DNA from: a bacterium
GTDB taxonomy: Bacteria; Verrucomicrobiota; Kiritimatiellia; CAIKKV01; CAIYGI01
Assembly (NCBI GenBank): GCA_025360745.1
Contig: JANYBP010000033.1
Span: 1-64,000, forward strand
Reading direction: 5' to 3'
DNA length: 64,000 nt
The position numbers were made by a program, and so were the translations under genes. Shown here piece by piece: positions 1 to 64,000 of this stretch (the stretch's first letter is position 1; every line of letters begins with the position of its first letter). Below the pieces are notes generated by a model. That model searched no databases, had not been told where the DNA came from, and saw only the letters and a list, made by a program, of their open reading frames with translations.

Positions 1-66
1 GGGGCGTCCACTCCTTGCCTATGTACTACAAAACCCTTTATTCTCAAGCCTTTCCGCTTCCAAGTA

Positions 67-131
67 TTCCGCTTTTGCTCGCTCCACGCTCTTTCCGCTT
101 TTGCTCGCTCCAACTTTCCGCTTTTGCTTTT
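67..131. repeat. Short direct repeat TTCCGCTTTTGCTCGCTCCA, two full copies plus one partial
   Basis: ttccgcttttgctcgctcca at 67-86 and 93-112, partial ttccgcttttgct at 116. Confidence 0.85.
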
Positions 132-220
132 CCCCCGACACCACGAAACCAGCGTTTGGGCTACCGCCTGATACTCTTGATCGAATTTCAGAAAATCGCG
201 ATGGAACGATTCAGCCCGGT

Positions 221-1477
221 TTACTCGGGCAGCCAGCCGCGGCGGACGGCGTCTTCGATCATGGCGGAGGCGAAGGCCCAGAGCGGCGCGGCGCCCTCTT
301 CCATGTGGCGGTTGCGCGCCCGCACCTGGGCGGCCTTGACGCCGTGATCGCGCCAGGCCACGCCGCCGGTGGCATAGTTGTGCATGATCGGCTGCAGGCG
401 GTCGAGCGCCGCCGCGAAACGCGCCTCGGGCGTTTCCCGCGCCTCGAATTCGTCCCAGAGCGCCCGCATGGCGACGGCCTGATCCGGCGGCAGCAGCGCA
501 AACAAACGCGCCGCCGCCCGCTGTTCGCGGGCGGGCTTTTCGGCATTGCCGCGTTCGTCGTAGCAGTAGGTGTCGCCCGCGTCGATTTCCACGATATCGT
601 GGACCAGCGCCATGCGGATCACCCGCCCGAGGTCGAGCTGCGCCGGCGCATACTCCGACAGCAGCGCGGCCATCAGCGCCAGGTGCCAGGAATGTTCGGC
701 GTCGTTCTCGTAGCGCGAGCCGTCGGTCAGCCAGGTCCGGCGCACAATCTGCTTGAGCTTGTCGGCCTCGGCCACGAAGGCCATCTGCCGCGCCAGCCGC
801 GCGTTGCCCGCCGAGGGCAGTTCCGCGGGCGGTTCCTCGACGGGCGCGCCACGGGCGCGTTCGATCCAGCGCAGCAGTTCGCGCGCCACGGCGCGCTTGC
901 TTTCCAGCGGCAAGGGCCGCGGCGGCGCGCCCGGCGCCAGCAGCACGACGCGATTCGTGTCAACATCGAAGCCGGCGTCGGGCTGGGTCACATCGTTGGC
1001 GACGATCAGATCGAGACCCTTCTCGGCCAGCTTGCGCGCCGCCTCTTCCAGCATGTGATCGGTCTCCGCGGCGAAGCCCACGAAAGTCCGCGCGCCTTTG
1101 AGCGGCTTGATCGTCTTGAGGATGTCCGGTGTGGCCTCCAGCGCGAAGGCCGGTTGCGCGCCGCCTTTCTTCTGTTTCACCGCCGCGCACCGCACCGGGC
1201 GCCAGTCGGCCACCGCCGCGGCCATCACCAACGCCTCGCAGGCAGGCAGCGCCGCCCGCACGGCGGCCAGCATCTCCTCCGCCGAAGTCACACGCACAAG
1301 AGTCACGCCCCCCGGCGCGAGCAGCGCCGTCGGCCCGGAGACCAGCGTCACGGTGTGGCCGCGCCGCGCCGCCTCGGCGGCCACGGCGTAGCCCATCCTG
1401 CCGGACGAGCGGTTGCTCAGAAAACGCACGGGGTCCCAGAATTCGCGCGTCGGACCGGCGGTGACAAGTAGTTGCAT
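221..1477 (-). CDS. coaB: Phosphopantothenate--cysteine ligase (CoaB/DFP C-domain) fused to a C-terminal HD-domain hydrolase
   Basis: N-term [48 protein letters not shown] and AAVADWRP are CoaB motifs; C-term [17 protein letters not shown]...[15 protein letters not shown] is an HD_3-type motif. ATG at 1477, six nt after the PIN stop. Confidence 0.88.
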
Positions 1478-1483
1478 GGGCAA

Positions 1484-1933
1484 TTACTCAGTTTGTAAAA
1501 GTTGTTGCGGAAAGTCCGACTGTTGCTCGATCGTTTTCAAATAATCGGACGGCGTGACAATCTGAATGCCTCTAAAAACACCCAGGTCGAGCAGGTGATG
1601 GTCCCCGGAGACAACAAAATCCGCCTTCGATTCCAAGGCACATTCCAGAATCATATTGTCGGCTGGATCCGCGACAACGGCCTCGATGCTGGCGGCGGGA
1701 TCGATTACATCGCAGACAGCGTGCAGTTCCTCGATAAGCTGGAAGGACTGCTCAGGGGAAAATCCGAACTTCGGACGCCGCAGCACTTCCCGCGTTTCAT
1801 CCAAAATCGCGAACGACAGGGAACAGTCGACCGCGCCATTGATGACACGTTCCAGCACATCTCGCGGCGGCCCTCCGAATAACACCGCGGATATAAGCAC
1901 GCTCGTGTCCAGAACGATGCGCTGTCGCTTCAT
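1484..1933 (-). CDS. PIN-domain putative toxin (COG1569-like)
   Basis: [30 protein letters not shown]...[30 protein letters not shown]; internal ATG chosen because it begins the PIN fold. Confidence 0.82.
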
Positions 1934-1938
1934 CGGTT

Positions 1939-2181
1939 TCAGGCCTTCTGTTGGCGGTATGCCTGAACCTCCGAAGCAACGTCCGCCTCGGTCAGTTTCC
2001 CGCGCGCGACCACGGTTTTGCCATACGCAAAAATCCTGCCCCACCGCCGCTTGCGGTCGATGTAAAGCCGGGCGGCCTCCCGAAGCAGTTCAGAGCGTGA
2101 CCGTGATTCGACCTTTGCGATTTTGTCTATGTCAACCAACAGACTTTCCTGGAAGGAAATATTGACCGTAGTTGTGGCCAT
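1939..2181 (-). CDS. Ribbon-helix-helix (CopG-like) antitoxin
   Basis: MATTTVNISFQESLLVDIDKIAKVESRSRSELLREAARLYI; directly upstream of the PIN gene. Confidence 0.78.
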   Translation of the reverse strand: MATTTVNISFQESLLVDIDKIAKVESRSRSELLREAARLYIDRKRRWGRIFAYGKTVVARGKLTEADVASEVQAYRQQKA

Positions 2182-2242
2182 GTTCACCTCGCTTTCAGCC
2201 GATACACTATACAATCTTTGTATATGCAGTCAAGCGCGTTGT

Positions 2243-3148
2243 TCAGCTGGTTGCCCGGCGCTTCATTTCGGCGTCCATGTCGGCGATCTTGGCGCGCACG
2301 ACCGGCTCGGCCTCGTCGTAGATCGCGCGGATTTCCGGGTCGGTGAAGCGGTAGGTCCGTTCCTCGAAGGTGGTGGTCGCGAGGCGGTCGAAAAGCCGCT
2401 GTTGGGCCTGCGCCAGGTCCTTGCCGTAGATGTGGTAGGAGTCGGCGTGCCAGGTCAGCCGCGCCAGCCGCACCGGCCGTCCGCGGCGGCGCGCGACCTC
2501 GGCGGCCACGACCTGCTGGTTGAACTGGATGAAGCCGAACATGTTCATGAAATTCGCGCCCCAGGCGTCGTTGCTGCGGAAGCGCACGTTGCAATTGAGC
2601 CAGCCGGCGCCGTTCTCGTCGTCCATGATGCGATACCAGAGCGACTGCAGGCAGGGCGGATCGTAACAGTCGAGGTCGGTGTTCGGCATCCAGGTGATCA
2701 TCTGCGCCTGCCGCGTAAACGGCTGCTCCACCAGCTTGGCGATCACCGCCTCGACCTGGTCCACCTTGAAGGGTCCCGTTTCGACCTGGCCGCCGTCGCG
2801 CCGCTCGCGCCAGACGCCGTAGTTCGCCAGCCTTCCGTGATAGGTGTACTCCCAGCGCGTGTCGGCGGGATCGTTCGCGCACCTGACCCAGTGGTCCTTG
2901 ACCCCCTGCAGTTCCATCACATATTCGCGCAGGTCTTCGATGCCGCCGGGAAAGGCCTTGTGAATCATGGGCTCGGCCAGCGGATCCTCGACGGTGATGT
3001 CCATCGTCGCATCCAGGCTCAGCGGGTCGCCGGGCTTGTCGTATTGCGTGGCGAAGCGCCCGCCGTGCTCGTTGAGCGCCACCAGCGCCCGTTCGTAGGC
3101 CTGCGCCAGCGACTGTCCGCTCACATGCAAAACCGGTATACTCTTCAT
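2243..3148 (-). CDS. Divergent thymidylate synthase family protein
   Basis: PPC near the active-site position; NVRFRSNDAWGANFMN keeps the ThyA R-S-x-D-x7-N spacing; HADSYHIYGKDL. Confidence 0.72.
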   Translation of the reverse strand: MKSIPVLHVSGQSLAQAYERALVALNEHGGRFATQYDKPGDPLSLDATMDITVEDPLAEPMIHKAFPGGIEDLREYVMELQGVKDHWVRCANDPADTRWEYTYHGRLANYGVWRERRDGGQVETGPFKVDQVEAVIAKLVEQPFTRQAQMITWMPNTDLDCYDPPCLQSLWYRIMDDENGAGWLNCNVRFRSNDAWGANFMNMFGFIQFNQQVVAAEVARRRGRPVRLARLTWHADSYHIYGKDLAQAQQRLFDRLATTTFEERTYRFTDPEIRAIYDEAEPVVRAKIADMDAEMKRRATS

Positions 3149-4476
3149 GTCTGGTCTTTCCCTCCCGCCGTTTCCGAAAGCATCCGTTCCAGCGCCGTCA
3201 CGCTGCGCGCCAGGGCGCCGCGCTTTTCCGCCACCAGCGCCGCCGCGCGCGCGCCCAGCGCGGCGCGTTCCGCCGGATCGTCCAGCAACCGCCCGACCGA
3301 CTCCGCCAGTTCCCGCGCCGACGCCACACGCAGCAGCGCGCGCGCCGCGTCGAACTCGGCGGCGATTTCCGGAAAATTTTCAAGATGCGGTCCCGTCAAG
3401 ATGGCCTGGCGCTCGACCGCCGGCTCGATGACGTTCTGGCCGCCGGTCTGCGTCAGGCTCTTGCCGACAAACACCACCGTCGCCGCCGCGTAGTATCCGC
3501 GCAACTCGCCGGTTGTGTCCACCAGCAGGATATCGGGCGCCGCCGCGCCGGCGCCGGCCTCCGGCCAGGTCGCCAGCTCTTGCTTGCAGCGGACCGTAAA
3601 CCCGGCGGCCGCGATCGCGTCCAGCACTTCCTCGCGCCGCTCGGCGTGGCGCGGCACGAGCACCAGACGCAGCGCCGGAAAACGCGGCCGCAGCGCGCGC
3701 AAGGCGTCGAGCAGCGCCCGCTCCTCGCCAGCCCAGGTCGAGCCGCCCACCAGCACCGGCGCGCCGGCCGGCCAGCCGAGCCGCGCCAGCGAGGCGCGCG
3801 CGGCGGCGGCGGTGGCGGGCGCCACGGGCGCAAGATCGTATTTTAACGATCCCGCCAGCACGACGCGTGCCGCGGGCACGCCGAGGTCGCGCCAGCGCGC
3901 CCCGTCCTCCGCCGTCTGCGCCAGGATCAGCCGCAACCCCTCCGCCGCGCGCCGCACGAAGGGCCGCAGCCGGCGGTAGCCGCGGTGCGAACGGGCGGAG
4001 ATGCGTCCGTTGACGATGGCCGCGGGTATCCCGCGCGCCGCGCAGGCGCGCAGCATGTTCGGCCAGAACTCGCCCTCGGCGAGAATCAGGGCCTCCGGCC
4101 GGATCGCGTCGAGCGCCCGCCGCACGACCGCCGGAAAGTCGGCCGGGTAGTAGATCAGCACATCGCCCGCTTCCACGATCTCCTCGGCCGTGCGATGGCC
4201 GGTGGAGCTGGTTGTGCTGAGCACGAAGGATGAACCTGGGTGGCGCGCGCGCCAGGCGGTCATGAACTGCTTGGCGACAAAGACCTCGCCCACGCTCACG
4301 GCATGAATCCAAATCCGCCGCCGCGCTCCCAGCGCCGCGCGCACGTCAGGCGCATAATGCCCGAGCCGCTGAGCGAAGTCTTGGCGATAGCCGCCGCGCC
4401 GCCGCATGTGCAGCAGGAACCCGGGCAGCATCAGCAAATATACGCTCGTAAACAGCAGGTTATAGACGAACCACAT
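3145..4476 (-). CDS. waaA: 3-deoxy-D-manno-octulosonic acid transferase
   Basis: RIWIHAVSVGEVFVAKQF, ILAEGEFWPNML, IVNGRISARSHRGYRRLRPF, VGKSLTQTGGQNVIEPA. Confidence 0.93.
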   Translation of the reverse strand: MWFVYNLLFTSVYLLMLPGFLLHMRRRGGYRQDFAQRLGHYAPDVRAALGARRRIWIHAVSVGEVFVAKQFMTAWRARHPGSSFVLSTTSSTGHRTAEEIVEAGDVLIYYPADFPAVVRRALDAIRPEALILAEGEFWPNMLRACAARGIPAAIVNGRISARSHRGYRRLRPFVRRAAEGLRLILAQTAEDGARWRDLGVPAARVVLAGSLKYDLAPVAPATAAAARASLARLGWPAGAPVLVGGSTWAGEERALLDALRALRPRFPALRLVLVPRHAERREEVLDAIAAAGFTVRCKQELATWPEAGAGAAAPDILLVDTTGELRGYYAAATVVFVGKSLTQTGGQNVIEPAVERQAILTGPHLENFPEIAAEFDAARALLRVASARELAESVGRLLDDPAERAALGARAAALVAEKRGALARSVTALERMLSETAGGKDQT

Positions 4477-4563
4477 GTCGCTGCTTCCCAAAACGGCGTT
4501 CCGGCGCGCTCCGCCCGATTTTTCGAGGCCTGTCCGGCTTGCGCCGGACGGCAATGCCAGAGG

Positions 4564-5295
4564 TTAAATCCCCGTGGCCAGACGGACGGCCAGACGCTCG
4601 GGCAAACCGGCGGCGCGGATCTGCCGCTGGGCGCTGGCGACATCGTAGACCACGCGCCGCAATTCCACCACGCGCCCCGCCAGATCGTAAATTCCGTACG
4701 AAGCCCGCGGGTCTCCGTCGCGAGGCTGCCCGACACTGCCAACATTGATGAAATACTTTTTGCCGAGGGTGATGATCACCCGCAGCGTGTTGAGCCGCGC
4801 GATCGCGCCGCTTTTTTCGAAAATCACCGGCTGGTGGGTATGGCCGTGGAAGCACACCGACGTGCTCTGATAACTGAAACTGGATTCGGCCTCCAACTCG
4901 TCGAACACGTAACCCCACTTCTCGGGCATGTCGAGCGTGCTGTGAACCAGCAGGAAGCCGTTGACCATGCGTTTCATGCTCAAGGCGCGCAGGAAGGCTA
5001 TGTTGTCCTCGCCGATCTGCATTCTGGTCCAGTCCACGACATTGGCCGCCAGGGGATGGAAATCGCGGGCCAATTCGTCGTGCGCCACATAGTGATCGTG
5101 GTTGCCGCGCACGCAGATCACGCCCAATTCCCGCACGCGTTGCAGGGTTTCGGCCGGATTGGCGTTGTAACCCACCAGATCGCCGACGCACACGTAATCG
5201 GTGGCGCCCTGCTCCCTGGCATCCGCCAAAACCGCGGTCAGCGCCTCCAAATTTCCGTGAATGTCACCCAGTATCGCGTATCTTTTCCCCGCCAT
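4564..5295 (-). CDS. Calcineurin-like metallophosphoesterase (YfcE/DUF2437-like)
   Basis: MAGKRYAILGDIHGNLEAL, VCVGDLVGYNANP, VRGNHDHY, FHGHTHQPV. Confidence 0.9.
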   Translation of the reverse strand: MAGKRYAILGDIHGNLEALTAVLADAREQGATDYVCVGDLVGYNANPAETLQRVRELGVICVRGNHDHYVAHDELARDFHPLAANVVDWTRMQIGEDNIAFLRALSMKRMVNGFLLVHSTLDMPEKWGYVFDELEAESSFSYQSTSVCFHGHTHQPVIFEKSGAIARLNTLRVIITLGKKYFINVGSVGQPRDGDPRASYGIYDLAGRVVELRRVVYDVASAQRQIRAAGLPERLAVRLATGI

Positions 5296-5314
5296 GACAA
5301 ACTCACGCCCCTTC

Positions 5315-5992
5315 CTAAACTTTCAAAATGGCCGCCGCGACGGCCAGATCCTCCGAAAACGTGATTTTGATGTTGGCCCAGGACGAAGGCACCAGATGCA
5401 CCGCCGCGCCTGAGTGCTCGATCAACGAGGCCTCGTCCGTCATCGCCGCCAGGCGCTTGTCCAGCGTCCGATAGGCTTTCCGTAAAGCTTTGCAATTGAA
5501 AGTCTGCGGCGTCTGTACCGCCCACAACTTGTTGCGGTCCACCGTGCGCGCCACCAGGACGCCGTGATCCACTTCCTTGAGCGTGTCGACCACTTTGACC
5601 GCCGCCACTCCCGATCCGCAGCGTTTGGCCGACTGCACCGTCCTGCCGATCAGATCCGGCGTAACGCATGGACGGCTCCCGTCATGCACCGCCACCAGCA
5701 GCGCCTCGTCCCCCAGCGCTTCGAGCCCGTTCAGGACCGAAGCCTGGCGCGTCGCGCCGCCGGCCACCACCTTCGCCACCTTGGACAAACCGAACATGCG
5801 CACAAGCCCGATCGCCGATTCGACGCGTTCCTTGCGCACCACCACAACCACCCGGTTGATCTCCGGGCACTGCTCGAAGGCCAGCAGCGACCACGCCAGG
5901 ACGGGACGTCCGCCCAGCGACAAAAAGGCCTTGTCGACCCCAGTCCCCATCCGTTCGCTTTTACCGGCAGCCACAATCACAGCGCCTACCAT
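5315..5992 (-). CDS. ispD: 2-C-methyl-D-erythritol 4-phosphate cytidylyltransferase
   Basis: AVIVAAGKSERMGTGVDKAFLSLGGRPVLAWSL, AVHDGSRPCVTPDLI, WAVQTPQTF, TDEASLIE. Confidence 0.93.
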   Translation of the reverse strand: MVGAVIVAAGKSERMGTGVDKAFLSLGGRPVLAWSLLAFEQCPEINRVVVVVRKERVESAIGLVRMFGLSKVAKVVAGGATRQASVLNGLEALGDEALLVAVHDGSRPCVTPDLIGRTVQSAKRCGSGVAAVKVVDTLKEVDHGVLVARTVDRNKLWAVQTPQTFNCKALRKAYRTLDKRLAAMTDEASLIEHSGAAVHLVPSSWANIKITFSEDLAVAAAILKV

Positions 5993-6119
5993 GGACGTCT
6001 CCCCGGCCGTACGAATTGCGCGACGAAACCCGATCCGTTTTCACGCTCGGCATTGACGTACGAACCCTAGGGAACTTTGTACTCGCTGTCAGGCGGCGGG
6101 TCAAGCTAGAATTCAAATC

Positions 6120-6722
6120 ATGCCGTTAATTCTGGCCTCGCAGTCCACCGCGCGCGCGGCGTTGCTAACCGCCGCCGGCTATGTCTTTATCCAGGAAACG
6201 TCCGGTTTTCCGGAACCGCCCGCCGCTCCCGGCCAGGCCTGGGAAACCCATCTGCAAGCCCTGGCGGCGGCCAAGGCCGGCGCCGTGGCCGCCCGCCATT
6301 CCAAAGACTGGGTGCTGGGCGCCGACACGGCGCTCTGGTTCGACGGCGCCTGTCTTGGCAAAGCCGCCGGCGCCGCCGCGGCCGAGGCCATGTTGATCCG
6401 CCTGGCCGGGCGCAAGCACGCCATCGCCACGGCCGTATGCCTGATCGCCCCCGCCGTGAAAAGTTCCGTCGCACGCGCGCGGCGTCTGGGAATCGCCCGC
6501 GCCACGATCGAACTGCGCCCCTGGTCCCCCGCCCAAATCCGCCGTTATGTTTCCGCCGTGCGCCCGTTCGACTGCGCCGGCGCCTACGCCCTGCAGGGCG
6601 GCGGCGCCTCCATCGTCGCCGCCCTCCACGGCGACCCCTCCACCGTCATCGGCCTGCCGCTCACGCTCGTCGAACGCCTCCTGCGGGAGTCGGGCTTCCC
6701 GCGCGAGACGGCACTCGTTTGA
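6120..6722 (+). CDS. Maf-family nucleotide pyrophosphatase
   Basis: MPLILASQSTARAALLTAAGY, GADTALWFDG, YALQGGGASIVAALHGDPSTVIGLPL. Confidence 0.88.
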   Translation: MPLILASQSTARAALLTAAGYVFIQETSGFPEPPAAPGQAWETHLQALAAAKAGAVAARHSKDWVLGADTALWFDGACLGKAAGAAAAEAMLIRLAGRKHAIATAVCLIAPAVKSSVARARRLGIARATIELRPWSPAQIRRYVSAVRPFDCAGAYALQGGGASIVAALHGDPSTVIGLPLTLVERLLRESGFPRETALV

Positions 6723-6822
6723 CTTCTGAGGTTTTTGCCGAATGGGGCTAAACAACGCGAAGATCGCTGAAAAAGGCAGTTTCTTTGGGTTCCGTGGAAT
6801 CTTTCGCGGTCCGCCGGAAATT

Positions 6823-7239
6823 ATGAGGGCAAAAAACATCGTGGACACCTTTAGTCACAAGAAACGTTCGTGGATTATGGCTCAGGTCAAATCAACCGGC
6901 AACCGGTCAACGGAGGTTGAATTTCTATCAGTGCTCCGTGCAAACAAGATCACTGGGTGGCGCAGGAAGTATGCGTTGTTCGGGAAGCCGGATTTCGTTT
7001 TCAAAAAGGCGAGGGTTGCCGTGTTTTTGGACGGGTGTTTCTGGCATGGCCACCCCCGTAAGTGTCGCATGCCCCAGGCAAACAAGGACTACTGGAAGCA
7101 GAAAATCGCTCATAACATCATTAGAGACCGGCGTGTAACGAGAATCCTCCAAGAAAAGACTTGGAAAGTCATAAGAATCTGGGAAGATTCCATCCAGAAA
7201 CCATCAACCGTGGCACGCCTGAGGAAAGCATTGGATTGA
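6823..7239 (+). CDS. vsr: Very short patch repair endonuclease (Vsr)
   Basis: MAQVKSTGNRSTEVEFLSVLR, GKPDFVF, VFLDGCFWHGHPRKCRMPQANKDYW, RDRRVTRILQEKTWKVIRIWE. Confidence 0.92.
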   Translation: MRAKNIVDTFSHKKRSWIMAQVKSTGNRSTEVEFLSVLRANKITGWRRKYALFGKPDFVFKKARVAVFLDGCFWHGHPRKCRMPQANKDYWKQKIAHNIIRDRRVTRILQEKTWKVIRIWEDSIQKPSTVARLRKALD

Positions 7240-7343
7240 ATAGCGAGAAGAAAACCGCGACAGTGTGTTCGCTGGAATCGGACTCGCCCCCGCTACAGCA
7301 TTTTCAACTTTAGCCGTCCACATTATTGTCTGGCGCCACGCGG

Positions 7344-8873
7344 ATGAAAAGCAAGCGACAACTACAGCGTAAAGACTGGCCTGAAGAAAAGATTCTTCGG
7401 AAAGGGGTAGAATCCCTTTCTAACTTGGAACTTCTGGCCACCTTTATCGGCAGTGGCGTCAAAGGAGCGGACGCCAAGAGTATTGCGCGAGCGATGCTCG
7501 CCAAACATGGTCCAGGACTTTTGACCCTTGGTGCTGGATCTCTGATGGAATTCAGGGGCATCGGAAAAACAAAGGCAGCGAAACTCAATGCTTTGTTTGA
7601 ACTAGCCTGTCGCCTCAGCGTCGGAGAGACGGGAAAGAACCTCGCCGACAGAATAGCGCAGGTAGCCGAGGGCGGACTACAATATTACCTTGCAGAACTT
7701 CTGGCCCCACCCGCGTGTTACACCCATGCTTCAGCCCCCGCGAAAGCATCCAATCGAACATGTATCGAGTTTTTCGCAGGCATTGGCCTCGTCAGGTATG
7801 CGCTCGCAAAGTGCGGTTGGTCCGTCGTGTACGCGAACGACATGGATGCAGGAAAGCAACGGATGTATTTGGACCATTTTGAAGACGACGGCACATTCGA
7901 CATTAGAGACATTCATCATGTTCCACCGCGCGAGGTGCCCTGCGCCACGTTGGCTACGGCCTCTTTCCCATGTACGGATCTTTCGCTTGCAGGCGGGCGC
8001 AAGGGACTCGAAGGAAAACACTCGTCAGCCTTCTGGGGTTTCGTTGACATAATCGACAAGATGGGCACGCGTCGACCGCCAATTGTCTTGCTGGAGAATG
8101 TTGCTGGCTTTCTTTCATCCCACGGCGGTAAAGATTTTGAGGATGCGCTTCTGGCGATGAACAAATTGGGATATTATGTTGACGCTTTCATCGTTGATGC
8201 CGCACACTTTGTGCCGCAAAGCCGAAAGCGTCTGTTCGTTATTGGAATCCGCGGAATGGCGGAATCATCGAACGACTTCGGTTTGGCTTTGGCCCAAACC
8301 GAACTACGACCGTCTGCACTGGCGTCGTTCATTGCGTCGCATCGTCACATTCGCTGGCGGCTCCGGTGCCTTCCGAAATTGCCCGCCTTGGGAAAAGCTC
8401 TTGATTCACTCATCGAAGCTGTGCCAGCAACGTCCACTCTGTGGTGGCCTGAAGAAAGAGCGGCCTATCTTCTGGGACAAATGAGTCCAAAACACAGGGA
8501 AACGGCTGAACGCATGATAGCCGCACACCGTGTTTCGTACGGAACCGTATTCCGGCGTGTGCGTCATGGCAAATGCATGGCTGAACTCCGTAGTGACGGA
8601 ATCGCCGGTTGTCTGAGAACACCGAAGGGCGGAAGCGCAAAACAAATTCTTTTTGAAGCGGGACGCGGAATGCACCGTGTACGCCTCATGACTCCGCGGG
8701 AATGCGCGCGACTGATGGGCTCAGACGATTTCACAATAAACGTGAACCACGATCAGGCGCTATTCGGTTTCGGCGATGCCGTCTGCGTGCCCGTCATAGA
8801 GTGGATTGCCGAGCACTATTTAAACCCGGTCGCCGAATCGCTTGAACCAGATCAAATCGCCGCCATCGCGTAA
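7344..8873 (+). CDS. DNA (cytosine-5) methyltransferase with N-terminal RadC/UPF0758-type helix-hairpin-helix domain
   Basis: N-term LQRKDWPEEKILRKGVESLSNLELLATFIGSGVKGADAKSIARAMLAKHGPGL...FRGIGKTKAAKLNALFELACRL (RadC N-domain); C-term FFAGIG, ATASFPCTDLSLAG, VLLENV, PQSRKRLFVIGIRG, RLMTPRECARLMGSDDF, FGFGDAVCVPV (C5-MTase motifs). Confidence 0.9.
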   Translation: MKSKRQLQRKDWPEEKILRKGVESLSNLELLATFIGSGVKGADAKSIARAMLAKHGPGLLTLGAGSLMEFRGIGKTKAAKLNALFELACRLSVGETGKNLADRIAQVAEGGLQYYLAELLAPPACYTHASAPAKASNRTCIEFFAGIGLVRYALAKCGWSVVYANDMDAGKQRMYLDHFEDDGTFDIRDIHHVPPREVPCATLATASFPCTDLSLAGGRKGLEGKHSSAFWGFVDIIDKMGTRRPPIVLLENVAGFLSSHGGKDFEDALLAMNKLGYYVDAFIVDAAHFVPQSRKRLFVIGIRGMAESSNDFGLALAQTELRPSALASFIASHRHIRWRLRCLPKLPALGKALDSLIEAVPATSTLWWPEERAAYLLGQMSPKHRETAERMIAAHRVSYGTVFRRVRHGKCMAELRSDGIAGCLRTPKGGSAKQILFEAGRGMHRVRLMTPRECARLMGSDDFTINVNHDQALFGFGDAVCVPVIEWIAEHYLNPVAESLEPDQIAAIA

Positions 8874-8913
8874 GGATGACTAGAACAACGTCATCAAAGA
8901 CAAGGAGAGTCAA

Positions 8914-9867
8914 ATGCCGAAGAGGAAGGCAGTACCAGTTCGATCGAGTCTTCACAAAGCGTTGGAAACCTTTGCCCTGGAGCACAACGTCAATGAAAAG
9001 GGATTTCTCTGCGTCGGCTTGTTGATCACGAATGCCGCGAAGTCTATGACCTTTCCAATTGCCGCTGAGGCGTTTATGGCGGAAAGTCGCGGCCAGGTTC
9101 GTGGTCTTGGCAAGGGCGCTGTCCAGCGCGTCCTTCGCGATCACGGAATATCTCGAGTGCTGGCTGAAGAGGGTGGTCGCACCAGTCGCGGCAGTATTCG
9201 GAACATGCAGGTTTACGTGTCTTTCTTAAACAAAGCGGCATCGCTGGAAGGTTTCAACCTTGACGACGTGGAGGCCTGGTGGATCGAACGAGTAAGAAAA
9301 TTCTTTTCAAGTAAACCATTCCGACTGCGCGTCGATCCGGCGCTGTCGTTGCGTGTCGCCGTGCGCGATATTTTGGAACAAGCAGAACGGCGCCAAAAAG
9401 AACAAAGTGGCACGATGTTCGCTGGTGCGGTCATGCAACATCTCGTCGGCGCCAAACTTGAAATCGCGCTTAATGTCGCGCTTGAACAACACGGATTTTC
9501 GGTGGCGGATGCGCCGGGCGATCGCGCAGGCGACTTTCTGATTGGCGATGTGGCGATCCATGTTACGCGAACTCCAACGGAAGCGCTTATCCGAAAGTGC
9601 GTGGCGAATCTCGAAGCAGGCTACCGTTGTTTGATCGTAACAACACAGAAGGGCGCCGTATCTGCAGAAAGCCTGGCAGAACCACAGGGTGTTGGAGACC
9701 GAATTGACCTTTTTGAGTTCGAACAGTTCCTAGCGACCAATATCTACGAATTGGGCAAGTTCGAACAGAAAGGCCGAAAAGTTACCGTGATGGAACTGGT
9801 AGAACGTTACAACGAAATCGTGCGGACTAACGAGACCGATCCGAGTCTTAGCATCGTCCTTGCGTAA
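8914..9867 (+). CDS. DUF4928-like protein, candidate partner restriction endonuclease
   Basis: Directly follows the C5 MTase on the same strand; C-term GDRAGDFLIGDVAIHVTRTPTEALIRKC... nuclease-like beta segment; family assignment from memory. Confidence 0.55.
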   Translation: MPKRKAVPVRSSLHKALETFALEHNVNEKGFLCVGLLITNAAKSMTFPIAAEAFMAESRGQVRGLGKGAVQRVLRDHGISRVLAEEGGRTSRGSIRNMQVYVSFLNKAASLEGFNLDDVEAWWIERVRKFFSSKPFRLRVDPALSLRVAVRDILEQAERRQKEQSGTMFAGAVMQHLVGAKLEIALNVALEQHGFSVADAPGDRAGDFLIGDVAIHVTRTPTEALIRKCVANLEAGYRCLIVTTQKGAVSAESLAEPQGVGDRIDLFEFEQFLATNIYELGKFEQKGRKVTVMELVERYNEIVRTNETDPSLSIVLA

Positions 9868-9944
9868 GATTGAAGCCGCCGAACATACGGCGTTTTAGGT
9901 TCGCAAGTCCGTGAAAACTGCGCCGGCTATGAACGGGAGAAGAC

Positions 9945-10233
9945 ATGACGATGTTTATGGACGAGGGCTTCCTCTGCTCAGAGCTGAGCCGGTGGATTGA
10001 CACTTGTCATAAAAAAACGCGAAACATTTTCCCTGGCGGCTTTAGTCACCCAGTTTGGCAGAATCCTTCTCACGGCAACAGTCAGCGTCATCACCGCGCT
10101 GGAGTCGGTAAACAGTATGTTTGAGTTACACCGCGACGAGGATTTAGAAGTTTTAAAAGGGAACCTGAAAGAGTTGTCCGGTCTTAATATAGAGCAACCT
10201 GAAATAGGCGCCAAAACATCGCCTGCAAACTAA
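9945..10233 (+). pseudogene. Small ORF apparently split by a frameshift at a 7-A run
   Basis: ATG 9945 after a ggagaag SD-like stretch gives MTMFMDEGFLCSELSRWIDTCHKK; shifting at aaaaaaa 10011-10017 continues RETFSLAALVTQFGRILLTATVSVITALESVNSMFELHRDEDLEVLKGNLKELSGLNIEQPEIGAKTSPAN. Confidence 0.4.
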
Positions 10234-10342
10234 TTTGTTCCCGTTCGCAGTTTGAGAAGAAACGTTTTCGTTAGGCGCTGGCTACGGGAGAAAACCATGC
10301 GTGACCACACGAACTCAATCCGCAATGCCTGACACTTTTCCA

Positions 10343-10384
10343 CATTCATCCTTCAGCCTTCAGCCTTCAGTCTAATCAACCTGG
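10343..10384. repeat. 7-bp tandem repeat (CCTTCAG)3 with degenerate flanks, upstream of RR start
   Basis: cattcat-ccttcag-ccttcag-ccttcag-tctaatc-aacctgg. Confidence 0.85.
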
Positions 10385-10396
10385 ACTTTCCCTCCA

Positions 10397-11155
10397 ATGA
10401 GCCGTATCCGCATACTGGTCGCCGAAGATGACCGTCATATCCGGCAGGGATTGCTCGACACGCTCGACGGCGAGGGCTACGAGGCGCTGGGCGCGGCGGA
10501 TGGAAACGAGGCGCTGCGGCTCTTCCAGACGCAGCGCGCCGACCTGGTGCTGCTGGACATCATGATGCCCGGCCGCAGCGGCTTCGATGTCTGCCGCGAA
10601 ATCCGCCGCCGCGACACGCACACGCCGATCCTGATGCTGACCGCCAAGAACGAGGAGATCGACAAGGTGCTCGGCCTTCAACTCGGCGCCGACGATTACC
10701 TCACCAAACCCTTCGGCGTCCACGAACTGCTGGCGCGCGTCGCGGCCCTGCTGCGCCGCTGCCGGCGCGGCGACGCGGCGGCGGCGGCGGATGGCGGCGG
10801 CAAGACGGACAAACTGCCGGATGTCCTGACGATGGGCGCCGCCGAAATCCACCGCAAGACCTACACGATCCGGCGCGGACGCCAGACGGCGTCAGTCACG
10901 GCGCAGGAAATGCGGGTCATCGAGGCGCTGGCGCGCCATCCCGACGAAGCGCTCAGCCGCGACCGCCTGCTGAACGAGGCCTGGGGCGTGGACTACGCCG
11001 GCACCACGCGCACGCTCGATCAGCACATCGCGCAGTTGCGCAAGAAAATCGAGGCCGACCCCGGCGATCCGCGGATCGTCGTCACCGTGCATGGCGTCGG
11101 CTACATTTACCGTTTAACGACGGTTGGCCATGCGCCGCGAATGCATCCCGGATGA
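10397..11155 (+). CDS. OmpR/PhoB-type response regulator
   Basis: MSRIRILVAEDDRHIRQGLL, LVLLDIMMPGRSGFDVC, LTAKNEEIDKVLGLQLGADDYLTKPF, wHTH ending IVVTVHGVGYIYR. Confidence 0.94.
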   Translation: MSRIRILVAEDDRHIRQGLLDTLDGEGYEALGAADGNEALRLFQTQRADLVLLDIMMPGRSGFDVCREIRRRDTHTPILMLTAKNEEIDKVLGLQLGADDYLTKPFGVHELLARVAALLRRCRRGDAAAAADGGGKTDKLPDVLTMGAAEIHRKTYTIRRGRQTASVTAQEMRVIEALARHPDEALSRDRLLNEAWGVDYAGTTRTLDQHIAQLRKKIEADPGDPRIVVTVHGVGYIYRLTTVGHAPRMHPG

Positions 11156-11922
11156 AAAATCAGCGACCCGGCGGATAACGCGGCCGGGATGGTTTCTACG
11201 CTTCCCGTGAACAAAAGACCAGCCGCATCCAGAACGCAACATCCGATGGCATCTTCCGGCAGCGCGGCAACCATACTCTCCGCTTCGTTTAACAGTGCCC
11301 GCCATTTCGCGCCCAGCGCAACCGGATCGGGCGCGGTTCCGTCAAAGGCCAGCGTTTCGATTTCCTCACGCGAATAGTGGGCGGAGCGTCTGGCTTGATC
11401 CAAAATGAAAGCCGGGCTCAAGCCGGGATCCTTGCCGCACGCCGCCCAGACCAGGAAACCGAACGGCTGCAACTTTTCATGGCAGGCGATAGCATCGATC
11501 CAATCCCGCACCTCAACACGCCCGACCAGCGCCAGCACTTTGTTGGTGGCCAAATCGAACGGGTGCAGAGCCAATCCAAAGTCCGGATGCTCGATCAGAG
11601 GAAAAAAACGATAGGCGCTGTCCTGCACCCACTGGAGCAATACCCCGTCAGATCCTTTGGTAATTTCCGCCTCCACAAAGGTGGCGTATTCCCTCATCAC
11701 CTTGACCTCAAACCCTTTTCTCTCAAGGGTGATCCGGTCCGCCCGCCAAGACGCAAGCAACGCTTCCTGGGTATCGTGGAACAAATCGACATCGTACGAC
11801 CGTCGCGCCGTCTTCAGCAATTCGTTGAGCGCCGCGCCGCCGGCGACGTATTGCTCCCCGCGCGCCATACGCTCGTTCGCCAAGGTTCTGCAAACCGCTC
11901 TCTGGTATTCCGTTAGCGACAT
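11107..11922 (-). CDS. Nucleotidyltransferase (AbiEii/MNT-like), putative toxin of a two-gene module
   Basis: EQYVAGGAALNELLKTARRSYDVDLFHDT (GG...DxD NTase motif); convergent overlap with RR 3' end. Confidence 0.75.
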   Translation of the reverse strand: MSLTEYQRAVCRTLANERMARGEQYVAGGAALNELLKTARRSYDVDLFHDTQEALLASWRADRITLERKGFEVKVMREYATFVEAEITKGSDGVLLQWVQDSAYRFFPLIEHPDFGLALHPFDLATNKVLALVGRVEVRDWIDAIACHEKLQPFGFLVWAACGKDPGLSPAFILDQARRSAHYSREEIETLAFDGTAPDPVALGAKWRALLNEAESMVAALPEDAIGCCVLDAAGLLFTGSVETIPAALSAGSLIFHPGCIRGAWPTVVKR

Positions 11923-12107
11923 TTCATCAGCTTCCTGACCGTCACATATGTTTGCCGGTCCCCATACTTCTCAAGCAACCTGGCGCAACGGATCAAATCT
12001 CCGTCGGTCCGCGGAACGAAGTCCCGGCGTAGAAACCATCCGCAGGACAGACGGTTCCTCGCCCACAGTTCGCTTACTTGTTCACGGATGACCGTTGTGA
12101 GTTCCAT
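11913..12107 (-). CDS. Small protein partner of the nucleotidyltransferase
   Basis: MELTTVIREQVSELWARNRLSCGWFLRRDFVPRTDGDLIRCARLLEKYGDRQTYVTVRKLMKCR; 10-nt overlap with NTase start. Confidence 0.6.
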   Translation of the reverse strand: MELTTVIREQVSELWARNRLSCGWFLRRDFVPRTDGDLIRCARLLEKYGDRQTYVTVRKLMKCR

Positions 12108-12166
12108 ACAATAAACCTCTTCCAAACCCGGATTTTAACTAATCGTCATTCGCTTGTCAGTCCCAA

Positions 12167-12273
12167 ATCCTCGCCTAAGGACGTTGCGACCATGTTGCTG
12201 CCAAGTCTTTCGCCCTACGCCCACGCGGCGAAATGCTTATGGATGGAATGTCGGAACGACGTTAGGCGAGGAT
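12167..12273. repeat. Long imperfect palindrome, attC-like (integron recombination site candidate)
   Basis: atcctcgcctaa 12167-12178 pairs perfectly with ttaggcgaggat 12262-12273; inner GTTGCGACCAT vs ATGTCGGAAC pair with one extra base; central tttcgcc/ggcgaaa; GTTAGGC core. Confidence 0.5.
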
Positions 12274-12285
12274 CAGGGTCAGTAA

Positions 12286-12345
12286 CGGATCGTTGTCACC
12301 AAGCATGGCGTAGATTATATTTACCGGAAGGGGTCAAAGCGATGA
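12286..12345 (+). pseudogene. 3'-terminal remnant of a second OmpR-type response regulator
   Basis: In-frame RIVVTKHGVDYIYRKGSKR* matches RIVVTVHGVGYIYR of the intact RR; its TGA overlaps the next ATG (ATGA). Confidence 0.7.
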
Positions 12346-15300
12346 ACACAACGAACAGGTATTTTCCACCCATCGTTCGTTCCCGCCCCACGCGACGGCG
12401 GGGGATAAGCGGCATGGCGGGAATTGCGCAGGCCGCAGCTTTCCGTGTCGCGTTGTTCTGTGCGCTGGCCGGCGTCCGGAGCGCGGCGTCCGGCGCGGCA
12501 GAGCCGGAAACCGCGGCCGTCGATTATGCCGGACTGAAGGCGCAGGCCGAGGCCTATTACGCCCAGCATTCATACGCCCTGGCGCGCGATGCCTATCTGC
12601 TCGCCACCAATCTCGCTCCGTCCGCGCCCGAACGGCGTTGGACGGCCTTGCGCATCGCCGACACCCGCTGGCGCGCACAGGCCGGCAGCAAGACAGCCAA
12701 CGCCACGGCCTTCGAACAGGCGCAACGCGAACTCGACGCCCTGGTGCGCGACGTGAGCCGGGTCGAGGACCGCGACCGCGTCTGGGCCGAGGCGCAGGAA
12801 TCGCTGGGCGATTTTTTCTGGACCCGCCGCGATGGACGCGACTGGAATGCGGCCTGGCCGCGCTATGCGCAGGCGCTCGACTGGCGGGCGGGTCAAACGA
12901 ACAGCGCCGCCAACCGCGCGCGCTACCTGGAAATCGTATGGAAAGCCGCCGATAACGGACAGGACGACCCTTTCTATCGTTACGGCTGGTACGGCAACGC
13001 CCTCCCGACCCCCATCCTGGCAAACGCGGTAAAAGTGGCCCAGGACGAACCCGACCGCGCCCACGCGCACTATTTGCTGGCCATGCAGTTTATGCGCGGC
13101 AGCGACAGCTCCCAGCGCGCGCGGGCGCCGGATGAATTGGAAGCCGCCCAGGCGCCGGGTAAAAGCTGTCCCTGGTACGACGATGCGCTCTTTCATGAAG
13201 CCGAGTGGCTGGAGAACAACGGACGCATCACGCTCGACGACGACGGCAACTGGCAGCAGAAACCGGACTACAAAGGCGCCGCCACGCTCTACCGGCGCCT
13301 GCTCAAGGATTTCGCCAAGGGCGAATCGCGCTACGTCGAGGAGGCCCGCGAGCATCTCGACAAGCTCGTCAACCCCGGCCTCGGCGTCGCCGTCGGTTCG
13401 GTTTTCCTGCCCGGCTCGGAGGTCCAGTTCCAGCTCAGCAGCCGCAACCTGCCCGAGGTGCGCTTCAGCCTCCAGCATGTCGCGCTGCCCGAAGCCGTAC
13501 GCTTCGCGACCGGTGACAATTCGCTGCAGGAATGGACGCGCCATATTCCAAGCGGCGGCGAGATCGTCACCAACTGGAGCCGCGCCACCAACGGCAAGGG
13601 CGAGCATGTCCCGTTCAACGAAACCGTGCGCCTGGACGCGCCGCTCGCGCCCGGCGCCTACCTGCTCGAAGCCAGCTCCGGCACAAATCGCGCGCGCGAC
13701 GTGATCGTCGTCGGCGATATCGCGCTCGTGACAAAATGCAGCGGGCGGCAGCTCGTGGTCTATGCCTGCGATGCGCTTTCCGGCGTTCCCGTTCCCAAGA
13801 TGGCCCTGCGCTTGTGGATGCGCTACACGCAGGAGCGGCAGTCGCGCTTCGAGTCGCGCGATGGTGTGACCGACGAGGACGGCCTGGCGAAGTTCGACCT
13901 CAGCCGCAACCGTGACAACCGCGACAACACATTCCTGATTCTCGCCCAATCCGGCGGCCGTCAGGCCTTTACTTTCGCCGGGAGTTACTGGTATTCCCCC
14001 ACCCCGGACGCCTGGAAACTCTACGCATTCACCGACCGCCCCGCCTACCGGCCGGGCGACGAGGTGAAGTGGAAACTGATTGCCAGGCAAACCACCCCGG
14101 AGGGCGGCTTCCTCACACCCGCCAATCAGCCACTGCACTACCGCATCCGCGACCCGCGCGGGCAGACCATGCGGGAGGCGGACTTCACCACCTCCGCCTT
14201 CGGCAGTTACGCCGGCAGTTTCACGATGGCCTCCAATCAGCCGCTCGGCGAATATACGGTCGAGTTCTGGACCGGCCCCGGTCAGGCCGCGCACATCGGC
14301 CAGGCCGCGCTTTTCCGCATGGAGGAGTACAAACTACCCGAGTTCCGCGTCACCGTCCGCACGCCGGAGGAAAACGGCCGGCGGCAGACCTTCCGCCTGG
14401 GCGACACCGTATCGGCCGAGATCCAGTGCGAACTCTACGCCGGCGGTCCGGTGGCCAACGCCACTTGCGAGGTGCTGGTTCGCCAGCGCCCCTTCTTCCG
14501 CTATTGGCGGCGTCCCCATGACTTCGACTGGTACTACGCCGACATGCAGCCGAATTTCAACCGCGGCTTCAACGAGGGCGCCATCGTGAAACGCGAAACG
14601 CTGCGCACCGATGCCCAGGGACGCGCGCAGATCGCCTTCGACACGCCGCGCGACGGCGGGCAGGATCTGGAGTACAGCTTCGAGGCGCGCGTCACCGACG
14701 CCTCGCGACGCGAGATCGCCGGCGCGGGCATCGTCCGCGTCACGCGCCAGCGTTACTACGCCAACCTCGAGCCCGACCACCAGCTCTACCGTCCGCAGGA
14801 CCGCGTGCGCATGACCGTCAGCGCCGGCGACGCCAACGAACAACCGGTGCAGGTCGCGGGCGTGGTCAAGGTCCAGCGCAGCCGCTGGGTCGAAGTCTGG
14901 CGCTCGCCCGAGGGACGCGAAGTCACCGGTACAGCCCTGCGCGATGCGCGGCGCGCCTGCGCAACCTTCCCGCCCACCCCGGCGCCCGGCAAGGCGGGCT
15001 GGGCGCAACTGCGCTGCGGCTACGAATCGGAACCCGTGCTCGAACGTCCGCTCGACCTCGACAGCCAGGGCCGGGCGGAATTCACCTTCACGCCCGACCG
15101 CGAGGGCTACTACCGCGTCAGCTGGCGCGGCAAACAAAAGGGCGAACCCTCGGTCAGCGCCGAGAGCACCGTCTGGGTCGCCACCGAGTCCAGCGCCGAC
15201 CTGGGCTACCGCCACGGCGGCCTGCAGATCGTCGCCGACAGCGATACCTTCCGCGAAGGCCAGTCGGCCCCGATCATGCTCTCGGCCCCCAACGGCGGCG

Positions 15301-18300
15301 GCCATGTGCTTTTCACCGTCGAGACCGACGAACTGCTCGACGTGCAGGTCGTCAAAATGGACGGCGACGTAAAACTGCTGGCGCTGCCGATCCGCGCGCG
15401 GCATGTGCCGAACGTCGTGCTCGGCGCCGCGATGGTCGCCGACCGCGCGCTGCTGAAGGACGAACTGCCCATCGTCGTGCCACCCGTGCGCAACTTTCTC
15501 AAGCTGACGCTCGCCGCCGACAAGCCGCTCTACCTGCCCCGCGAAAGCGGCACATTGCGCGTCACGGCGCGCGATTCGAACGACCGTCCCGTGACCGCGG
15601 AGGTGGCGCTGTCGCTTTTCGACGAGTCGGTGACCTATATTCAATCGGAATATGCCGGCGACATCCGGCAATTCTTCTACGGCGACAAACGCCCGCACAG
15701 CGTGCAAACCGGCAGCAGCTTCCAGCAACGGCCCTATCTCAAACTGGTGCGCGAGGAAGGGCGGCTGATCGATGTCCGCGAGCAGCGTGCGCGCACCGAA
15801 CGGCAGGTAAATTGGGGAGGACCGGGCAACGAGGGAGAGCGGAGCGAAATCGACTCCGACGGGCCCATCGATGGCCCCTTGGTTATGCGGGGATTGTACG
15901 GCAATCGCAGGCGGGACTCCGGTTACAAGAGCGCCCCGGCCTTGCATGGCGCCGCCGGCGGCATGGTCATGGACGAAATGCGCGCGAAGAAAGACTCCCG
16001 TGAGGGGCAATCGGAGCAGGCTTGGTTCCGCCAGTCCGACAAAAAGGATCTCGCGAAAGGCGGGGAAAGCCCGGCCGTGGTTGTGCGCTCGGATTTCCGC
16101 GCCACAGCCTTGTGGCAGCCGGCTGTGCTGACCGATGCCAATGGCGAGGCCGTGGTCCCGATCGCCTTCCCCGACTCGCTGACGGCCTGGCGCGCCAGCG
16201 CCCGGGCTGTCACCAGCGGTCAGCAGTTCGGCAATACCAACCTCACCCTGCAGACCAAGCTGCCGCTGGTCGCGCGTCTTCAGACGCCGCGCTTTTTGGT
16301 GGCGGGCGACGAGGTGACCGTCTCCGCCGTCTTCAACAACCATACCGCTTTGCCCATGAAGGTGCTTCCCGAACTCAAGGCCGAAGGCATCACCCTGCGC
16401 GGCTGGCTGCGCGGCGGCGAACTGCAGCGCGAGGCGCCGGACGCCGTCGAGGTTCCACCAGACGGCGAAGCGCGCGTGGACTGGCGCGCCGCCGCCGAAA
16501 TCACCGGCGAGGCACGCCTGGAGCTGCGCGCCCGCGCCGGCTCTTACAGCGACGGCATGAGCGCGTCCTGTCCGGTGCTGGAGCATGGCGTTGAAACCAC
16601 CATCACCCGCTCGGGCCGCGCGCGGGGCGATGACGTACGCCTGCGCTTCGATCTGCCCAAGGCCCGCCGTCCGGGTTCCGCCACGCTTACGGTGCAGGTC
16701 ACGCCGAGTCTGGCCGTGACGATGCTCGACGCGCTGCCCTATCTGTTGGACTATCCCTATGGCTGCGTCGAGCAGACCATGAGCCGCTTTCTGCCGGCGG
16801 TGATCGTCAGGAAAACGCTCACCGATCTGGGGCTCAAGCCCGAGGCCGTGGCTGATCGCATCTTTGGCGGCATCGAGGCGGCAACCGTGGACAAGACCCA
16901 TCCGCAAGGCGCGCAAAACATGCAGCGGCTGTCGGACATCGTCAACGGCGGGCTGACCCGTCTCTACGACTTCCAGCACAACGACGGCGCGTGGGCCTGG
17001 TGGAAGGAAGGCGACAGCGACCGCTTCATGACCGCCTACGTGGTGTACGGCCTGGCGCTCGCCCGTCAGGCGGGTGTTGAAGTCAAAGCCGGTGTCGCCG
17101 AACGCGGCGCGGCCTGGCTGGACAAGGAACTGGTGGCGGAGGAATCCAACCCGGACATGCAGGCCTGGATGCTGCAAGCCCTGGCCGAATGGCAATTCGC
17201 GGCCGGCGCCAGAGAACCCAGCACCTTCCAGAACAAGGCCCTGGATAATGTCTGGACCCAGCGCGACCGGCTGAACGGCTGCACCCGCGCCCTGGCGGCG
17301 CTGGCCGCCAAACGCTTCGGCCGCGCCGATCAGGCCCGCGTGTATGTGGATAATCTGCGCAACGGCATTCAGGTGGACGACCGGCCCGACCAGTCCATCG
17401 TGCAGACCGGCGTGCCGCAGAGCAGCACCGGGCAAAGCTACGCCGTCACCGCCACCGCCCACTGGGGCGAGGACGGCATAGCCTGGCGCTGGTCGGACGG
17501 CGGTGTCGAAGCCACCGCCAACGCCCTGCGCGCCCTGCTGGCGGTGGATCCAAAGCATCCGCTCGTGGCGCCGACCGTGCAGTGGCTCGTCAAAAACCGC
17601 CGCGGCGCGCAGTGGAGCAACACCCGCGACACGGCGCTGGTTGTGCTGGCGCTGAACGATTACCTGCGCGTTAGCGGCGAACTGGGCGCCAGCGAGTTCT
17701 ACGAACTGCGCGTCAACGGCCAGCGCGTGGCCGAAGAACAGATCACGCCCGAGACCGTGCTCAGCGCGCCGGGCCGTTTCGAGATCGCCCCCGGGCTGCT
17801 GCGCGACGGCGCGAACGAGGTGCGCATCATGCGCATGGACGCGGCCAAGGGCGCGCTCTACGTTTCGGCCTGCGCTAAATTCTTCAGCCTGGAGGAGCCG
17901 ATTCCGCCGGCGGCCAGCGAACTTTTCCTGCAGCGCCACTATTACCGCTTCGTCGGCCATCCCAGTCTGCTCAAGGGCTGGGTCTACGAACGCCAACCGC
18001 TGACCGACCAGGGCGTTGTAACGAGCGGCGAGCGGATCGAAACCGTGCTGACGTTGGAGGTCAAGAACAACGCCGAGTACCTGATCCTGGAGGACCTCAA
18101 GCCCGCCGGACTGGAAGCCGTGGCGCTGCGCAGCGGCGAGGCGCTGGACGCGCGCGAACTGACCGGCGACGGCGCCGCGCGGACGCCCGACCGGCGCGAG
18201 GCCGGCGATTACACCGGCCGCACCCGCCGCGTGTATCAGGAACTGCGCGACCGCAAGCTGGCGATCTTCATCGACAAACTCCCGCAGGGCATCTGGGAAT

Positions 18301-18437
18301 TGCGCTGCGAAATGCGCGCCGAAACTCCCGGCCGCTTCCATGGCCTGCCCGCACTGGGCCAGGCCATGTATGTTCCTGAAATCCGCGCCCACACCGCGGA
18401 GCAGCGCATCACCGTGGAAGACCGCGCCGAGCCATAG
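12342..18437 (+). CDS. Alpha-2-macroglobulin family protein (MG2 and thioester domains), secreted
   Basis: Signal-like N-term; YRPGDEVKWKLIAR MG2 region; SDFRATALWQPAVLTDANGEAVVPIAFPDSLTAWRASARAVT; YPYGCVEQTMSRFLPAVIV thioester-type CxEQ. Confidence 0.9.
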   Translation: MNTTNRYFPPIVRSRPTRRRGISGMAGIAQAAAFRVALFCALAGVRSAASGAAEPETAAVDYAGLKAQAEAYYAQHSYALARDAYLLATNLAPSAPERRWTALRIADTRWRAQAGSKTANATAFEQAQRELDALVRDVSRVEDRDRVWAEAQESLGDFFWTRRDGRDWNAAWPRYAQALDWRAGQTNSAANRARYLEIVWKAADNGQDDPFYRYGWYGNALPTPILANAVKVAQDEPDRAHAHYLLAMQFMRGSDSSQRARAPDELEAAQAPGKSCPWYDDALFHEAEWLENNGRITLDDDGNWQQKPDYKGAATLYRRLLKDFAKGESRYVEEAREHLDKLVNPGLGVAVGSVFLPGSEVQFQLSSRNLPEVRFSLQHVALPEAVRFATGDNSLQEWTRHIPSGGEIVTNWSRATNGKGEHVPFNETVRLDAPLAPGAYLLEASSGTNRARDVIVVGDIALVTKCSGRQLVVYACDALSGVPVPKMALRLWMRYTQERQSRFESRDGVTDEDGLAKFDLSRNRDNRDNTFLILAQSGGRQAFTFAGSYWYSPTPDAWKLYAFTDRPAYRPGDEVKWKLIARQTTPEGGFLTPANQPLHYRIRDPRGQTMREADFTTSAFGSYAGSFTMASNQPLGEYTVEFWTGPGQAAHIGQAALFRMEEYKLPEFRVTVRTPEENGRRQTFRLGDTVSAEIQCELYAGGPVANATCEVLVRQRPFFRYWRRPHDFDWYYADMQPNFNRGFNEGAIVKRETLRTDAQGRAQIAFDTPRDGGQDLEYSFEARVTDASRREIAGAGIVRVTRQRYYANLEPDHQLYRPQDRVRMTVSAGDANEQPVQVAGVVKVQRSRWVEVWRSPEGREVTGTALRDARRACATFPPTPAPGKAGWAQLRCGYESEPVLERPLDLDSQGRAEFTFTPDREGYYRVSWRGKQKGEPSVSAESTVWVATESSADLGYRHGGLQIVADSDTFREGQSAPIMLSAPNGGGHVLFTVETDELLDVQVVKMDGDVKLLALPIRARHVPNVVLGAAMVADRALLKDELPIVVPPVRNFLKLTLAADKPLYLPRESGTLRVTARDSNDRPVTAEVALSLFDESVTYIQSEYAGDIRQFFYGDKRPHSVQTGSSFQQRPYLKLVREEGRLIDVREQRARTERQVNWGGPGNEGERSEIDSDGPIDGPLVMRGLYGNRRRDSGYKSAPALHGAAGGMVMDEMRAKKDSREGQSEQAWFRQSDKKDLAKGGESPAVVVRSDFRATALWQPAVLTDANGEAVVPIAFPDSLTAWRASARAVTSGQQFGNTNLTLQTKLPLVARLQTPRFLVAGDEVTVSAVFNNHTALPMKVLPELKAEGITLRGWLRGGELQREAPDAVEVPPDGEARVDWRAAAEITGEARLELRARAGSYSDGMSASCPVLEHGVETTITRSGRARGDDVRLRFDLPKARRPGSATLTVQVTPSLAVTMLDALPYLLDYPYGCVEQTMSRFLPAVIVRKTLTDLGLKPEAVADRIFGGIEAATVDKTHPQGAQNMQRLSDIVNGGLTRLYDFQHNDGAWAWWKEGDSDRFMTAYVVYGLALARQAGVEVKAGVAERGAAWLDKELVAEESNPDMQAWMLQALAEWQFAAGAREPSTFQNKALDNVWTQRDRLNGCTRALAALAAKRFGRADQARVYVDNLRNGIQVDDRPDQSIVQTGVPQSSTGQSYAVTATAHWGEDGIAWRWSDGGVEATANALRALLAVDPKHPLVAPTVQWLVKNRRGAQWSNTRDTALVVLALNDYLRVSGELGASEFYELRVNGQRVAEEQITPETVLSAPGRFEIAPGLLRDGANEVRIMRMDAAKGALYVSACAKFFSLEEPIPPAASELFLQRHYYRFVGHPSLLKGWVYERQPLTDQGVVTSGERIETVLTLEVKNNAEYLILEDLKPAGLEAVALRSGEALDARELTGDGAARTPDRREAGDYTGRTRRVYQELRDRKLAIFIDKLPQGIWELRCEMRAETPGRFHGLPALGQAMYVPEIRAHTAEQRITVEDRAEP

Positions 18438-18486
18438 AGTAACCTTTCGCTTGACTAGATTGCCCGGCGTTTGGGAGACTCTATTT

Positions 18487-19350
18487 ATGAGCGCATATCG
18501 TTCCATCAAAACCATTCTTGAGCGCCGCCCAACCATGGAAGGCGCCGGCGTACGCCTCAAACGCGTATTCAGCAACAACGAAGTCGAGCTGCTGGACCCG
18601 TTTCTGCTGCTCGACGATTTCGGATCCGACGATCCCGCCGACTACATCGCCGGCTTTCCCTGGCATCCGCATCGGGGCATCGAAACCGTGACTTACATGC
18701 TGGCCGGCGAGGTCGAGCATGGCGACAGCATGGGCAACAAGGGGGTGATCCGTTCCGGCGACATCCAGTGGATGACCGCCGGCAGCGGAATTATTCACCA
18801 GGAAATGCCCCAGGCCTACAAAGGCACGGCGCGCGGCTTCCAGCTCTGGGTCAACCTGCCGGCCAGGAACAAGATGATGGAACCGCGCTACCGGGGCGTG
18901 ACGAGCGACACCGTCGTCGAAACCAGTCCGCAGCCCGGCGTGAAGGTCAAGGTCATTGCCGGCGCGCTTAACGGCGTCAAGGGACCGGTGCGCGATGTAA
19001 TCGCCGACCCGGAGTATTTTGACGTCACGCTGCAGGCAAACACAGCCTTCGAACACGACACGCCCGCCGGGCACACCGTCTTCGCCTACGTCATCGGCGG
19101 CAAAGGCTGGCTGACGCGCGACAAGCAGGATGAATTGACCGACGGCCAACTCGCCCTGATGAACGACGGAGGCAAGATCAAGGCCACCGCGGGCGCGAAA
19201 GGCATGCGTTTCCTGCTGGTCTCCGGCAAACCGTTGAAGGAACCCGTCGCGTGGTACGGTCCCATCGTCATGAATACCCAGGCCGAACTGGACACCGCGT
19301 TCGAGGAATTCAACAACGGGACTTTCATAAAGCGACAAAAACTCAAGTAG
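18487..19350 (+). CDS. Pirin family protein
   Basis: DPFLLLDDFGSDDPADYIAGFPWHPHRGIETVTYMLAGEVEHGDSMGNKGVIRSGDIQWMTAGSGIIHQEMP. Confidence 0.95.
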   Translation: MSAYRSIKTILERRPTMEGAGVRLKRVFSNNEVELLDPFLLLDDFGSDDPADYIAGFPWHPHRGIETVTYMLAGEVEHGDSMGNKGVIRSGDIQWMTAGSGIIHQEMPQAYKGTARGFQLWVNLPARNKMMEPRYRGVTSDTVVETSPQPGVKVKVIAGALNGVKGPVRDVIADPEYFDVTLQANTAFEHDTPAGHTVFAYVIGGKGWLTRDKQDELTDGQLALMNDGGKIKATAGAKGMRFLLVSGKPLKEPVAWYGPIVMNTQAELDTAFEEFNNGTFIKRQKLK

Positions 19351-19352
19351 CC

Positions 19353-19449
19353 GGAAGTCAGAAGCCAGAAGTCAGAAGTCAGAATTCAGGATATGCCAAA
19401 CCGCCCATTTCTCGAATTCTGACTTCTGACTTCTGAATTCTGGATTCTG
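19353..19449. repeat. 7-bp tandem repeats arranged as an inverted repeat (perfect 21-bp arms)
   Basis: agaagtcagaagtcagaattc 19367-19387 and exact reverse complement gaattctgacttctgacttct 19414-19434. Confidence 0.95.
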
Positions 19450-19479
19450 TGCGTCCTTATCAAGAATCGGCTTATTAAA

Positions 19480-20178
19480 ATGCCAAATAGATGCGAATGG
19501 TGCGGCGCCGACCCGCTGTATATCGAGTATCACGACCGCGAATGGGGCCGGCCGGTCCATGATGACCGCCACCTGTTCGAGTTTTTGATCCTGGAAGGCG
19601 CGCAGGCGGGACTGAGCTGGCTGACCATCCTCAGGAAGCGCGAGAACTACCGCAAGGCCTTTCACGGCTTCGATCCGCAAAAAGTCGCCGCCTATTCGTC
19701 GCGGGATGTCCAGCGCCTGCTGTCCGACCCCGGCATTGTGCGCAACCGCCTGAAGATCGGCTCCGCGATCGAAAACGCGCGTGGAGTGTTGAAGATCGTG
19801 AAGCAATTCGGCTCTTTGGATGCCTTTGTCTGGCGTTATGTCGAATTCAAGCCCATCCAAAACGCCTGGCGCGCATTGGCCGAACTGCCCGCCGCGACCG
19901 ATTTGTCCGGCAAGCTGAGCAAAGATCTGAAGCAACGCGGCTTCAACTTCGTCGGCTCGAAAATCTGCTATTCCTTCATGCAAGCCGTCGGCATGGTCAA
20001 CGACCATCTGGTTGGCTGCTTCAGGCATCGTGAAGTTCAGGAAACGGCCCGGACAAAAGCCATACCTTGCAAAATGCCCGCCGCCTTTCACGACCGCCGG
20101 TACACCGCGCTGCGCAACTGCTGGAAGAAAGCAGGCCCGGCGAAAAAGTCGCGAAAAGCCTTGAAATTCCGCCCTTGA
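19480..20178 (+). CDS. tag: DNA-3-methyladenine glycosylase I
   Basis: RCEWCGADPLYIEYHDREWGRPVHDDRHLFEFLILEGAQAGLSWLTILRKRENYRKAF. Confidence 0.94.
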   Translation: MPNRCEWCGADPLYIEYHDREWGRPVHDDRHLFEFLILEGAQAGLSWLTILRKRENYRKAFHGFDPQKVAAYSSRDVQRLLSDPGIVRNRLKIGSAIENARGVLKIVKQFGSLDAFVWRYVEFKPIQNAWRALAELPAATDLSGKLSKDLKQRGFNFVGSKICYSFMQAVGMVNDHLVGCFRHREVQETARTKAIPCKMPAAFHDRRYTALRNCWKKAGPAKKSRKALKFRP

Positions 20179-20265
20179 TTCCACGCCCGGCCGTTCCTTG
20201 TAACCTTTTTGCCACTGGCGGCTCTAATCTTAATGGTATCTGAAAGAAAGAAAAGGAAAGAAGCT

Positions 20266-20487
20266 ATGACAACGGAGCGTTATGTTCGAATGGCCGCCGG
20301 CATCTTTGTGATGGCAAGCCTGGCGCTGGGTTACTGGGTGCATCATGGCTGGTTCTTTTTCACGGCCTTCGTGGGGCTGAATCTGTTCCAGTCGGCTTTC
20401 ACACAATTCTGCCCGCTGGAAATCATCCTGCGGCGTTGCGGTGTGCCGTCCGCGGGTGGCGGATGCGGATGCAACGGCAAGCCATGA
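20266..20487 (+). CDS. DUF2892-like small membrane protein
   Basis: MTTERYVRMAAGIFVMASLALGYWVHHGWFFFTAFVGLNLFQSAFTQFCPLEIILRRCGV; ATGA overlap with TolC gene. Confidence 0.85.
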   Translation: MTTERYVRMAAGIFVMASLALGYWVHHGWFFFTAFVGLNLFQSAFTQFCPLEIILRRCGVPSAGGGCGCNGKP

Positions 20488-21833
20488 ACACCATTAAAAC
20501 CACGACTGGCCGGCGACGGATTGTGCCGGCGCTGTTGATGGTGGCGTCGTTATCCGGCCTGACCGGCGCGTCCGCCGTCACGCTCGATGAATGCATCGGC
20601 GCCACGCTTCGCAACAATCCCGACGTGCGTGCCGCGACGGAGCGTGTCCAGGCCGCGACCGCCGCCATCAAGGAGGCCCAGTCCGCCTACTATCCCATGC
20701 TCGCCGGTTCAACCACCTATGCCCGCACGGACAATCCTCCCCAGGCATTCATGATGATGCTGAACCAACGCGGCGTCTCGCTGCAATCCGACTTCAACAA
20801 TCCCTCCGACACCGACAATCTCGCCCTGAGCCTGGGGGTGAAGTACCGGCTGTACGATTTCGGGCGGCGCGGACTGGACAACGAGATGGCCCGGCGCGGC
20901 TCCGAGGTTTCGCGACTGGTTTTGCGGGCGCTGCAAAACGCCATGATTCATCAGGTTACGCGCGGTTTTTACACGGTGCTTCAAGCCAGCGCTTTCGTGG
21001 CGGTCCAGGAGGAAACGGTCAAATCGCTTGAGGAAAGTCTACGGGTCGCCAAAGAGCGTGTGAAGGCGGGCGGCGCCATCAAGACCGATGTGCTGAATCT
21101 CGATGTGCAGCTCGCCCAGGCGCGGGAGGATCTGATTCGTGCGCGCAACGGCGTCAAGTTGTCTCTGGCGGCGCTCAACACGGCCATCGGCGCCAACATG
21201 CTCGATTCCGCCAAATTGCCCGCCCAGGCGGAGTTGCCGGACAATCGACCGCCTGAAAAAGAAGACCTGAGCGTAATCCAGAACCGGCCGGAATTACTGG
21301 CGGCCCGCCGGGTGGCCCAGATCCAGCAGGCCGCGCTACGGAAGGCCCGGCGGCAGTACCTGCCCACGATCAACGCCTTCGGCTCGGTGGATTGGAACAG
21401 CGCGGTCTCCAGCGACTTCGAGCGCAGTTACTTCGTCGGCGTGGCGGCCGAAGTGGAATTTTTCGACGGCTTTCGCAAGAGCGCGGCGGTCGCGGGCGCC
21501 GGCGCCCAGCAACGGGCCGCGGCGGCCGAGGCCGATAAAGCCGCCGACAATCTCCGCCTGGACCTGACCTCGGCTTCCATCCAGGCCGGCGAGGCCTGGG
21601 ACCGGTTGGATCTGGTCCGCAAAAGCATCGCGAACGCCGAGGAGTCCCTGCGCATCACGCAACAACGCTTCCAGCATGGCGCGGCGGACCTGCCGGAACT
21701 GCTGACCGCGCAAACGGGTCTGACCGGAGCACGAACGCGCAAGGTCGCCGCGCAGTACGACTGTCTGACCGCCCTCTCAAACCTGGAGCGCGCGCGAGGG
21801 CAATTGGTCGACAGGTACGCCGGACGAGAATGA
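20484..21833 (+). CDS. TolC family outer membrane efflux protein
   Basis: VTLDECIGATLRNNPDVRAATERVQAATAAIKEAQSAYYPML; repeated TolC-type helices. Confidence 0.92.
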   Translation: MNTIKTTTGRRRIVPALLMVASLSGLTGASAVTLDECIGATLRNNPDVRAATERVQAATAAIKEAQSAYYPMLAGSTTYARTDNPPQAFMMMLNQRGVSLQSDFNNPSDTDNLALSLGVKYRLYDFGRRGLDNEMARRGSEVSRLVLRALQNAMIHQVTRGFYTVLQASAFVAVQEETVKSLEESLRVAKERVKAGGAIKTDVLNLDVQLAQAREDLIRARNGVKLSLAALNTAIGANMLDSAKLPAQAELPDNRPPEKEDLSVIQNRPELLAARRVAQIQQAALRKARRQYLPTINAFGSVDWNSAVSSDFERSYFVGVAAEVEFFDGFRKSAAVAGAGAQQRAAAAEADKAADNLRLDLTSASIQAGEAWDRLDLVRKSIANAEESLRITQQRFQHGAADLPELLTAQTGLTGARTRKVAAQYDCLTALSNLERARGQLVDRYAGRE

Positions 21834-21847
21834 CGAGGAGCAGGAAT

Positions 21848-22939
21848 ATGACTGAAGAAACGACAAATAACGAGCAGACCGGGAACGAAACGAAGCCCGC
21901 GCCCAGGCGTGTCTGGGGACGCATCGCCAAACCGGTGTTGGGCGGAGTCGTGCTGGCGGCGGTCATTCTTTGGAGCGTCGGCGTCTTCCGCACGCGCATC
22001 CCGGCCGGACGGCTGGAATATCAGGGCGGACTCCCCGTGCCGCCAGGGGCCGCCCTTTTCACCGTCACACCGGAACTCATCGCCGCGCGCGTGGATGTGG
22101 TCGGCACGGTGGCCTCGGAGGTCAAAGTCAACCTCAGCGCCCGCATTCCCGCCTCTGTGAAGCAGATATTCGTTACCGCCGGCAGTCCGGTGAAAAAGGG
22201 ACAGGAACTTATAACCCTTGACGACCGTGAAATCAGCGAACAGGTCGCGGCGGCCGAAGCCCAGTATAAACAGGCCGAGACCGAGTTAAACCGCGCCCAG
22301 CGGCTTTTCGACAGCCAGGCGACGACCGAACAGGCGCTCACGGCGGCGCAGTCCGTGTTCGCAGCCGCGCGCGCCCAGTGGGAACGCGGCAAGGTCATGC
22401 TGACTTATGCGCGGATCGTCTCGCCCATGGACGGCATCGTCACCGACCGGCGCATCGAACCCGGCGACCTTGCCAATCCCGGCCAGACGCTCCTGACCAT
22501 CTACGACCCCGCCAATATGCAGATCGAGGTCCCCGTGCCCGTGCGTCTGCTCGCCAAACTTCCCGTGGGCCAGAGCGTGGAGGTCACGCTGGACCGGCCG
22601 GCCACCAACTTCCAGGGTAAGGTCCGGCAGATTGTCAGCGAAATAGACCCCCTCAGCCGCACCCAGCTGGTCAAGGTCCGGATCGAAGACGCCACCGCGG
22701 AGGTCATGCCGGGGAGCTTCGGCCGCCTCCGGGTGGCCGATGAGCCCCACATCGCCTTCGCGGTTCCGCGCTCCGCCGTCTACACCGTGGGCCAGATCGA
22801 ACTGCTTCAAGTGGTCAAGGACGGCCGCGCCGTGCGGCGCGCGGTCCGCACAGGCCAGGTTCATGACGCAAAGGTGGAGGCGCTCTCCGGACTCGATGCC
22901 GGGGAGGTCGTGCTCGTCAATCCACTTCAGGAGAATTGA
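21848..22939 (+). CDS. RND efflux periplasmic adaptor (membrane fusion protein)
   Basis: VNLSARIPASVKQIFVTAGSPVKKGQELITLDDREISEQVAAAEAQYKQAE; VSPMDGIVTDRRIEPGDLANPGQTLLTIYD. Confidence 0.93.
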   Translation: MTEETTNNEQTGNETKPAPRRVWGRIAKPVLGGVVLAAVILWSVGVFRTRIPAGRLEYQGGLPVPPGAALFTVTPELIAARVDVVGTVASEVKVNLSARIPASVKQIFVTAGSPVKKGQELITLDDREISEQVAAAEAQYKQAETELNRAQRLFDSQATTEQALTAAQSVFAAARAQWERGKVMLTYARIVSPMDGIVTDRRIEPGDLANPGQTLLTIYDPANMQIEVPVPVRLLAKLPVGQSVEVTLDRPATNFQGKVRQIVSEIDPLSRTQLVKVRIEDATAEVMPGSFGRLRVADEPHIAFAVPRSAVYTVGQIELLQVVKDGRAVRRAVRTGQVHDAKVEALSGLDAGEVVLVNPLQEN

Positions 22940-22942
22940 GGC

Positions 22943-25900
22943 ATGGAAATCGAGCGCAAACACTCCCTGGTCAGCGGAATCATCGAGACCTTTCTCAAGG
23001 GCAACCTGGCGATTCTGCTGATCATCATCTCGCTGGCCGCCGGTGCGGCCGCGCTCTTCCTGACGCCGCGCGAGGAAGAACCGCAAATCGTCGTGCCGCT
23101 GGCCGATGTCATGGTCATGTATCCCGGCGGGTCGGCCCAGGAAGTCGAACGCCTGGTTTCGTCGCGTCTGGAACGCATGCTTTACCAGATTGACGGCGTC
23201 GAATACGTGTATTCGATGTCGCGTCCCGGCATGGCCGTCGTGACCGTGCGTTTCAAGGTCGGTGAAGACCGCGAAAAAAGCCTGATCAAGCTGTACAACA
23301 AGATCTTCCAGAACATCGATCAGGCCACGCCCGGGATTGCCGGTTGGGTTGTCAAACCGATCGAGATAGACGACGTGCCGATCGTCAACGTGGCGCTCTA
23401 CAGCGGCCGTTACGACGAACACGCCCTTTATCGGGCGGGCGAGGAGGTTGTCGCCCGGCTCCAGCACATTCCCAACACCGGCAACATCACGCTGCACGGG
23501 GGACAACGCCGGGTGCTGCATGTTTATCTCGACATGGAACGGATCGCGGCCCACGGACTCTCACCGCTGGAAATCGCGGGCGCGCTCAAGGTCTCGAACG
23601 CGCAGACGGAAAGCGGCGGATTCGAGCAGGGCAACGCCTCCCTGCGCGTGGAAGCCGGCCCCTTCCTGCGGGACGCGTCCGAGATCAGCAACCTGATGGT
23701 GGGCACGCATGCGAACCGCCCGGTCTATCTGCGCGACGTGGCCCGGATCGAGGACGCGCCGGACGAACTCCAATCCTATACCCGCATCGGGTTCGCTGCC
23801 GCCGTCCATCAACCATCCTCCACCCTCAACCGTCCACCCTCCACCTCTTTTCCCGCCGTCACCATCGCCGTCGCCAAGAAGAAGGGCAGCAACGCGGTCT
23901 GGGTTTCACGCGAGGTGGAGCGAGCGCTCGAAGCCATGCGCGGCAGGATCGTCCCGGACGACATGCAGTTCCGCATCACGCGCAATTACGGCGAAACCGC
24001 CAACGACAAGGTCAACAGCCTGGTCGAAAGCCTGATCGAGGCCATTGTCACGGTAATCGTCTTGATCGCCGTGATCATGACCCTGCGGGTCAGTTTGATC
24101 GTGGCCCTGACCGTTCCCATCACCTATGCCTTGACCCTGCTGATCAACTACCTGGCCGGCTATACGATCAACCGCGTCACCCTTTTTGCGCTGATTCTCT
24201 CGCTGGGGCTGCTGGTGGACGACCCCATCGTGGCGGTGGAGAACATCTACCGCCATCTGACGATGCGCCGCTACCCCCGGTTACAGGCCATCGCCATGGC
24301 CATGAACGAGGTGCTGCCGCCCGTGATTCTGGCCACCCTGGCGGTGGTGGTCGCGTTCGTTCCGATGTTCTTCATCAGCGGCATGATGGGTCCTTACATG
24401 CGCCCGATGGCGCTCAATGTGCCGCTGGCCATGCTGGCTTCGATGCTGGTTTCCTTCGCCATCACACCCTGGTTGTCCAGCAAACTGCTGCGCGAAGAGA
24501 ACACGCACGAAACCTACGACGTCAAACAAACCGCCACCTATCGCGTTTACACCGCCATCCTGCGGCCCTTTGCCGATTCCCGCCGCAATGGCGCGCTGTT
24601 GCTGGCCGGCACGGCTGTTTTGTTCGCGCTTTCCCTGCTGCTGATTCCCACCGGCGGTGTGCCGCTCAAGATGCTGCCGTTCGACAACAAAAACGAGTTC
24701 CAGATGGTCGTGGACATGCCGGAGTCGACCACGCTGGAAACCACCGATGGCGTCGTGCGGGAGCTGGAAGACTACCTGCGCACGCTCCCCGAGGTGACCG
24801 ATTTCACCTCCACCGTGGGCGCCAGTTCGCCGATGGACTTCAACGGCCTGGTCCGGCATTACTACCTGCGCCAGGGCCCGCATGTGGCGGATATCCGGGT
24901 CAACCTGCTGCCTCGCAACCGCCGCAAAATGGACAGCCATTCCATCATCCTGCGCATACGCAACGATCTGGCGGCGATCGGCCGGCGCCGCAACGCGCGC
25001 ATCAAACTCGTCGAGGTCCCGCCGGGCCCGCCCGTGCTCTCCACGGTGGTCGCGGAGATCTATGGACAGCCGCGCCACGACTACCGGGAATTGACCGGCG
25101 CGGCGGAGTTGGTCAAGGCCCGCATGGAACAGGAAGCGGGCGTGGTTGATATTGACGACACGGTCGAGGCCGACCAGCGGAAATTGTTTTTCCGCGTCGA
25201 TCGCGAAAAGGCCGGCTTTGACGGCATTTCCACCGAAGATGTGACACAAACGCTGCTGCTGACGCTCAACGGTCTGCCCGGCGGCACGCTGCATGTTCCG
25301 GGGCAGCAGCATGAGGTGCCGATCGTCCTGCGGCTGCCGCGCGCGCATCGTTCGGATCCCGCGCTGTTGAAAAACATCGTCATCAAGGGGCGCGGCGGGC
25401 ACGCGGTGCAACTCGGGGAACTGGGCCGCTTTGAGGAAACGATCTACGACAAGACGATCTTCCATAAGAATCTGGAGCGTGTGGTCTACGTCACCGCGGA
25501 AATGGCCGGACGCGGGCCGGCCTATGCCGTGCTCAATCTCCAGTCCCACTTCGACAAGCACCCCCTGCCCGCCGGCCTGCGCATCGACTGGCGCGGCGAG
25601 GGCGAATGGAAGATTACGCTGGATGTCTTCCGGGATCTGGGCATCGCCTTCGCGGCGGCCCTGGTGGCGATCTACGTCCTGCTGGTCTACGAGACCGTGT
25701 CGTACATCCTGCCGGTGGTCATCATGATGTCCATCCCGCTGACCCTGATCGGCATCATGCCGGGCTTCTGGCTGCTCAACCTGATCGTCAACCGGCCCGT
25801 GGGCGGCTTCGGCAACCCGGTCTTTTTCACCGCCACGGCCATGATCGGCATGATCGCGCTGGCCGGCATCGTGGTCCGCAACGGGATCATCCTGGTGGAT

Positions 25901-26158
25901 TTCATCCGCAACGCCGTGGCGCGCGGCGCCACCCCGCGGGACGCGGTGTTCGAGGCCGGCGCGGTCCGCTTCCGCCCGATCTTCCTGACCGCCGGTGCGG
26001 CGCTGCTCGGGACCTGGCCCATCACGCTCGACCCGATTTTCAGCGGCCTGGCCTGGTCCATCATCTTCGGCTTGTTCGTCTCGACGGCTTTCACCTTGCT
26101 GATCATTCCAACCGTCTACATGCTGATTTACGGAAAGAAGGCGAAGCTGAAGGCATAA
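22943..26158 (+). CDS. RND efflux transporter permease (AcrB/HAE-like)
   Basis: IIETFLKGNLAILLIIISLAAG, VDDPIVAVENIYRHLTM, AMIGMIALAGIVVRNGIILVDFI; 1071 aa. Confidence 0.95.
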   Translation: MEIERKHSLVSGIIETFLKGNLAILLIIISLAAGAAALFLTPREEEPQIVVPLADVMVMYPGGSAQEVERLVSSRLERMLYQIDGVEYVYSMSRPGMAVVTVRFKVGEDREKSLIKLYNKIFQNIDQATPGIAGWVVKPIEIDDVPIVNVALYSGRYDEHALYRAGEEVVARLQHIPNTGNITLHGGQRRVLHVYLDMERIAAHGLSPLEIAGALKVSNAQTESGGFEQGNASLRVEAGPFLRDASEISNLMVGTHANRPVYLRDVARIEDAPDELQSYTRIGFAAAVHQPSSTLNRPPSTSFPAVTIAVAKKKGSNAVWVSREVERALEAMRGRIVPDDMQFRITRNYGETANDKVNSLVESLIEAIVTVIVLIAVIMTLRVSLIVALTVPITYALTLLINYLAGYTINRVTLFALILSLGLLVDDPIVAVENIYRHLTMRRYPRLQAIAMAMNEVLPPVILATLAVVVAFVPMFFISGMMGPYMRPMALNVPLAMLASMLVSFAITPWLSSKLLREENTHETYDVKQTATYRVYTAILRPFADSRRNGALLLAGTAVLFALSLLLIPTGGVPLKMLPFDNKNEFQMVVDMPESTTLETTDGVVRELEDYLRTLPEVTDFTSTVGASSPMDFNGLVRHYYLRQGPHVADIRVNLLPRNRRKMDSHSIILRIRNDLAAIGRRRNARIKLVEVPPGPPVLSTVVAEIYGQPRHDYRELTGAAELVKARMEQEAGVVDIDDTVEADQRKLFFRVDREKAGFDGISTEDVTQTLLLTLNGLPGGTLHVPGQQHEVPIVLRLPRAHRSDPALLKNIVIKGRGGHAVQLGELGRFEETIYDKTIFHKNLERVVYVTAEMAGRGPAYAVLNLQSHFDKHPLPAGLRIDWRGEGEWKITLDVFRDLGIAFAAALVAIYVLLVYETVSYILPVVIMMSIPLTLIGIMPGFWLLNLIVNRPVGGFGNPVFFTATAMIGMIALAGIVVRNGIILVDFIRNAVARGATPRDAVFEAGAVRFRPIFLTAGAALLGTWPITLDPIFSGLAWSIIFGLFVSTAFTLLIIPTVYMLIYGKKAKLKA
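23805..23846. repeat. 7-bp tandem repeat within the RND coding frame
   Basis: tccatca-accatcc-tccaccc-tcaaccg-tccaccc-tccacct, encoding VHQPSSTLNRPPSTS. Confidence 0.8.
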
Positions 26159-26200
26159 AGGCCTTCGTACTCCCGGCCACTGAGGCGAACCACGGATTGT

Positions 26201-26218
26201 GCCTCATCGGGATGAGGC
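26201..26218. other. Perfect hairpin downstream of RND gene
   Basis: gcctcat-cggg-atgaggc. Confidence 0.6.
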
Positions 26219-26285
26219 GTATACCAAAGGGGCCGGGGTAAATGGCCCTGCTTTAACAAATCATTGGCATAATGATGCGGACGCT

Positions 26286-26741
26286 ATGAATAACACGGCC
26301 AAAGCTGTACCAGCGGCGAGCGGATCCACGAAAATACGGAACCGCAGGACGGTCCTGCCTTTACTCGCCGCGGCCGTGCTGCTTGTCGCCTGCTTGCTGG
26401 CCATCGTCATCAAACCGCAAATTTTTGGTTTCGCGGCGGATGTCCCTCCGGTGAATTTGGCGGGCAGGTGGAGCGTGTCCACTGCGGCAGGACAAAATGG
26501 GCGTGTCATGACCCTGGCGCAGAATGGCGAGGCGCTGGAAGGAGAGGTTGAGGGCGCCGGCGCCGTTGCCGGCGAGGTCAAGGGCAATCGCGTCAAATTG
26601 TGGCTGCAGGCCGACAACACGACGATGGGCAGCGGGACGGCGCATGGCGACCTCATCGAAGGCGCCTATTCGTGCACGGAAGAAGGCGCCGGCAAGTGGC
26701 AGGCCACACGCCTCCGCGAGCAGGATCAAGCAGCGGAGTGA
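26286..26741 (+). CDS. Small membrane-anchored hypothetical protein
   Basis: One N-terminal TM (TVLPLLAAAVLLVACLLAIVI) and beta-rich AGRWSVSTAAGQNGRVMTLAQNGEALEGEVEGAG. Confidence 0.65.
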   Translation: MNNTAKAVPAASGSTKIRNRRTVLPLLAAAVLLVACLLAIVIKPQIFGFAADVPPVNLAGRWSVSTAAGQNGRVMTLAQNGEALEGEVEGAGAVAGEVKGNRVKLWLQADNTTMGSGTAHGDLIEGAYSCTEEGAGKWQATRLREQDQAAE

Positions 26742-26851
26742 ATCCGGCTCAGCTTCTCGGCCTGTCCCCTTTTCGAGGCGGGCGGCGTATACTTACCAAG
26801 AGGCCGTGTGGCGGCTGAAAGACTATTAACAACTTGGAAGGAATGCCGTTT

Positions 26852-27673
26852 ATGGATACGTATTGGGGATGCAAAAGCGCGGCTCACACGAATTCCGCCA
26901 ACTTCAGGGTCACTCCTGGCAAGGCCTTGGCGCTGTTTTTGAGCCTGGCCGTACTGGCTCCATCCGACACATGGGCCGGGCCACCGTTCGTCACGGACGA
27001 TCCCGAAACGGTCGAGTTCCAGCATGGGGAATTCTATACCGCCTTCCAGTATGCGAACAACAAGGAGGAGCAGGAAGCGATCCTGCCGCAGTTCGAATTG
27101 AATTACGGCGTGATATCGGACGTGCAATTGCACCTGCTTGTTCCGTTTGCGCTGGTCCACCCGAACGGCGGGCCAACCGAGTACGGTCGGGGTGACACTG
27201 AACTAGGCATAAAATACCGTTTGATCCATGAGGATCAGGCGACTCCGCAAATCGGCATTTTCCCAATCGTGCATCTGCCCACGGGCGATAGCGACCGCGA
27301 TCTCGGGTCCGGTCATGTGCCGGTGTTCATCCCGCTCTGGGTTCAAAAAAGTTATGGCCCATGGACTACCTACGGCGGCGGCGGTTACTGGTTCAATCCG
27401 GGCGATGGCAACCGGAATTTTTGGCAGTTTGGCTGGCTGGTGCAGCGGAAGATTTCCGAAGCCCTGACCCTGGGCGCGGAAATCTTTCACTTTGGCAAGG
27501 ATGAGGATGGTGGACGGGACCGGACCGGTTACAACCTCGGCGGCATCTTAAACCTGAGCGATGACCACCATATTCTCTTCTCTGTCGGCCGCGACTTCGC
27601 AGGCGATAATAGGTTCGCGGCCTATTTGGGCTACCAATGGACTTTTGGACCGCAGGAAGAGGCGCGAAAGTAG
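26852..27673 (+). CDS. Outer-membrane beta-barrel protein, MetA-pathway/transporter-like
   Basis: Signal peptide; GPPFVTDDPETVEFQHGEFYTAFQYANN, YGRGDTELGIKYRLIHED, FPIVHLPTGD, FGPQEE C-term. Confidence 0.7.
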   Translation: MDTYWGCKSAAHTNSANFRVTPGKALALFLSLAVLAPSDTWAGPPFVTDDPETVEFQHGEFYTAFQYANNKEEQEAILPQFELNYGVISDVQLHLLVPFALVHPNGGPTEYGRGDTELGIKYRLIHEDQATPQIGIFPIVHLPTGDSDRDLGSGHVPVFIPLWVQKSYGPWTTYGGGGYWFNPGDGNRNFWQFGWLVQRKISEALTLGAEIFHFGKDEDGGRDRTGYNLGGILNLSDDHHILFSVGRDFAGDNRFAAYLGYQWTFGPQEEARK

Positions 27674-27712
27674 TCACTGGTTATTGAATAATCGCAAATT
27701 AGAAAGGTTCCC

Positions 27713-28393
27713 ATGAACGAAGCGCAATTTACCCATGGAATACAAAAGGCCCTGGAAGTCTGGGGGTTGCAGAATATGTGCGACCTGGCCATTTTAGGCG
27801 GTTTCGCGGCTCTGGGGCTGGTCGCCGGCCGTGTCTACCTGGAAATGCTGAAGCGCAGGCTGACCCTGCGGGTGGCCAGCGAGATGTGGGCCAGCCTGAC
27901 GGATCTGGTCGTCGATACCCTGTTGATCGGCGTCGCGCTGGCGGGCATTCTGGTGACGAACATGGACATCATGGCCGACATCAAGATCGGCCTGCCCTTC
28001 GTTCCTTTCGGCTTCCTGATGCTGGCCATCGCGCTGGTGGTGCGGCTGTTTCATAACGGCTGCGCCGTCGGTTCGAAAGCCTGGTGCGTGGCGCTGGCGC
28101 TGCTGGTAATCGGCTGCCTTTCGAACTGGTTTGGCTTCACCTTCGTGATGGAAGGCGCCGGCGACGAGTATCTGGAACTCCATCCGGCGGCGGCGGCCTT
28201 CTGGAACGGATTGGAACACATGCGTTCCAATCAGAACCCCGACCTGGCGATGGCGACCTTTGTCTGGGCCTGCCCCGGCTTCCTGCTGGTCTTCGTCTGG
28301 GCCGTCGTGGCGGGCGCGCTGCGCGCCGTGCGCTGGGCGAAAAATCAACCCGCCGAAACGGCGGCCGCCAACGGAAACCAGCATGGCGCATAA
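27713..28393 (+). CDS. Polytopic membrane hypothetical protein
   Basis: Several hydrophobic segments; 226 aa; overlaps the downstream ferredoxin gene. Confidence 0.65.
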   Translation: MNEAQFTHGIQKALEVWGLQNMCDLAILGGFAALGLVAGRVYLEMLKRRLTLRVASEMWASLTDLVVDTLLIGVALAGILVTNMDIMADIKIGLPFVPFGFLMLAIALVVRLFHNGCAVGSKAWCVALALLVIGCLSNWFGFTFVMEGAGDEYLELHPAAAAFWNGLEHMRSNQNPDLAMATFVWACPGFLLVFVWAVVAGALRAVRWAKNQPAETAAANGNQHGA

Positions 28394-28622
28394 CGCGGCA
28401 ATCCCGGCCGTCGCCTTTCGTCTCGATGCCGGCCAATGCGTGGGCTGCGCCGTCTGCGCGGACGCCTGTCCCGAGCGCGCCCTGGTCATGGGATCGTCGG
28501 AACTACGTCCCGTTTGGATCGCGGCGCGCTGCACCAACTGCGGCATCTGCGAAGCGGAATGCCCGACCGCCGCGATTCGCCTGGCGTTCAGCGGTTTACG
28601 CCGCGCCACGGCCCGGTCGTAA
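28383..28622 (+). CDS. 2x[4Fe-4S] ferredoxin-type protein
   Basis: CVGCAVCADACPERAL and CTNCGICEAECPTAAI. Confidence 0.9.
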   Translation: MAHNAAIPAVAFRLDAGQCVGCAVCADACPERALVMGSSELRPVWIAARCTNCGICEAECPTAAIRLAFSGLRRATARS

Positions 28623-28627
28623 CGCTA

Positions 28628-29554
28628 CTATGCTTGGCTTGGCGGCGGCGAGTGACTTCCCAACAGTTCGGTGTCTCCGCATCCGAGGATCTCGGGTTCC
28701 AGGGTGCTGTGTGAAATCTTCCAGCGCGAATGCAAGCGGCCGCGAACTTTGCGCATGACGGGTTCCAGTTTCGACAACGGCCCGTCTTCCACGCGCAGAT
28801 GCGCCGTCAAGATGCGGTGCTCCGGCCGCAGTTCCCAGACATGCACATGATGCAGATCGCAGCCGGGCGCGGTCTGCTGCACATCCCGGCGAAGTTCTTC
28901 AAGGTCGAGTCCCTCCGGCGTTCCTTCCAGCAGGACGTGCATCGCAACGCGCACCAGCCGCCAGCCGCTGACAAGCACCAGCACAATCACGAGGATCGAA
29001 ACGATCGGATCGAGATAAGGCCCGTATTTCCAAGCCGACAGGAGCGCCGCGATCACCACGGCCACCGACGAGAGGGTGTCCTGCATCAGATGCAGGAAGG
29101 CCGCCCGCATATTCAAATCGCCGTGGCTATGTCCTTTCAACAGCAGCACCGAAAAAAGATTGGCGAACAGCCCGACCATCGCCACCGCCAGCATGACTCC
29201 GCTCAGAATCGGCGACGGATGCATCAACCTGTATATCGCCGACCGGATGATCAGCGTGCCCACGACCAGGATGGTGGCGCTGTTGAAAAGGGCGGCCATG
29301 ACCTCGACGCGACCCAGGCCATAGGTGTGCCGGTGCGAGGGCGGGCGTCTTCCCAGCCGCCGCGCCGCATAGGCGATGATCAGGGCGATGACATCGCTGA
29401 GGTTGTGAACGGCGTCCGAAAGCAATGCCAGACTGCCCGAAATCAGCCCTCCGGCAAATTCGGCGATCACGATCAGGACGTTAAGCGCGATTGCGCCGAT
29501 CAGCCGGACTTCCAGCCCCCTGGATTCGCCGGCATGTGAATGATGATCATGCAT
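28628..29554 (-). CDS. Cation diffusion facilitator family transporter
   Basis: VLIVIAEFAGGLISGSLALLSDAVHNLSDVIALIIAY, SHRHTYGLGRVEVMAALFNS, LHLMQDTLSSVAVV. Confidence 0.95.
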   Translation of the reverse strand: MHDHHSHAGESRGLEVRLIGAIALNVLIVIAEFAGGLISGSLALLSDAVHNLSDVIALIIAYAARRLGRRPPSHRHTYGLGRVEVMAALFNSATILVVGTLIIRSAIYRLMHPSPILSGVMLAVAMVGLFANLFSVLLLKGHSHGDLNMRAAFLHLMQDTLSSVAVVIAALLSAWKYGPYLDPIVSILVIVLVLVSGWRLVRVAMHVLLEGTPEGLDLEELRRDVQQTAPGCDLHHVHVWELRPEHRILTAHLRVEDGPLSKLEPVMRKVRGRLHSRWKISHSTLEPEILGCGDTELLGSHSPPPSQA

Positions 29555-29687
29555 AAGTTCTTGCCCGCCTTATCAGCCTTTGCCCGCCACGCCGATGCCA
29601 CCGTTTGCGAGCAATTTCCGGTTTCGTTTGACGTCCGCCTGCGCCACTTCAAGCTAATTCGGCCTGGGGAAAGGGCGGGTGCGGGAA

Positions 29688-29903
29688 TCAGTCTGCGTCG
29701 GCGCCCCAGCGGTTGAAATAGGCGCGCTGCTCGAAGGGCTGGCGGTCGCGCTGCACACCCGGTTCGACCGGCACGCCGAGCGGCATCAGAATGCGCACCG
29801 TACGCCCCGGCGGCACTCCGAGCAGCGCGCCGATCTTCTCCGCGCGCCCTTCCATGCGCAGTGCGCCGTCGAGCCACACGGAAGCGTAACCGATTAAACC
29901 AAG
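29688..29903 (-). pseudogene. C-terminal remnant of a nitroreductase-family protein
   Basis: Frame overlapping rplT stop reads LGLIGYASVWLDGALRMEGRAEKIGALLGVPPGRTVRILMPLGVPVEPGVQRDRQPFEQRAYFNRWG. Confidence 0.65.
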
Positions 29904-30250
29904 GCGGCCTTGGCCTTGCCGACAATCGTCTTGAAGCCCTCGGGATCGGCGATGGCGATTTCGGAAAGCATCTTGCGGTTCAGCTTGATGCCCGCCTTGG
30001 TCAATCCATCGATCATGCGGCTGTAGGTCAAGCCCTCGGCGCGGCAGGCGGCCGACACGCGCACCGTCCAGAGTTGCCGGTAGGAGCGCTTCTTAAGTTT
30101 GCGATGCTGCGTCGCCATCACCATGGCGCGATCGACGGCTTCGGTCGCCTGGCGGAACAAACGATGCCGGGCGCCGCGGAATCCCTTGGCGAGTGTCAAC
30201 CGGCGGGCGCGGCGCTTCCGCGAGGCCGGCGCATTAGTGGCTCTTGGCAT
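29894..30250 (-). CDS. rplT: 50S ribosomal protein L20
   Basis: TLAKGFRGARHRLFRQATEAVDRAMVMATQHRKLKKRSYRQLWTVRVSAACR. Confidence 0.98.
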   Translation of the reverse strand: MPRATNAPASRKRRARRLTLAKGFRGARHRLFRQATEAVDRAMVMATQHRKLKKRSYRQLWTVRVSAACRAEGLTYSRMIDGLTKAGIKLNRKMLSEIAIADPEGFKTIVGKAKAALV

Positions 30251-30280
30251 TTAAATCTCGTCCTCTCTCTAAACGTTACG

Positions 30281-30475
30281 TCAGACGGTCAACAGGCTGC
30301 GCATGCGTTTCGACTCGACGCCGTCCAAAACGCCCCCGGCCCGCAGATGGCGCTTGCGCTTGCGGCTCTTGCCGCTCAGCAAGTGGCCGCGTCCGCCCTT
30401 CATGTAAACCAGTTTGCCCGTGGAGGTCAGCTTGATACGTTTCGCCGCGGCCTTTTTAGTTTTCTTCTTCGGCAT
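30281..30475 (-). CDS. rpmI: 50S ribosomal protein L35
   Basis: MPKKKTKKAAAKRIKLTSTGKLVYMKGGRGHLLSGKSRKRKRHLR. Confidence 0.97.
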   Translation of the reverse strand: MPKKKTKKAAAKRIKLTSTGKLVYMKGGRGHLLSGKSRKRKRHLRAGGVLDGVESKRMRSLLTV

Positions 30476-30583
30476 AACAATTCCCTTCAATCGGGGCTGT
30501 GTCCTTTCAGGCGACCACAGCCGCATGCGTCCCGCAAAGAATTCAAATTAGCGTAAACCGGCCGGCTTGTCCAGCGCTTGGTT

Positions 30584-31369
30584 TTACGCCTCGGGCGCGC
30601 CGCCCGGCGCTGCCGGAGCGGAGTCTGGAACCGGCGCGACGGCCGGCGCCGGATTCGCATCTGACGGAACGGGCTTGACCGGCGCAACGTTCGGAACCGC
30701 GGTCACGACCTGATTCGGCGCCGGTTTGGGCGCGGGCGTCACAACGCGAGCCCCCGCCTTGTTCGGAATCGCCAGCGGATTCATGGGCGCGGCGCCCGGC
30801 TCTGACGCGCGAGCCTGCGCCGGAGCGGAGGCCTGACTGCCGCCATGTTTCGCGGATTTCGACCCGATGATGGCGATCAGGCTGTTGCCCATCATCTTGG
30901 GCGCCATGTCCACGACGCAGACATCGCGGCAGGCGGTCAGGACCTGATTGATCAGGTCGAAACCGAGTTCGCGATGCGCGTTTTCACGGCCGCGGAAGTA
31001 GAGCGATATCTTGACCTTGTCGCCGTCCTGCAGAAACGCGCGGATCTGCTTCATCTTGGTTTCGAGGTCGTGAGCGCCCGTATTGGCGTGAAGCTTGACC
31101 TCCTTGAGTTCCGCCGCGTGCTGTTTCTTGCGCGCTTCGCGCTCCTGACGGCTGGTTTCGTACTTGAACTTGCCGTAGTCCATGATCCGGCAGACCGGCG
31201 GGTCCGCGTTGGCGGCGATTTCGACCAGATCGAGGCCGGTTTTGCGCGCCATGGCCAGCGCTTCGTTGGTTCCCACGATGCCGCTCATGTTGCCCTGGGC
31301 ATCGATCAGACGGACCTGGGGGACGCGAATGCGGTGATTCACGCGAACGAATGACGTAGTCGTACGAAT
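30584..31369 (-). CDS. infC: Translation initiation factor IF-3 with P/A/V-rich C-terminal extension; likely AUU start
   Basis: VNHRIRVPQVRLIDAQGNMSGIVGTNEALAMARKTGLDLVEIAANADPPVCRIMDYGKFKYE; ATT codon preceded by aggag with 7-nt spacing. Confidence 0.95.
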   Translation of the reverse strand: MRTTTSFVRVNHRIRVPQVRLIDAQGNMSGIVGTNEALAMARKTGLDLVEIAANADPPVCRIMDYGKFKYETSRQEREARKKQHAAELKEVKLHANTGAHDLETKMKQIRAFLQDGDKVKISLYFRGRENAHRELGFDLINQVLTACRDVCVVDMAPKMMGNSLIAIIGSKSAKHGGSQASAPAQARASEPGAAPMNPLAIPNKAGARVVTPAPKPAPNQVVTAVPNVAPVKPVPSDANPAPAVAPVPDSAPAAPGGAPEA

Positions 31370-31380
31370 AGCTGGTCTCC

Positions 31381-33147
31381 TCAATTTTGGATCGCGGCCG
31401 GATCCATGCCGGTTATGCCTGTTGCACGGGTCGCGACTTCCGCCCGAAGCCGTTCGACCAAATTTTCGGCTGTGAGCGCCCCGAGGTCGCCCGCGGCGCG
31501 GCTGCGCACCGCGATCACCCCGGCCGCCACGTCGCGCGGTCCGAGCACCGCCATGTACGGCACCTTGTCGACGCGGGCATCGCGAATTTTCGCGCCGACC
31601 TTTTCCGAGCGGCGGTCCACCGTGACGCGGAAATCCAGGTCGCGCAGTTTTTGCGCCAGCGCCTCAGACTCGGGCAACTGCCGTTCGGTCAGCGGCATGA
31701 TCCGCACCTGCTCCGGCGCAAGCCAGAGCGGGAAGGCCCCCGCGTAATGTTCGATCAGCAGGCCGAAGAAGCGTTCGATGCTGCCCAGCAGGGCGCGGTG
31801 CACCATGTAGGGCTGGTGTTCCTTGCCGTCCGAGCCGGTGTAAACCATGCCGAACCGTTCGGGCAGGTTGAAATCGAACTGCACCGTGCTCATCTGCCAC
31901 TCGCGGCCGATGGCATCCTTCAGTTTGAGGTCGATCTTGGGACCGTAGAAAGCTCCGCCGCCCTGATCCACCTCGTAGGCGATGCCTTCGGCCTTGAGCG
32001 CCTCTTCCAGCGAGGCCGTGGCCTGCGCCCAGCGTTCCGGCGCTCCCACCGCCTTGGCGGGCCGGGTCGCGAGATAGGCCGTGACCAGAGTGAAACCGAA
32101 GGCGCGCCACATGGCCAGCGCAAAACGCACCACCTCGCGCACCTCGCCCTCGATCTGCTCGGGGGTGCAGAAAATGTGGGCATCGTCCTGGGTAAAGCCG
32201 CGCACGCGCAGCAACCCGTGCAGCACACCGGTTTTTTCGTAGCGGTAGACGGAGCCCAGTTCCGCCCAGCGCAGCGGCAGATCGCGGTAGGAGCGTTTGC
32301 GGCTCTTGTAGATCTGGATGTGGAAGGGACAGTTCATCGGCTTGACGAAGTACTGTTCCTCGTCAATCGACATCGGGGCGTACATGTTCTCCCGGTAAAA
32401 ATCCAGATGCCCGGAGGTCTCCCACAGTCCGGCGCGCCCGATATGCGGCGAGTAGAGCAGTTCGTAGCCGCCGCGGAAATGCTCCCGGCGCCAGAATTCC
32501 TCGATGATCGAACGCACCCGCGCGCCCTTGGGGTGCCAATGCACCAGACCCAGCCCCACGTCCTCCTGCAGACTGAACAAGTCCAGTTCGCGTCCCAGCT
32601 TGCGATGGTCGCGCTTGAGCGCCTCCTCGGCCTGGGCCACCTGCCGGTCCAGCGTCGCGCGGTCTTCGGCAACGATGCCGTAGATGCGCTGCAGCATGGG
32701 ATTGTGTTCGTCGCCGCGGTAGTACGAGCCCGCCACCGACATCAGTTTGAAGGCCTTGATCTCGCCGCTGCGCGCCACATGCGGCCCGCGGCAGAGGTCG
32801 CTGAATTCGCCGCAGCGGTAGAAGGCGATCTTTTCGCCCGCGGGAATGCCGGCCAGGCGTTCAAGCTTGAAACGCTGCCCGGCGGCTTTCAAGAGCGCCT
32901 CCGCCTCGGAGCGGCTCAACTCCAGACGCTCGAAGGGCAGATCTTCCGCCGCCAGACGGGTCATTTCCGCCTCGATGGCCGGGAAATCCTCGGGCGCCAG
33001 ACGGTGCGGCAGGTCGAAATCGTAGTAGAAACCGCCATCGGTTGCCGGTCCGATGTCCAGTTGCACGTCCTTGTACAGCCGACAAACGGCGGCCGCCATT
33101 ACGTGCGCCGTACTGTGGCGCAAAATGTCCAAATCCAATTCGTTCAT
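31381..33147 (-). CDS. thrS: Threonyl-tRNA synthetase lacking N-terminal TGS domain
   Basis: HSTAHVMAAAVCRLY editing domain at N-term; HIGRAGLWETSGHLDFYRENMYAPM; KPMNCPFHIQIY; RVRGFTQDDAHIFC. Confidence 0.96.
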   Translation of the reverse strand: MNELDLDILRHSTAHVMAAAVCRLYKDVQLDIGPATDGGFYYDFDLPHRLAPEDFPAIEAEMTRLAAEDLPFERLELSRSEAEALLKAAGQRFKLERLAGIPAGEKIAFYRCGEFSDLCRGPHVARSGEIKAFKLMSVAGSYYRGDEHNPMLQRIYGIVAEDRATLDRQVAQAEEALKRDHRKLGRELDLFSLQEDVGLGLVHWHPKGARVRSIIEEFWRREHFRGGYELLYSPHIGRAGLWETSGHLDFYRENMYAPMSIDEEQYFVKPMNCPFHIQIYKSRKRSYRDLPLRWAELGSVYRYEKTGVLHGLLRVRGFTQDDAHIFCTPEQIEGEVREVVRFALAMWRAFGFTLVTAYLATRPAKAVGAPERWAQATASLEEALKAEGIAYEVDQGGGAFYGPKIDLKLKDAIGREWQMSTVQFDFNLPERFGMVYTGSDGKEHQPYMVHRALLGSIERFFGLLIEHYAGAFPLWLAPEQVRIMPLTERQLPESEALAQKLRDLDFRVTVDRRSEKVGAKIRDARVDKVPYMAVLGPRDVAAGVIAVRSRAAGDLGALTAENLVERLRAEVATRATGITGMDPAAIQN

Positions 33148-33271
33148 CCTCCCCGGCGTATGCGACGCAAGCAATTACCGGGACATATTGCCATTCGCCC
33201 GCGCCGGATGTCAAGCGGCCCCGCAAACCCAATCCACACCAAGAGACTTCCTCTATTCGCGGGCCGCCTTT

Positions 33272-33817
33272 TCATCCGCTGCCCACGCGGCTCGCGAGGA
33301 CGCTCGCCGTCCCGGTATTAATGTTCAGCAACGCCGCCTGCATGCCGGGCGCGGCGACCCCGGCACAGCAAGGGCCGAAGACCCGCAGCTTGATGTGCGC
33401 GCGCCCGTTCCGCAACTGGAGCTTGCGCGAACCGCCCACCGTGCCCAGGTTATCGCACAGCCGCCCCTCGCCCGCCACGGAAAATGCGACCCAATTCCGG
33501 GCATCCAGGCATGGCACGCCGTTGGCATCCACCAGCAGCGCCTGTAAGGTCACCGTTTCGGTGTTCTCCCGATTCTGCTCCAGCAGCAAGGCGGCGGGCT
33601 CGCCCCAGGCGCGCGTTTGATAGCAAAAACAAATTTCGTCCGCCACCGTCAGCGCGCCTTGCCTGGCAACCACCTTGAGCTGGTTTGCGCCTTCGCGGAA
33701 TTGCACCTGCCACCTCAGCCCGGCGGCGGGAAAGTCCCGGCTGTCGCGCCGGCGCACTCCCTGGCTCACGCCATTGCAAAACAGTTCGGCCTCGGCGCAG
33801 TTGGAGTAAACCTTCAC
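33272..33817 (-). pseudogene. C-terminal remnant of a glycoside hydrolase family 2 protein
   Basis: RLVKVYSNCAEAELFCNGVSQGVRRRDSRDFPAAGLRWQVQFREGANQLKVVAR resembles the GH2 C-terminal DUF4982-type region; no catalytic domains upstream. Confidence 0.6.
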
Positions 33818-33875
33818 CAGCCGGAAATCAGCCGTACCCGGTCGGCAGCCGCTTCGATTTTCGCCTCGTTCATCG

Positions 33876-34184
33876 TCACCTTTTGGACACGTTTACCTCA
33901 ATACACCGTCGCACGATCGAGATTGCCTTGTTCATGCGCCGGTGACGCAGCACACCCACGATGCCGGCGGCCACGCCGGCTGGCAGGCACGCGATGCCGA
34001 CGGCCCAAAACCAGCCTTCCTGGGAGAAGTGAACGATGGATACGCCCGCGATCACGAGCGCCACGGCCGAGCGCAGATAAGCCAGCAGGGTCCGCTCGTT
34101 CGCCAACAGCGTGCGGTCGATCGCCAGTTCATCGCGCAGGATCAACTCATTGTTCTCGAATCTGGAATAGGGAGTATTCTTCAT
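33876..34184 (-). CDS. DUF202 (YidH-like) membrane protein
   Basis: ELILRDELAIDRTLLANERTLLAYLRSAVALVIAGVSIVHF. Confidence 0.88.
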   Translation of the reverse strand: MKNTPYSRFENNELILRDELAIDRTLLANERTLLAYLRSAVALVIAGVSIVHFSQEGWFWAVGIACLPAGVAAGIVGVLRHRRMNKAISIVRRCIEVNVSKR

Positions 34185-34421
34185 GTCCTCGTTCCTTAGA
34201 ATAAGCTGTGAGCCACTTGTCGTCTTGAAGAAGCCCTGCATCTTGTTTGAGAGGTCCGTTTTTTCATCCTTCATCGAACGAATAGCGGTTTAGTTCTCGT
34301 GCGGCGATTGTACAAGACAGGAACGTTAGAACAAGTTTGGTTTTCGTCGCCCATTCCGGCGGTCTTGTCTTTGCGTGATGTTCACCGTAGTATGCCCGCA
34401 TCTTTGCGGGAACAATAATTC

Positions 34422-35489
34422 ATGAACCTTTTGAACAGCATCACGCAACTGTCGCACGAATTCGGCACGGCGGACTATGTGCAGGGCGGGGGCGGGAACG
34501 CTTCGGCCAAGGATGCGCAGACGCTCTGGATCAAGCCCTCCGGCACCACGCTGGCCGATTTGACGCCCGACCGTTTTGTGCCGATGGACCGGCGCCTGCT
34601 GGAGGCGCTTTACACGGCCCGCGTGCCGCCCGACCCGGCGCAGCGCGAGGCGCTGGTCAAGAACATGCTGGCCGCGGCGGTCTTCCGCGGCGCGACCGGG
34701 CGGCCGTCGGTGGAGACTCCGTTGCACGATTCCTTCCAGACCGCCTTCGTGGTCCACACCCACCCGGCGCGGGTCAACGGGATGACCTGCGCCCGCGACG
34801 GCGCGGCGGTTTGCGGCAAACTTTTCCCGGATGCGCTGTGGATTCCCTATACCGATCCCGGCTACACCCTGTGCGTGCGGGTGCGCGCCGAGATCCGGGC
34901 CTGGCGCGGCCGGACGGGGACGGATCCCGCGCTGGTGTTTTTGCAGAACCACGGCGTCTTCGCCGCCGCCGCAACGGCGCGCGAAATGCGCCGCCTTTAT
35001 AAGTCCACCATGGCCACGCTGGATCGCGCCTACGCTGAAGCCGGTGTTCCTGATGCGCTCTCCATCTCCCCCGCCCCACGGCCCGAGCGCATGGCGCAGG
35101 TGCTGCATACGCTGCGCGAAGTGGTTGGCGTGGACCAGCCGATCCATCTCGTCGGCGCGGGCTTTTTCTCCGTGCCGACCGGACCGTTCACGCCGGATCA
35201 CATCGTTTACATGAAGTCGTTGCCGCTGCTGGGCGAGGCCACGCCCGCCGCCCTGCGCGCCTTCATCGAACGGCATGGCTACTGGCCGCGTGTGATCGCC
35301 GCGCCGGACGCCGTTTTCGCCGCCGGGACCACGCCCAGGAACGCCGCCCTGGCGCTCGAGATGGCCAAAGACGGCGCCCGGATCGCGCAGTTTACTGAGG
35401 CCTTCGGCGGAGCCGTGTATCTGAGCGAACCGGCGCGCGATTTTATCGATCACTGGGAAGTCGAACAGTACCGCCGCGGCGTGATCTGA
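34422..35489 (+). CDS. Class II aldolase/adducin family protein
   Basis: DYVQGGGGNASAKDAQTLWIKPSGTTLADLT, VVHTHPARVNGMTC, LQNHGVFAAA. Confidence 0.88.
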   Translation: MNLLNSITQLSHEFGTADYVQGGGGNASAKDAQTLWIKPSGTTLADLTPDRFVPMDRRLLEALYTARVPPDPAQREALVKNMLAAAVFRGATGRPSVETPLHDSFQTAFVVHTHPARVNGMTCARDGAAVCGKLFPDALWIPYTDPGYTLCVRVRAEIRAWRGRTGTDPALVFLQNHGVFAAAATAREMRRLYKSTMATLDRAYAEAGVPDALSISPAPRPERMAQVLHTLREVVGVDQPIHLVGAGFFSVPTGPFTPDHIVYMKSLPLLGEATPAALRAFIERHGYWPRVIAAPDAVFAAGTTPRNAALALEMAKDGARIAQFTEAFGGAVYLSEPARDFIDHWEVEQYRRGVI

Positions 35490-35494
35490 CTTAA

Positions 35495-35523
35495 CCTAAC
35501 AGCCTTCAGCCTAAACACCTGGG
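35495..35523. repeat. Copy of recurrent motif CCTAACAGCCTTCAGCCTAAACACCTGGG upstream of rhaA start
   Basis: Nine nt before ATG 35532; same 18-mer core near 59758. Confidence 0.85.
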
Positions 35524-35531
35524 TATTCCCC

Positions 35532-36809
35532 ATGAAAAAAATCCGACCGATCCGCGTGGAACAAACTTATCGCACGGCCCGGCAACGTTTCGAGGATCTC
35601 GGGGTCGAACCCGAGGCCGCCCTGGCCAGGCTGGAGGGGATCGCCCTGTCGCTGCCCTGCTGGCAGGGTGACGACGTGCGCGGTTTCGAGTCGCTCGACG
35701 TGGAACTCGGCGGCGGGCTGGCCGCCACCGGAAACTATCCCGGCAAGGCGCGTTCTCCGGACGAACTGCGGCGGGATCTGGACCAGGCCTTCGCTTTGAT
35801 TCCCGGCCGGCATCGGGTCAATCTGCACGCCTCTTACGCCGAGACCGGCCGTCACGGCGTGCCGCGCAACGAATTGCAGCCGTCGCATTTCGAGACCTGG
35901 ATGGCCTGGGCGAAAAGCCACGGCCGCGGGCTCGACTTCAATCCGACTTTCTTCGCCCACCCGCTGGCGGCCGACGGACTGACGCTGACCCATCCCGACC
36001 GGGCCACCCGCCGCTTCTGGATCGAGCACGGCGTCGCCAGCCGCCGCATCGCCGCCGCCATCGGCCGCCGGCTGGGCAAGGTCTGCGTCAACAACGTCTG
36101 GATTCCCGACGGGTCCAAGGACACGCCCGCAGACCGCCGTGCGCCGCGCGAACGGCTGACCGCCGCGCTCGACACCATCTTCAAGGAACCGTTCAGCGGC
36201 CGCCAGATGCTCGACGCCGTGGAGAGCAAGCTGTTCGGCATCGGCTCGGAAAGCTACGTCGCCGGCTCGCATGAGTTTTACCTGGCCTATGCCGTGGCGC
36301 GCCGGAAACTGCTCTGCCTGGACACCGGCCACTTCCATCCCACGGAAAGCGTGGCGGACAAACTTTCGGCCGTCCTGCCCTGGATTCCCGGCCTGCTGCT
36401 GCACCTCAGCCGCGGTGTGCGCTGGGACAGCGATCACGTGGCCACCTACACGGACGACCTGCGCGCGATCGCGGACGAACTGGTGCGCGGCAACTGGCTG
36501 GGCCGGGTGCATATCGGGCTGGACTACTTCGACGCCAGCATCAACCGCATCGCGGCCTGGACGATCGGCGCGCGCGCCGTGCTGAAGGCTTTGCTGGCCG
36601 CCCTGCTGACGCCCGTCGCCGCGCTCAAGGAACTGGAAGCCGGCGGCGATTTCAGCGCGCGGCTGGCGATGATGGAAGACGCCAAGGCGCTGCCCTTCGG
36701 CGCGGTCTGGGATTTCCACTGCCTGCGCCACAACGTGCCGCTGGACTTCCAGTGGCTGGACGAAGCGCGCGCCTACGAGCGCAACGTGCTCAGCCGGCGC
36801 ACGTCGTAA
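35532..36809 (+). CDS. rhaA: L-rhamnose isomerase
   Basis: [102 protein letters not shown]. Confidence 0.93.
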
Positions 36810-36875
36810 GGCCGGCGGGATTTTACCGACTGGAAGCTTGCCTTTCCGGTTCGATTCTGGCACTTTCGTATCTCG

Positions 36876-38942
<2,067 letters not shown>

Positions 38943-38949
38943 ATCGGAT

Positions 38950-39327
38950 ATGGCGCGCATTCTTATCATTGACGACAACGAAGAAATCCGCCTGCTGCTG
39001 CGCCGGGTGCTGGAAGCGGACCACGAGGTCATGGAAGCCGTGAACGGTTCCGACGGGCTGAAGCGCCTGGACGACCAGAAGATCGATCTGGTCATCACCG
39101 ACATCTTCATGCCCGACAAGGATGGCCTGGAACTGCTGCGGGAGATACGCAAGAGCCATCCCGGCATGAAGGTCATCGCGATCTCAGGCGGCGGGGCCTT
39201 CGGCAACATGGACGTGATGCGCATCGCGCGCAGTTTCGGCGCGTTCCGTGTGATGGCCAAACCCTTCAGCTTGAGCGAGATGCTTCAGACCGTACACGCG
39301 GCGCTTTCCGAGTCCCACCCAGGGTGA
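38950..39327 (+). CDS. Stand-alone REC-domain response regulator
   Basis: MARILIIDDNEEIRLLLRRVLEADHEVMEAVNGSDGLKRL...ITDIFMPDKDGLELL. Confidence 0.93.
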   Translation: MARILIIDDNEEIRLLLRRVLEADHEVMEAVNGSDGLKRLDDQKIDLVITDIFMPDKDGLELLREIRKSHPGMKVIAISGGGAFGNMDVMRIARSFGAFRVMAKPFSLSEMLQTVHAALSESHPG

Positions 39328-42300
39328 TGCGAACGACCCGCCACAACGCCGCAAAAACCGTTGCGGCACGCGCCAAGGCATGGCTGCTTTGCCTGTCCGC
39401 GTCGCTTTGCGCCTTGTCCACAAACGCGGCCAGCGAGAAGACCAGGAGTCTGGAACCGGTTACCCTGCAATTGAAGTGGACGCATGCCTTCCAGTTTGCG
39501 GGATATTATGCCGCCCTGGAGAAGGGCTATTACCGGGCGGCCGGTCTGGATGTGAAGATCGTCGAGGCCACGCCTGGCGTCGATCCGATCAGGAATGTCA
39601 TCGAGGGCCGGGCCCAGTTCGGCGTCGGCACCAGCAGTCTGTTGCTGGAACGCAAGGCCGGCAAGCCGGTCGTGGCGCTGGCCGTGATTTTCCAACATTC
39701 CCCCTACGTGCTGATCGCGAGGCAAGAAAAGGCCGGTCAGGACATCCACGATCTGACCGGCAAACGCATCATGCTGGAGCCGCAATCCGACGAAATCGTG
39801 GCCTATCTCAAGAAGGAAGGCATTCCCCTCGAACGTTTTACCCGCGTCGAGCACAGTTACGACCCGCGTGATTTGATCGCCGGACGGGTCGCCGCGATTT
39901 CCGGATACGCGATCAATCAGCCCTACTATCTCGATCGCGCCCATTTTCAATATCAGATCTACACGCCGCGTTCGGCGGGCATAGACTTCTACGGCGACAA
40001 CCTTTTCACCACCGAACGGGAACTCCGCGAGCATCCCGCGCTGGTCAAAGCCTTCCGCGCCGCCAGCCTGTACGGCTGGCAATACGCCATGGCGCATCAG
40101 GAAGAAATCGTGGATTTGATCCTCGCCCGCTATTCACAACGTAACAGCCGCGATTATTATCTGTTCGAAGCCCGGCAAATGGAGCCGCTGATGCGAGCCG
40201 ACTTGATCGAAATCGGCTATATGTATCCGGGGCGCTGGCGGCATATCGCCGACGTTTACGCCGACATCGGCATGATGCAGCCGGGCTTCGACCTGAAGGG
40301 CTTTCTCTACGACCCTAATCCCCCGCCGCCGGACCTGGGATGGCTCTACCTGGGCATGGGCCTGGCGGTCCTGGTGGTCGTCGGCGTATCGGCCCTGGCC
40401 ATTTACATCCATCGCATCAACCTGCGGCTGCATCGGAACGCGGAGGAACGCCGTCTGGCGGAGCAAGCGCGGCTGGCAAGCGAGCAGCAGTATCGCGGGT
40501 TGTTCGAACATATGACCGAGGGTTATGCCTATTGCCGGATGATCTTCGAGAACGGCGAAGGGCGGGACTTCATTTACCTCACCGTCAACCCCGCCTTCGA
40601 AACCATGACCGGTTTGCGGAATGTAACCGGCAAAAAAATCAGCGAGGTCATCCCGCATCACCGGGAGGACAATCCCCTGCTTTTCGCCGCTTACGCAAGA
40701 GTGGCCCTGACCGGAAAACCGGAAAAAACCGAAGTCTTCGTCCAGGCTTTGAACAGGTGGTTCTCCATTTCCGTGTACCGCCCGGAGCAGGGCTGCTTCG
40801 TGGCCGTGTTCGCCGTGATCACCGAGCGCAAGCAGGCGGAGCTATATGCGGAGCTGCGCCGGGAAGTCCTGCAGATATTGAACGATCCGGGCGATGCGCT
40901 GGATGCCATTCAGCGCGTGCTCGCCACATTGAAGACGCGAACGGGCTTCGATGCGGTGGGGATTCGCCTGCAAGACGGGCAGGACTTCCCGTATATCGCC
41001 CAACAGGGTTTTTCCAGAGATTTCCTGCTGACGGAAAACACTTTGGTCGAGCATGACGCGGATGGCGGCGTGTGCCGTGACAAAAACGGCAACGTCAGTC
41101 TGGAATGCACCTGCGGCCTGGTGGTTTCCGGCAAGACCGATCCGTCCCTGCCGCTCTTCACGCGGGGCGGTAGTTTCTGGATAAACGACTCCTCCCCGTT
41201 GCTCCAGCTTCCGCCCGCTCAGGATCCCCGTCTTCATCCGCGCAATCGCTGCATTCAGTTCGGTTACGCCTCCGTGGCCCTGGTTCCAATCCGGAACGAC
41301 GGCAGGATTGTGGGGCTGATCCACATCAACGACCGGCGCAAAGACTGTTTCACCCTCGAAATCGTCGAACGCCTGGAGGGCATCGCCTCGTATATCGGCG
41401 CGGCGCTGATGCGCAAACAGGCGGAAGCGGAAAAGGCCAAACTCGAAATTCAAAGCCGGCAACTTCAGAAAGCCGAAAGCCTGGGCCGCATGGCGGGGGC
41501 CATCGCCCATCATTTCAACAACCAGTTGATGGCCGTGATGGGCAACCTGGAAATGGCCATGATGCATCTGCCGCGGGACGCGGAACCCTATGCATCCCTG
41601 GAGGCATCCATGCAAGCGGCCCGCAAGGCGGCGGAGGTCAGCGCTTTGATGTTGACCTACATCGGGCAGTCTTCCGGCGCGCACGAACTGTTGGATCTTT
41701 CGGACGTTTGCCGCCAGAATCTGGCCTTATTGCGCGCCGGCATGCCGAAAAACATGGCTCTGGTGGCCGACCTGCCTGCCCCCGGTCCCTTTATCAGCGG
41801 CAACGCGAATCAGCTCCGCCAGGTCTTGACCAACCTGGTCTCGAATGCCTGGGAGGCCGGCGGCGGCGGCGTCCGTCTGGCGGTCAAAACGGCATCACCT
41901 GCGGACATTCCGGTGACGAACCGTTTCCCATTCGGCTGGCAACCTGGAGAACCGTCCTACGCCTGCCTGGAAATAGCCGACGCCGGTTGCGGCATCGCGG
42001 GCGGGGATATCGAAAAATTGTTCGACCCGTTCTTCTCGACCAAGTTCACCGGCCGTGGTCTGGGACTGGCCGCGGTGCTTGGCATTGTGCGGACACACGA
42101 CGGCGGAATCACGGTCGAGAGCGAACCGCGGCGCGGCAGCACATTCCGGGTCTTCCTTCCCTTGTCCAAACAGACGCAGGCGGTCACGGCGCCGTCGGCC
42201 ACGGCAAGCGCGGCGTACGGACCGTCCACGCCACCCGCACAAGCCGACGCGGTCTTGCTGGCCGAAGACGACGATTCTGTGCGTATTTTGACCAGGAGCA

Positions 42301-42614
42301 TGCTCGCGCAGTTGGGCTATGCATCGCTCGAGGCGAAAAACGGCGTCGAGGCGCTGGAGCTTTTCCGGCAACGCCGGGACGAAATCGGTTGCCTGCTTTG
42401 CGACCTGAACATGCGGGGCATGGACGGCTGGGAGACCCTGACCGCGATCAGGGCGTTGCGCCCAGGTCTGCCGGCGATCCTGGCCAGCGGTTACGACGAA
42501 GCGCGGGTCATGGCCGGCGACCATCCCGAACGGCCCCAGGCTTTTCTCGGCAAACCCTACAATTTGAACTCTTTGCGCGAGGCGCTCGAACGCGCCACAG
42601 GCCGGTCCGCGTAG
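39327..42614 (+). CDS. Hybrid sensor kinase with periplasmic THI5/NMT1-like domain, TM, PAS, GAF, HK and REC
   Basis: VTLQLKWTHAFQFAGYYAALEKGYYRAAGLDVKIVEATPGVDPIRNVIEGRAQFGVGTSSLLLERKAGKPVVALAVIFQHSP; FSTKFTGRGLGLAAVLGIV; C-term LLAEDDDSVRILT REC. Confidence 0.93.
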   Translation: MRTTRHNAAKTVAARAKAWLLCLSASLCALSTNAASEKTRSLEPVTLQLKWTHAFQFAGYYAALEKGYYRAAGLDVKIVEATPGVDPIRNVIEGRAQFGVGTSSLLLERKAGKPVVALAVIFQHSPYVLIARQEKAGQDIHDLTGKRIMLEPQSDEIVAYLKKEGIPLERFTRVEHSYDPRDLIAGRVAAISGYAINQPYYLDRAHFQYQIYTPRSAGIDFYGDNLFTTERELREHPALVKAFRAASLYGWQYAMAHQEEIVDLILARYSQRNSRDYYLFEARQMEPLMRADLIEIGYMYPGRWRHIADVYADIGMMQPGFDLKGFLYDPNPPPPDLGWLYLGMGLAVLVVVGVSALAIYIHRINLRLHRNAEERRLAEQARLASEQQYRGLFEHMTEGYAYCRMIFENGEGRDFIYLTVNPAFETMTGLRNVTGKKISEVIPHHREDNPLLFAAYARVALTGKPEKTEVFVQALNRWFSISVYRPEQGCFVAVFAVITERKQAELYAELRREVLQILNDPGDALDAIQRVLATLKTRTGFDAVGIRLQDGQDFPYIAQQGFSRDFLLTENTLVEHDADGGVCRDKNGNVSLECTCGLVVSGKTDPSLPLFTRGGSFWINDSSPLLQLPPAQDPRLHPRNRCIQFGYASVALVPIRNDGRIVGLIHINDRRKDCFTLEIVERLEGIASYIGAALMRKQAEAEKAKLEIQSRQLQKAESLGRMAGAIAHHFNNQLMAVMGNLEMAMMHLPRDAEPYASLEASMQAARKAAEVSALMLTYIGQSSGAHELLDLSDVCRQNLALLRAGMPKNMALVADLPAPGPFISGNANQLRQVLTNLVSNAWEAGGGGVRLAVKTASPADIPVTNRFPFGWQPGEPSYACLEIADAGCGIAGGDIEKLFDPFFSTKFTGRGLGLAAVLGIVRTHDGGITVESEPRRGSTFRVFLPLSKQTQAVTAPSATASAAYGPSTPPAQADAVLLAEDDDSVRILTRSMLAQLGYASLEAKNGVEALELFRQRRDEIGCLLCDLNMRGMDGWETLTAIRALRPGLPAILASGYDEARVMAGDHPERPQAFLGKPYNLNSLREALERATGRSA

Positions 42615-42647
42615 ATAAACCGGCGGGGGACTCGCGAGTGAACACAC

Positions 42648-43532
42648 TTGAAGAAAGCGGACAAGGCAGCCGTGGAACCTGAAGTTCCAGCGGCCGGGGA
42701 GGCGCTTGACGCGTTGATCCATGCGCTGCATGCGACGCATGGGCTGGACATCTCGGTCTACGACCAGTCGTTTTTACGCAATACGATCGACAAGCAACTG
42801 ACGGCGACCGGGCTCAAGACGGTCGCGGCCTATGCCGGGCGCCTGGCGGAACGACGCCCGGAAGCGGAAACTTTTTACCGTTCGCTGCGCATCGGCTACA
42901 GCGAATTTTTCCGCGATCCGCTGGCCTTTGCGCTGCTGGAACAAACGGTCCTGCCGGAGCTTGCCGCCGCGAAAAAACAATCGGGCATGGGCGAGTTGCG
43001 CGTCTGGTCGGCCGGTTGCGCCGCCGGACAGGAAGTCTGGTCCCTCGCCATGCTGCTGGATGAACTGACCACGGCGGGGGAGCGGCCGCTACCATATCGT
43101 ATCTTCGCGACGGATGTGTCGGAGGCCGATCTGCTCCTGGCGCGCGCCGGCCAATATAACGATGCGGAACTGGGCAATGTCCGCTCGCGTCATCTACGCC
43201 GTTGTTTTGCCAGACATGGACGCTCCTTCACCATCGTCCCGCGGTTGCGGGCGCGGGTGGATTTTTCCGCCTACGATCTGCTGGACAAGCGTTCATCGAG
43301 CCCGCAGGCCAGCATTTACGGCGGCTTCGACCTGATCCTCTGCTGCAATCTGCTGTTGTATTACAAAGCACAGGACCGGCGGTCCATTCTGGACAAACTT
43401 TGCGGCACATTATCGCCCGGCGGTTACCTCGTGACCGGCGGATCGGAAAGGGAAATCGTCGCCGGACATGCGGGGCTTGGCGCCGTGGCGGCGCCGGCGG
43501 CGGTCTTCCGGAAAAGAGGCAAAACGACATGA
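42648..43532 (+). CDS. cheR: CheR-type protein methyltransferase
   Basis: FRDPLAFALLEQTVLPEL, RVWSAGCAAGQEVWSLAMLLDE, RIFATDVSEADLLLARAGQY, FDLILCCNLLLYY; TTG start. Confidence 0.9.
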   Translation: MKKADKAAVEPEVPAAGEALDALIHALHATHGLDISVYDQSFLRNTIDKQLTATGLKTVAAYAGRLAERRPEAETFYRSLRIGYSEFFRDPLAFALLEQTVLPELAAAKKQSGMGELRVWSAGCAAGQEVWSLAMLLDELTTAGERPLPYRIFATDVSEADLLLARAGQYNDAELGNVRSRHLRRCFARHGRSFTIVPRLRARVDFSAYDLLDKRSSSPQASIYGGFDLILCCNLLLYYKAQDRRSILDKLCGTLSPGGYLVTGGSEREIVAGHAGLGAVAAPAAVFRKRGKTT

Positions 43533-46495
43533 ATCTTAACGATTTGAAGATCGGCACAAAACTGCGCCTCGGCATGGGTGTCATCATGCTCCTGACGGCG
43601 CTGCTTGCCGCCATGGCCTGGATGCAGATGGAACAACTATGGTCGCAGACCAAGGGCAGCTACGAGCATCCGTTCAAGGTTCGTCAGGCCCTCAGCGACA
43701 TGCAGAATCAAATCCTGTCCATGCATTTGAAAACGAAAGACCTGTGCATGGTGGAGAGCGACCGGGAACGCGAAGCCATTGTCCAGGAGATGGACATCCG
43801 CGAGGCCGATGTCCACCGGCAGTTCGCGACGCTTTACGAAAGCTATCTGGGACCGCTCAGCGACATCGAGAGCGCCGAACAAGCCTTCATCGAATGGAAG
43901 GCTATCCGCGAAGAGACCCGCCGGCTGCTGCGGGAAGGCAAGCTCGCCGAGGCCGTCGCGCGCTCACGTCCGACCGGCGCTTGCGGCCTCCATATCGAAA
44001 AAATGCTGGGCGAAATCAAGGAAATCAGCGATTTCTCCAGAAAGCGGGCGATCCAATTTTACCGTGAATCCGAGCAAGGGCATGCCGCCATCAGCCGCCG
44101 CCTGCTCGGCATGGCGGCCATCATTCTATTGTTTGCCATGGCCGTCATCGGCTTGTTGCTGAAATGGATCAGAACGCCGCTGGCGGAACTGACCGCGGTG
44201 ACGGAACAATTCAGGCACGGCAAGCTGGATGTGCGCAGCGGCTATCGCTCCGCCAACGAGTTCGGGAAGCTGGCGGCCTCGTTCAACACGATGGCGGATG
44301 CCATCCAGACGGAGATGACGATCTCCAGGAAAGTGTCTCAAATCGAGGATGTCATGCTCCGCGAGGAAGAGCTCCACGCCTTCTGCTGGGAGTTGCTCAG
44401 GGCGTTGATCGAGCATAGCGGTTCGCAGGTGGGCGCGGTCTACGTGCTGAACGAAGCCGGGACGGTGTTCGAGCATTTCGAATCGATCGGCCTGGGCGCC
44501 GGCGGGCGCGCCGTTTTTTCCGCCACGCAGCGGGAGGGCGAATTGGGGGCGGTTCTGGCCACGCGCCGGATCCAGCGCATTGTGGATATACCGCCTGAGA
44601 CGCGCTTTGTTTTCGCCGCGTCGAGCGGCGATTTCATCCCGCGGGAAATCCTGACTATTCCCGTGCTTTCCGGCCGCACGGTGGTGGCGGTGATTTCGCT
44701 GGCCAGTGTCCGCGCCTATGACGAGCCGGCGATTCGCCTGGTGAACGATATCTGGAGCGTACTGACCGCCCGCATGAACGGCGTGCGGTCCTTTAAGAAA
44801 ATCCACGACCTCGCGGAACGGCTCGAACGCCAGAACCACGAACTGGAGGCGCAGGCCAACGAGTTGACCGAGCAGAACACCGAACTGGAGATGCAGAAAC
44901 GGCAACTGGACGAGGCCAACCGGTTGAAGAGCGCCTTCCTCTCCAATATGAGCCACGAATTGCGCACACCGCTCAACTCGGTGATCGCCCTCTCGGGCGT
45001 CCTGAACCGCCGGCTGGCCAACGCCATCCCGGCGGAGGAATACGGCTATCTCGAAATCATCGAACGCAACGGCAGGAACCTGCTTTCGTTGATCAACGCC
45101 ATCCTCGATCTGTCGCGCATCGAGGCCGGCCGCGAGGAGATCAACGTCAGCCGTTTTTCCGTTCGCGAACTGGCCGACGAAATCGTGGCCATGCTCGAAC
45201 CTCAGGCGCTGGAAAAGGGCGTTGCGCTCTCCAGTCTGGTGGGCGGCGACCTGCCGCCGCTGACCTCCGATTCCGACAAGTTCCGTCATATCCTGCAGAA
45301 CCTGGTAGGCAACGCGGTCAAGTTCACCGAGCAGGGCAAGGTCACGATTACGGCGGAAGTGAGCGGCGATCGGTTCCTCATTGCCGTGGCCGACACCGGC
45401 ATCGGCATCACCGCCGCACAACTCCCGCACATCTTTGACGAGTTCCGCCAGGGCGACGACAGCACATCCCGCAAATATGGCGGAACCGGCCTGGGCCTGG
45501 CGATCGCCAAAAAATTCGCCTTGCTGCTCGGGGGCGACATCTCGGTGGAAAGCGCGCCCGGCCAGGGATCGACCTTCAGACTGCGCCTGCCGCTGGCGGC
45601 GGAACTTCCCGGCGCCGGCCTGGCGGCGGAGACCGGAGGCCAAGCCGCCGAGCGCGGCGCCGGCGCCTTGCCCGCGCCGTCCGGCCAGGGGCAAAATATC
45701 CTGGTGGTCGAGGATAACGAACCGGCCGTGATTCAGTTGAGGGACATCCTGGAGTTCGCGGGCTACCGCGTTCAGGTGGCGCGCAACGGCAAGCAGGCCC
45801 TGGATCGGATCGGGCAAACCATGCCCGCCGCCATGATTCTCGACCTGATGATGCCGGAAGTTGACGGATTTCAGGTGCTCAAGACTCTGCGCGCTTCCGC
45901 GCCGGCCGAGCAACTGCCCGTCCTGATCCTGACCGCCAAGCATGTGACCAGGGAAGAGTTGAGTTTTCTGAAAGGCAACCATATCCACCAGTTGATCCAG
46001 AAGGGCGACATTGACCGGGACGGATTACTGGCCGCGGTGGCGCGCATGGTTGCGCCACTTCATGCGACGCCCGCCCCGAGCCGCGTCGCAGGACCGCCCC
46101 ACCGCCGGCGTCCTTCGCGACCAGGCAAGCCGCTGATCCTGATTGTGGAGGACAATCCCGACAACCTGCGCACGGCCAAGGCCTTGTTAGGCGACCGCTA
46201 CCGTATCATCGAGGCGGAAAATGGCCTGACCGCGCTGGAACAGGCGCGGCGGCATAAACCCGATCTGATCCTCACGGATATCGCGCTGCCCGTGCTGGAT
46301 GGTTTTGCGGAACTGGCGGCGATCAGGGAAGACCAGTATCTCCGTGACATTCCCGTGATCGCCATCACCGCCAGCGCGATGAAAGGCGACCGCGAGGAGA
46401 TTCTGGCCCGCGGCTTCGACGGCTATATTTCCAAGCCGATCGCGCATGAGCTGCTGATGAAAACCCTGGCGGAATTTCTGGTGCGCGAGCCATGA
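43529..46495 (+). CDS. Hybrid histidine kinase: MCP-like four-helix sensor, HAMP, GAF, HisKA, HATPase, REC, REC
   Basis: Two TMs; RTPLAELTAVTEQFRHGKLDVRSGYRSANEFGKLAASFNTM HAMP; FLSNMSHELRTPLNSVIAL; two C-terminal REC domains; ATGA overlap with cheR. Confidence 0.93.
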   Translation: MNLNDLKIGTKLRLGMGVIMLLTALLAAMAWMQMEQLWSQTKGSYEHPFKVRQALSDMQNQILSMHLKTKDLCMVESDREREAIVQEMDIREADVHRQFATLYESYLGPLSDIESAEQAFIEWKAIREETRRLLREGKLAEAVARSRPTGACGLHIEKMLGEIKEISDFSRKRAIQFYRESEQGHAAISRRLLGMAAIILLFAMAVIGLLLKWIRTPLAELTAVTEQFRHGKLDVRSGYRSANEFGKLAASFNTMADAIQTEMTISRKVSQIEDVMLREEELHAFCWELLRALIEHSGSQVGAVYVLNEAGTVFEHFESIGLGAGGRAVFSATQREGELGAVLATRRIQRIVDIPPETRFVFAASSGDFIPREILTIPVLSGRTVVAVISLASVRAYDEPAIRLVNDIWSVLTARMNGVRSFKKIHDLAERLERQNHELEAQANELTEQNTELEMQKRQLDEANRLKSAFLSNMSHELRTPLNSVIALSGVLNRRLANAIPAEEYGYLEIIERNGRNLLSLINAILDLSRIEAGREEINVSRFSVRELADEIVAMLEPQALEKGVALSSLVGGDLPPLTSDSDKFRHILQNLVGNAVKFTEQGKVTITAEVSGDRFLIAVADTGIGITAAQLPHIFDEFRQGDDSTSRKYGGTGLGLAIAKKFALLLGGDISVESAPGQGSTFRLRLPLAAELPGAGLAAETGGQAAERGAGALPAPSGQGQNILVVEDNEPAVIQLRDILEFAGYRVQVARNGKQALDRIGQTMPAAMILDLMMPEVDGFQVLKTLRASAPAEQLPVLILTAKHVTREELSFLKGNHIHQLIQKGDIDRDGLLAAVARMVAPLHATPAPSRVAGPPHRRRPSRPGKPLILIVEDNPDNLRTAKALLGDRYRIIEAENGLTALEQARRHKPDLILTDIALPVLDGFAELAAIREDQYLRDIPVIAITASAMKGDREEILARGFDGYISKPIAHELLMKTLAEFLVREP

Positions 46496-48516
46496 AGATT
46501 CTGGCCATCGACGACAACCGGGACAACCTGACGGCGCTTCAGGCGGTCATTTCGGAATTCATGCCCGGCGGCGACTTGCTTACGGCGCCGAACGGGCGGC
46601 GGGGCCTTGAACTGGCGCTGGCCGAAGATCCGGACGTGATCCTGCTGGACATCGTCATGCCGGGCATGGACGGATACGCGGTCTGCCACGAACTGAAGCA
46701 AGACCCGCTCCTGCAAACAATTCCCGTGCTGTTCCTGACCGCCCTCAGGAGCGACAAGGACAGCCGCCTGAAGGCTCTGGAGGCGGGCGCGGAGGGCTTC
46801 CTCAACAAGCCGATCGACCGGATCGAATTGACGCTCCAGATCCGGGCCATGGCCAAGATCAAGGCCGCCGCGATCATGCGACGGGAGGCTAACGAGCGGT
46901 TGAGCGTTCTGGTAGCGGAACGCACGCAAGCCTTACTCCTGAGCCAGACCGCCACCCTGAACCTGATCCAGGATCTGAGAACCGAAAACGCGGCGCGCAA
47001 GCAAAGCGAGTCGGCGCTCAAACAACTGGCGACGGCGATCGAGCAGGCCGCCGAGATCATCATGGTGACGGATGCGCAAGGGCTGATTCAGTACGTCAAT
47101 CCGGCCTTTGAACTGGTGACCGGCTACACCCGCGCGGAGAGCATCGGCATGAACCCGCGCATGCTCAAGAGCGGTCAACAGGACGAGGCTTATTATCGCG
47201 AACTTTGGACGACCATTGCCGGCGGGAATGTCTGGCATGGGCGCTTCGTCAACCGCAAAAAAAACGGCGCGCTCTATACCGAGGAGGCGTCCATCTCGCC
47301 CGTGCGCGCCGCGGCGGGCGAAATCGCCAATTATGTCGCCGTCAAACGCGACATCACGGAGGATTTGAGCCTGCAGGCGCAGTTGAATCAGGCGCAAAGA
47401 ATGGAATCCGTGGGGCGGCTGGCCGGCGGCGTGGCGCACGACTTCAACAACATCCTGCAAGTCATCATCGGCAACGTCCAGTGGGCCGTCAAGCAGGCCG
47501 GACCGGACAATCCTATTCTCCCCGGTCTGACGGAGATTCAAAGCGCGGCCCAGCGCGCCGCCGAACTGACACGCCAGTTGCTGGCCTTCGCCAGGCAGCA
47601 GGTCGTCGTGCCGCGGCAACTCGATTTGAACGCCACCGTCAAGAGCATGCTCAAGATGCTGCGCCGGCTGATCGGCGAGAACATCGCGCTGGTCTGCGCG
47701 CCCGGCGCGAATCTCTGGCCGGTCAGGATCGATCCCAGTCAGATCGACCAGATTCTGGTCAATCTGTGCGTCAACGCGCGCGACGCCATTGACGGCGTCG
47801 GCCGCGTGCGCATCGCAACCGAGAATGTGCATGTGGACGAATTCCATGCGGCGCGCCACGAAGATTTCATTAACGGCGATTATGTTCTGCTGTCGGTCAG
47901 CGACACCGGATGCGGCATGGAAAAAACGACGGCAGATCGTATTTTTGAACCATTTTTCACTACCAAGGCGGTCGGCAAGGGCACGGGGCTGGGCCTGGCC
48001 ACCGTGTACGGCATCGTCAGGCAGAACCAGGGACATATTGCCGTCTATAGCGAACTGGGCAAAGGCGCCACCTTCCGCCTCTACCTGCCCCGCTATCTCG
48101 GCGCGGACAAGGCGCAGGATCCGGATGCTCCGGCCAGGACTCCCGCGCGGGGTAGCGAAACGGTATTGCTGGTTGAAGACGACGTCTCCATTTTGAAAAT
48201 GAGCGGACGCATGTTGCGCGAATTGGGCTATACTGTGCTGGCGGCCGCCACACCGGAGGCCGGCTTGCGCATGGCGGACGAATACAACGGCGAGATCCGG
48301 CTGTTGTTGACCGATGTGATCATGCCGGGCATGAACGGACACAAACTGTCGGAGCGGATCAAGCTCGCCAGACCGGAGATCAGATGCCTGTTCATGTCGG
48401 GTTTCACGGCGGATGTCATCGCCAGCCATGGCGAACTGGAGGCCGGCGTCCATTTCATTCAGAAACCGTTCATGATGGCGGACCTGGCCGCCAAGCTCCG
48501 GGAGATACTGGAGTGA
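46492..48516 (+). CDS. Hybrid kinase REC-PAS-HK-REC
   Basis: [44 protein letters not shown]-term [17 protein letters not shown]. Confidence 0.93.
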
Positions 48517-48538
48517 ACCTGATAATTACGAGGAAGCC

Positions 48539-51334
48539 GTGAAAATTCTGGCTATCGACGACAATCAGGACAATCTGACCGCCTTGAAAGCCGTGGTCGC
48601 GGATCAATTTCCCAAAGCCCGGGTTTTGACCGCCGGCAACGGACCGGCGGGCCTTGAACTGGCGCAGTCCGAGGCGCCGGACGTGATACTGCTCGACATC
48701 GTCATGCCCGGCATGGACGGCTATGCGGTCTGTCGCAAACTGAAGCAGGACCCGCTCCTGCAGGCGATTCCCGTGCTTTTTCTGACCGCACTCAAGACCG
48801 ACCGGAACAGCCGCGTCAAGGCTCTTGAAGCGGGCGCGGAGGGTTTCCTTACCAAACCGTTCGACGAAATCGAGCTCAGCGCCCAGATTCGCGCCATGGC
48901 CAAGATCAAGGCCGCCGCTTTGATGCAGAAGGACGATCGCGAGCGGCTGGCCGAACAGGTTGAGGAGCGCACGCAGGCGCTGCAACTGAGCCAGACCACC
49001 ACGCTCAAACTGCTCGATGATTTGAAGACCGAAAACGAGGCCAGGAAAAACAGCGAGGCGGCGCTGCGCAGGAGCGAAGAGAACTTCCGGCGCTCCCTGG
49101 ACGACTCTCCTTTCGGCGTGCGCATCGTCACCGAGGAGGGCGAGACGATCTACGCCAATCAGGCGATTCTGGACATTTACGGGTTCAGCACGCTCGCGGA
49201 ATTCAGCACGACACCCGTCGAAAAACGCTACACCTCCGAGAGTTATGCCGAGTTCAAGAAGCGTTACGCCCGAAGAAGGCAGGACGGCAATTTAGCCTCG
49301 GAATATGAAGTGGATATCGTGCGCAAAAGCGGCGAGGTGCGGCATCTCCTGGTCTCCCGCAAACGGCTGCTTTGGAACGGTAAATGGCAATATCAGACGC
49401 TTTGCCACGACATCACCGAGCGCAAGCGGATGGAGCTGGCGCTCCAGCTGTCGCAGCAGCGGCTGCTGCTGCATGTCGAGCAGACGCCGCTGGCGGTCAT
49501 CGAATTCGACATCGAGGGACGGGTGCGGGAGTGGAATCCCACGGCCGCCAAAATGTTCGGGTATGCGCGCGAGGAGGCCGTCGGGCAATACTGGAGTTTC
49601 ATCGTGCCCGCCGAAATTCACGGCCATTTGGACGATGTCTGGGCAAACATCGTTGGGCAGCGCGGCGGCAGGCGCTCCACCAACGACAACATCACCCGGG
49701 ACGGCAGGCGGATCAGTTGCGAATGGTTCAACACACCGCTGGTCGCCCACGACGGAAAAGCCATCGGGATGGCATCGCTGATTCTGGATGTCACCGAACG
49801 CAAGTTGGCTGAGGATGCCCGGCGGGAAAGCGAGGAGGACCTGAATCTCGCGCTGCGCGCATCCCACATGGGCGCCTGGCGGTTGGATCTGGGCTCTGGA
49901 ATGCGCCACTTTGACGAACAAGCGTGCTGTCTGCTGGGCCTGAACCCGGCGACCTTCGACGGTTCAGCCGCGCAATTTTTCGGCGCGCTGCATCCTGACG
50001 ACCGTGAAAAGATTTCGGCGGCTCTGACGCGCGTGATTACCCGGGACGTGCCTTATGAATCGGATTACCGCGCGCTCTGGCCGGACGGCAGCATCCACTA
50101 CATCAATTCGCGCGGCCGTCTGGTCCGCGACGAAACCGGGCGGCCGTTAAAAATCAGCGGCATCATCTGGGACATCACCGAGCGCCGGCTGGCGGAAATA
50201 GAATTGCAAAAGATGCGGCAGCTCCAGAGCGTCGGCACGCTGGCGGGCGGCATCGCGCACGATTTCAACAACATCTTGACGGGTTTGTTCGGCAATATCT
50301 ATCTGGCCAAGTCCGAACTCGCCGCCGGCCATTCCGGCTATGCGTTCCTTGAAGAAGCGGAAAAATCCATGAGCCGCGCCGTGCGGCTGACCAATCAACT
50401 GCTGACCTTTGCCAAGGGCGGCGATCCGATCAAGGAGGACGTCAGCCTGGGCGCGCTGGTCGAGGAGGTCGTGAATTTCGACCTGTCCGGCAGCAAGACC
50501 ATGCCGGTATATCGCCGGGCCGAAAATCTGTGGATGGCCGTGGCGGATAAGGGTCAGCTCCAGCAGGTCATCTCCAACCTGACCATCAATGCCCACCAGG
50601 CCATGCCCGAGGGCGGGCGCCTGTACATCGCCATGGAGAACTCGGAGATCGGGGAAGGCGCTGTCCCCGGCCTGCGTCAGGGGAAATATGTCAGGATCTC
50701 CGTGCGGGATGAGGGGACCGGCATTGACCCCAAGTATCTCGACCGGATCTTCGACCCTTATTTCACAACCAAGCAGGCCGGCAACGGCCTGGGGTTGGCA
50801 ACGGTCTATTCCATCGTCAACAAACACGGCGGTCACATCAGCGTCGTATCGGAACCTGGCAAGGGAACAACCTTTACGCTGTACCTCCCTGCCTCCGAGT
50901 CTACCCCGGCGCAAACGGCAACACCCCCGCCGGCGGCAAGCGCGTCCGCCATCCGGCCGGGCAGAATTCTTGTGATGGACGACGAAAACGCCATCCGCGT
51001 AATTGCCGGAAAAATATTGACGCGCAACGGCTTCTCTGTCGCAACCGCCGTCGGCGGCCACGAGACCGTCGAACTGTATAAACAGGCCATGGCGGCCGGC
51101 GCGCCTTTCGATCTGGTCATCATGGACCTGACCATCCCCGGCGGCATCGGCGGCAAGGAGGCGATCAAGCGCCTGATGGCAATCGACCCCCAGGTCAAAG
51201 CCATCGTATCCAGCGGGTACGCCGACGATCCGGTGATGGCAAACCATGCCGAATACGGATTCAAGGGCATAGTCGCCAAGCCCTACACCCAGAGCGAACT
51301 GCTGGAGGCGGTTTTGAAAGTCGTCGGTTTATGA
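48539..51334 (+). CDS. Hybrid kinase REC-PAS-PAS-PAS-HK-REC
   Basis: GTG start; [19 protein letters not shown]; three PAS segments; [41 protein letters not shown]. Confidence 0.93.
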   Translation: MKILAIDDNQDNLTALKAVVADQFPKARVLTAGNGPAGLELAQSEAPDVILLDIVMPGMDGYAVCRKLKQDPLLQAIPVLFLTALKTDRNSRVKALEAGAEGFLTKPFDEIELSAQIRAMAKIKAAALMQKDDRERLAEQVEERTQALQLSQTTTLKLLDDLKTENEARKNSEAALRRSEENFRRSLDDSPFGVRIVTEEGETIYANQAILDIYGFSTLAEFSTTPVEKRYTSESYAEFKKRYARRRQDGNLASEYEVDIVRKSGEVRHLLVSRKRLLWNGKWQYQTLCHDITERKRMELALQLSQQRLLLHVEQTPLAVIEFDIEGRVREWNPTAAKMFGYAREEAVGQYWSFIVPAEIHGHLDDVWANIVGQRGGRRSTNDNITRDGRRISCEWFNTPLVAHDGKAIGMASLILDVTERKLAEDARRESEEDLNLALRASHMGAWRLDLGSGMRHFDEQACCLLGLNPATFDGSAAQFFGALHPDDREKISAALTRVITRDVPYESDYRALWPDGSIHYINSRGRLVRDETGRPLKISGIIWDITERRLAEIELQKMRQLQSVGTLAGGIAHDFNNILTGLFGNIYLAKSELAAGHSGYAFLEEAEKSMSRAVRLTNQLLTFAKGGDPIKEDVSLGALVEEVVNFDLSGSKTMPVYRRAENLWMAVADKGQLQQVISNLTINAHQAMPEGGRLYIAMENSEIGEGAVPGLRQGKYVRISVRDEGTGIDPKYLDRIFDPYFTTKQAGNGLGLATVYSIVNKHGGHISVVSEPGKGTTFTLYLPASESTPAQTATPPPAASASAIRPGRILVMDDENAIRVIAGKILTRNGFSVATAVGGHETVELYKQAMAAGAPFDLVIMDLTIPGGIGGKEAIKRLMAIDPQVKAIVSSGYADDPVMANHAEYGFKGIVAKPYTQSELLEAVLKVVGL

Positions 51335-51388
51335 TGGATATTTGCCGGGCATCAAACTAAGCTGCCGAGACACTGAAGGAACCTTTTC

Positions 51389-52360
51389 GTGCATGATACG
51401 ACCGTAGCGGGTATGTCCGAAGGAAGCGATCCTTGCCGCAGGCCGGCGGCGCTGACGGATCTGGGCCGGCAGGGTTTTTCCGAACAACTGGAGGAGGCGG
51501 GATTTTCCGCCTGTCTGACCAAACCGCTGCGGCAATCCGGGCTCTTCGATCGCCTGGCCGCGATCCTGGTCGGCAAAAAAATACCGCAGCCCAGGCGGCC
51601 CGTAGCCGCGCGCCAGGAGCCGCGCGAAACGCCCCATGGCGCGGCGCGCATCCTGCTGGCGGAAGACAACATCGTCAACCAGCATGTGGCGCTGAGCATG
51701 CTGAAAAAGTTGGGGCTGTATGCGGACGCCGTGGCCGACGGCGCGGAAGTCGTCAAGGCCCTCGAAACGATCCCCTACCATCTGGTGCTGATGGACGTGC
51801 AAATGCCCGTTATGGACGGCCTGGAGGCCACACGCCGGATACGCGATCCCCGCTCCGCGGTCCTGAATCGCCGGATTCCTATCGTCGCCATGACCGCCGA
51901 CGCCATGCAGGGCGACCGGGAAAAATGCCTGACAACAGGAATGAATGACTATCTTTCCAAGCCGGTCGATCCCCAGGTATTGGCGTCCGTGCTGCAAAAA
52001 TGGCTGCCCAAATCGAGCCCGCCGCATTCCGCGCCGGTTTTCGACCGGGCCGGCTTGCTGGCCCGCCTGATGAACGATGAAACACTGGCCCGCGAGATCG
52101 TCGAAAAATTCCTGGTGGATATTCCAGCGCAGATCGAGACGCTTAAGGTCTATCTCGATGCCGGCGACGCCGCGGGCGTCGAACGCCAGGCCCACACCAT
52201 CAAGGGCGCGTCCGCGAACCTGGGCGCCGAACGCTTGCGCGGGGTGGCCTTCGAAATAGAGCAATCGGCCAAGGTCCGCGACTTGAACGCCGTCAAGGCC
52301 CTTATGTCCGAATTGGAAGCGGCCTTGCGTCTGCTGAAGGAAACCGCGAAGAAACAATGA
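51389..52360 (+). CDS. Truncated hybrid-kinase remnant: partial REC, full REC, HPt
   Basis: N-term GSDPCRRPAALTDLGRQGFSEQLEEAGFSACLTKPLRQSGLFDRLAAIL is the C-terminal half of a REC; full REC ARILLAEDNIVNQHVALSML; HPt motif AHTIKGASANLGAERL. Confidence 0.85.
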   Translation: MHDTTVAGMSEGSDPCRRPAALTDLGRQGFSEQLEEAGFSACLTKPLRQSGLFDRLAAILVGKKIPQPRRPVAARQEPRETPHGAARILLAEDNIVNQHVALSMLKKLGLYADAVADGAEVVKALETIPYHLVLMDVQMPVMDGLEATRRIRDPRSAVLNRRIPIVAMTADAMQGDREKCLTTGMNDYLSKPVDPQVLASVLQKWLPKSSPPHSAPVFDRAGLLARLMNDETLAREIVEKFLVDIPAQIETLKVYLDAGDAAGVERQAHTIKGASANLGAERLRGVAFEIEQSAKVRDLNAVKALMSELEAALRLLKETAKKQ

Positions 52361-52373
52361 AGGATGCCTGCCT

Positions 52374-54305
52374 ATGCTTATTCTGATCGCTGAAGACGAC
52401 TTAACGTCACGCACCATCCTGGCGGAGGTGTTGAAGAAATGCGGCCACGAAGTGGTGACGGCGGTCAACGGCGCCGAAGCCTGGCGGGTCATGCAGCGGC
52501 CCGATGCGCCACGGCTGGCGATCCTCGACTGGCTCATGCCGGAAATTAACGGCGTGGACGTTTGCCTGCGTGTACGCGCGGCGCAGCTCTGCCAGCCGCC
52601 CTACATCATCATGCTGACCAGCAAGGGCGAGAAAGCCGACATCATCGCCGGGCTCGATGCCGGGGCCAACGATTATCTGGTGAAGCCGTTCGACGCCGTG
52701 GAAATCCGCGCCCGGGTCGACGTCGGCCGCCGCATGATCGAGATGCAGTCCGCCTCGCGGGACGACAACGCCGAACGCAGACGGACCGAGTCGGAACGCG
52801 AAAGGCTCGCCGTGGCCATCGAACAACTGGCGGAAATCGTCGTCATCACCGACCAGAACGGCGCGATTCAGTACGTCAACCCGGCCTTCGAGAGCGTGAC
52901 CGGCTTCACCCGCGCCGAGGCCATCGGCCAGAATTCGCGCATCTTAAAAAGCGGCGAGCAGGACGAGGCGTTCTATCGCGGCATGTGGGAAACCATTTCC
53001 GGCGGAAAAACCTGGCAGGGCCACTTCGTAAACCGCAAGAAAAACGGCTCGCTCTACACCGAGGAGGCGACGATCTCGCCGGTGCGCGACGCCACGGGCG
53101 TGGTCGCGCATTACGTCGCCGTCAAGCGCGACATCACCGAGCAGCTGGGGCTGGAGACGCAATTGGCGCAGGCGCAGAAGATGGAGTCCGTCGGGCAACT
53201 GGCGGGCGGCGTGGCCCACGACTTCAACAACATTTTGCAGACCATCCTGGGCAACGCGCAACTGGCCGCCGAACAGACGAAACCGACCGATCCGCTGCGG
53301 CTCGACCTGGAGGAGATTCAAAACGCGACCAGGCACGCCGCCGATCTTACCCGTCAATTGCTGGCCTTCGCCAGCAAAGAGGCGATCACGCCCATGACGC
53401 TCGACTTGAACGAAACCGTGGAAGGCATCATCAAATTGTTGCGCCGCCTGATCGGCGAAAACATCGAATTGCTCTGGTCACCGCTTACGAAACTGTGGCC
53501 GATCAAGATGGATCCCAGCCAGGTCGAACAGATACTGGCCAACCTGTGCGTCAACGCGCGCGACGCCATCAACGGCACCGGCGCGGTGCATATCGCGACG
53601 GAAAACGTCCATGTTGACGAACTCCAGGCGGCGCGCTACGAAAATTTTCTTCCCGGCGACTATGTCCTGCTGCTGGTCAGCGATACCGGCTGCGGCATGG
53701 ACAAGGAGACGCAAGGCCGGATCTTCGAGCCGTTTTTCACGACCAAGGACGCGGGCAAGGGCACCGGCCTGGGACTGGCCACCGTGTACGGCATCGTCCG
53801 TCAAAACCGCGGCCATATCGGCGTTTACAGCGAGCCGGGCAAGGGCACGACCTTCCGCATCCACCTGCCGCGGCACCTGGGCTCGGAAGCGGCGCAGCTC
53901 GCGGAAAGTCCGGCCATGAAACCGGACGTGCGCGGAACCGAGACGGTGCTGCTGGTGGAGGACAATACCACCGTTCTGAACATGATCGAACGCATGCTGC
54001 TGGGATTGGGCTATACCGTGCTGGCGGCCGGCACGCCGGAGGCGGCCCTGCGCATCACGGAAGAACACACCGGCGAGATTCAACTGCTGGTGACCGACGT
54101 CGTCATGCCCCATATGAACGGCCGCGAACTGGCGGCGCGGCTCAAGGCCGACAATCCGCGACTCAAATGCCTCTTCATGTCCGGCTTCACGGCGGACATC
54201 ATCTCGCGCCATGGCGTGCTGGAAAAAGGCGCCCCTTTCATCCAGAAGCCGTTTGTGCTGGCGGTGCTGGCCGTCAAGATACGGGAAGCGCTGGCGAATG
54301 CGTGA
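52374..54305 (+). CDS. Hybrid kinase REC-PAS-HK-REC
   Basis: [60 protein letters not shown]. Confidence 0.93.
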
Positions 54306-54432
54306 GACGATTCTGGCTTGAAACCCGCCGCCTCCCCTGCTATCGTCGGCGTTTTGACCAAACCGCTTCGCGAACGCCGGACGCATGGGCGGCGCGGGGT
54401 TGAAACGGATACAGCAGTCCAAGGAGCACGCG

Positions 54433-57400
54433 ATGTCCAAGAAGATGATCATGGTCGACGGCAACACGGCGGCGGGAACCATAGCGCATGCCACAAACGA
54501 AATCTGCGCGATTTACCCGATTACGCCCTCCTCCCCGATGGGCGAGCTGGCGGACGAACGCAGCGCCAACGGAATCAAGAACATCTGGGGCTCCGTGCCC
54601 GCGGTCATCGAACTGCAGTCGGAAGGCGGCGCCGCCGGCGCCCTGCATGGCTCGCTGGCGGCCGGCGCCCTGACGACGACCTTCACGGCGTCCCAGGGTC
54701 TGCTGCTGATGATTCCGAACATGTACAAGATCGCCGGCGAACTCACCAGCACGGTCTTTCACGTCACCGCCCGCGCGCTGGCCTGCCAGGGTTTGTCCAT
54801 CTTCGGCGATCACTCGGATATCATGGCCTGCCGCCAGACGGGCTTCGCCATGCTGGCCGCCAACAGCGTCCAGGAGGCCATGGACATGGCGCTCGTGGCC
54901 CAGGCCGCCACGCTCAACAGCCGCATGCCATTCCTGCATTTCTTCGACGGCTTCCGCACCTCGCACGAGGTGCAGAAGATCGAGGAGGTGGACTTCGAGA
55001 CGATCAGGGCCATGATCGACGACGAGCTCGTGCGCGCCCACCGCGCCCGCGGCCTTTCGCCCGATCACCCGGCCGTGCGCGGCACCGCCCAGAACCCGGA
55101 CGTCTACTTCCAGGGCCGCGAAACGGTCAACCGCTACGTCGCCGCCACACCCGGCATTGTCCAGGCGCAGATGGACAAGTTCGCCAAGCTCACCGGCCGC
55201 GCCTACAAACTTTTCGAATATGTCGGCGCCCCGGACGCCGAACGCGTGATCGTGATCATGGGTTCCGGCGCCGAGACGACGCACGAGACCGTCGAGGCGC
55301 TGGCCGCCCAGGGCCAGAAGGTCGGCCTGCTCAAGGTGCGCCTCTATCGTCCCTTCGACGTCAGGGCCTTCGTCGCCGCGCTGCCCGCGACGGTGCGCGA
55401 AATCGCCGTGCTCGATCGCACCAAGGAGCCCGGCGCGATCGGCGAGCCGCTCTACACCGACGTCCGCACGGCGATCGGCGAAGCCCAGTCGGAAGGCTGG
55501 ATGCAGAACAAGTTCTATCCCGTCGTGATCGGCGGACGCTACGGCCTCGGCTCGAAGGAATTCACCCCCGCCATGTGCAAGGGTGTCTTCGACAATCTGA
55601 CCTCGAAGAACCGCAAGAACCACTTCACGGTCGGCATCGAGGACGACGTGACGCACACCTCGATCGCCTACGATCCCGCCTGGCAGACGGCCCACAAGGA
55701 TCGCGTCGAGTGCATGTTCTACGGCCTGGGCTCGGACGGCACCGTCGGCGCCAACAAGAACTCCATCAAGATCATCGGCGACGACACGGCCAACTACGCG
55801 CAGGGCTATTTTGTCTACGACTCGAAAAAGGCCGGCGCGCTGACCGTTTCGCATCTGCGCTTCGGGCCGCAACTGATCCGCAGCCCGTATCTCTGCACGC
55901 AGGCCGATTTTATCGCCTGCCACAACTTCTCGTTCATCGCGAAATACGACATGCTGAGCGGCGCCAAACCCGGCGCGGTCTTTCTGCTGGCCAGCCCGTA
56001 CAACGCGCGGGACGTCTGGTCGCACCTGCCCGACGAGTTTGCCGCACAGATGATCGCCAAACGTATCCGTTTCTACGTCATCGACGCCAACCGCCTGGCC
56101 CAGGAATTGGGCCTCGGAGCGCGCATCAACACCATCATGCAGACCTGTTTCTTCGCGATTTCCGGCGTCCTGCCGCAAAGCGAGGCCATCGCGGGACTCA
56201 AGAAGGCCATCAAGAAAACCTACGGGCGCAAGGGCGAAGATGTCGTCAAACAAAATTTCCAGGCCGTGGATGCCGCCGTCGCCGCCATGGAGGAAGTGAA
56301 ATATCCCGCCAAGCCCGCCGGCTTGAGCAAAATGCCGCCGGTGGTGCCGGCCTCCGCGCCGGAATTCGTGCGCACCGTGACCGCCACCTTGATGCGGCAA
56401 AAGGGCGACACGCTGCCCGTCAGCAGCATTCCCGAGGACGGCACCTGGCCGACCGGCACCACGCAGTTCGAAAAGCGCGACATCGCCGTGGAAATCCCCT
56501 ACTGGAGCCCGGAACTGTGCATTCAGTGCGGCCAGTGCTCGCTGGTCTGCCCGCATGCCGCGATCCGCATCAAGGCCTATGAAGCCAAGGCGCTCGCCGC
56601 GGCGCCCGACGGCTTCCGCTCGGTGGACGCCAAGGGCAAGGAATTTGCCGGCCTGAAGTTCACCGTGCAGGCCGCCCCCGAGGATTGCACCGGCTGCGGC
56701 GTCTGCGTCGCCGCCTGCCCGGCCCGCGAAAAGGACCCAGCCACCAAGCAGGAGACCGGACGACGGGCCATCAACATGGGTTCGCAGCTCGATGTCCGCG
56801 AACATGAGGCGGAAAACTTCGCCTTCTTCCTGGACCTGCCGGAAACGGACCGCAAACTGGTCAATACGGCCACGGTCAAGGGCAGTCAGCTCTGCCGTCC
56901 GCTCTTCGAGTTCTCCGGCGCCTGCGCGGGCTGCGGCGAGACGCCCTACGTCAAGCTGCTCACGCAACTTTTCGGCGACCGCATGCTGATCGCCAACGCC
57001 ACCGGCTGCTCTTCGATCTACGGCGCCAACCTGCCGACCACGCCCTATACGAAACGGGCCGACGGACGCGGCCCGGCCTGGAGTAATTCGCTCTTCGAGG
57101 ATAACGCCGAGTTCGGCTACGGCATGCGCCTGGCCGTGGACAAGTTTTACGCCCAGGCTGTCGAACTGCTCGACCGCTTGATCGAAGGCGCCTGCCCGTC
57201 CCGCAAGGACCAGAGCGATTTCTTCAAGGCCGTACGCAACGCCGACCAGTCCACACAGGCCGGGATCGAGGAACAGCGCGAACGGGTGCTGGAACTGAAG
57301 CGGAAACTCGCCGCCTGCGGCGATGAAATTTGCAAGCAGCTCATGCCCCTCGCGGACTACCTGGTGCGCAAGTCGGTCTGGGTGCTCGGCGGCGACGGCT

Positions 57401-58044
57401 GGGCCTACGACATCGGCTACGGCGGACTGGATCATGTGCTGGCTTCCGGCCGACGCATCAAACTGCTGGTGCTCGACACCGAGGTCTACTCCAACACCGG
57501 CGGACAGGCTTCCAAGTCCACCCCCATGGGCGCCGTCGCGCGCTTCGCGGCGGGCGGCAAGCAGTCCATGAAGAAAGACCTGGGCATGATCAGCATGACC
57601 TACGGCAACATCTACGTGGCCCAGATCGCCATGGGCGCCAATCCGGCGCAGGCCGTCAAGGCCTTCACGGAAGCCGAGGCTTACGACGGGCCGGCCTTGA
57701 TCGTCGCCTACTCGCACTGCATCGCCCACGGTTTCGATCTGGTGGACGGCATGCAGCACCAGCGCGACGCGGTGGCCTCCGGTCACTTCCCGCTCTATCG
57801 TTTCAATCCGGAGCTTTCAAAAGTCGGCAAGAATCCGCTGACCATCGACAGCAAGGCGCCCACCATGCTCTACAGCGAGCATGCGATGAAGGAAAACCGC
57901 TTCCGCGAACTGAAGAAGGCCAACGCCGCCGAGTCCGACCGGCTGATGGCGCAGGCCAACACCATGATCGCGGCCAAATACGACCTGCTGACCAAGCTGG
58001 CCGCCCTGCCACCCTGCAAGGGACCGGAGCCCGCGACCAAGTAG
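54433..58044 (+). CDS. nifJ: Pyruvate:ferredoxin (flavodoxin) oxidoreductase
   Basis: DGNTAAGTIAHATNEICAIYPITPSSPMGELADE; CIQCGQCSLVCPHAAIR, CTGCGVCVAACP; GDGWAYDIGYGGLDHVLASG; LDTEVYSNTGGQASKSTPMGAVARFAAGGK. Confidence 0.97.
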   Translation: MSKKMIMVDGNTAAGTIAHATNEICAIYPITPSSPMGELADERSANGIKNIWGSVPAVIELQSEGGAAGALHGSLAAGALTTTFTASQGLLLMIPNMYKIAGELTSTVFHVTARALACQGLSIFGDHSDIMACRQTGFAMLAANSVQEAMDMALVAQAATLNSRMPFLHFFDGFRTSHEVQKIEEVDFETIRAMIDDELVRAHRARGLSPDHPAVRGTAQNPDVYFQGRETVNRYVAATPGIVQAQMDKFAKLTGRAYKLFEYVGAPDAERVIVIMGSGAETTHETVEALAAQGQKVGLLKVRLYRPFDVRAFVAALPATVREIAVLDRTKEPGAIGEPLYTDVRTAIGEAQSEGWMQNKFYPVVIGGRYGLGSKEFTPAMCKGVFDNLTSKNRKNHFTVGIEDDVTHTSIAYDPAWQTAHKDRVECMFYGLGSDGTVGANKNSIKIIGDDTANYAQGYFVYDSKKAGALTVSHLRFGPQLIRSPYLCTQADFIACHNFSFIAKYDMLSGAKPGAVFLLASPYNARDVWSHLPDEFAAQMIAKRIRFYVIDANRLAQELGLGARINTIMQTCFFAISGVLPQSEAIAGLKKAIKKTYGRKGEDVVKQNFQAVDAAVAAMEEVKYPAKPAGLSKMPPVVPASAPEFVRTVTATLMRQKGDTLPVSSIPEDGTWPTGTTQFEKRDIAVEIPYWSPELCIQCGQCSLVCPHAAIRIKAYEAKALAAAPDGFRSVDAKGKEFAGLKFTVQAAPEDCTGCGVCVAACPAREKDPATKQETGRRAINMGSQLDVREHEAENFAFFLDLPETDRKLVNTATVKGSQLCRPLFEFSGACAGCGETPYVKLLTQLFGDRMLIANATGCSSIYGANLPTTPYTKRADGRGPAWSNSLFEDNAEFGYGMRLAVDKFYAQAVELLDRLIEGACPSRKDQSDFFKAVRNADQSTQAGIEEQRERVLELKRKLAACGDEICKQLMPLADYLVRKSVWVLGGDGWAYDIGYGGLDHVLASGRRIKLLVLDTEVYSNTGGQASKSTPMGAVARFAAGGKQSMKKDLGMISMTYGNIYVAQIAMGANPAQAVKAFTEAEAYDGPALIVAYSHCIAHGFDLVDGMQHQRDAVASGHFPLYRFNPELSKVGKNPLTIDSKAPTMLYSEHAMKENRFRELKKANAAESDRLMAQANTMIAAKYDLLTKLAALPPCKGPEPATK

Positions 58045-58071
58045 TCGGTGCAGGTCCAACAGTCGCAGTCG

Positions 58072-58185
58072 GTGAACCGCAGATTGACGAATTATGAATT
58101 CAGAATCATGAAGCAAAAGTCCCGCGCGAAAAGGCGGGCCAACTTCATGCGTCTGCGGTTCGGTATTCGTCAATCTAAGGTTCAC
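58072..58185. repeat. Nested inverted repeat, possible structured RNA or degenerate mobile element
   Basis: gtgaaccgcagattgacgaat 58072-58092 vs attcgtcaatctaaggttcac 58165-58185 (19/21); inner catgaag 58107-58113/cttcatg 58143-58149; cccgc/gcggg; alternative tctgcggttc 58152-58161. Confidence 0.85.
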
Positions 58186-58271
58186 ATGCAATAAGCCGTT
58201 GTTTCTCTGTGCTCTTTGCGATCTTTTGCGGCAACTACGGTTGTTCCTCGAAATTACCCGGAAGAATCTGC

Positions 58272-58306
58272 ATTCTGGCTTCTGAATTCTGTCTACTGAC
58301 TTCCTG
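58272..58306. repeat. Degenerate 7-bp tandem repeat upstream of thiC
   Basis: attctgg-cttctga-attctgt-ctactga-cttcctg. Confidence 0.7.
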
Positions 58307-58399
58307 TTTATCCACTTTACATGACCACGGGCGGTGCGATGGCGTTGACGGGACGGGCGGCGTTGCCTATGCTGACCGCATCAGAAACGGAGCACGATT

Positions 58400-59692
58400 A
58401 TGACGCAATTGGAAGCGGCCGGCGCGGGACGTATTACGCGCGAAATGACGGCGGTGGCGGCGGCGGAAGGCCTGCCGGTCGAAGTGGTGCGGGATGAACT
58501 GGCGGCGGGGCGCGCGGTCGTGCCGGCCAATCCGGGCCATGCCGGCGTGCGGCCGGTCGGCGTCGGACGACGCTTTTGCACCAAGGTCAATGCCAACCTG
58601 GGCCGCTCGCCCGAACAATCCGAAGCCGGCGGGGAGCTGCGCAAACTGGGCGTGGCGCTGGACGCCGGGGCCGATGTGGTGATGGACCTGAGCGTGGGAC
58701 CCGACCTGCGCGCGATTCGCCAGGCCATGCTCTCCGCCAGCCCCGTGCCTCTCGGAACGGTGCCGGTTTACGAGGCGGTTTCTCGGCTGTCGGACGATCT
58801 TCCCGTGCTCGACACCGATCTCCTGATGACCGTGATTCGCGAGCAGGCGGAACAGGGGGTTGACTTTATGACCCTGCACGCCGGTTTGCTGCGCCGCCAT
58901 CTGCCGGCCGCGCTGAGCCGGATCATGGGCATCGTCAGCCGCGGCGGCGCGATCATGGCCGAGTGGATGTCCGTCCACCAGGCCGAGAATCCGCTCTTCG
59001 AGCGCTGGGACGAAGTCTTGGCGATTTGCCGCAGACACGATGTTACAGTTTCACTGGGCGACGGCCTGCGCCCGGGCTGCCTGGCGGATGCCGGCGATGC
59101 CGCCCAGTTCGGCGAACTGGAGGTGCTCGGCGATCTCGTGCGGCGCTGCCGCAAGGCGGGCGTGCAGGTGATGGTCGAAGGCCCCGGCCATGTCCCCTTC
59201 AACCAGATCCGCGATCAAATGGAGCGCGAACAAACCGTCTGCGACGGCGCGCCTTTCTACGTGCTCGGACCGGTGGTGACGGACATCGCCCCCGGTTACG
59301 ATCACATCACCTCCGCCATCGGCGCCACCGCCGCGGCCTGCTACGGCGCGTCGTTGCTTTGCTACGTCACCCCGGCCGAGCACCTCGGCCTGCCGAACGA
59401 GGCGGAGGTCCGCCAGGGGGTCGTCGCGCACCGCATCGCGGCGCACGCGGGCGATCTGGCGCGCGGCCTGCCCGGCGCGCGCTCGCGCGACGACGCTATT
59501 TCCCGCGCCCGCGTGGCGCTCGACTGGGAAGGGCAGTTCGCGCTGGCGATCGATGGACGGCATGCCCGCGAACGCTATCTGCAAACTCGCGTTTGCGCCC
59601 CGGAGGACGCCGATCATTGTTCCATGTGCGGACGCGCCTTCTGCGCGATCCGCACAACGCGGCGCATCCGTGAGAGAAAATCAGCGGAATAG
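58400..59692 (+). CDS. thiC: Phosphomethylpyrimidine synthase
   Basis: FCTKVNANLGRSPEQ, GADVVMDLSVGPDLRAIRQAML, PLGTVPVYEAV, SVHQAENPLFERWDEVL, VSLGDGLRPGC, VMVEGPGHVPFNQI, CSMCGRAFC. Confidence 0.96.
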   Translation: MTQLEAAGAGRITREMTAVAAAEGLPVEVVRDELAAGRAVVPANPGHAGVRPVGVGRRFCTKVNANLGRSPEQSEAGGELRKLGVALDAGADVVMDLSVGPDLRAIRQAMLSASPVPLGTVPVYEAVSRLSDDLPVLDTDLLMTVIREQAEQGVDFMTLHAGLLRRHLPAALSRIMGIVSRGGAIMAEWMSVHQAENPLFERWDEVLAICRRHDVTVSLGDGLRPGCLADAGDAAQFGELEVLGDLVRRCRKAGVQVMVEGPGHVPFNQIRDQMEREQTVCDGAPFYVLGPVVTDIAPGYDHITSAIGATAAACYGASLLCYVTPAEHLGLPNEAEVRQGVVAHRIAAHAGDLARGLPGARSRDDAISRARVALDWEGQFALAIDGRHARERYLQTRVCAPEDADHCSMCGRAFCAIRTTRRIRERKSAE

Positions 59693-59775
59693 GCTGAAGC
59701 CTGTTAGGAAAAGCACGCATAATACGGGTATATTTTAAAACGCGGTTTTTGTGTTTGCCTGACAGCCTTCAGCCT
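59691..59775. repeat. Inverted pair of 18-mer CCTRACAGSCTTCAGCCT motifs flanking the thiC-mazG spacer
   Basis: aggctgaagcctgttagg 59691-59708 vs cctgacagccttcagcct 59758-59775 (16/18 complementary). Confidence 0.85.
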
Positions 59776-59796
59776 AAACAACCTGAGAATTCATAA

Positions 59797-60588
59797 GTGA
59801 ACACCACCCCCACCCGACCGCTTGACGAACTGCTCGAAATCATGCGCCGCCTGCGCGCGCCCGGGGGCTGTCCCTGGGATCGCGAGCAGACGCTCGACAC
59901 GCTCAAGCCGTTTCTGATCGAAGAGTGCTACGAGTTAATCGACGCCATCGAGTCGGGCGATCCCTCGCGCCACGAGGAGGAACTGGGCGATATCCTGTTG
60001 CAGGTGATTTTCCAGACCCAACTGCGCACGGAGGCGGGGCAGTTCGATTTCGACGACGTCGCGCGCCGCCTGGCCGAAAAACTGATCCGGCGCCATCCGC
60101 ACGTTTTCGCCGCCGCATCGGTCGCCGACAGCGCGGATGTGCTGCGCAACTGGGAAAAGATCAAGGCCGTGGAAAAAAAAGGCGAACGCAAGTCGGCCGT
60201 GGACGGCGTGCCGCGCCACCTGCCGTCGCTGATGAAGGCGCATCAGGTGCAGACCCGCGCGGCGCGGGTGGGTTTCGACTGGTCGGCCGTGCATGACGTG
60301 GTGGCCAAGATCGACGAGGAACTGGCCGAGGTCAAGGCCGCGTTGAAAGCCGGCGACCGCGAACATGTGGCCGAGGAAATCGGCGACCTGCTCTTCTCCG
60401 TGGTCAACCTGAGCCGCTTCCAGAAACTGCAGGCCGAGGAATTACTGTCTGCCACCGTCGCCAAATTTGTGCGGCGCTTCCACGCCGTGGAACAACGCCT
60501 GCAAGCCCGCTCCCGGCGCATGCAGGACTGCACCCTCGCCGAAATGGACGCCGAGTGGAACGCGGTCAAGGCGGAAGAGCAGCGGTAG
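59797..60588 (+). CDS. mazG: Nucleoside triphosphate pyrophosphohydrolase
   Basis: GTG start; LRAPGGCPWDREQTLDTLKPFLIEECYELIDAIESGDPSRHEEELGDILLQVIFQ. Confidence 0.95.
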   Translation: MNTTPTRPLDELLEIMRRLRAPGGCPWDREQTLDTLKPFLIEECYELIDAIESGDPSRHEEELGDILLQVIFQTQLRTEAGQFDFDDVARRLAEKLIRRHPHVFAAASVADSADVLRNWEKIKAVEKKGERKSAVDGVPRHLPSLMKAHQVQTRAARVGFDWSAVHDVVAKIDEELAEVKAALKAGDREHVAEEIGDLLFSVVNLSRFQKLQAEELLSATVAKFVRRFHAVEQRLQARSRRMQDCTLAEMDAEWNAVKAEEQR

Positions 60589-60594
60589 CGGTTT

Positions 60595-62265
60595 CTACAG
60601 ACGCACGATTTCCAGGCCCACCGCGCAGACATCGTCCTCGAACGGACGATCTTCCCCGAAACCGGCGGAATCGGCGACGACTGCGGAGATCCAGGCATCC
60701 AGGGGTAATGCGGCGTGCGATTGCAGGCTGGCGCGCAGACGTTCCACGCCCCATTCTTCGCGCGCGGAATTTTCGGACTCGACCAGTCCATCGGTATAGA
60801 ACAACAGCCGGTCGCCGGCCTGGATGGAATGCGTGGTGGTGACATAGGGGTGGTGCTCACGCACGCCCAGCGCCGGACCGCGCGCGGCGCGATCGAAGAG
60901 CGCTTCAGGCGCGAGCAGCGACGAGTTCAAGCGCAGCGGGGCGGGGTGCCCGGCCAGCGCCATGCGCAACGTGGCCCGATCGAGATCCACAATGGCATAG
61001 ACCGCCGATACGAAGAGATATTCGCCCGAAGGTCGCAAAATGGCGACCAGCGCCTGGTTCAGCCGCGTGAGCAGCGCGCCCGGGTTCTGGGTCATGGCGC
61101 GGTTTTCCTCCAACAGCCCGCGCACGATGGCTGTGACCAGCGCGGCGCGCATGCCGTGCCCCATCACGTCGCACACGAACACGCCGACCGACCGCTCGCC
61201 CAGGGGCTGAACGTGAAAAAAGTCGCCGCCCACGGTGGCGCTGGGCCGGTAGAATCGGGCGCAGCGCAGGGCGGCCTGCTCCGGCGAGGCTGTCGCCGGC
61301 AGACATGGCAGGTGGGTCGGCAGCAGCCCCATCTGCACCTCGCGGGCCATGGTGAGGTCGGCTTCCATCTGCGAGTTGCGTCCGCGCAGTTCTCCGACAT
61401 AGTGCTCCAACTGCTGCTCGGCAAGCCGCCGGGCCGTGACATCGGAAAACGAAAAAACCATGCCCGTGACGGCCTCTTCCGTATCGCGTACGACCGTGGC
61501 GGCCGCCTGAATGTAGACCGAGTCTCCGTTGCCGCGGACCAGAGCCAATTCCCCCGCCCAGCAGCCATGCGTCAGGACTGCGGTTACCGCGTCCTGAATG
61601 TCGTCGGCGGGATCGAAGATCGAGGTAATGATCTGATTGGTGAAAATGTCGGCGCTCTCGGCGCCGAACAGGCGCACGACCGCGGGATTGACGTAGAGCA
61701 GACGGCCCTCGACATCGGCGATCGCCAGTCCGCTGCCGGCGTTTTGCATGGCCACATGTTCGACGCGCAATTGATCCTCGGCCTCTTTGCGCGAGGTGAT
61801 GTCGCGCATGAAAAAACACAGGTGTTCCTGGCCGGAAAGCGTCAGGCGGTTGATGGCGATTTCCGACGGGAAGAGCGAAGCGTCGGCGCGGACGCAGTAG
61901 GCTTGCAGGAGGATAAAACGCGACAGGGCCAGGTTTTCGCGTATCTTGGGCATCAGCGCTTCGTTGGCGCCGGAAATCACGTCCAGGATGCTTAGCCCCC
62001 TCAGTTCCTCGACGGTCAGGTGCAGAAATTGCGCCGCGCGGATATTGGCGTCTTCAATGTGCCCCTGCAGATCGGTGATCAACGCGGCGTCGTAGACATT
62101 CTGCAGGAGTTGCTGAAACTCCCGGCCGCCCAGTCCGGCAGGCGCTTCTTTTGCGGACCGGACACGAATGGATTTGACGGCGCCTCCGGTGGAATGCTGG
62201 GGAAGAACTCCCTCCAGCGCCTCCGGCGGGATTTCCAAGCGCATGGTTTTGGAAAGTTCTTGCAT
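60595..62265 (-). CDS. PAS-PAS-SpoIIE/PP2C-type serine phosphatase
   Basis: Two PAS segments; AREVQMGLLPTHLP, FYRPSATVGGDFFHVQPLGERSVGVFVCDVMGHGMRAALVTAIV, DRLLFYTDGLVESEN, FEDDVCAVGLEI. Confidence 0.93.
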   Translation of the reverse strand: MQELSKTMRLEIPPEALEGVLPQHSTGGAVKSIRVRSAKEAPAGLGGREFQQLLQNVYDAALITDLQGHIEDANIRAAQFLHLTVEELRGLSILDVISGANEALMPKIRENLALSRFILLQAYCVRADASLFPSEIAINRLTLSGQEHLCFFMRDITSRKEAEDQLRVEHVAMQNAGSGLAIADVEGRLLYVNPAVVRLFGAESADIFTNQIITSIFDPADDIQDAVTAVLTHGCWAGELALVRGNGDSVYIQAAATVVRDTEEAVTGMVFSFSDVTARRLAEQQLEHYVGELRGRNSQMEADLTMAREVQMGLLPTHLPCLPATASPEQAALRCARFYRPSATVGGDFFHVQPLGERSVGVFVCDVMGHGMRAALVTAIVRGLLEENRAMTQNPGALLTRLNQALVAILRPSGEYLFVSAVYAIVDLDRATLRMALAGHPAPLRLNSSLLAPEALFDRAARGPALGVREHHPYVTTTHSIQAGDRLLFYTDGLVESENSAREEWGVERLRASLQSHAALPLDAWISAVVADSAGFGEDRPFEDDVCAVGLEIVRL

Positions 62266-62279
62266 GGCGGCGTGGCAGG

Positions 62280-62300
62280 TGTTCGGTGTTCAGTGTTCGG
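62280..62300. repeat. 7-bp tandem repeat (TGTTCGG)n
   Basis: tgttcgg-tgttcag-tgttcgg. Confidence 0.85.
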
Positions 62301-62826
62301 CGCCAAGTCCGGCTGCCAGGTCCAGCGACTCCGCGCTCATGGCGGCGGGCAGTGCGGCCCAGAAGCCGCTATCGTCGGAGGCAAGCGTGAATCCAAGATA
62401 TAGGCACGCAGCATGCATTGTACACTTTTCGCAAAGCACGCGGAGTCCTTTCCGCAAGGCCGCCGCTTCAGGCGGCGGCGGGTCCTCTTTCAGGAAGGCG
62501 CCTTCGTGCGCAATGCCCTGCGCTTCCAGGAAGTTTTCGATTGCAGCGCCATGCCTGGCCAGCAGCCAGGCGCGCAGCAGATCGCCCTGAAACTTGCGGA
62601 ATTCGGGCTGCCCGGCGCGCAACAACAGCCAGCCGGCCAATTTGTCCGCCGTCTGAGCCTTCAAAAACTTTTCGCGAAAGTGCATGGCATTGCACAATGC
62701 GGCGAGCATAGCCGGGCGTTCGTGCCGCGATATTTCGTCGGACGCCGTCCAGATGTCCCCGCAGGCTTCGCGCCGTTCCTCCGGCGTCATGGCTTTCCAT
62801 AATTCACTATAGTTGGGTGGCGTCAT
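62290..62826 (-). CDS. Hypothetical protein
   Basis: 178 aa ORF overlapping the rmuC 3' end; last codons formed by a 7-bp repeat. Confidence 0.6.
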   Translation of the reverse strand: MTPPNYSELWKAMTPEERREACGDIWTASDEISRHERPAMLAALCNAMHFREKFLKAQTADKLAGWLLLRAGQPEFRKFQGDLLRAWLLARHGAAIENFLEAQGIAHEGAFLKEDPPPPEAAALRKGLRVLCEKCTMHAACLYLGFTLASDDSGFWAALPAAMSAESLDLAAGLGAEH

Positions 62827-64000
62827 CTTTGCTCTCCACCGGACGGCTCTGTCCGTCCGTCATCCGGTTCGTGGTTGTTTTCTTCGTCGCCGACGGCCGC
62901 GGCATCCGTTTCCGCGCCTTGTTCCGCAAGGCTTACTACCGTTTGCGACTGTCCGTCCGGCAATTGCTCCACCACCCGGAGCCTGCGCTCCATGGCCCGG
63001 GAGCGAGCCGATGTTTCTTCCAGCGTGTTCGACGCGGTATTGAGTTGTTTCTTCAGCTTATCCAGGACCGCCCCGAACTTGCCGAACTCCGTCTTGACCG
63101 CGCCCAGCACCATCCAGACTTCGTGCGCACGCTGCTCGATGGCCAGCGTTTGAAAGCCGACGCGCAGGCTGCTCAAAATCGCGGACAAGGTCGTCGGACC
63201 CGCCACCAGCACGCGGTACTTGCGCTGCAGTTCATCGTGCAGTCCGGGCTGGCGCAACACTTCGGCATATAGACCTTCGGTGGGCAGGAACATGATTCCA
63301 AAATCGGTTGTGGCGGGCGGGGCCACATACTTGTCGTGAATGTCCCTGGCGGACTTCAGAATCGCAATGCTCAGGGCCTTGCTGGCGGCCTTGACCTGCT
63401 CGCCGTCGGAGCGGTCGGCGGCTTCCAGCAGACGTTCATAGTCTTCCTTGGGAAACTTGGCGTCGATCGGCATCCAGACCGGCGCGTCCCCCGGCTGGCC
63501 CTTGCCGGGCAACTTCACGGCAAACTCGACCTGTTCACCGCCTTCCCTGAGCCGGACATTTTTTGCGAACTGGTCGGGCGTAAGAATGTCGTCCAGTATC
63601 GCGCCCAGCTGGTACTCGCCCCAGGTGCCGCGCTCCTTGACGTTGGTCAGCACCCGCTTCAGATCGCCCACACCGTTGGCCAGGCTCCGCATTTCGCCCA
63701 GTCCGCGCTGCACCGCTTCCAGGCGGTCGCTGACCAGTTTGAAGGACTCGCCCAGCCTTTTCTCCAGCGTGTTGTGCAGTTTCTCGTCCACCGTCTGCCG
63801 CATCTCGTCCAACTTCTTCTCGTTGCCTTCCTGAATCTGGCGGAATTTCTGCTCCAGCATGTCGCGTTCTTTGGCCTGCTCCAGACGGATGGAAGTTGTC
63901 AGGCCACCCAGCAAGTCCTTCTGATCCGCGCCCAGCGTGCTGACGGTTTTGACCAGCAACGCATTGGCCTGCGTCTGCGCCGCCGCCACTTCCTCGCGCA
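62823..64000 (-). CDS. rmuC: DNA recombination protein RmuC, 5' end outside window
   Basis: VKERGTWGEYQLGAILDDILTPDQFAKNVRLREGGEQVEFAVKLPGK, PIDAKFPKEDYERLLEAADR, IMFLPTEGLYAEVLRQPGLHDELQRKYRVLVAGPTTLSAILSSLRVGF. Confidence 0.94.
   Translation of the reverse strand, partial: REEVAAAQTQANALLVKTVSTLGADQKDLLGGLTTSIRLEQAKERDMLEQKFRQIQEGNEKKLDEMRQTVDEKLHNTLEKRLGESFKLVSDRLEAVQRGLGEMRSLANGVGDLKRVLTNVKERGTWGEYQLGAILDDILTPDQFAKNVRLREGGEQVEFAVKLPGKGQPGDAPVWMPIDAKFPKEDYERLLEAADRSDGEQVKAASKALSIAILKSARDIHDKYVAPPATTDFGIMFLPTEGLYAEVLRQPGLHDELQRKYRVLVAGPTTLSAILSSLRVGFQTLAIEQRAHEVWMVLGAVKTEFGKFGAVLDKLKKQLNTASNTLEETSARSRAMERRLRVVEQLPDGQSQTVVSLAEQGAETDAAAVGDEENNHEPDDGRTEPSGGEQR

Follow-up and report, generated by a model that had tools for sequence, protein, structure and literature searches.

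A RadC-type HhH domain fused to a predicted C5 cytosine methyltransferase in a DUF4928 restriction-modification cassette of Kiritimatiellia

Type II systems of the DUF4928 family, such as those on Pseudomonas plasmid pNECK1 and on the Serratia AR_0027 plasmid, consist of a C5 cytosine methyltransferase gene followed by a DUF4928 gene, often accompanied by a gene for Vsr, the endonuclease that starts the repair of T:G mismatches resulting from deamination of 5-methylcytosine. An additional domain in front of a C5 methyltransferase is known from M.SsoII, whose N-terminal 70 amino acids are involved in autoregulation and are absent from the close homologue M.NlaX (PMC3039593). RadC (UPF0758), which combines an N-terminal HhH domain with the JAB domain that defines its activity, is widespread in bacteria and of disputed function (PMC5512222). 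The same source describes RadC-domain polyvalent proteins of mobile elements, in which RadC parts were recombined in conflict systems; those in the passages considered involve the JAB half, fused to HhH, ArdC-N and helicase domains and not to methyltransferases. The N-domain of RadC itself is presumed to bind DNA, judging from its HhH fold.

The window analysed here, a stretch of 64,000 nucleotides of contig JANYBP010000033.1 (assembly GCA_025360745.1, class Kiritimatiellia), contains a locus with the gene order of the plasmid systems. However, the plasmid-borne methyltransferases (CDS of about 382 amino acids) lack a RadC N-domain and match the protein from the window only from residue 142. 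Like M.SsoII, this protein carries a DNA-binding type of domain ahead of a C5 methyltransferase that is missing in close relatives, but the domain is the HhH domain of RadC instead of a regulatory one, and no conserved upstream operator is apparent in the two known copies. With RadC it shares the complete N-terminal HhH domain, whereas the JAB domain is replaced by the methyltransferase. The earlier note on this DNA had known of no such protein, and the open literature searched likewise yielded no description of a RadC-methyltransferase fusion. The fusion thus adds an accessory domain that we did not find described for C5 methyltransferases of Type II systems.

The fusion gene and its cassette

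The features of the locus, all on the forward strand, are as follows.

6742-7239, forward: gene of a Vsr mismatch endonuclease (PF03852 and TIGR00632, both above cut-off)
7237-7285, forward: frameshifted remnant of the 5' end of an unfused C5 methyltransferase gene since lost (alignment with a related locus; translations)
7328-9868, forward: putatively mobile two-gene cassette of fusion methyltransferase and endonuclease (blastn against the second copy)
7344-8873, forward: fusion gene, RadC/UPF0758 N-terminal HhH domain, linker and C5 cytosine methyltransferase, 509 amino acids (one open frame; Pfam; second copy 89% identical)
7359-7580, forward: RadC/UPF0758 N-terminal domain, residues 6-79 (PF20582, RadC and HhH profile matches, purifying selection)
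7620-7748, forward: flexible linker, residues 93-135 (pLDDT <50; fastest-evolving part of the gene; RadC profile stops at residue 95)
7758-8816, forward: C5 cytosine methyltransferase domain, residues 139-491 (PF00145, TIGR00675, catalytic columns, M.HhaI fold)
8914-9867, forward: Type II restriction endonuclease of the DUF4928 family, paired with the methyltransferase (PF16280; PADLOC REase_II; 92% identical counterpart with the second copy)

The fusion gene starts with ATG at 7344, ends with a stop codon at 8871-8873 and is uninterrupted, as the earlier note had read it; Pfam hits, catalytic motifs and the exact coordinates bear out its description as a RadC N-domain joined to a full C5 methyltransferase. 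UPF0758_N (PF20582) matches residues 6-79 with 58.5 bits (cut-off 27.1; E 7e-16), and the HhH motif of this domain reads FRGIGKTKAAKL. A RadC profile made in this analysis from 35 sequences scores 55.7 bits, with a match that ends at residue 95 (position 7628), and the matches to NCBIfam RadC models are confined to their first ~88 positions. The JAB/MPN domain (PF04002) has no match anywhere in the 509 residues, in accord with the claim that the methyltransferase has taken its place. The protein is not a RadC: the N-terminal HhH half is present and the JAB/MPN half is missing. Alignments hinted at a remnant of the JAB half in the linker; the RadC profile gave no support for it and detected no RadC homology in the linker at all.

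DNA_methylase (PF00145) matches residues 139-491 with 151 bits (E 6.5e-44), the dcm model TIGR00675 scores 162 bits, and a PADLOC model for Type II methyltransferases 384.8 bits. Invariant columns of the alignment locate the catalytic signatures at FAGIG (144-148), C210 of the PC motif (codon 7971-7973), ENV (251-253) and QSRKR (292-296). Motifs I, IV (PC), VI (ENV), VIII (QxRxR) and IX/X, the last reaching about residue 490, are all present and in order, as in Type II C5 methyltransferases. Family membership predicts that the enzyme forms 5-methylcytosine. The genome of the window contains at least four other genes for C5 methyltransferases (among them G000:C49, C23 and C82), and its 5-methylcytosine pattern is thus likely to be composite.

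The earlier note had overlooked the Type II context of this architecture, namely the endonuclease gene next door and the vsr gene upstream. The gene directly following the fusion matches DUF4928 (PF16280, 194 bits) and the PADLOC REase_II model (E 6e-41), which classes it as a Type II restriction enzyme. Pairs of methyltransferase and DUF4928 genes recur in other genomes of the phylum and on proteobacterial plasmids; adjacency of the two genes and their joint conservation are as in a Type II restriction-modification system. The G+C content of the cassette is 0.53-0.54, versus 0.65-0.67 in the surrounding regions. The best reading of the fusion protein is that of a predicted modification enzyme belonging to a DUF4928 Type II (5-methylcytosine) cassette with horizontal mobility, i.e., a variant of a familiar system.

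Second copy, selection and history of the locus

A second, full-length copy of the fusion, 89% identical, is present in a Kiritimatiellaeota MAG from Lac Pavin (JAPLSY010000057; L001 in our numbering, the same record as G036/G404:C72). The class is shared by both genomes, whereas their orders differ. Its endonuclease is 92% identical to that of the window, and blastn aligned 7328-9868 with L001 5589-8127 (88% over 2543 columns); no other DNA similarity to L001 was found by blastn within positions 1-16000 of the window. Since an independently assembled MAG has the fusion at this level of identity between different flanks, neither chance nor a frameshift artefact accounts for it, nor does the assembly error that the earlier note had considered. 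In L001, the cassette lies downstream of a helicase-like gene (2749-5283; 844 amino acids), possibly an additional defence gene.

Comparison of the two copies gave dN/dS ratios of about 0.16 for the N-domain (dN 0.050, dS 0.317), 0.34 for the linker (dN 0.174, dS 0.505) and 0.10 for the methyltransferase domain (dN 0.045, dS 0.446). The N-domain, with 17 synonymous differences in 68.7 sites versus 11 nonsynonymous differences in 216.3 sites (p = 1.2e-5), is under purifying selection. Separate translation of the methyltransferase was ruled out, because the stretch that separates codon 84, part of the HhH domain, from codon 162 (L001: 161), beyond motif I, contains no ATG, GTG or TTG in frame in either copy. 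Barring an unusual start, the methyltransferase is therefore made only with its RadC head.

The match to the Vsr family starts at 6842, and the true start of vsr is probably near 6841. Genes of this type adjoin many relatives of the fusion methyltransferase. The vsr gene of the window shares 82.5% DNA identity with the one beside an unfused methyltransferase in the Lac Pavin genome (G036:C12), and this alignment continues past the vsr stop codon to 7285, covering the ~46 first bases of the methyltransferase gene. This part translates into LNSEKKTA... and then, in a different frame, FAGIGLAP. In isolation, this tail would be a modest match (an equal score is reached by 4 of 2000 random pieces of the window), and its weight comes from collinearity with the vsr match. 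What the window retains here is thus the beginning of an unfused methyltransferase gene that has been lost, with the fusion cassette directly behind it. This arrangement suggests that the mobile two-gene cassette replaced a resident methyltransferase at this locus. The vsr gene in L001 is on the other side and strand from the cassette, and its product shows 38% amino acid identity to that of the window. The unfused methyltransferase of G036:C12 (L023:6004-8241) is 58% identical to the fusion enzyme, and its gene overlaps vsr; a 235-amino-acid gene follows, the product of which resembles GIY-YIG nucleases by eye.

Distribution of the fusion and of RadC halves

Relatives of the same methyltransferase subfamily were counted at 19 places in 388 genomes of the phylum, at 13 in 346 genomes of the class (eight overlap), at nine in 294 genomes of the phylum of a Pirellulales MAG (L002), and on six viral contigs. 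Inspection of the N-termini revealed a RadC head in two of these about 39 proteins from two phyla and viral contigs. A search of the 388 genomes with the N-domain alone retrieved the same two, and no others, with a frame of methyltransferase length of this kind. Other phyla were covered via plasmids and phages and by scanning genome contigs with short peptides to find close relatives; among the matches listed, those on plasmids and phages begin at query residue 102 or later. When viral contigs were scanned with three queries (the fusion, its endonuclease and a RadC), no relatives were returned. The two fusions form a single clade with full support, which points to a single origin within the data examined; further examples may exist in other phyla or databases.

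Other long frames with RadC N-domain matches (G024, G240 and others) represent ordinary RadC, the open frames being inflated. Likewise rejected as fusions were the long methyltransferases of G756, G782 and G789, whose N-terminal extension of ~200 amino acids is a different one that has no Pfam match. Long methyltransferases paired with DUF4928 genes are located at L199:1523-3181, L200:1459-3147 and L201:1438-3147 and have an extension of the type VLVGTYK....

In two genomes of the same class, G756 and G782, the DUF4928 gene is directly followed by a gene for a RadC JAB domain that lacks the HhH part (PF04002, 97.7 and 85.3 bits, respectively). The JAB gene of G756 (L200:4078-4482) overlaps the DUF4928 gene by four bases. 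That of G782 (L201:4060-4938) lies immediately downstream, and its JAB domain is preceded by a domain that looks ASCH-like, with no Pfam match. The endonucleases of G756 and G782 are 64% identical, so the arrangement possibly goes back to one event. Neither fusion locus, in the window or in L001, has a JAB gene beside it. One restriction-modification family is hence associated with opposite halves of RadC in different lineages, a suggestive pattern from few loci, and the operons with the JAB half suggest that the association with RadC may be no accident. That RadC and DUF4928 systems are functionally linked, the RadC parts being working components which, e.g., sense forks or DNA ends and thereby give self DNA priority in methylation, appears doubtful; if true, it would provide a handle on the unresolved function of RadC.

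Possible roles of the HhH domain

In an AlphaFold2 model based on 14 sequences (mean pLDDT 78), both the N-domain and the methyltransferase are folded, the latter matching the M.HhaI fold (E 1.7e-18), whereas the linker (residues 93-135) has pLDDT <50, so that the model does not fix the relative placement of the two halves. A separate model of the N-domain contains helices at residues 44-61 and 75-93, as expected of an HhH, and its GxGxxxA hairpin is GIGKTKA (residues 72-78). Foldseek with this model alone found no significant match, the best being HhH domains of XPF/Hef (E 0.6). Profile searches with the N-domain, on the other hand, retrieved HhH domains of Topo V (4e-8), Hef (6e-5) and EndoIII (2e-4) and those of ComEA and DisA. 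The N-domain is a canonical HhH unit, with structure-specific binders (Hef/XPF, DisA) as well as general DNA binders among its kin. It is likely to bind DNA of one kind or another.

With moderate confidence, we favor the explanation that the modification enzyme of a Type II DUF4928 cassette has gained a tethered, largely sequence-independent DNA-binding arm. The N-terminus of the methyltransferase would have acquired the HhH half of RadC, joined by the flexible linker of ~40 residues, the disorder of which suggests a tether. The arm would bind duplex DNA with little sequence preference and keep the methyltransferase on it, raising residence time, processivity or the rate of protective methylation. 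The choice of the target site would be left to the catalytic domain alone. However, some 37 relatives manage without the arm, which is thus dispensable for the basic system. The fusion gives the RadC N-terminal half, kept under selection, an assayable job.

Next after such a grip on DNA comes targeting to structures, an idea of the earlier note, although we consider it unlikely: the HhH would prefer forks, junctions or nicks and deliver the methyltransferase to hemimethylated DNA fresh from replication, ahead of cleavage by the endonuclease. The nearest solved HhH relatives do include the structure-specific readers Hef/XPF and DisA, but the same match lists hold Topo V, ComEA and ligase, which bind DNA generally. 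Moreover, one methylated strand suffices for protection in a Type II system, so that targeting to forks is not obviously needed.

Autoregulation in the manner of M.SsoII is less likely. Here, the added domain would bind the promoter of its own operon and tune expression of methyltransferase and endonuclease, for which M.SsoII is a precedent (PMC3039593), the relatives without the N-domain corresponding to M.NlaX. Against it, the similarity of the two copies, the only ones available for this comparison, ends 16 bases upstream of the ATG, so an operator probably does not travel with the cassette. HhH domains, besides, are as a rule not sequence-specific binders.

The rarity of the fusion and its apparent single origin would also suit an accidental passenger, with no function beyond folding, that was kept since loss of the methyltransferase start beside an active endonuclease would be lethal. 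This is improbable, as the N-domain is under much stronger selection than the linker and nearly matches the catalytic domain in this respect. Docking, in which the N-domain would bring a partner such as a RadC JAB protein into the restriction-modification complex, is very improbable: it could draw on the complementary JAB genes behind the DUF4928 genes of G756 and G782 and on a complete RadC encoded elsewhere in the host genome (L025; G000:C52), but those JAB genes come from few loci and possibly a single event, the methyltransferases of G756 and G782 lack the HhH domain, and the fusion loci have no adjoining JAB gene.
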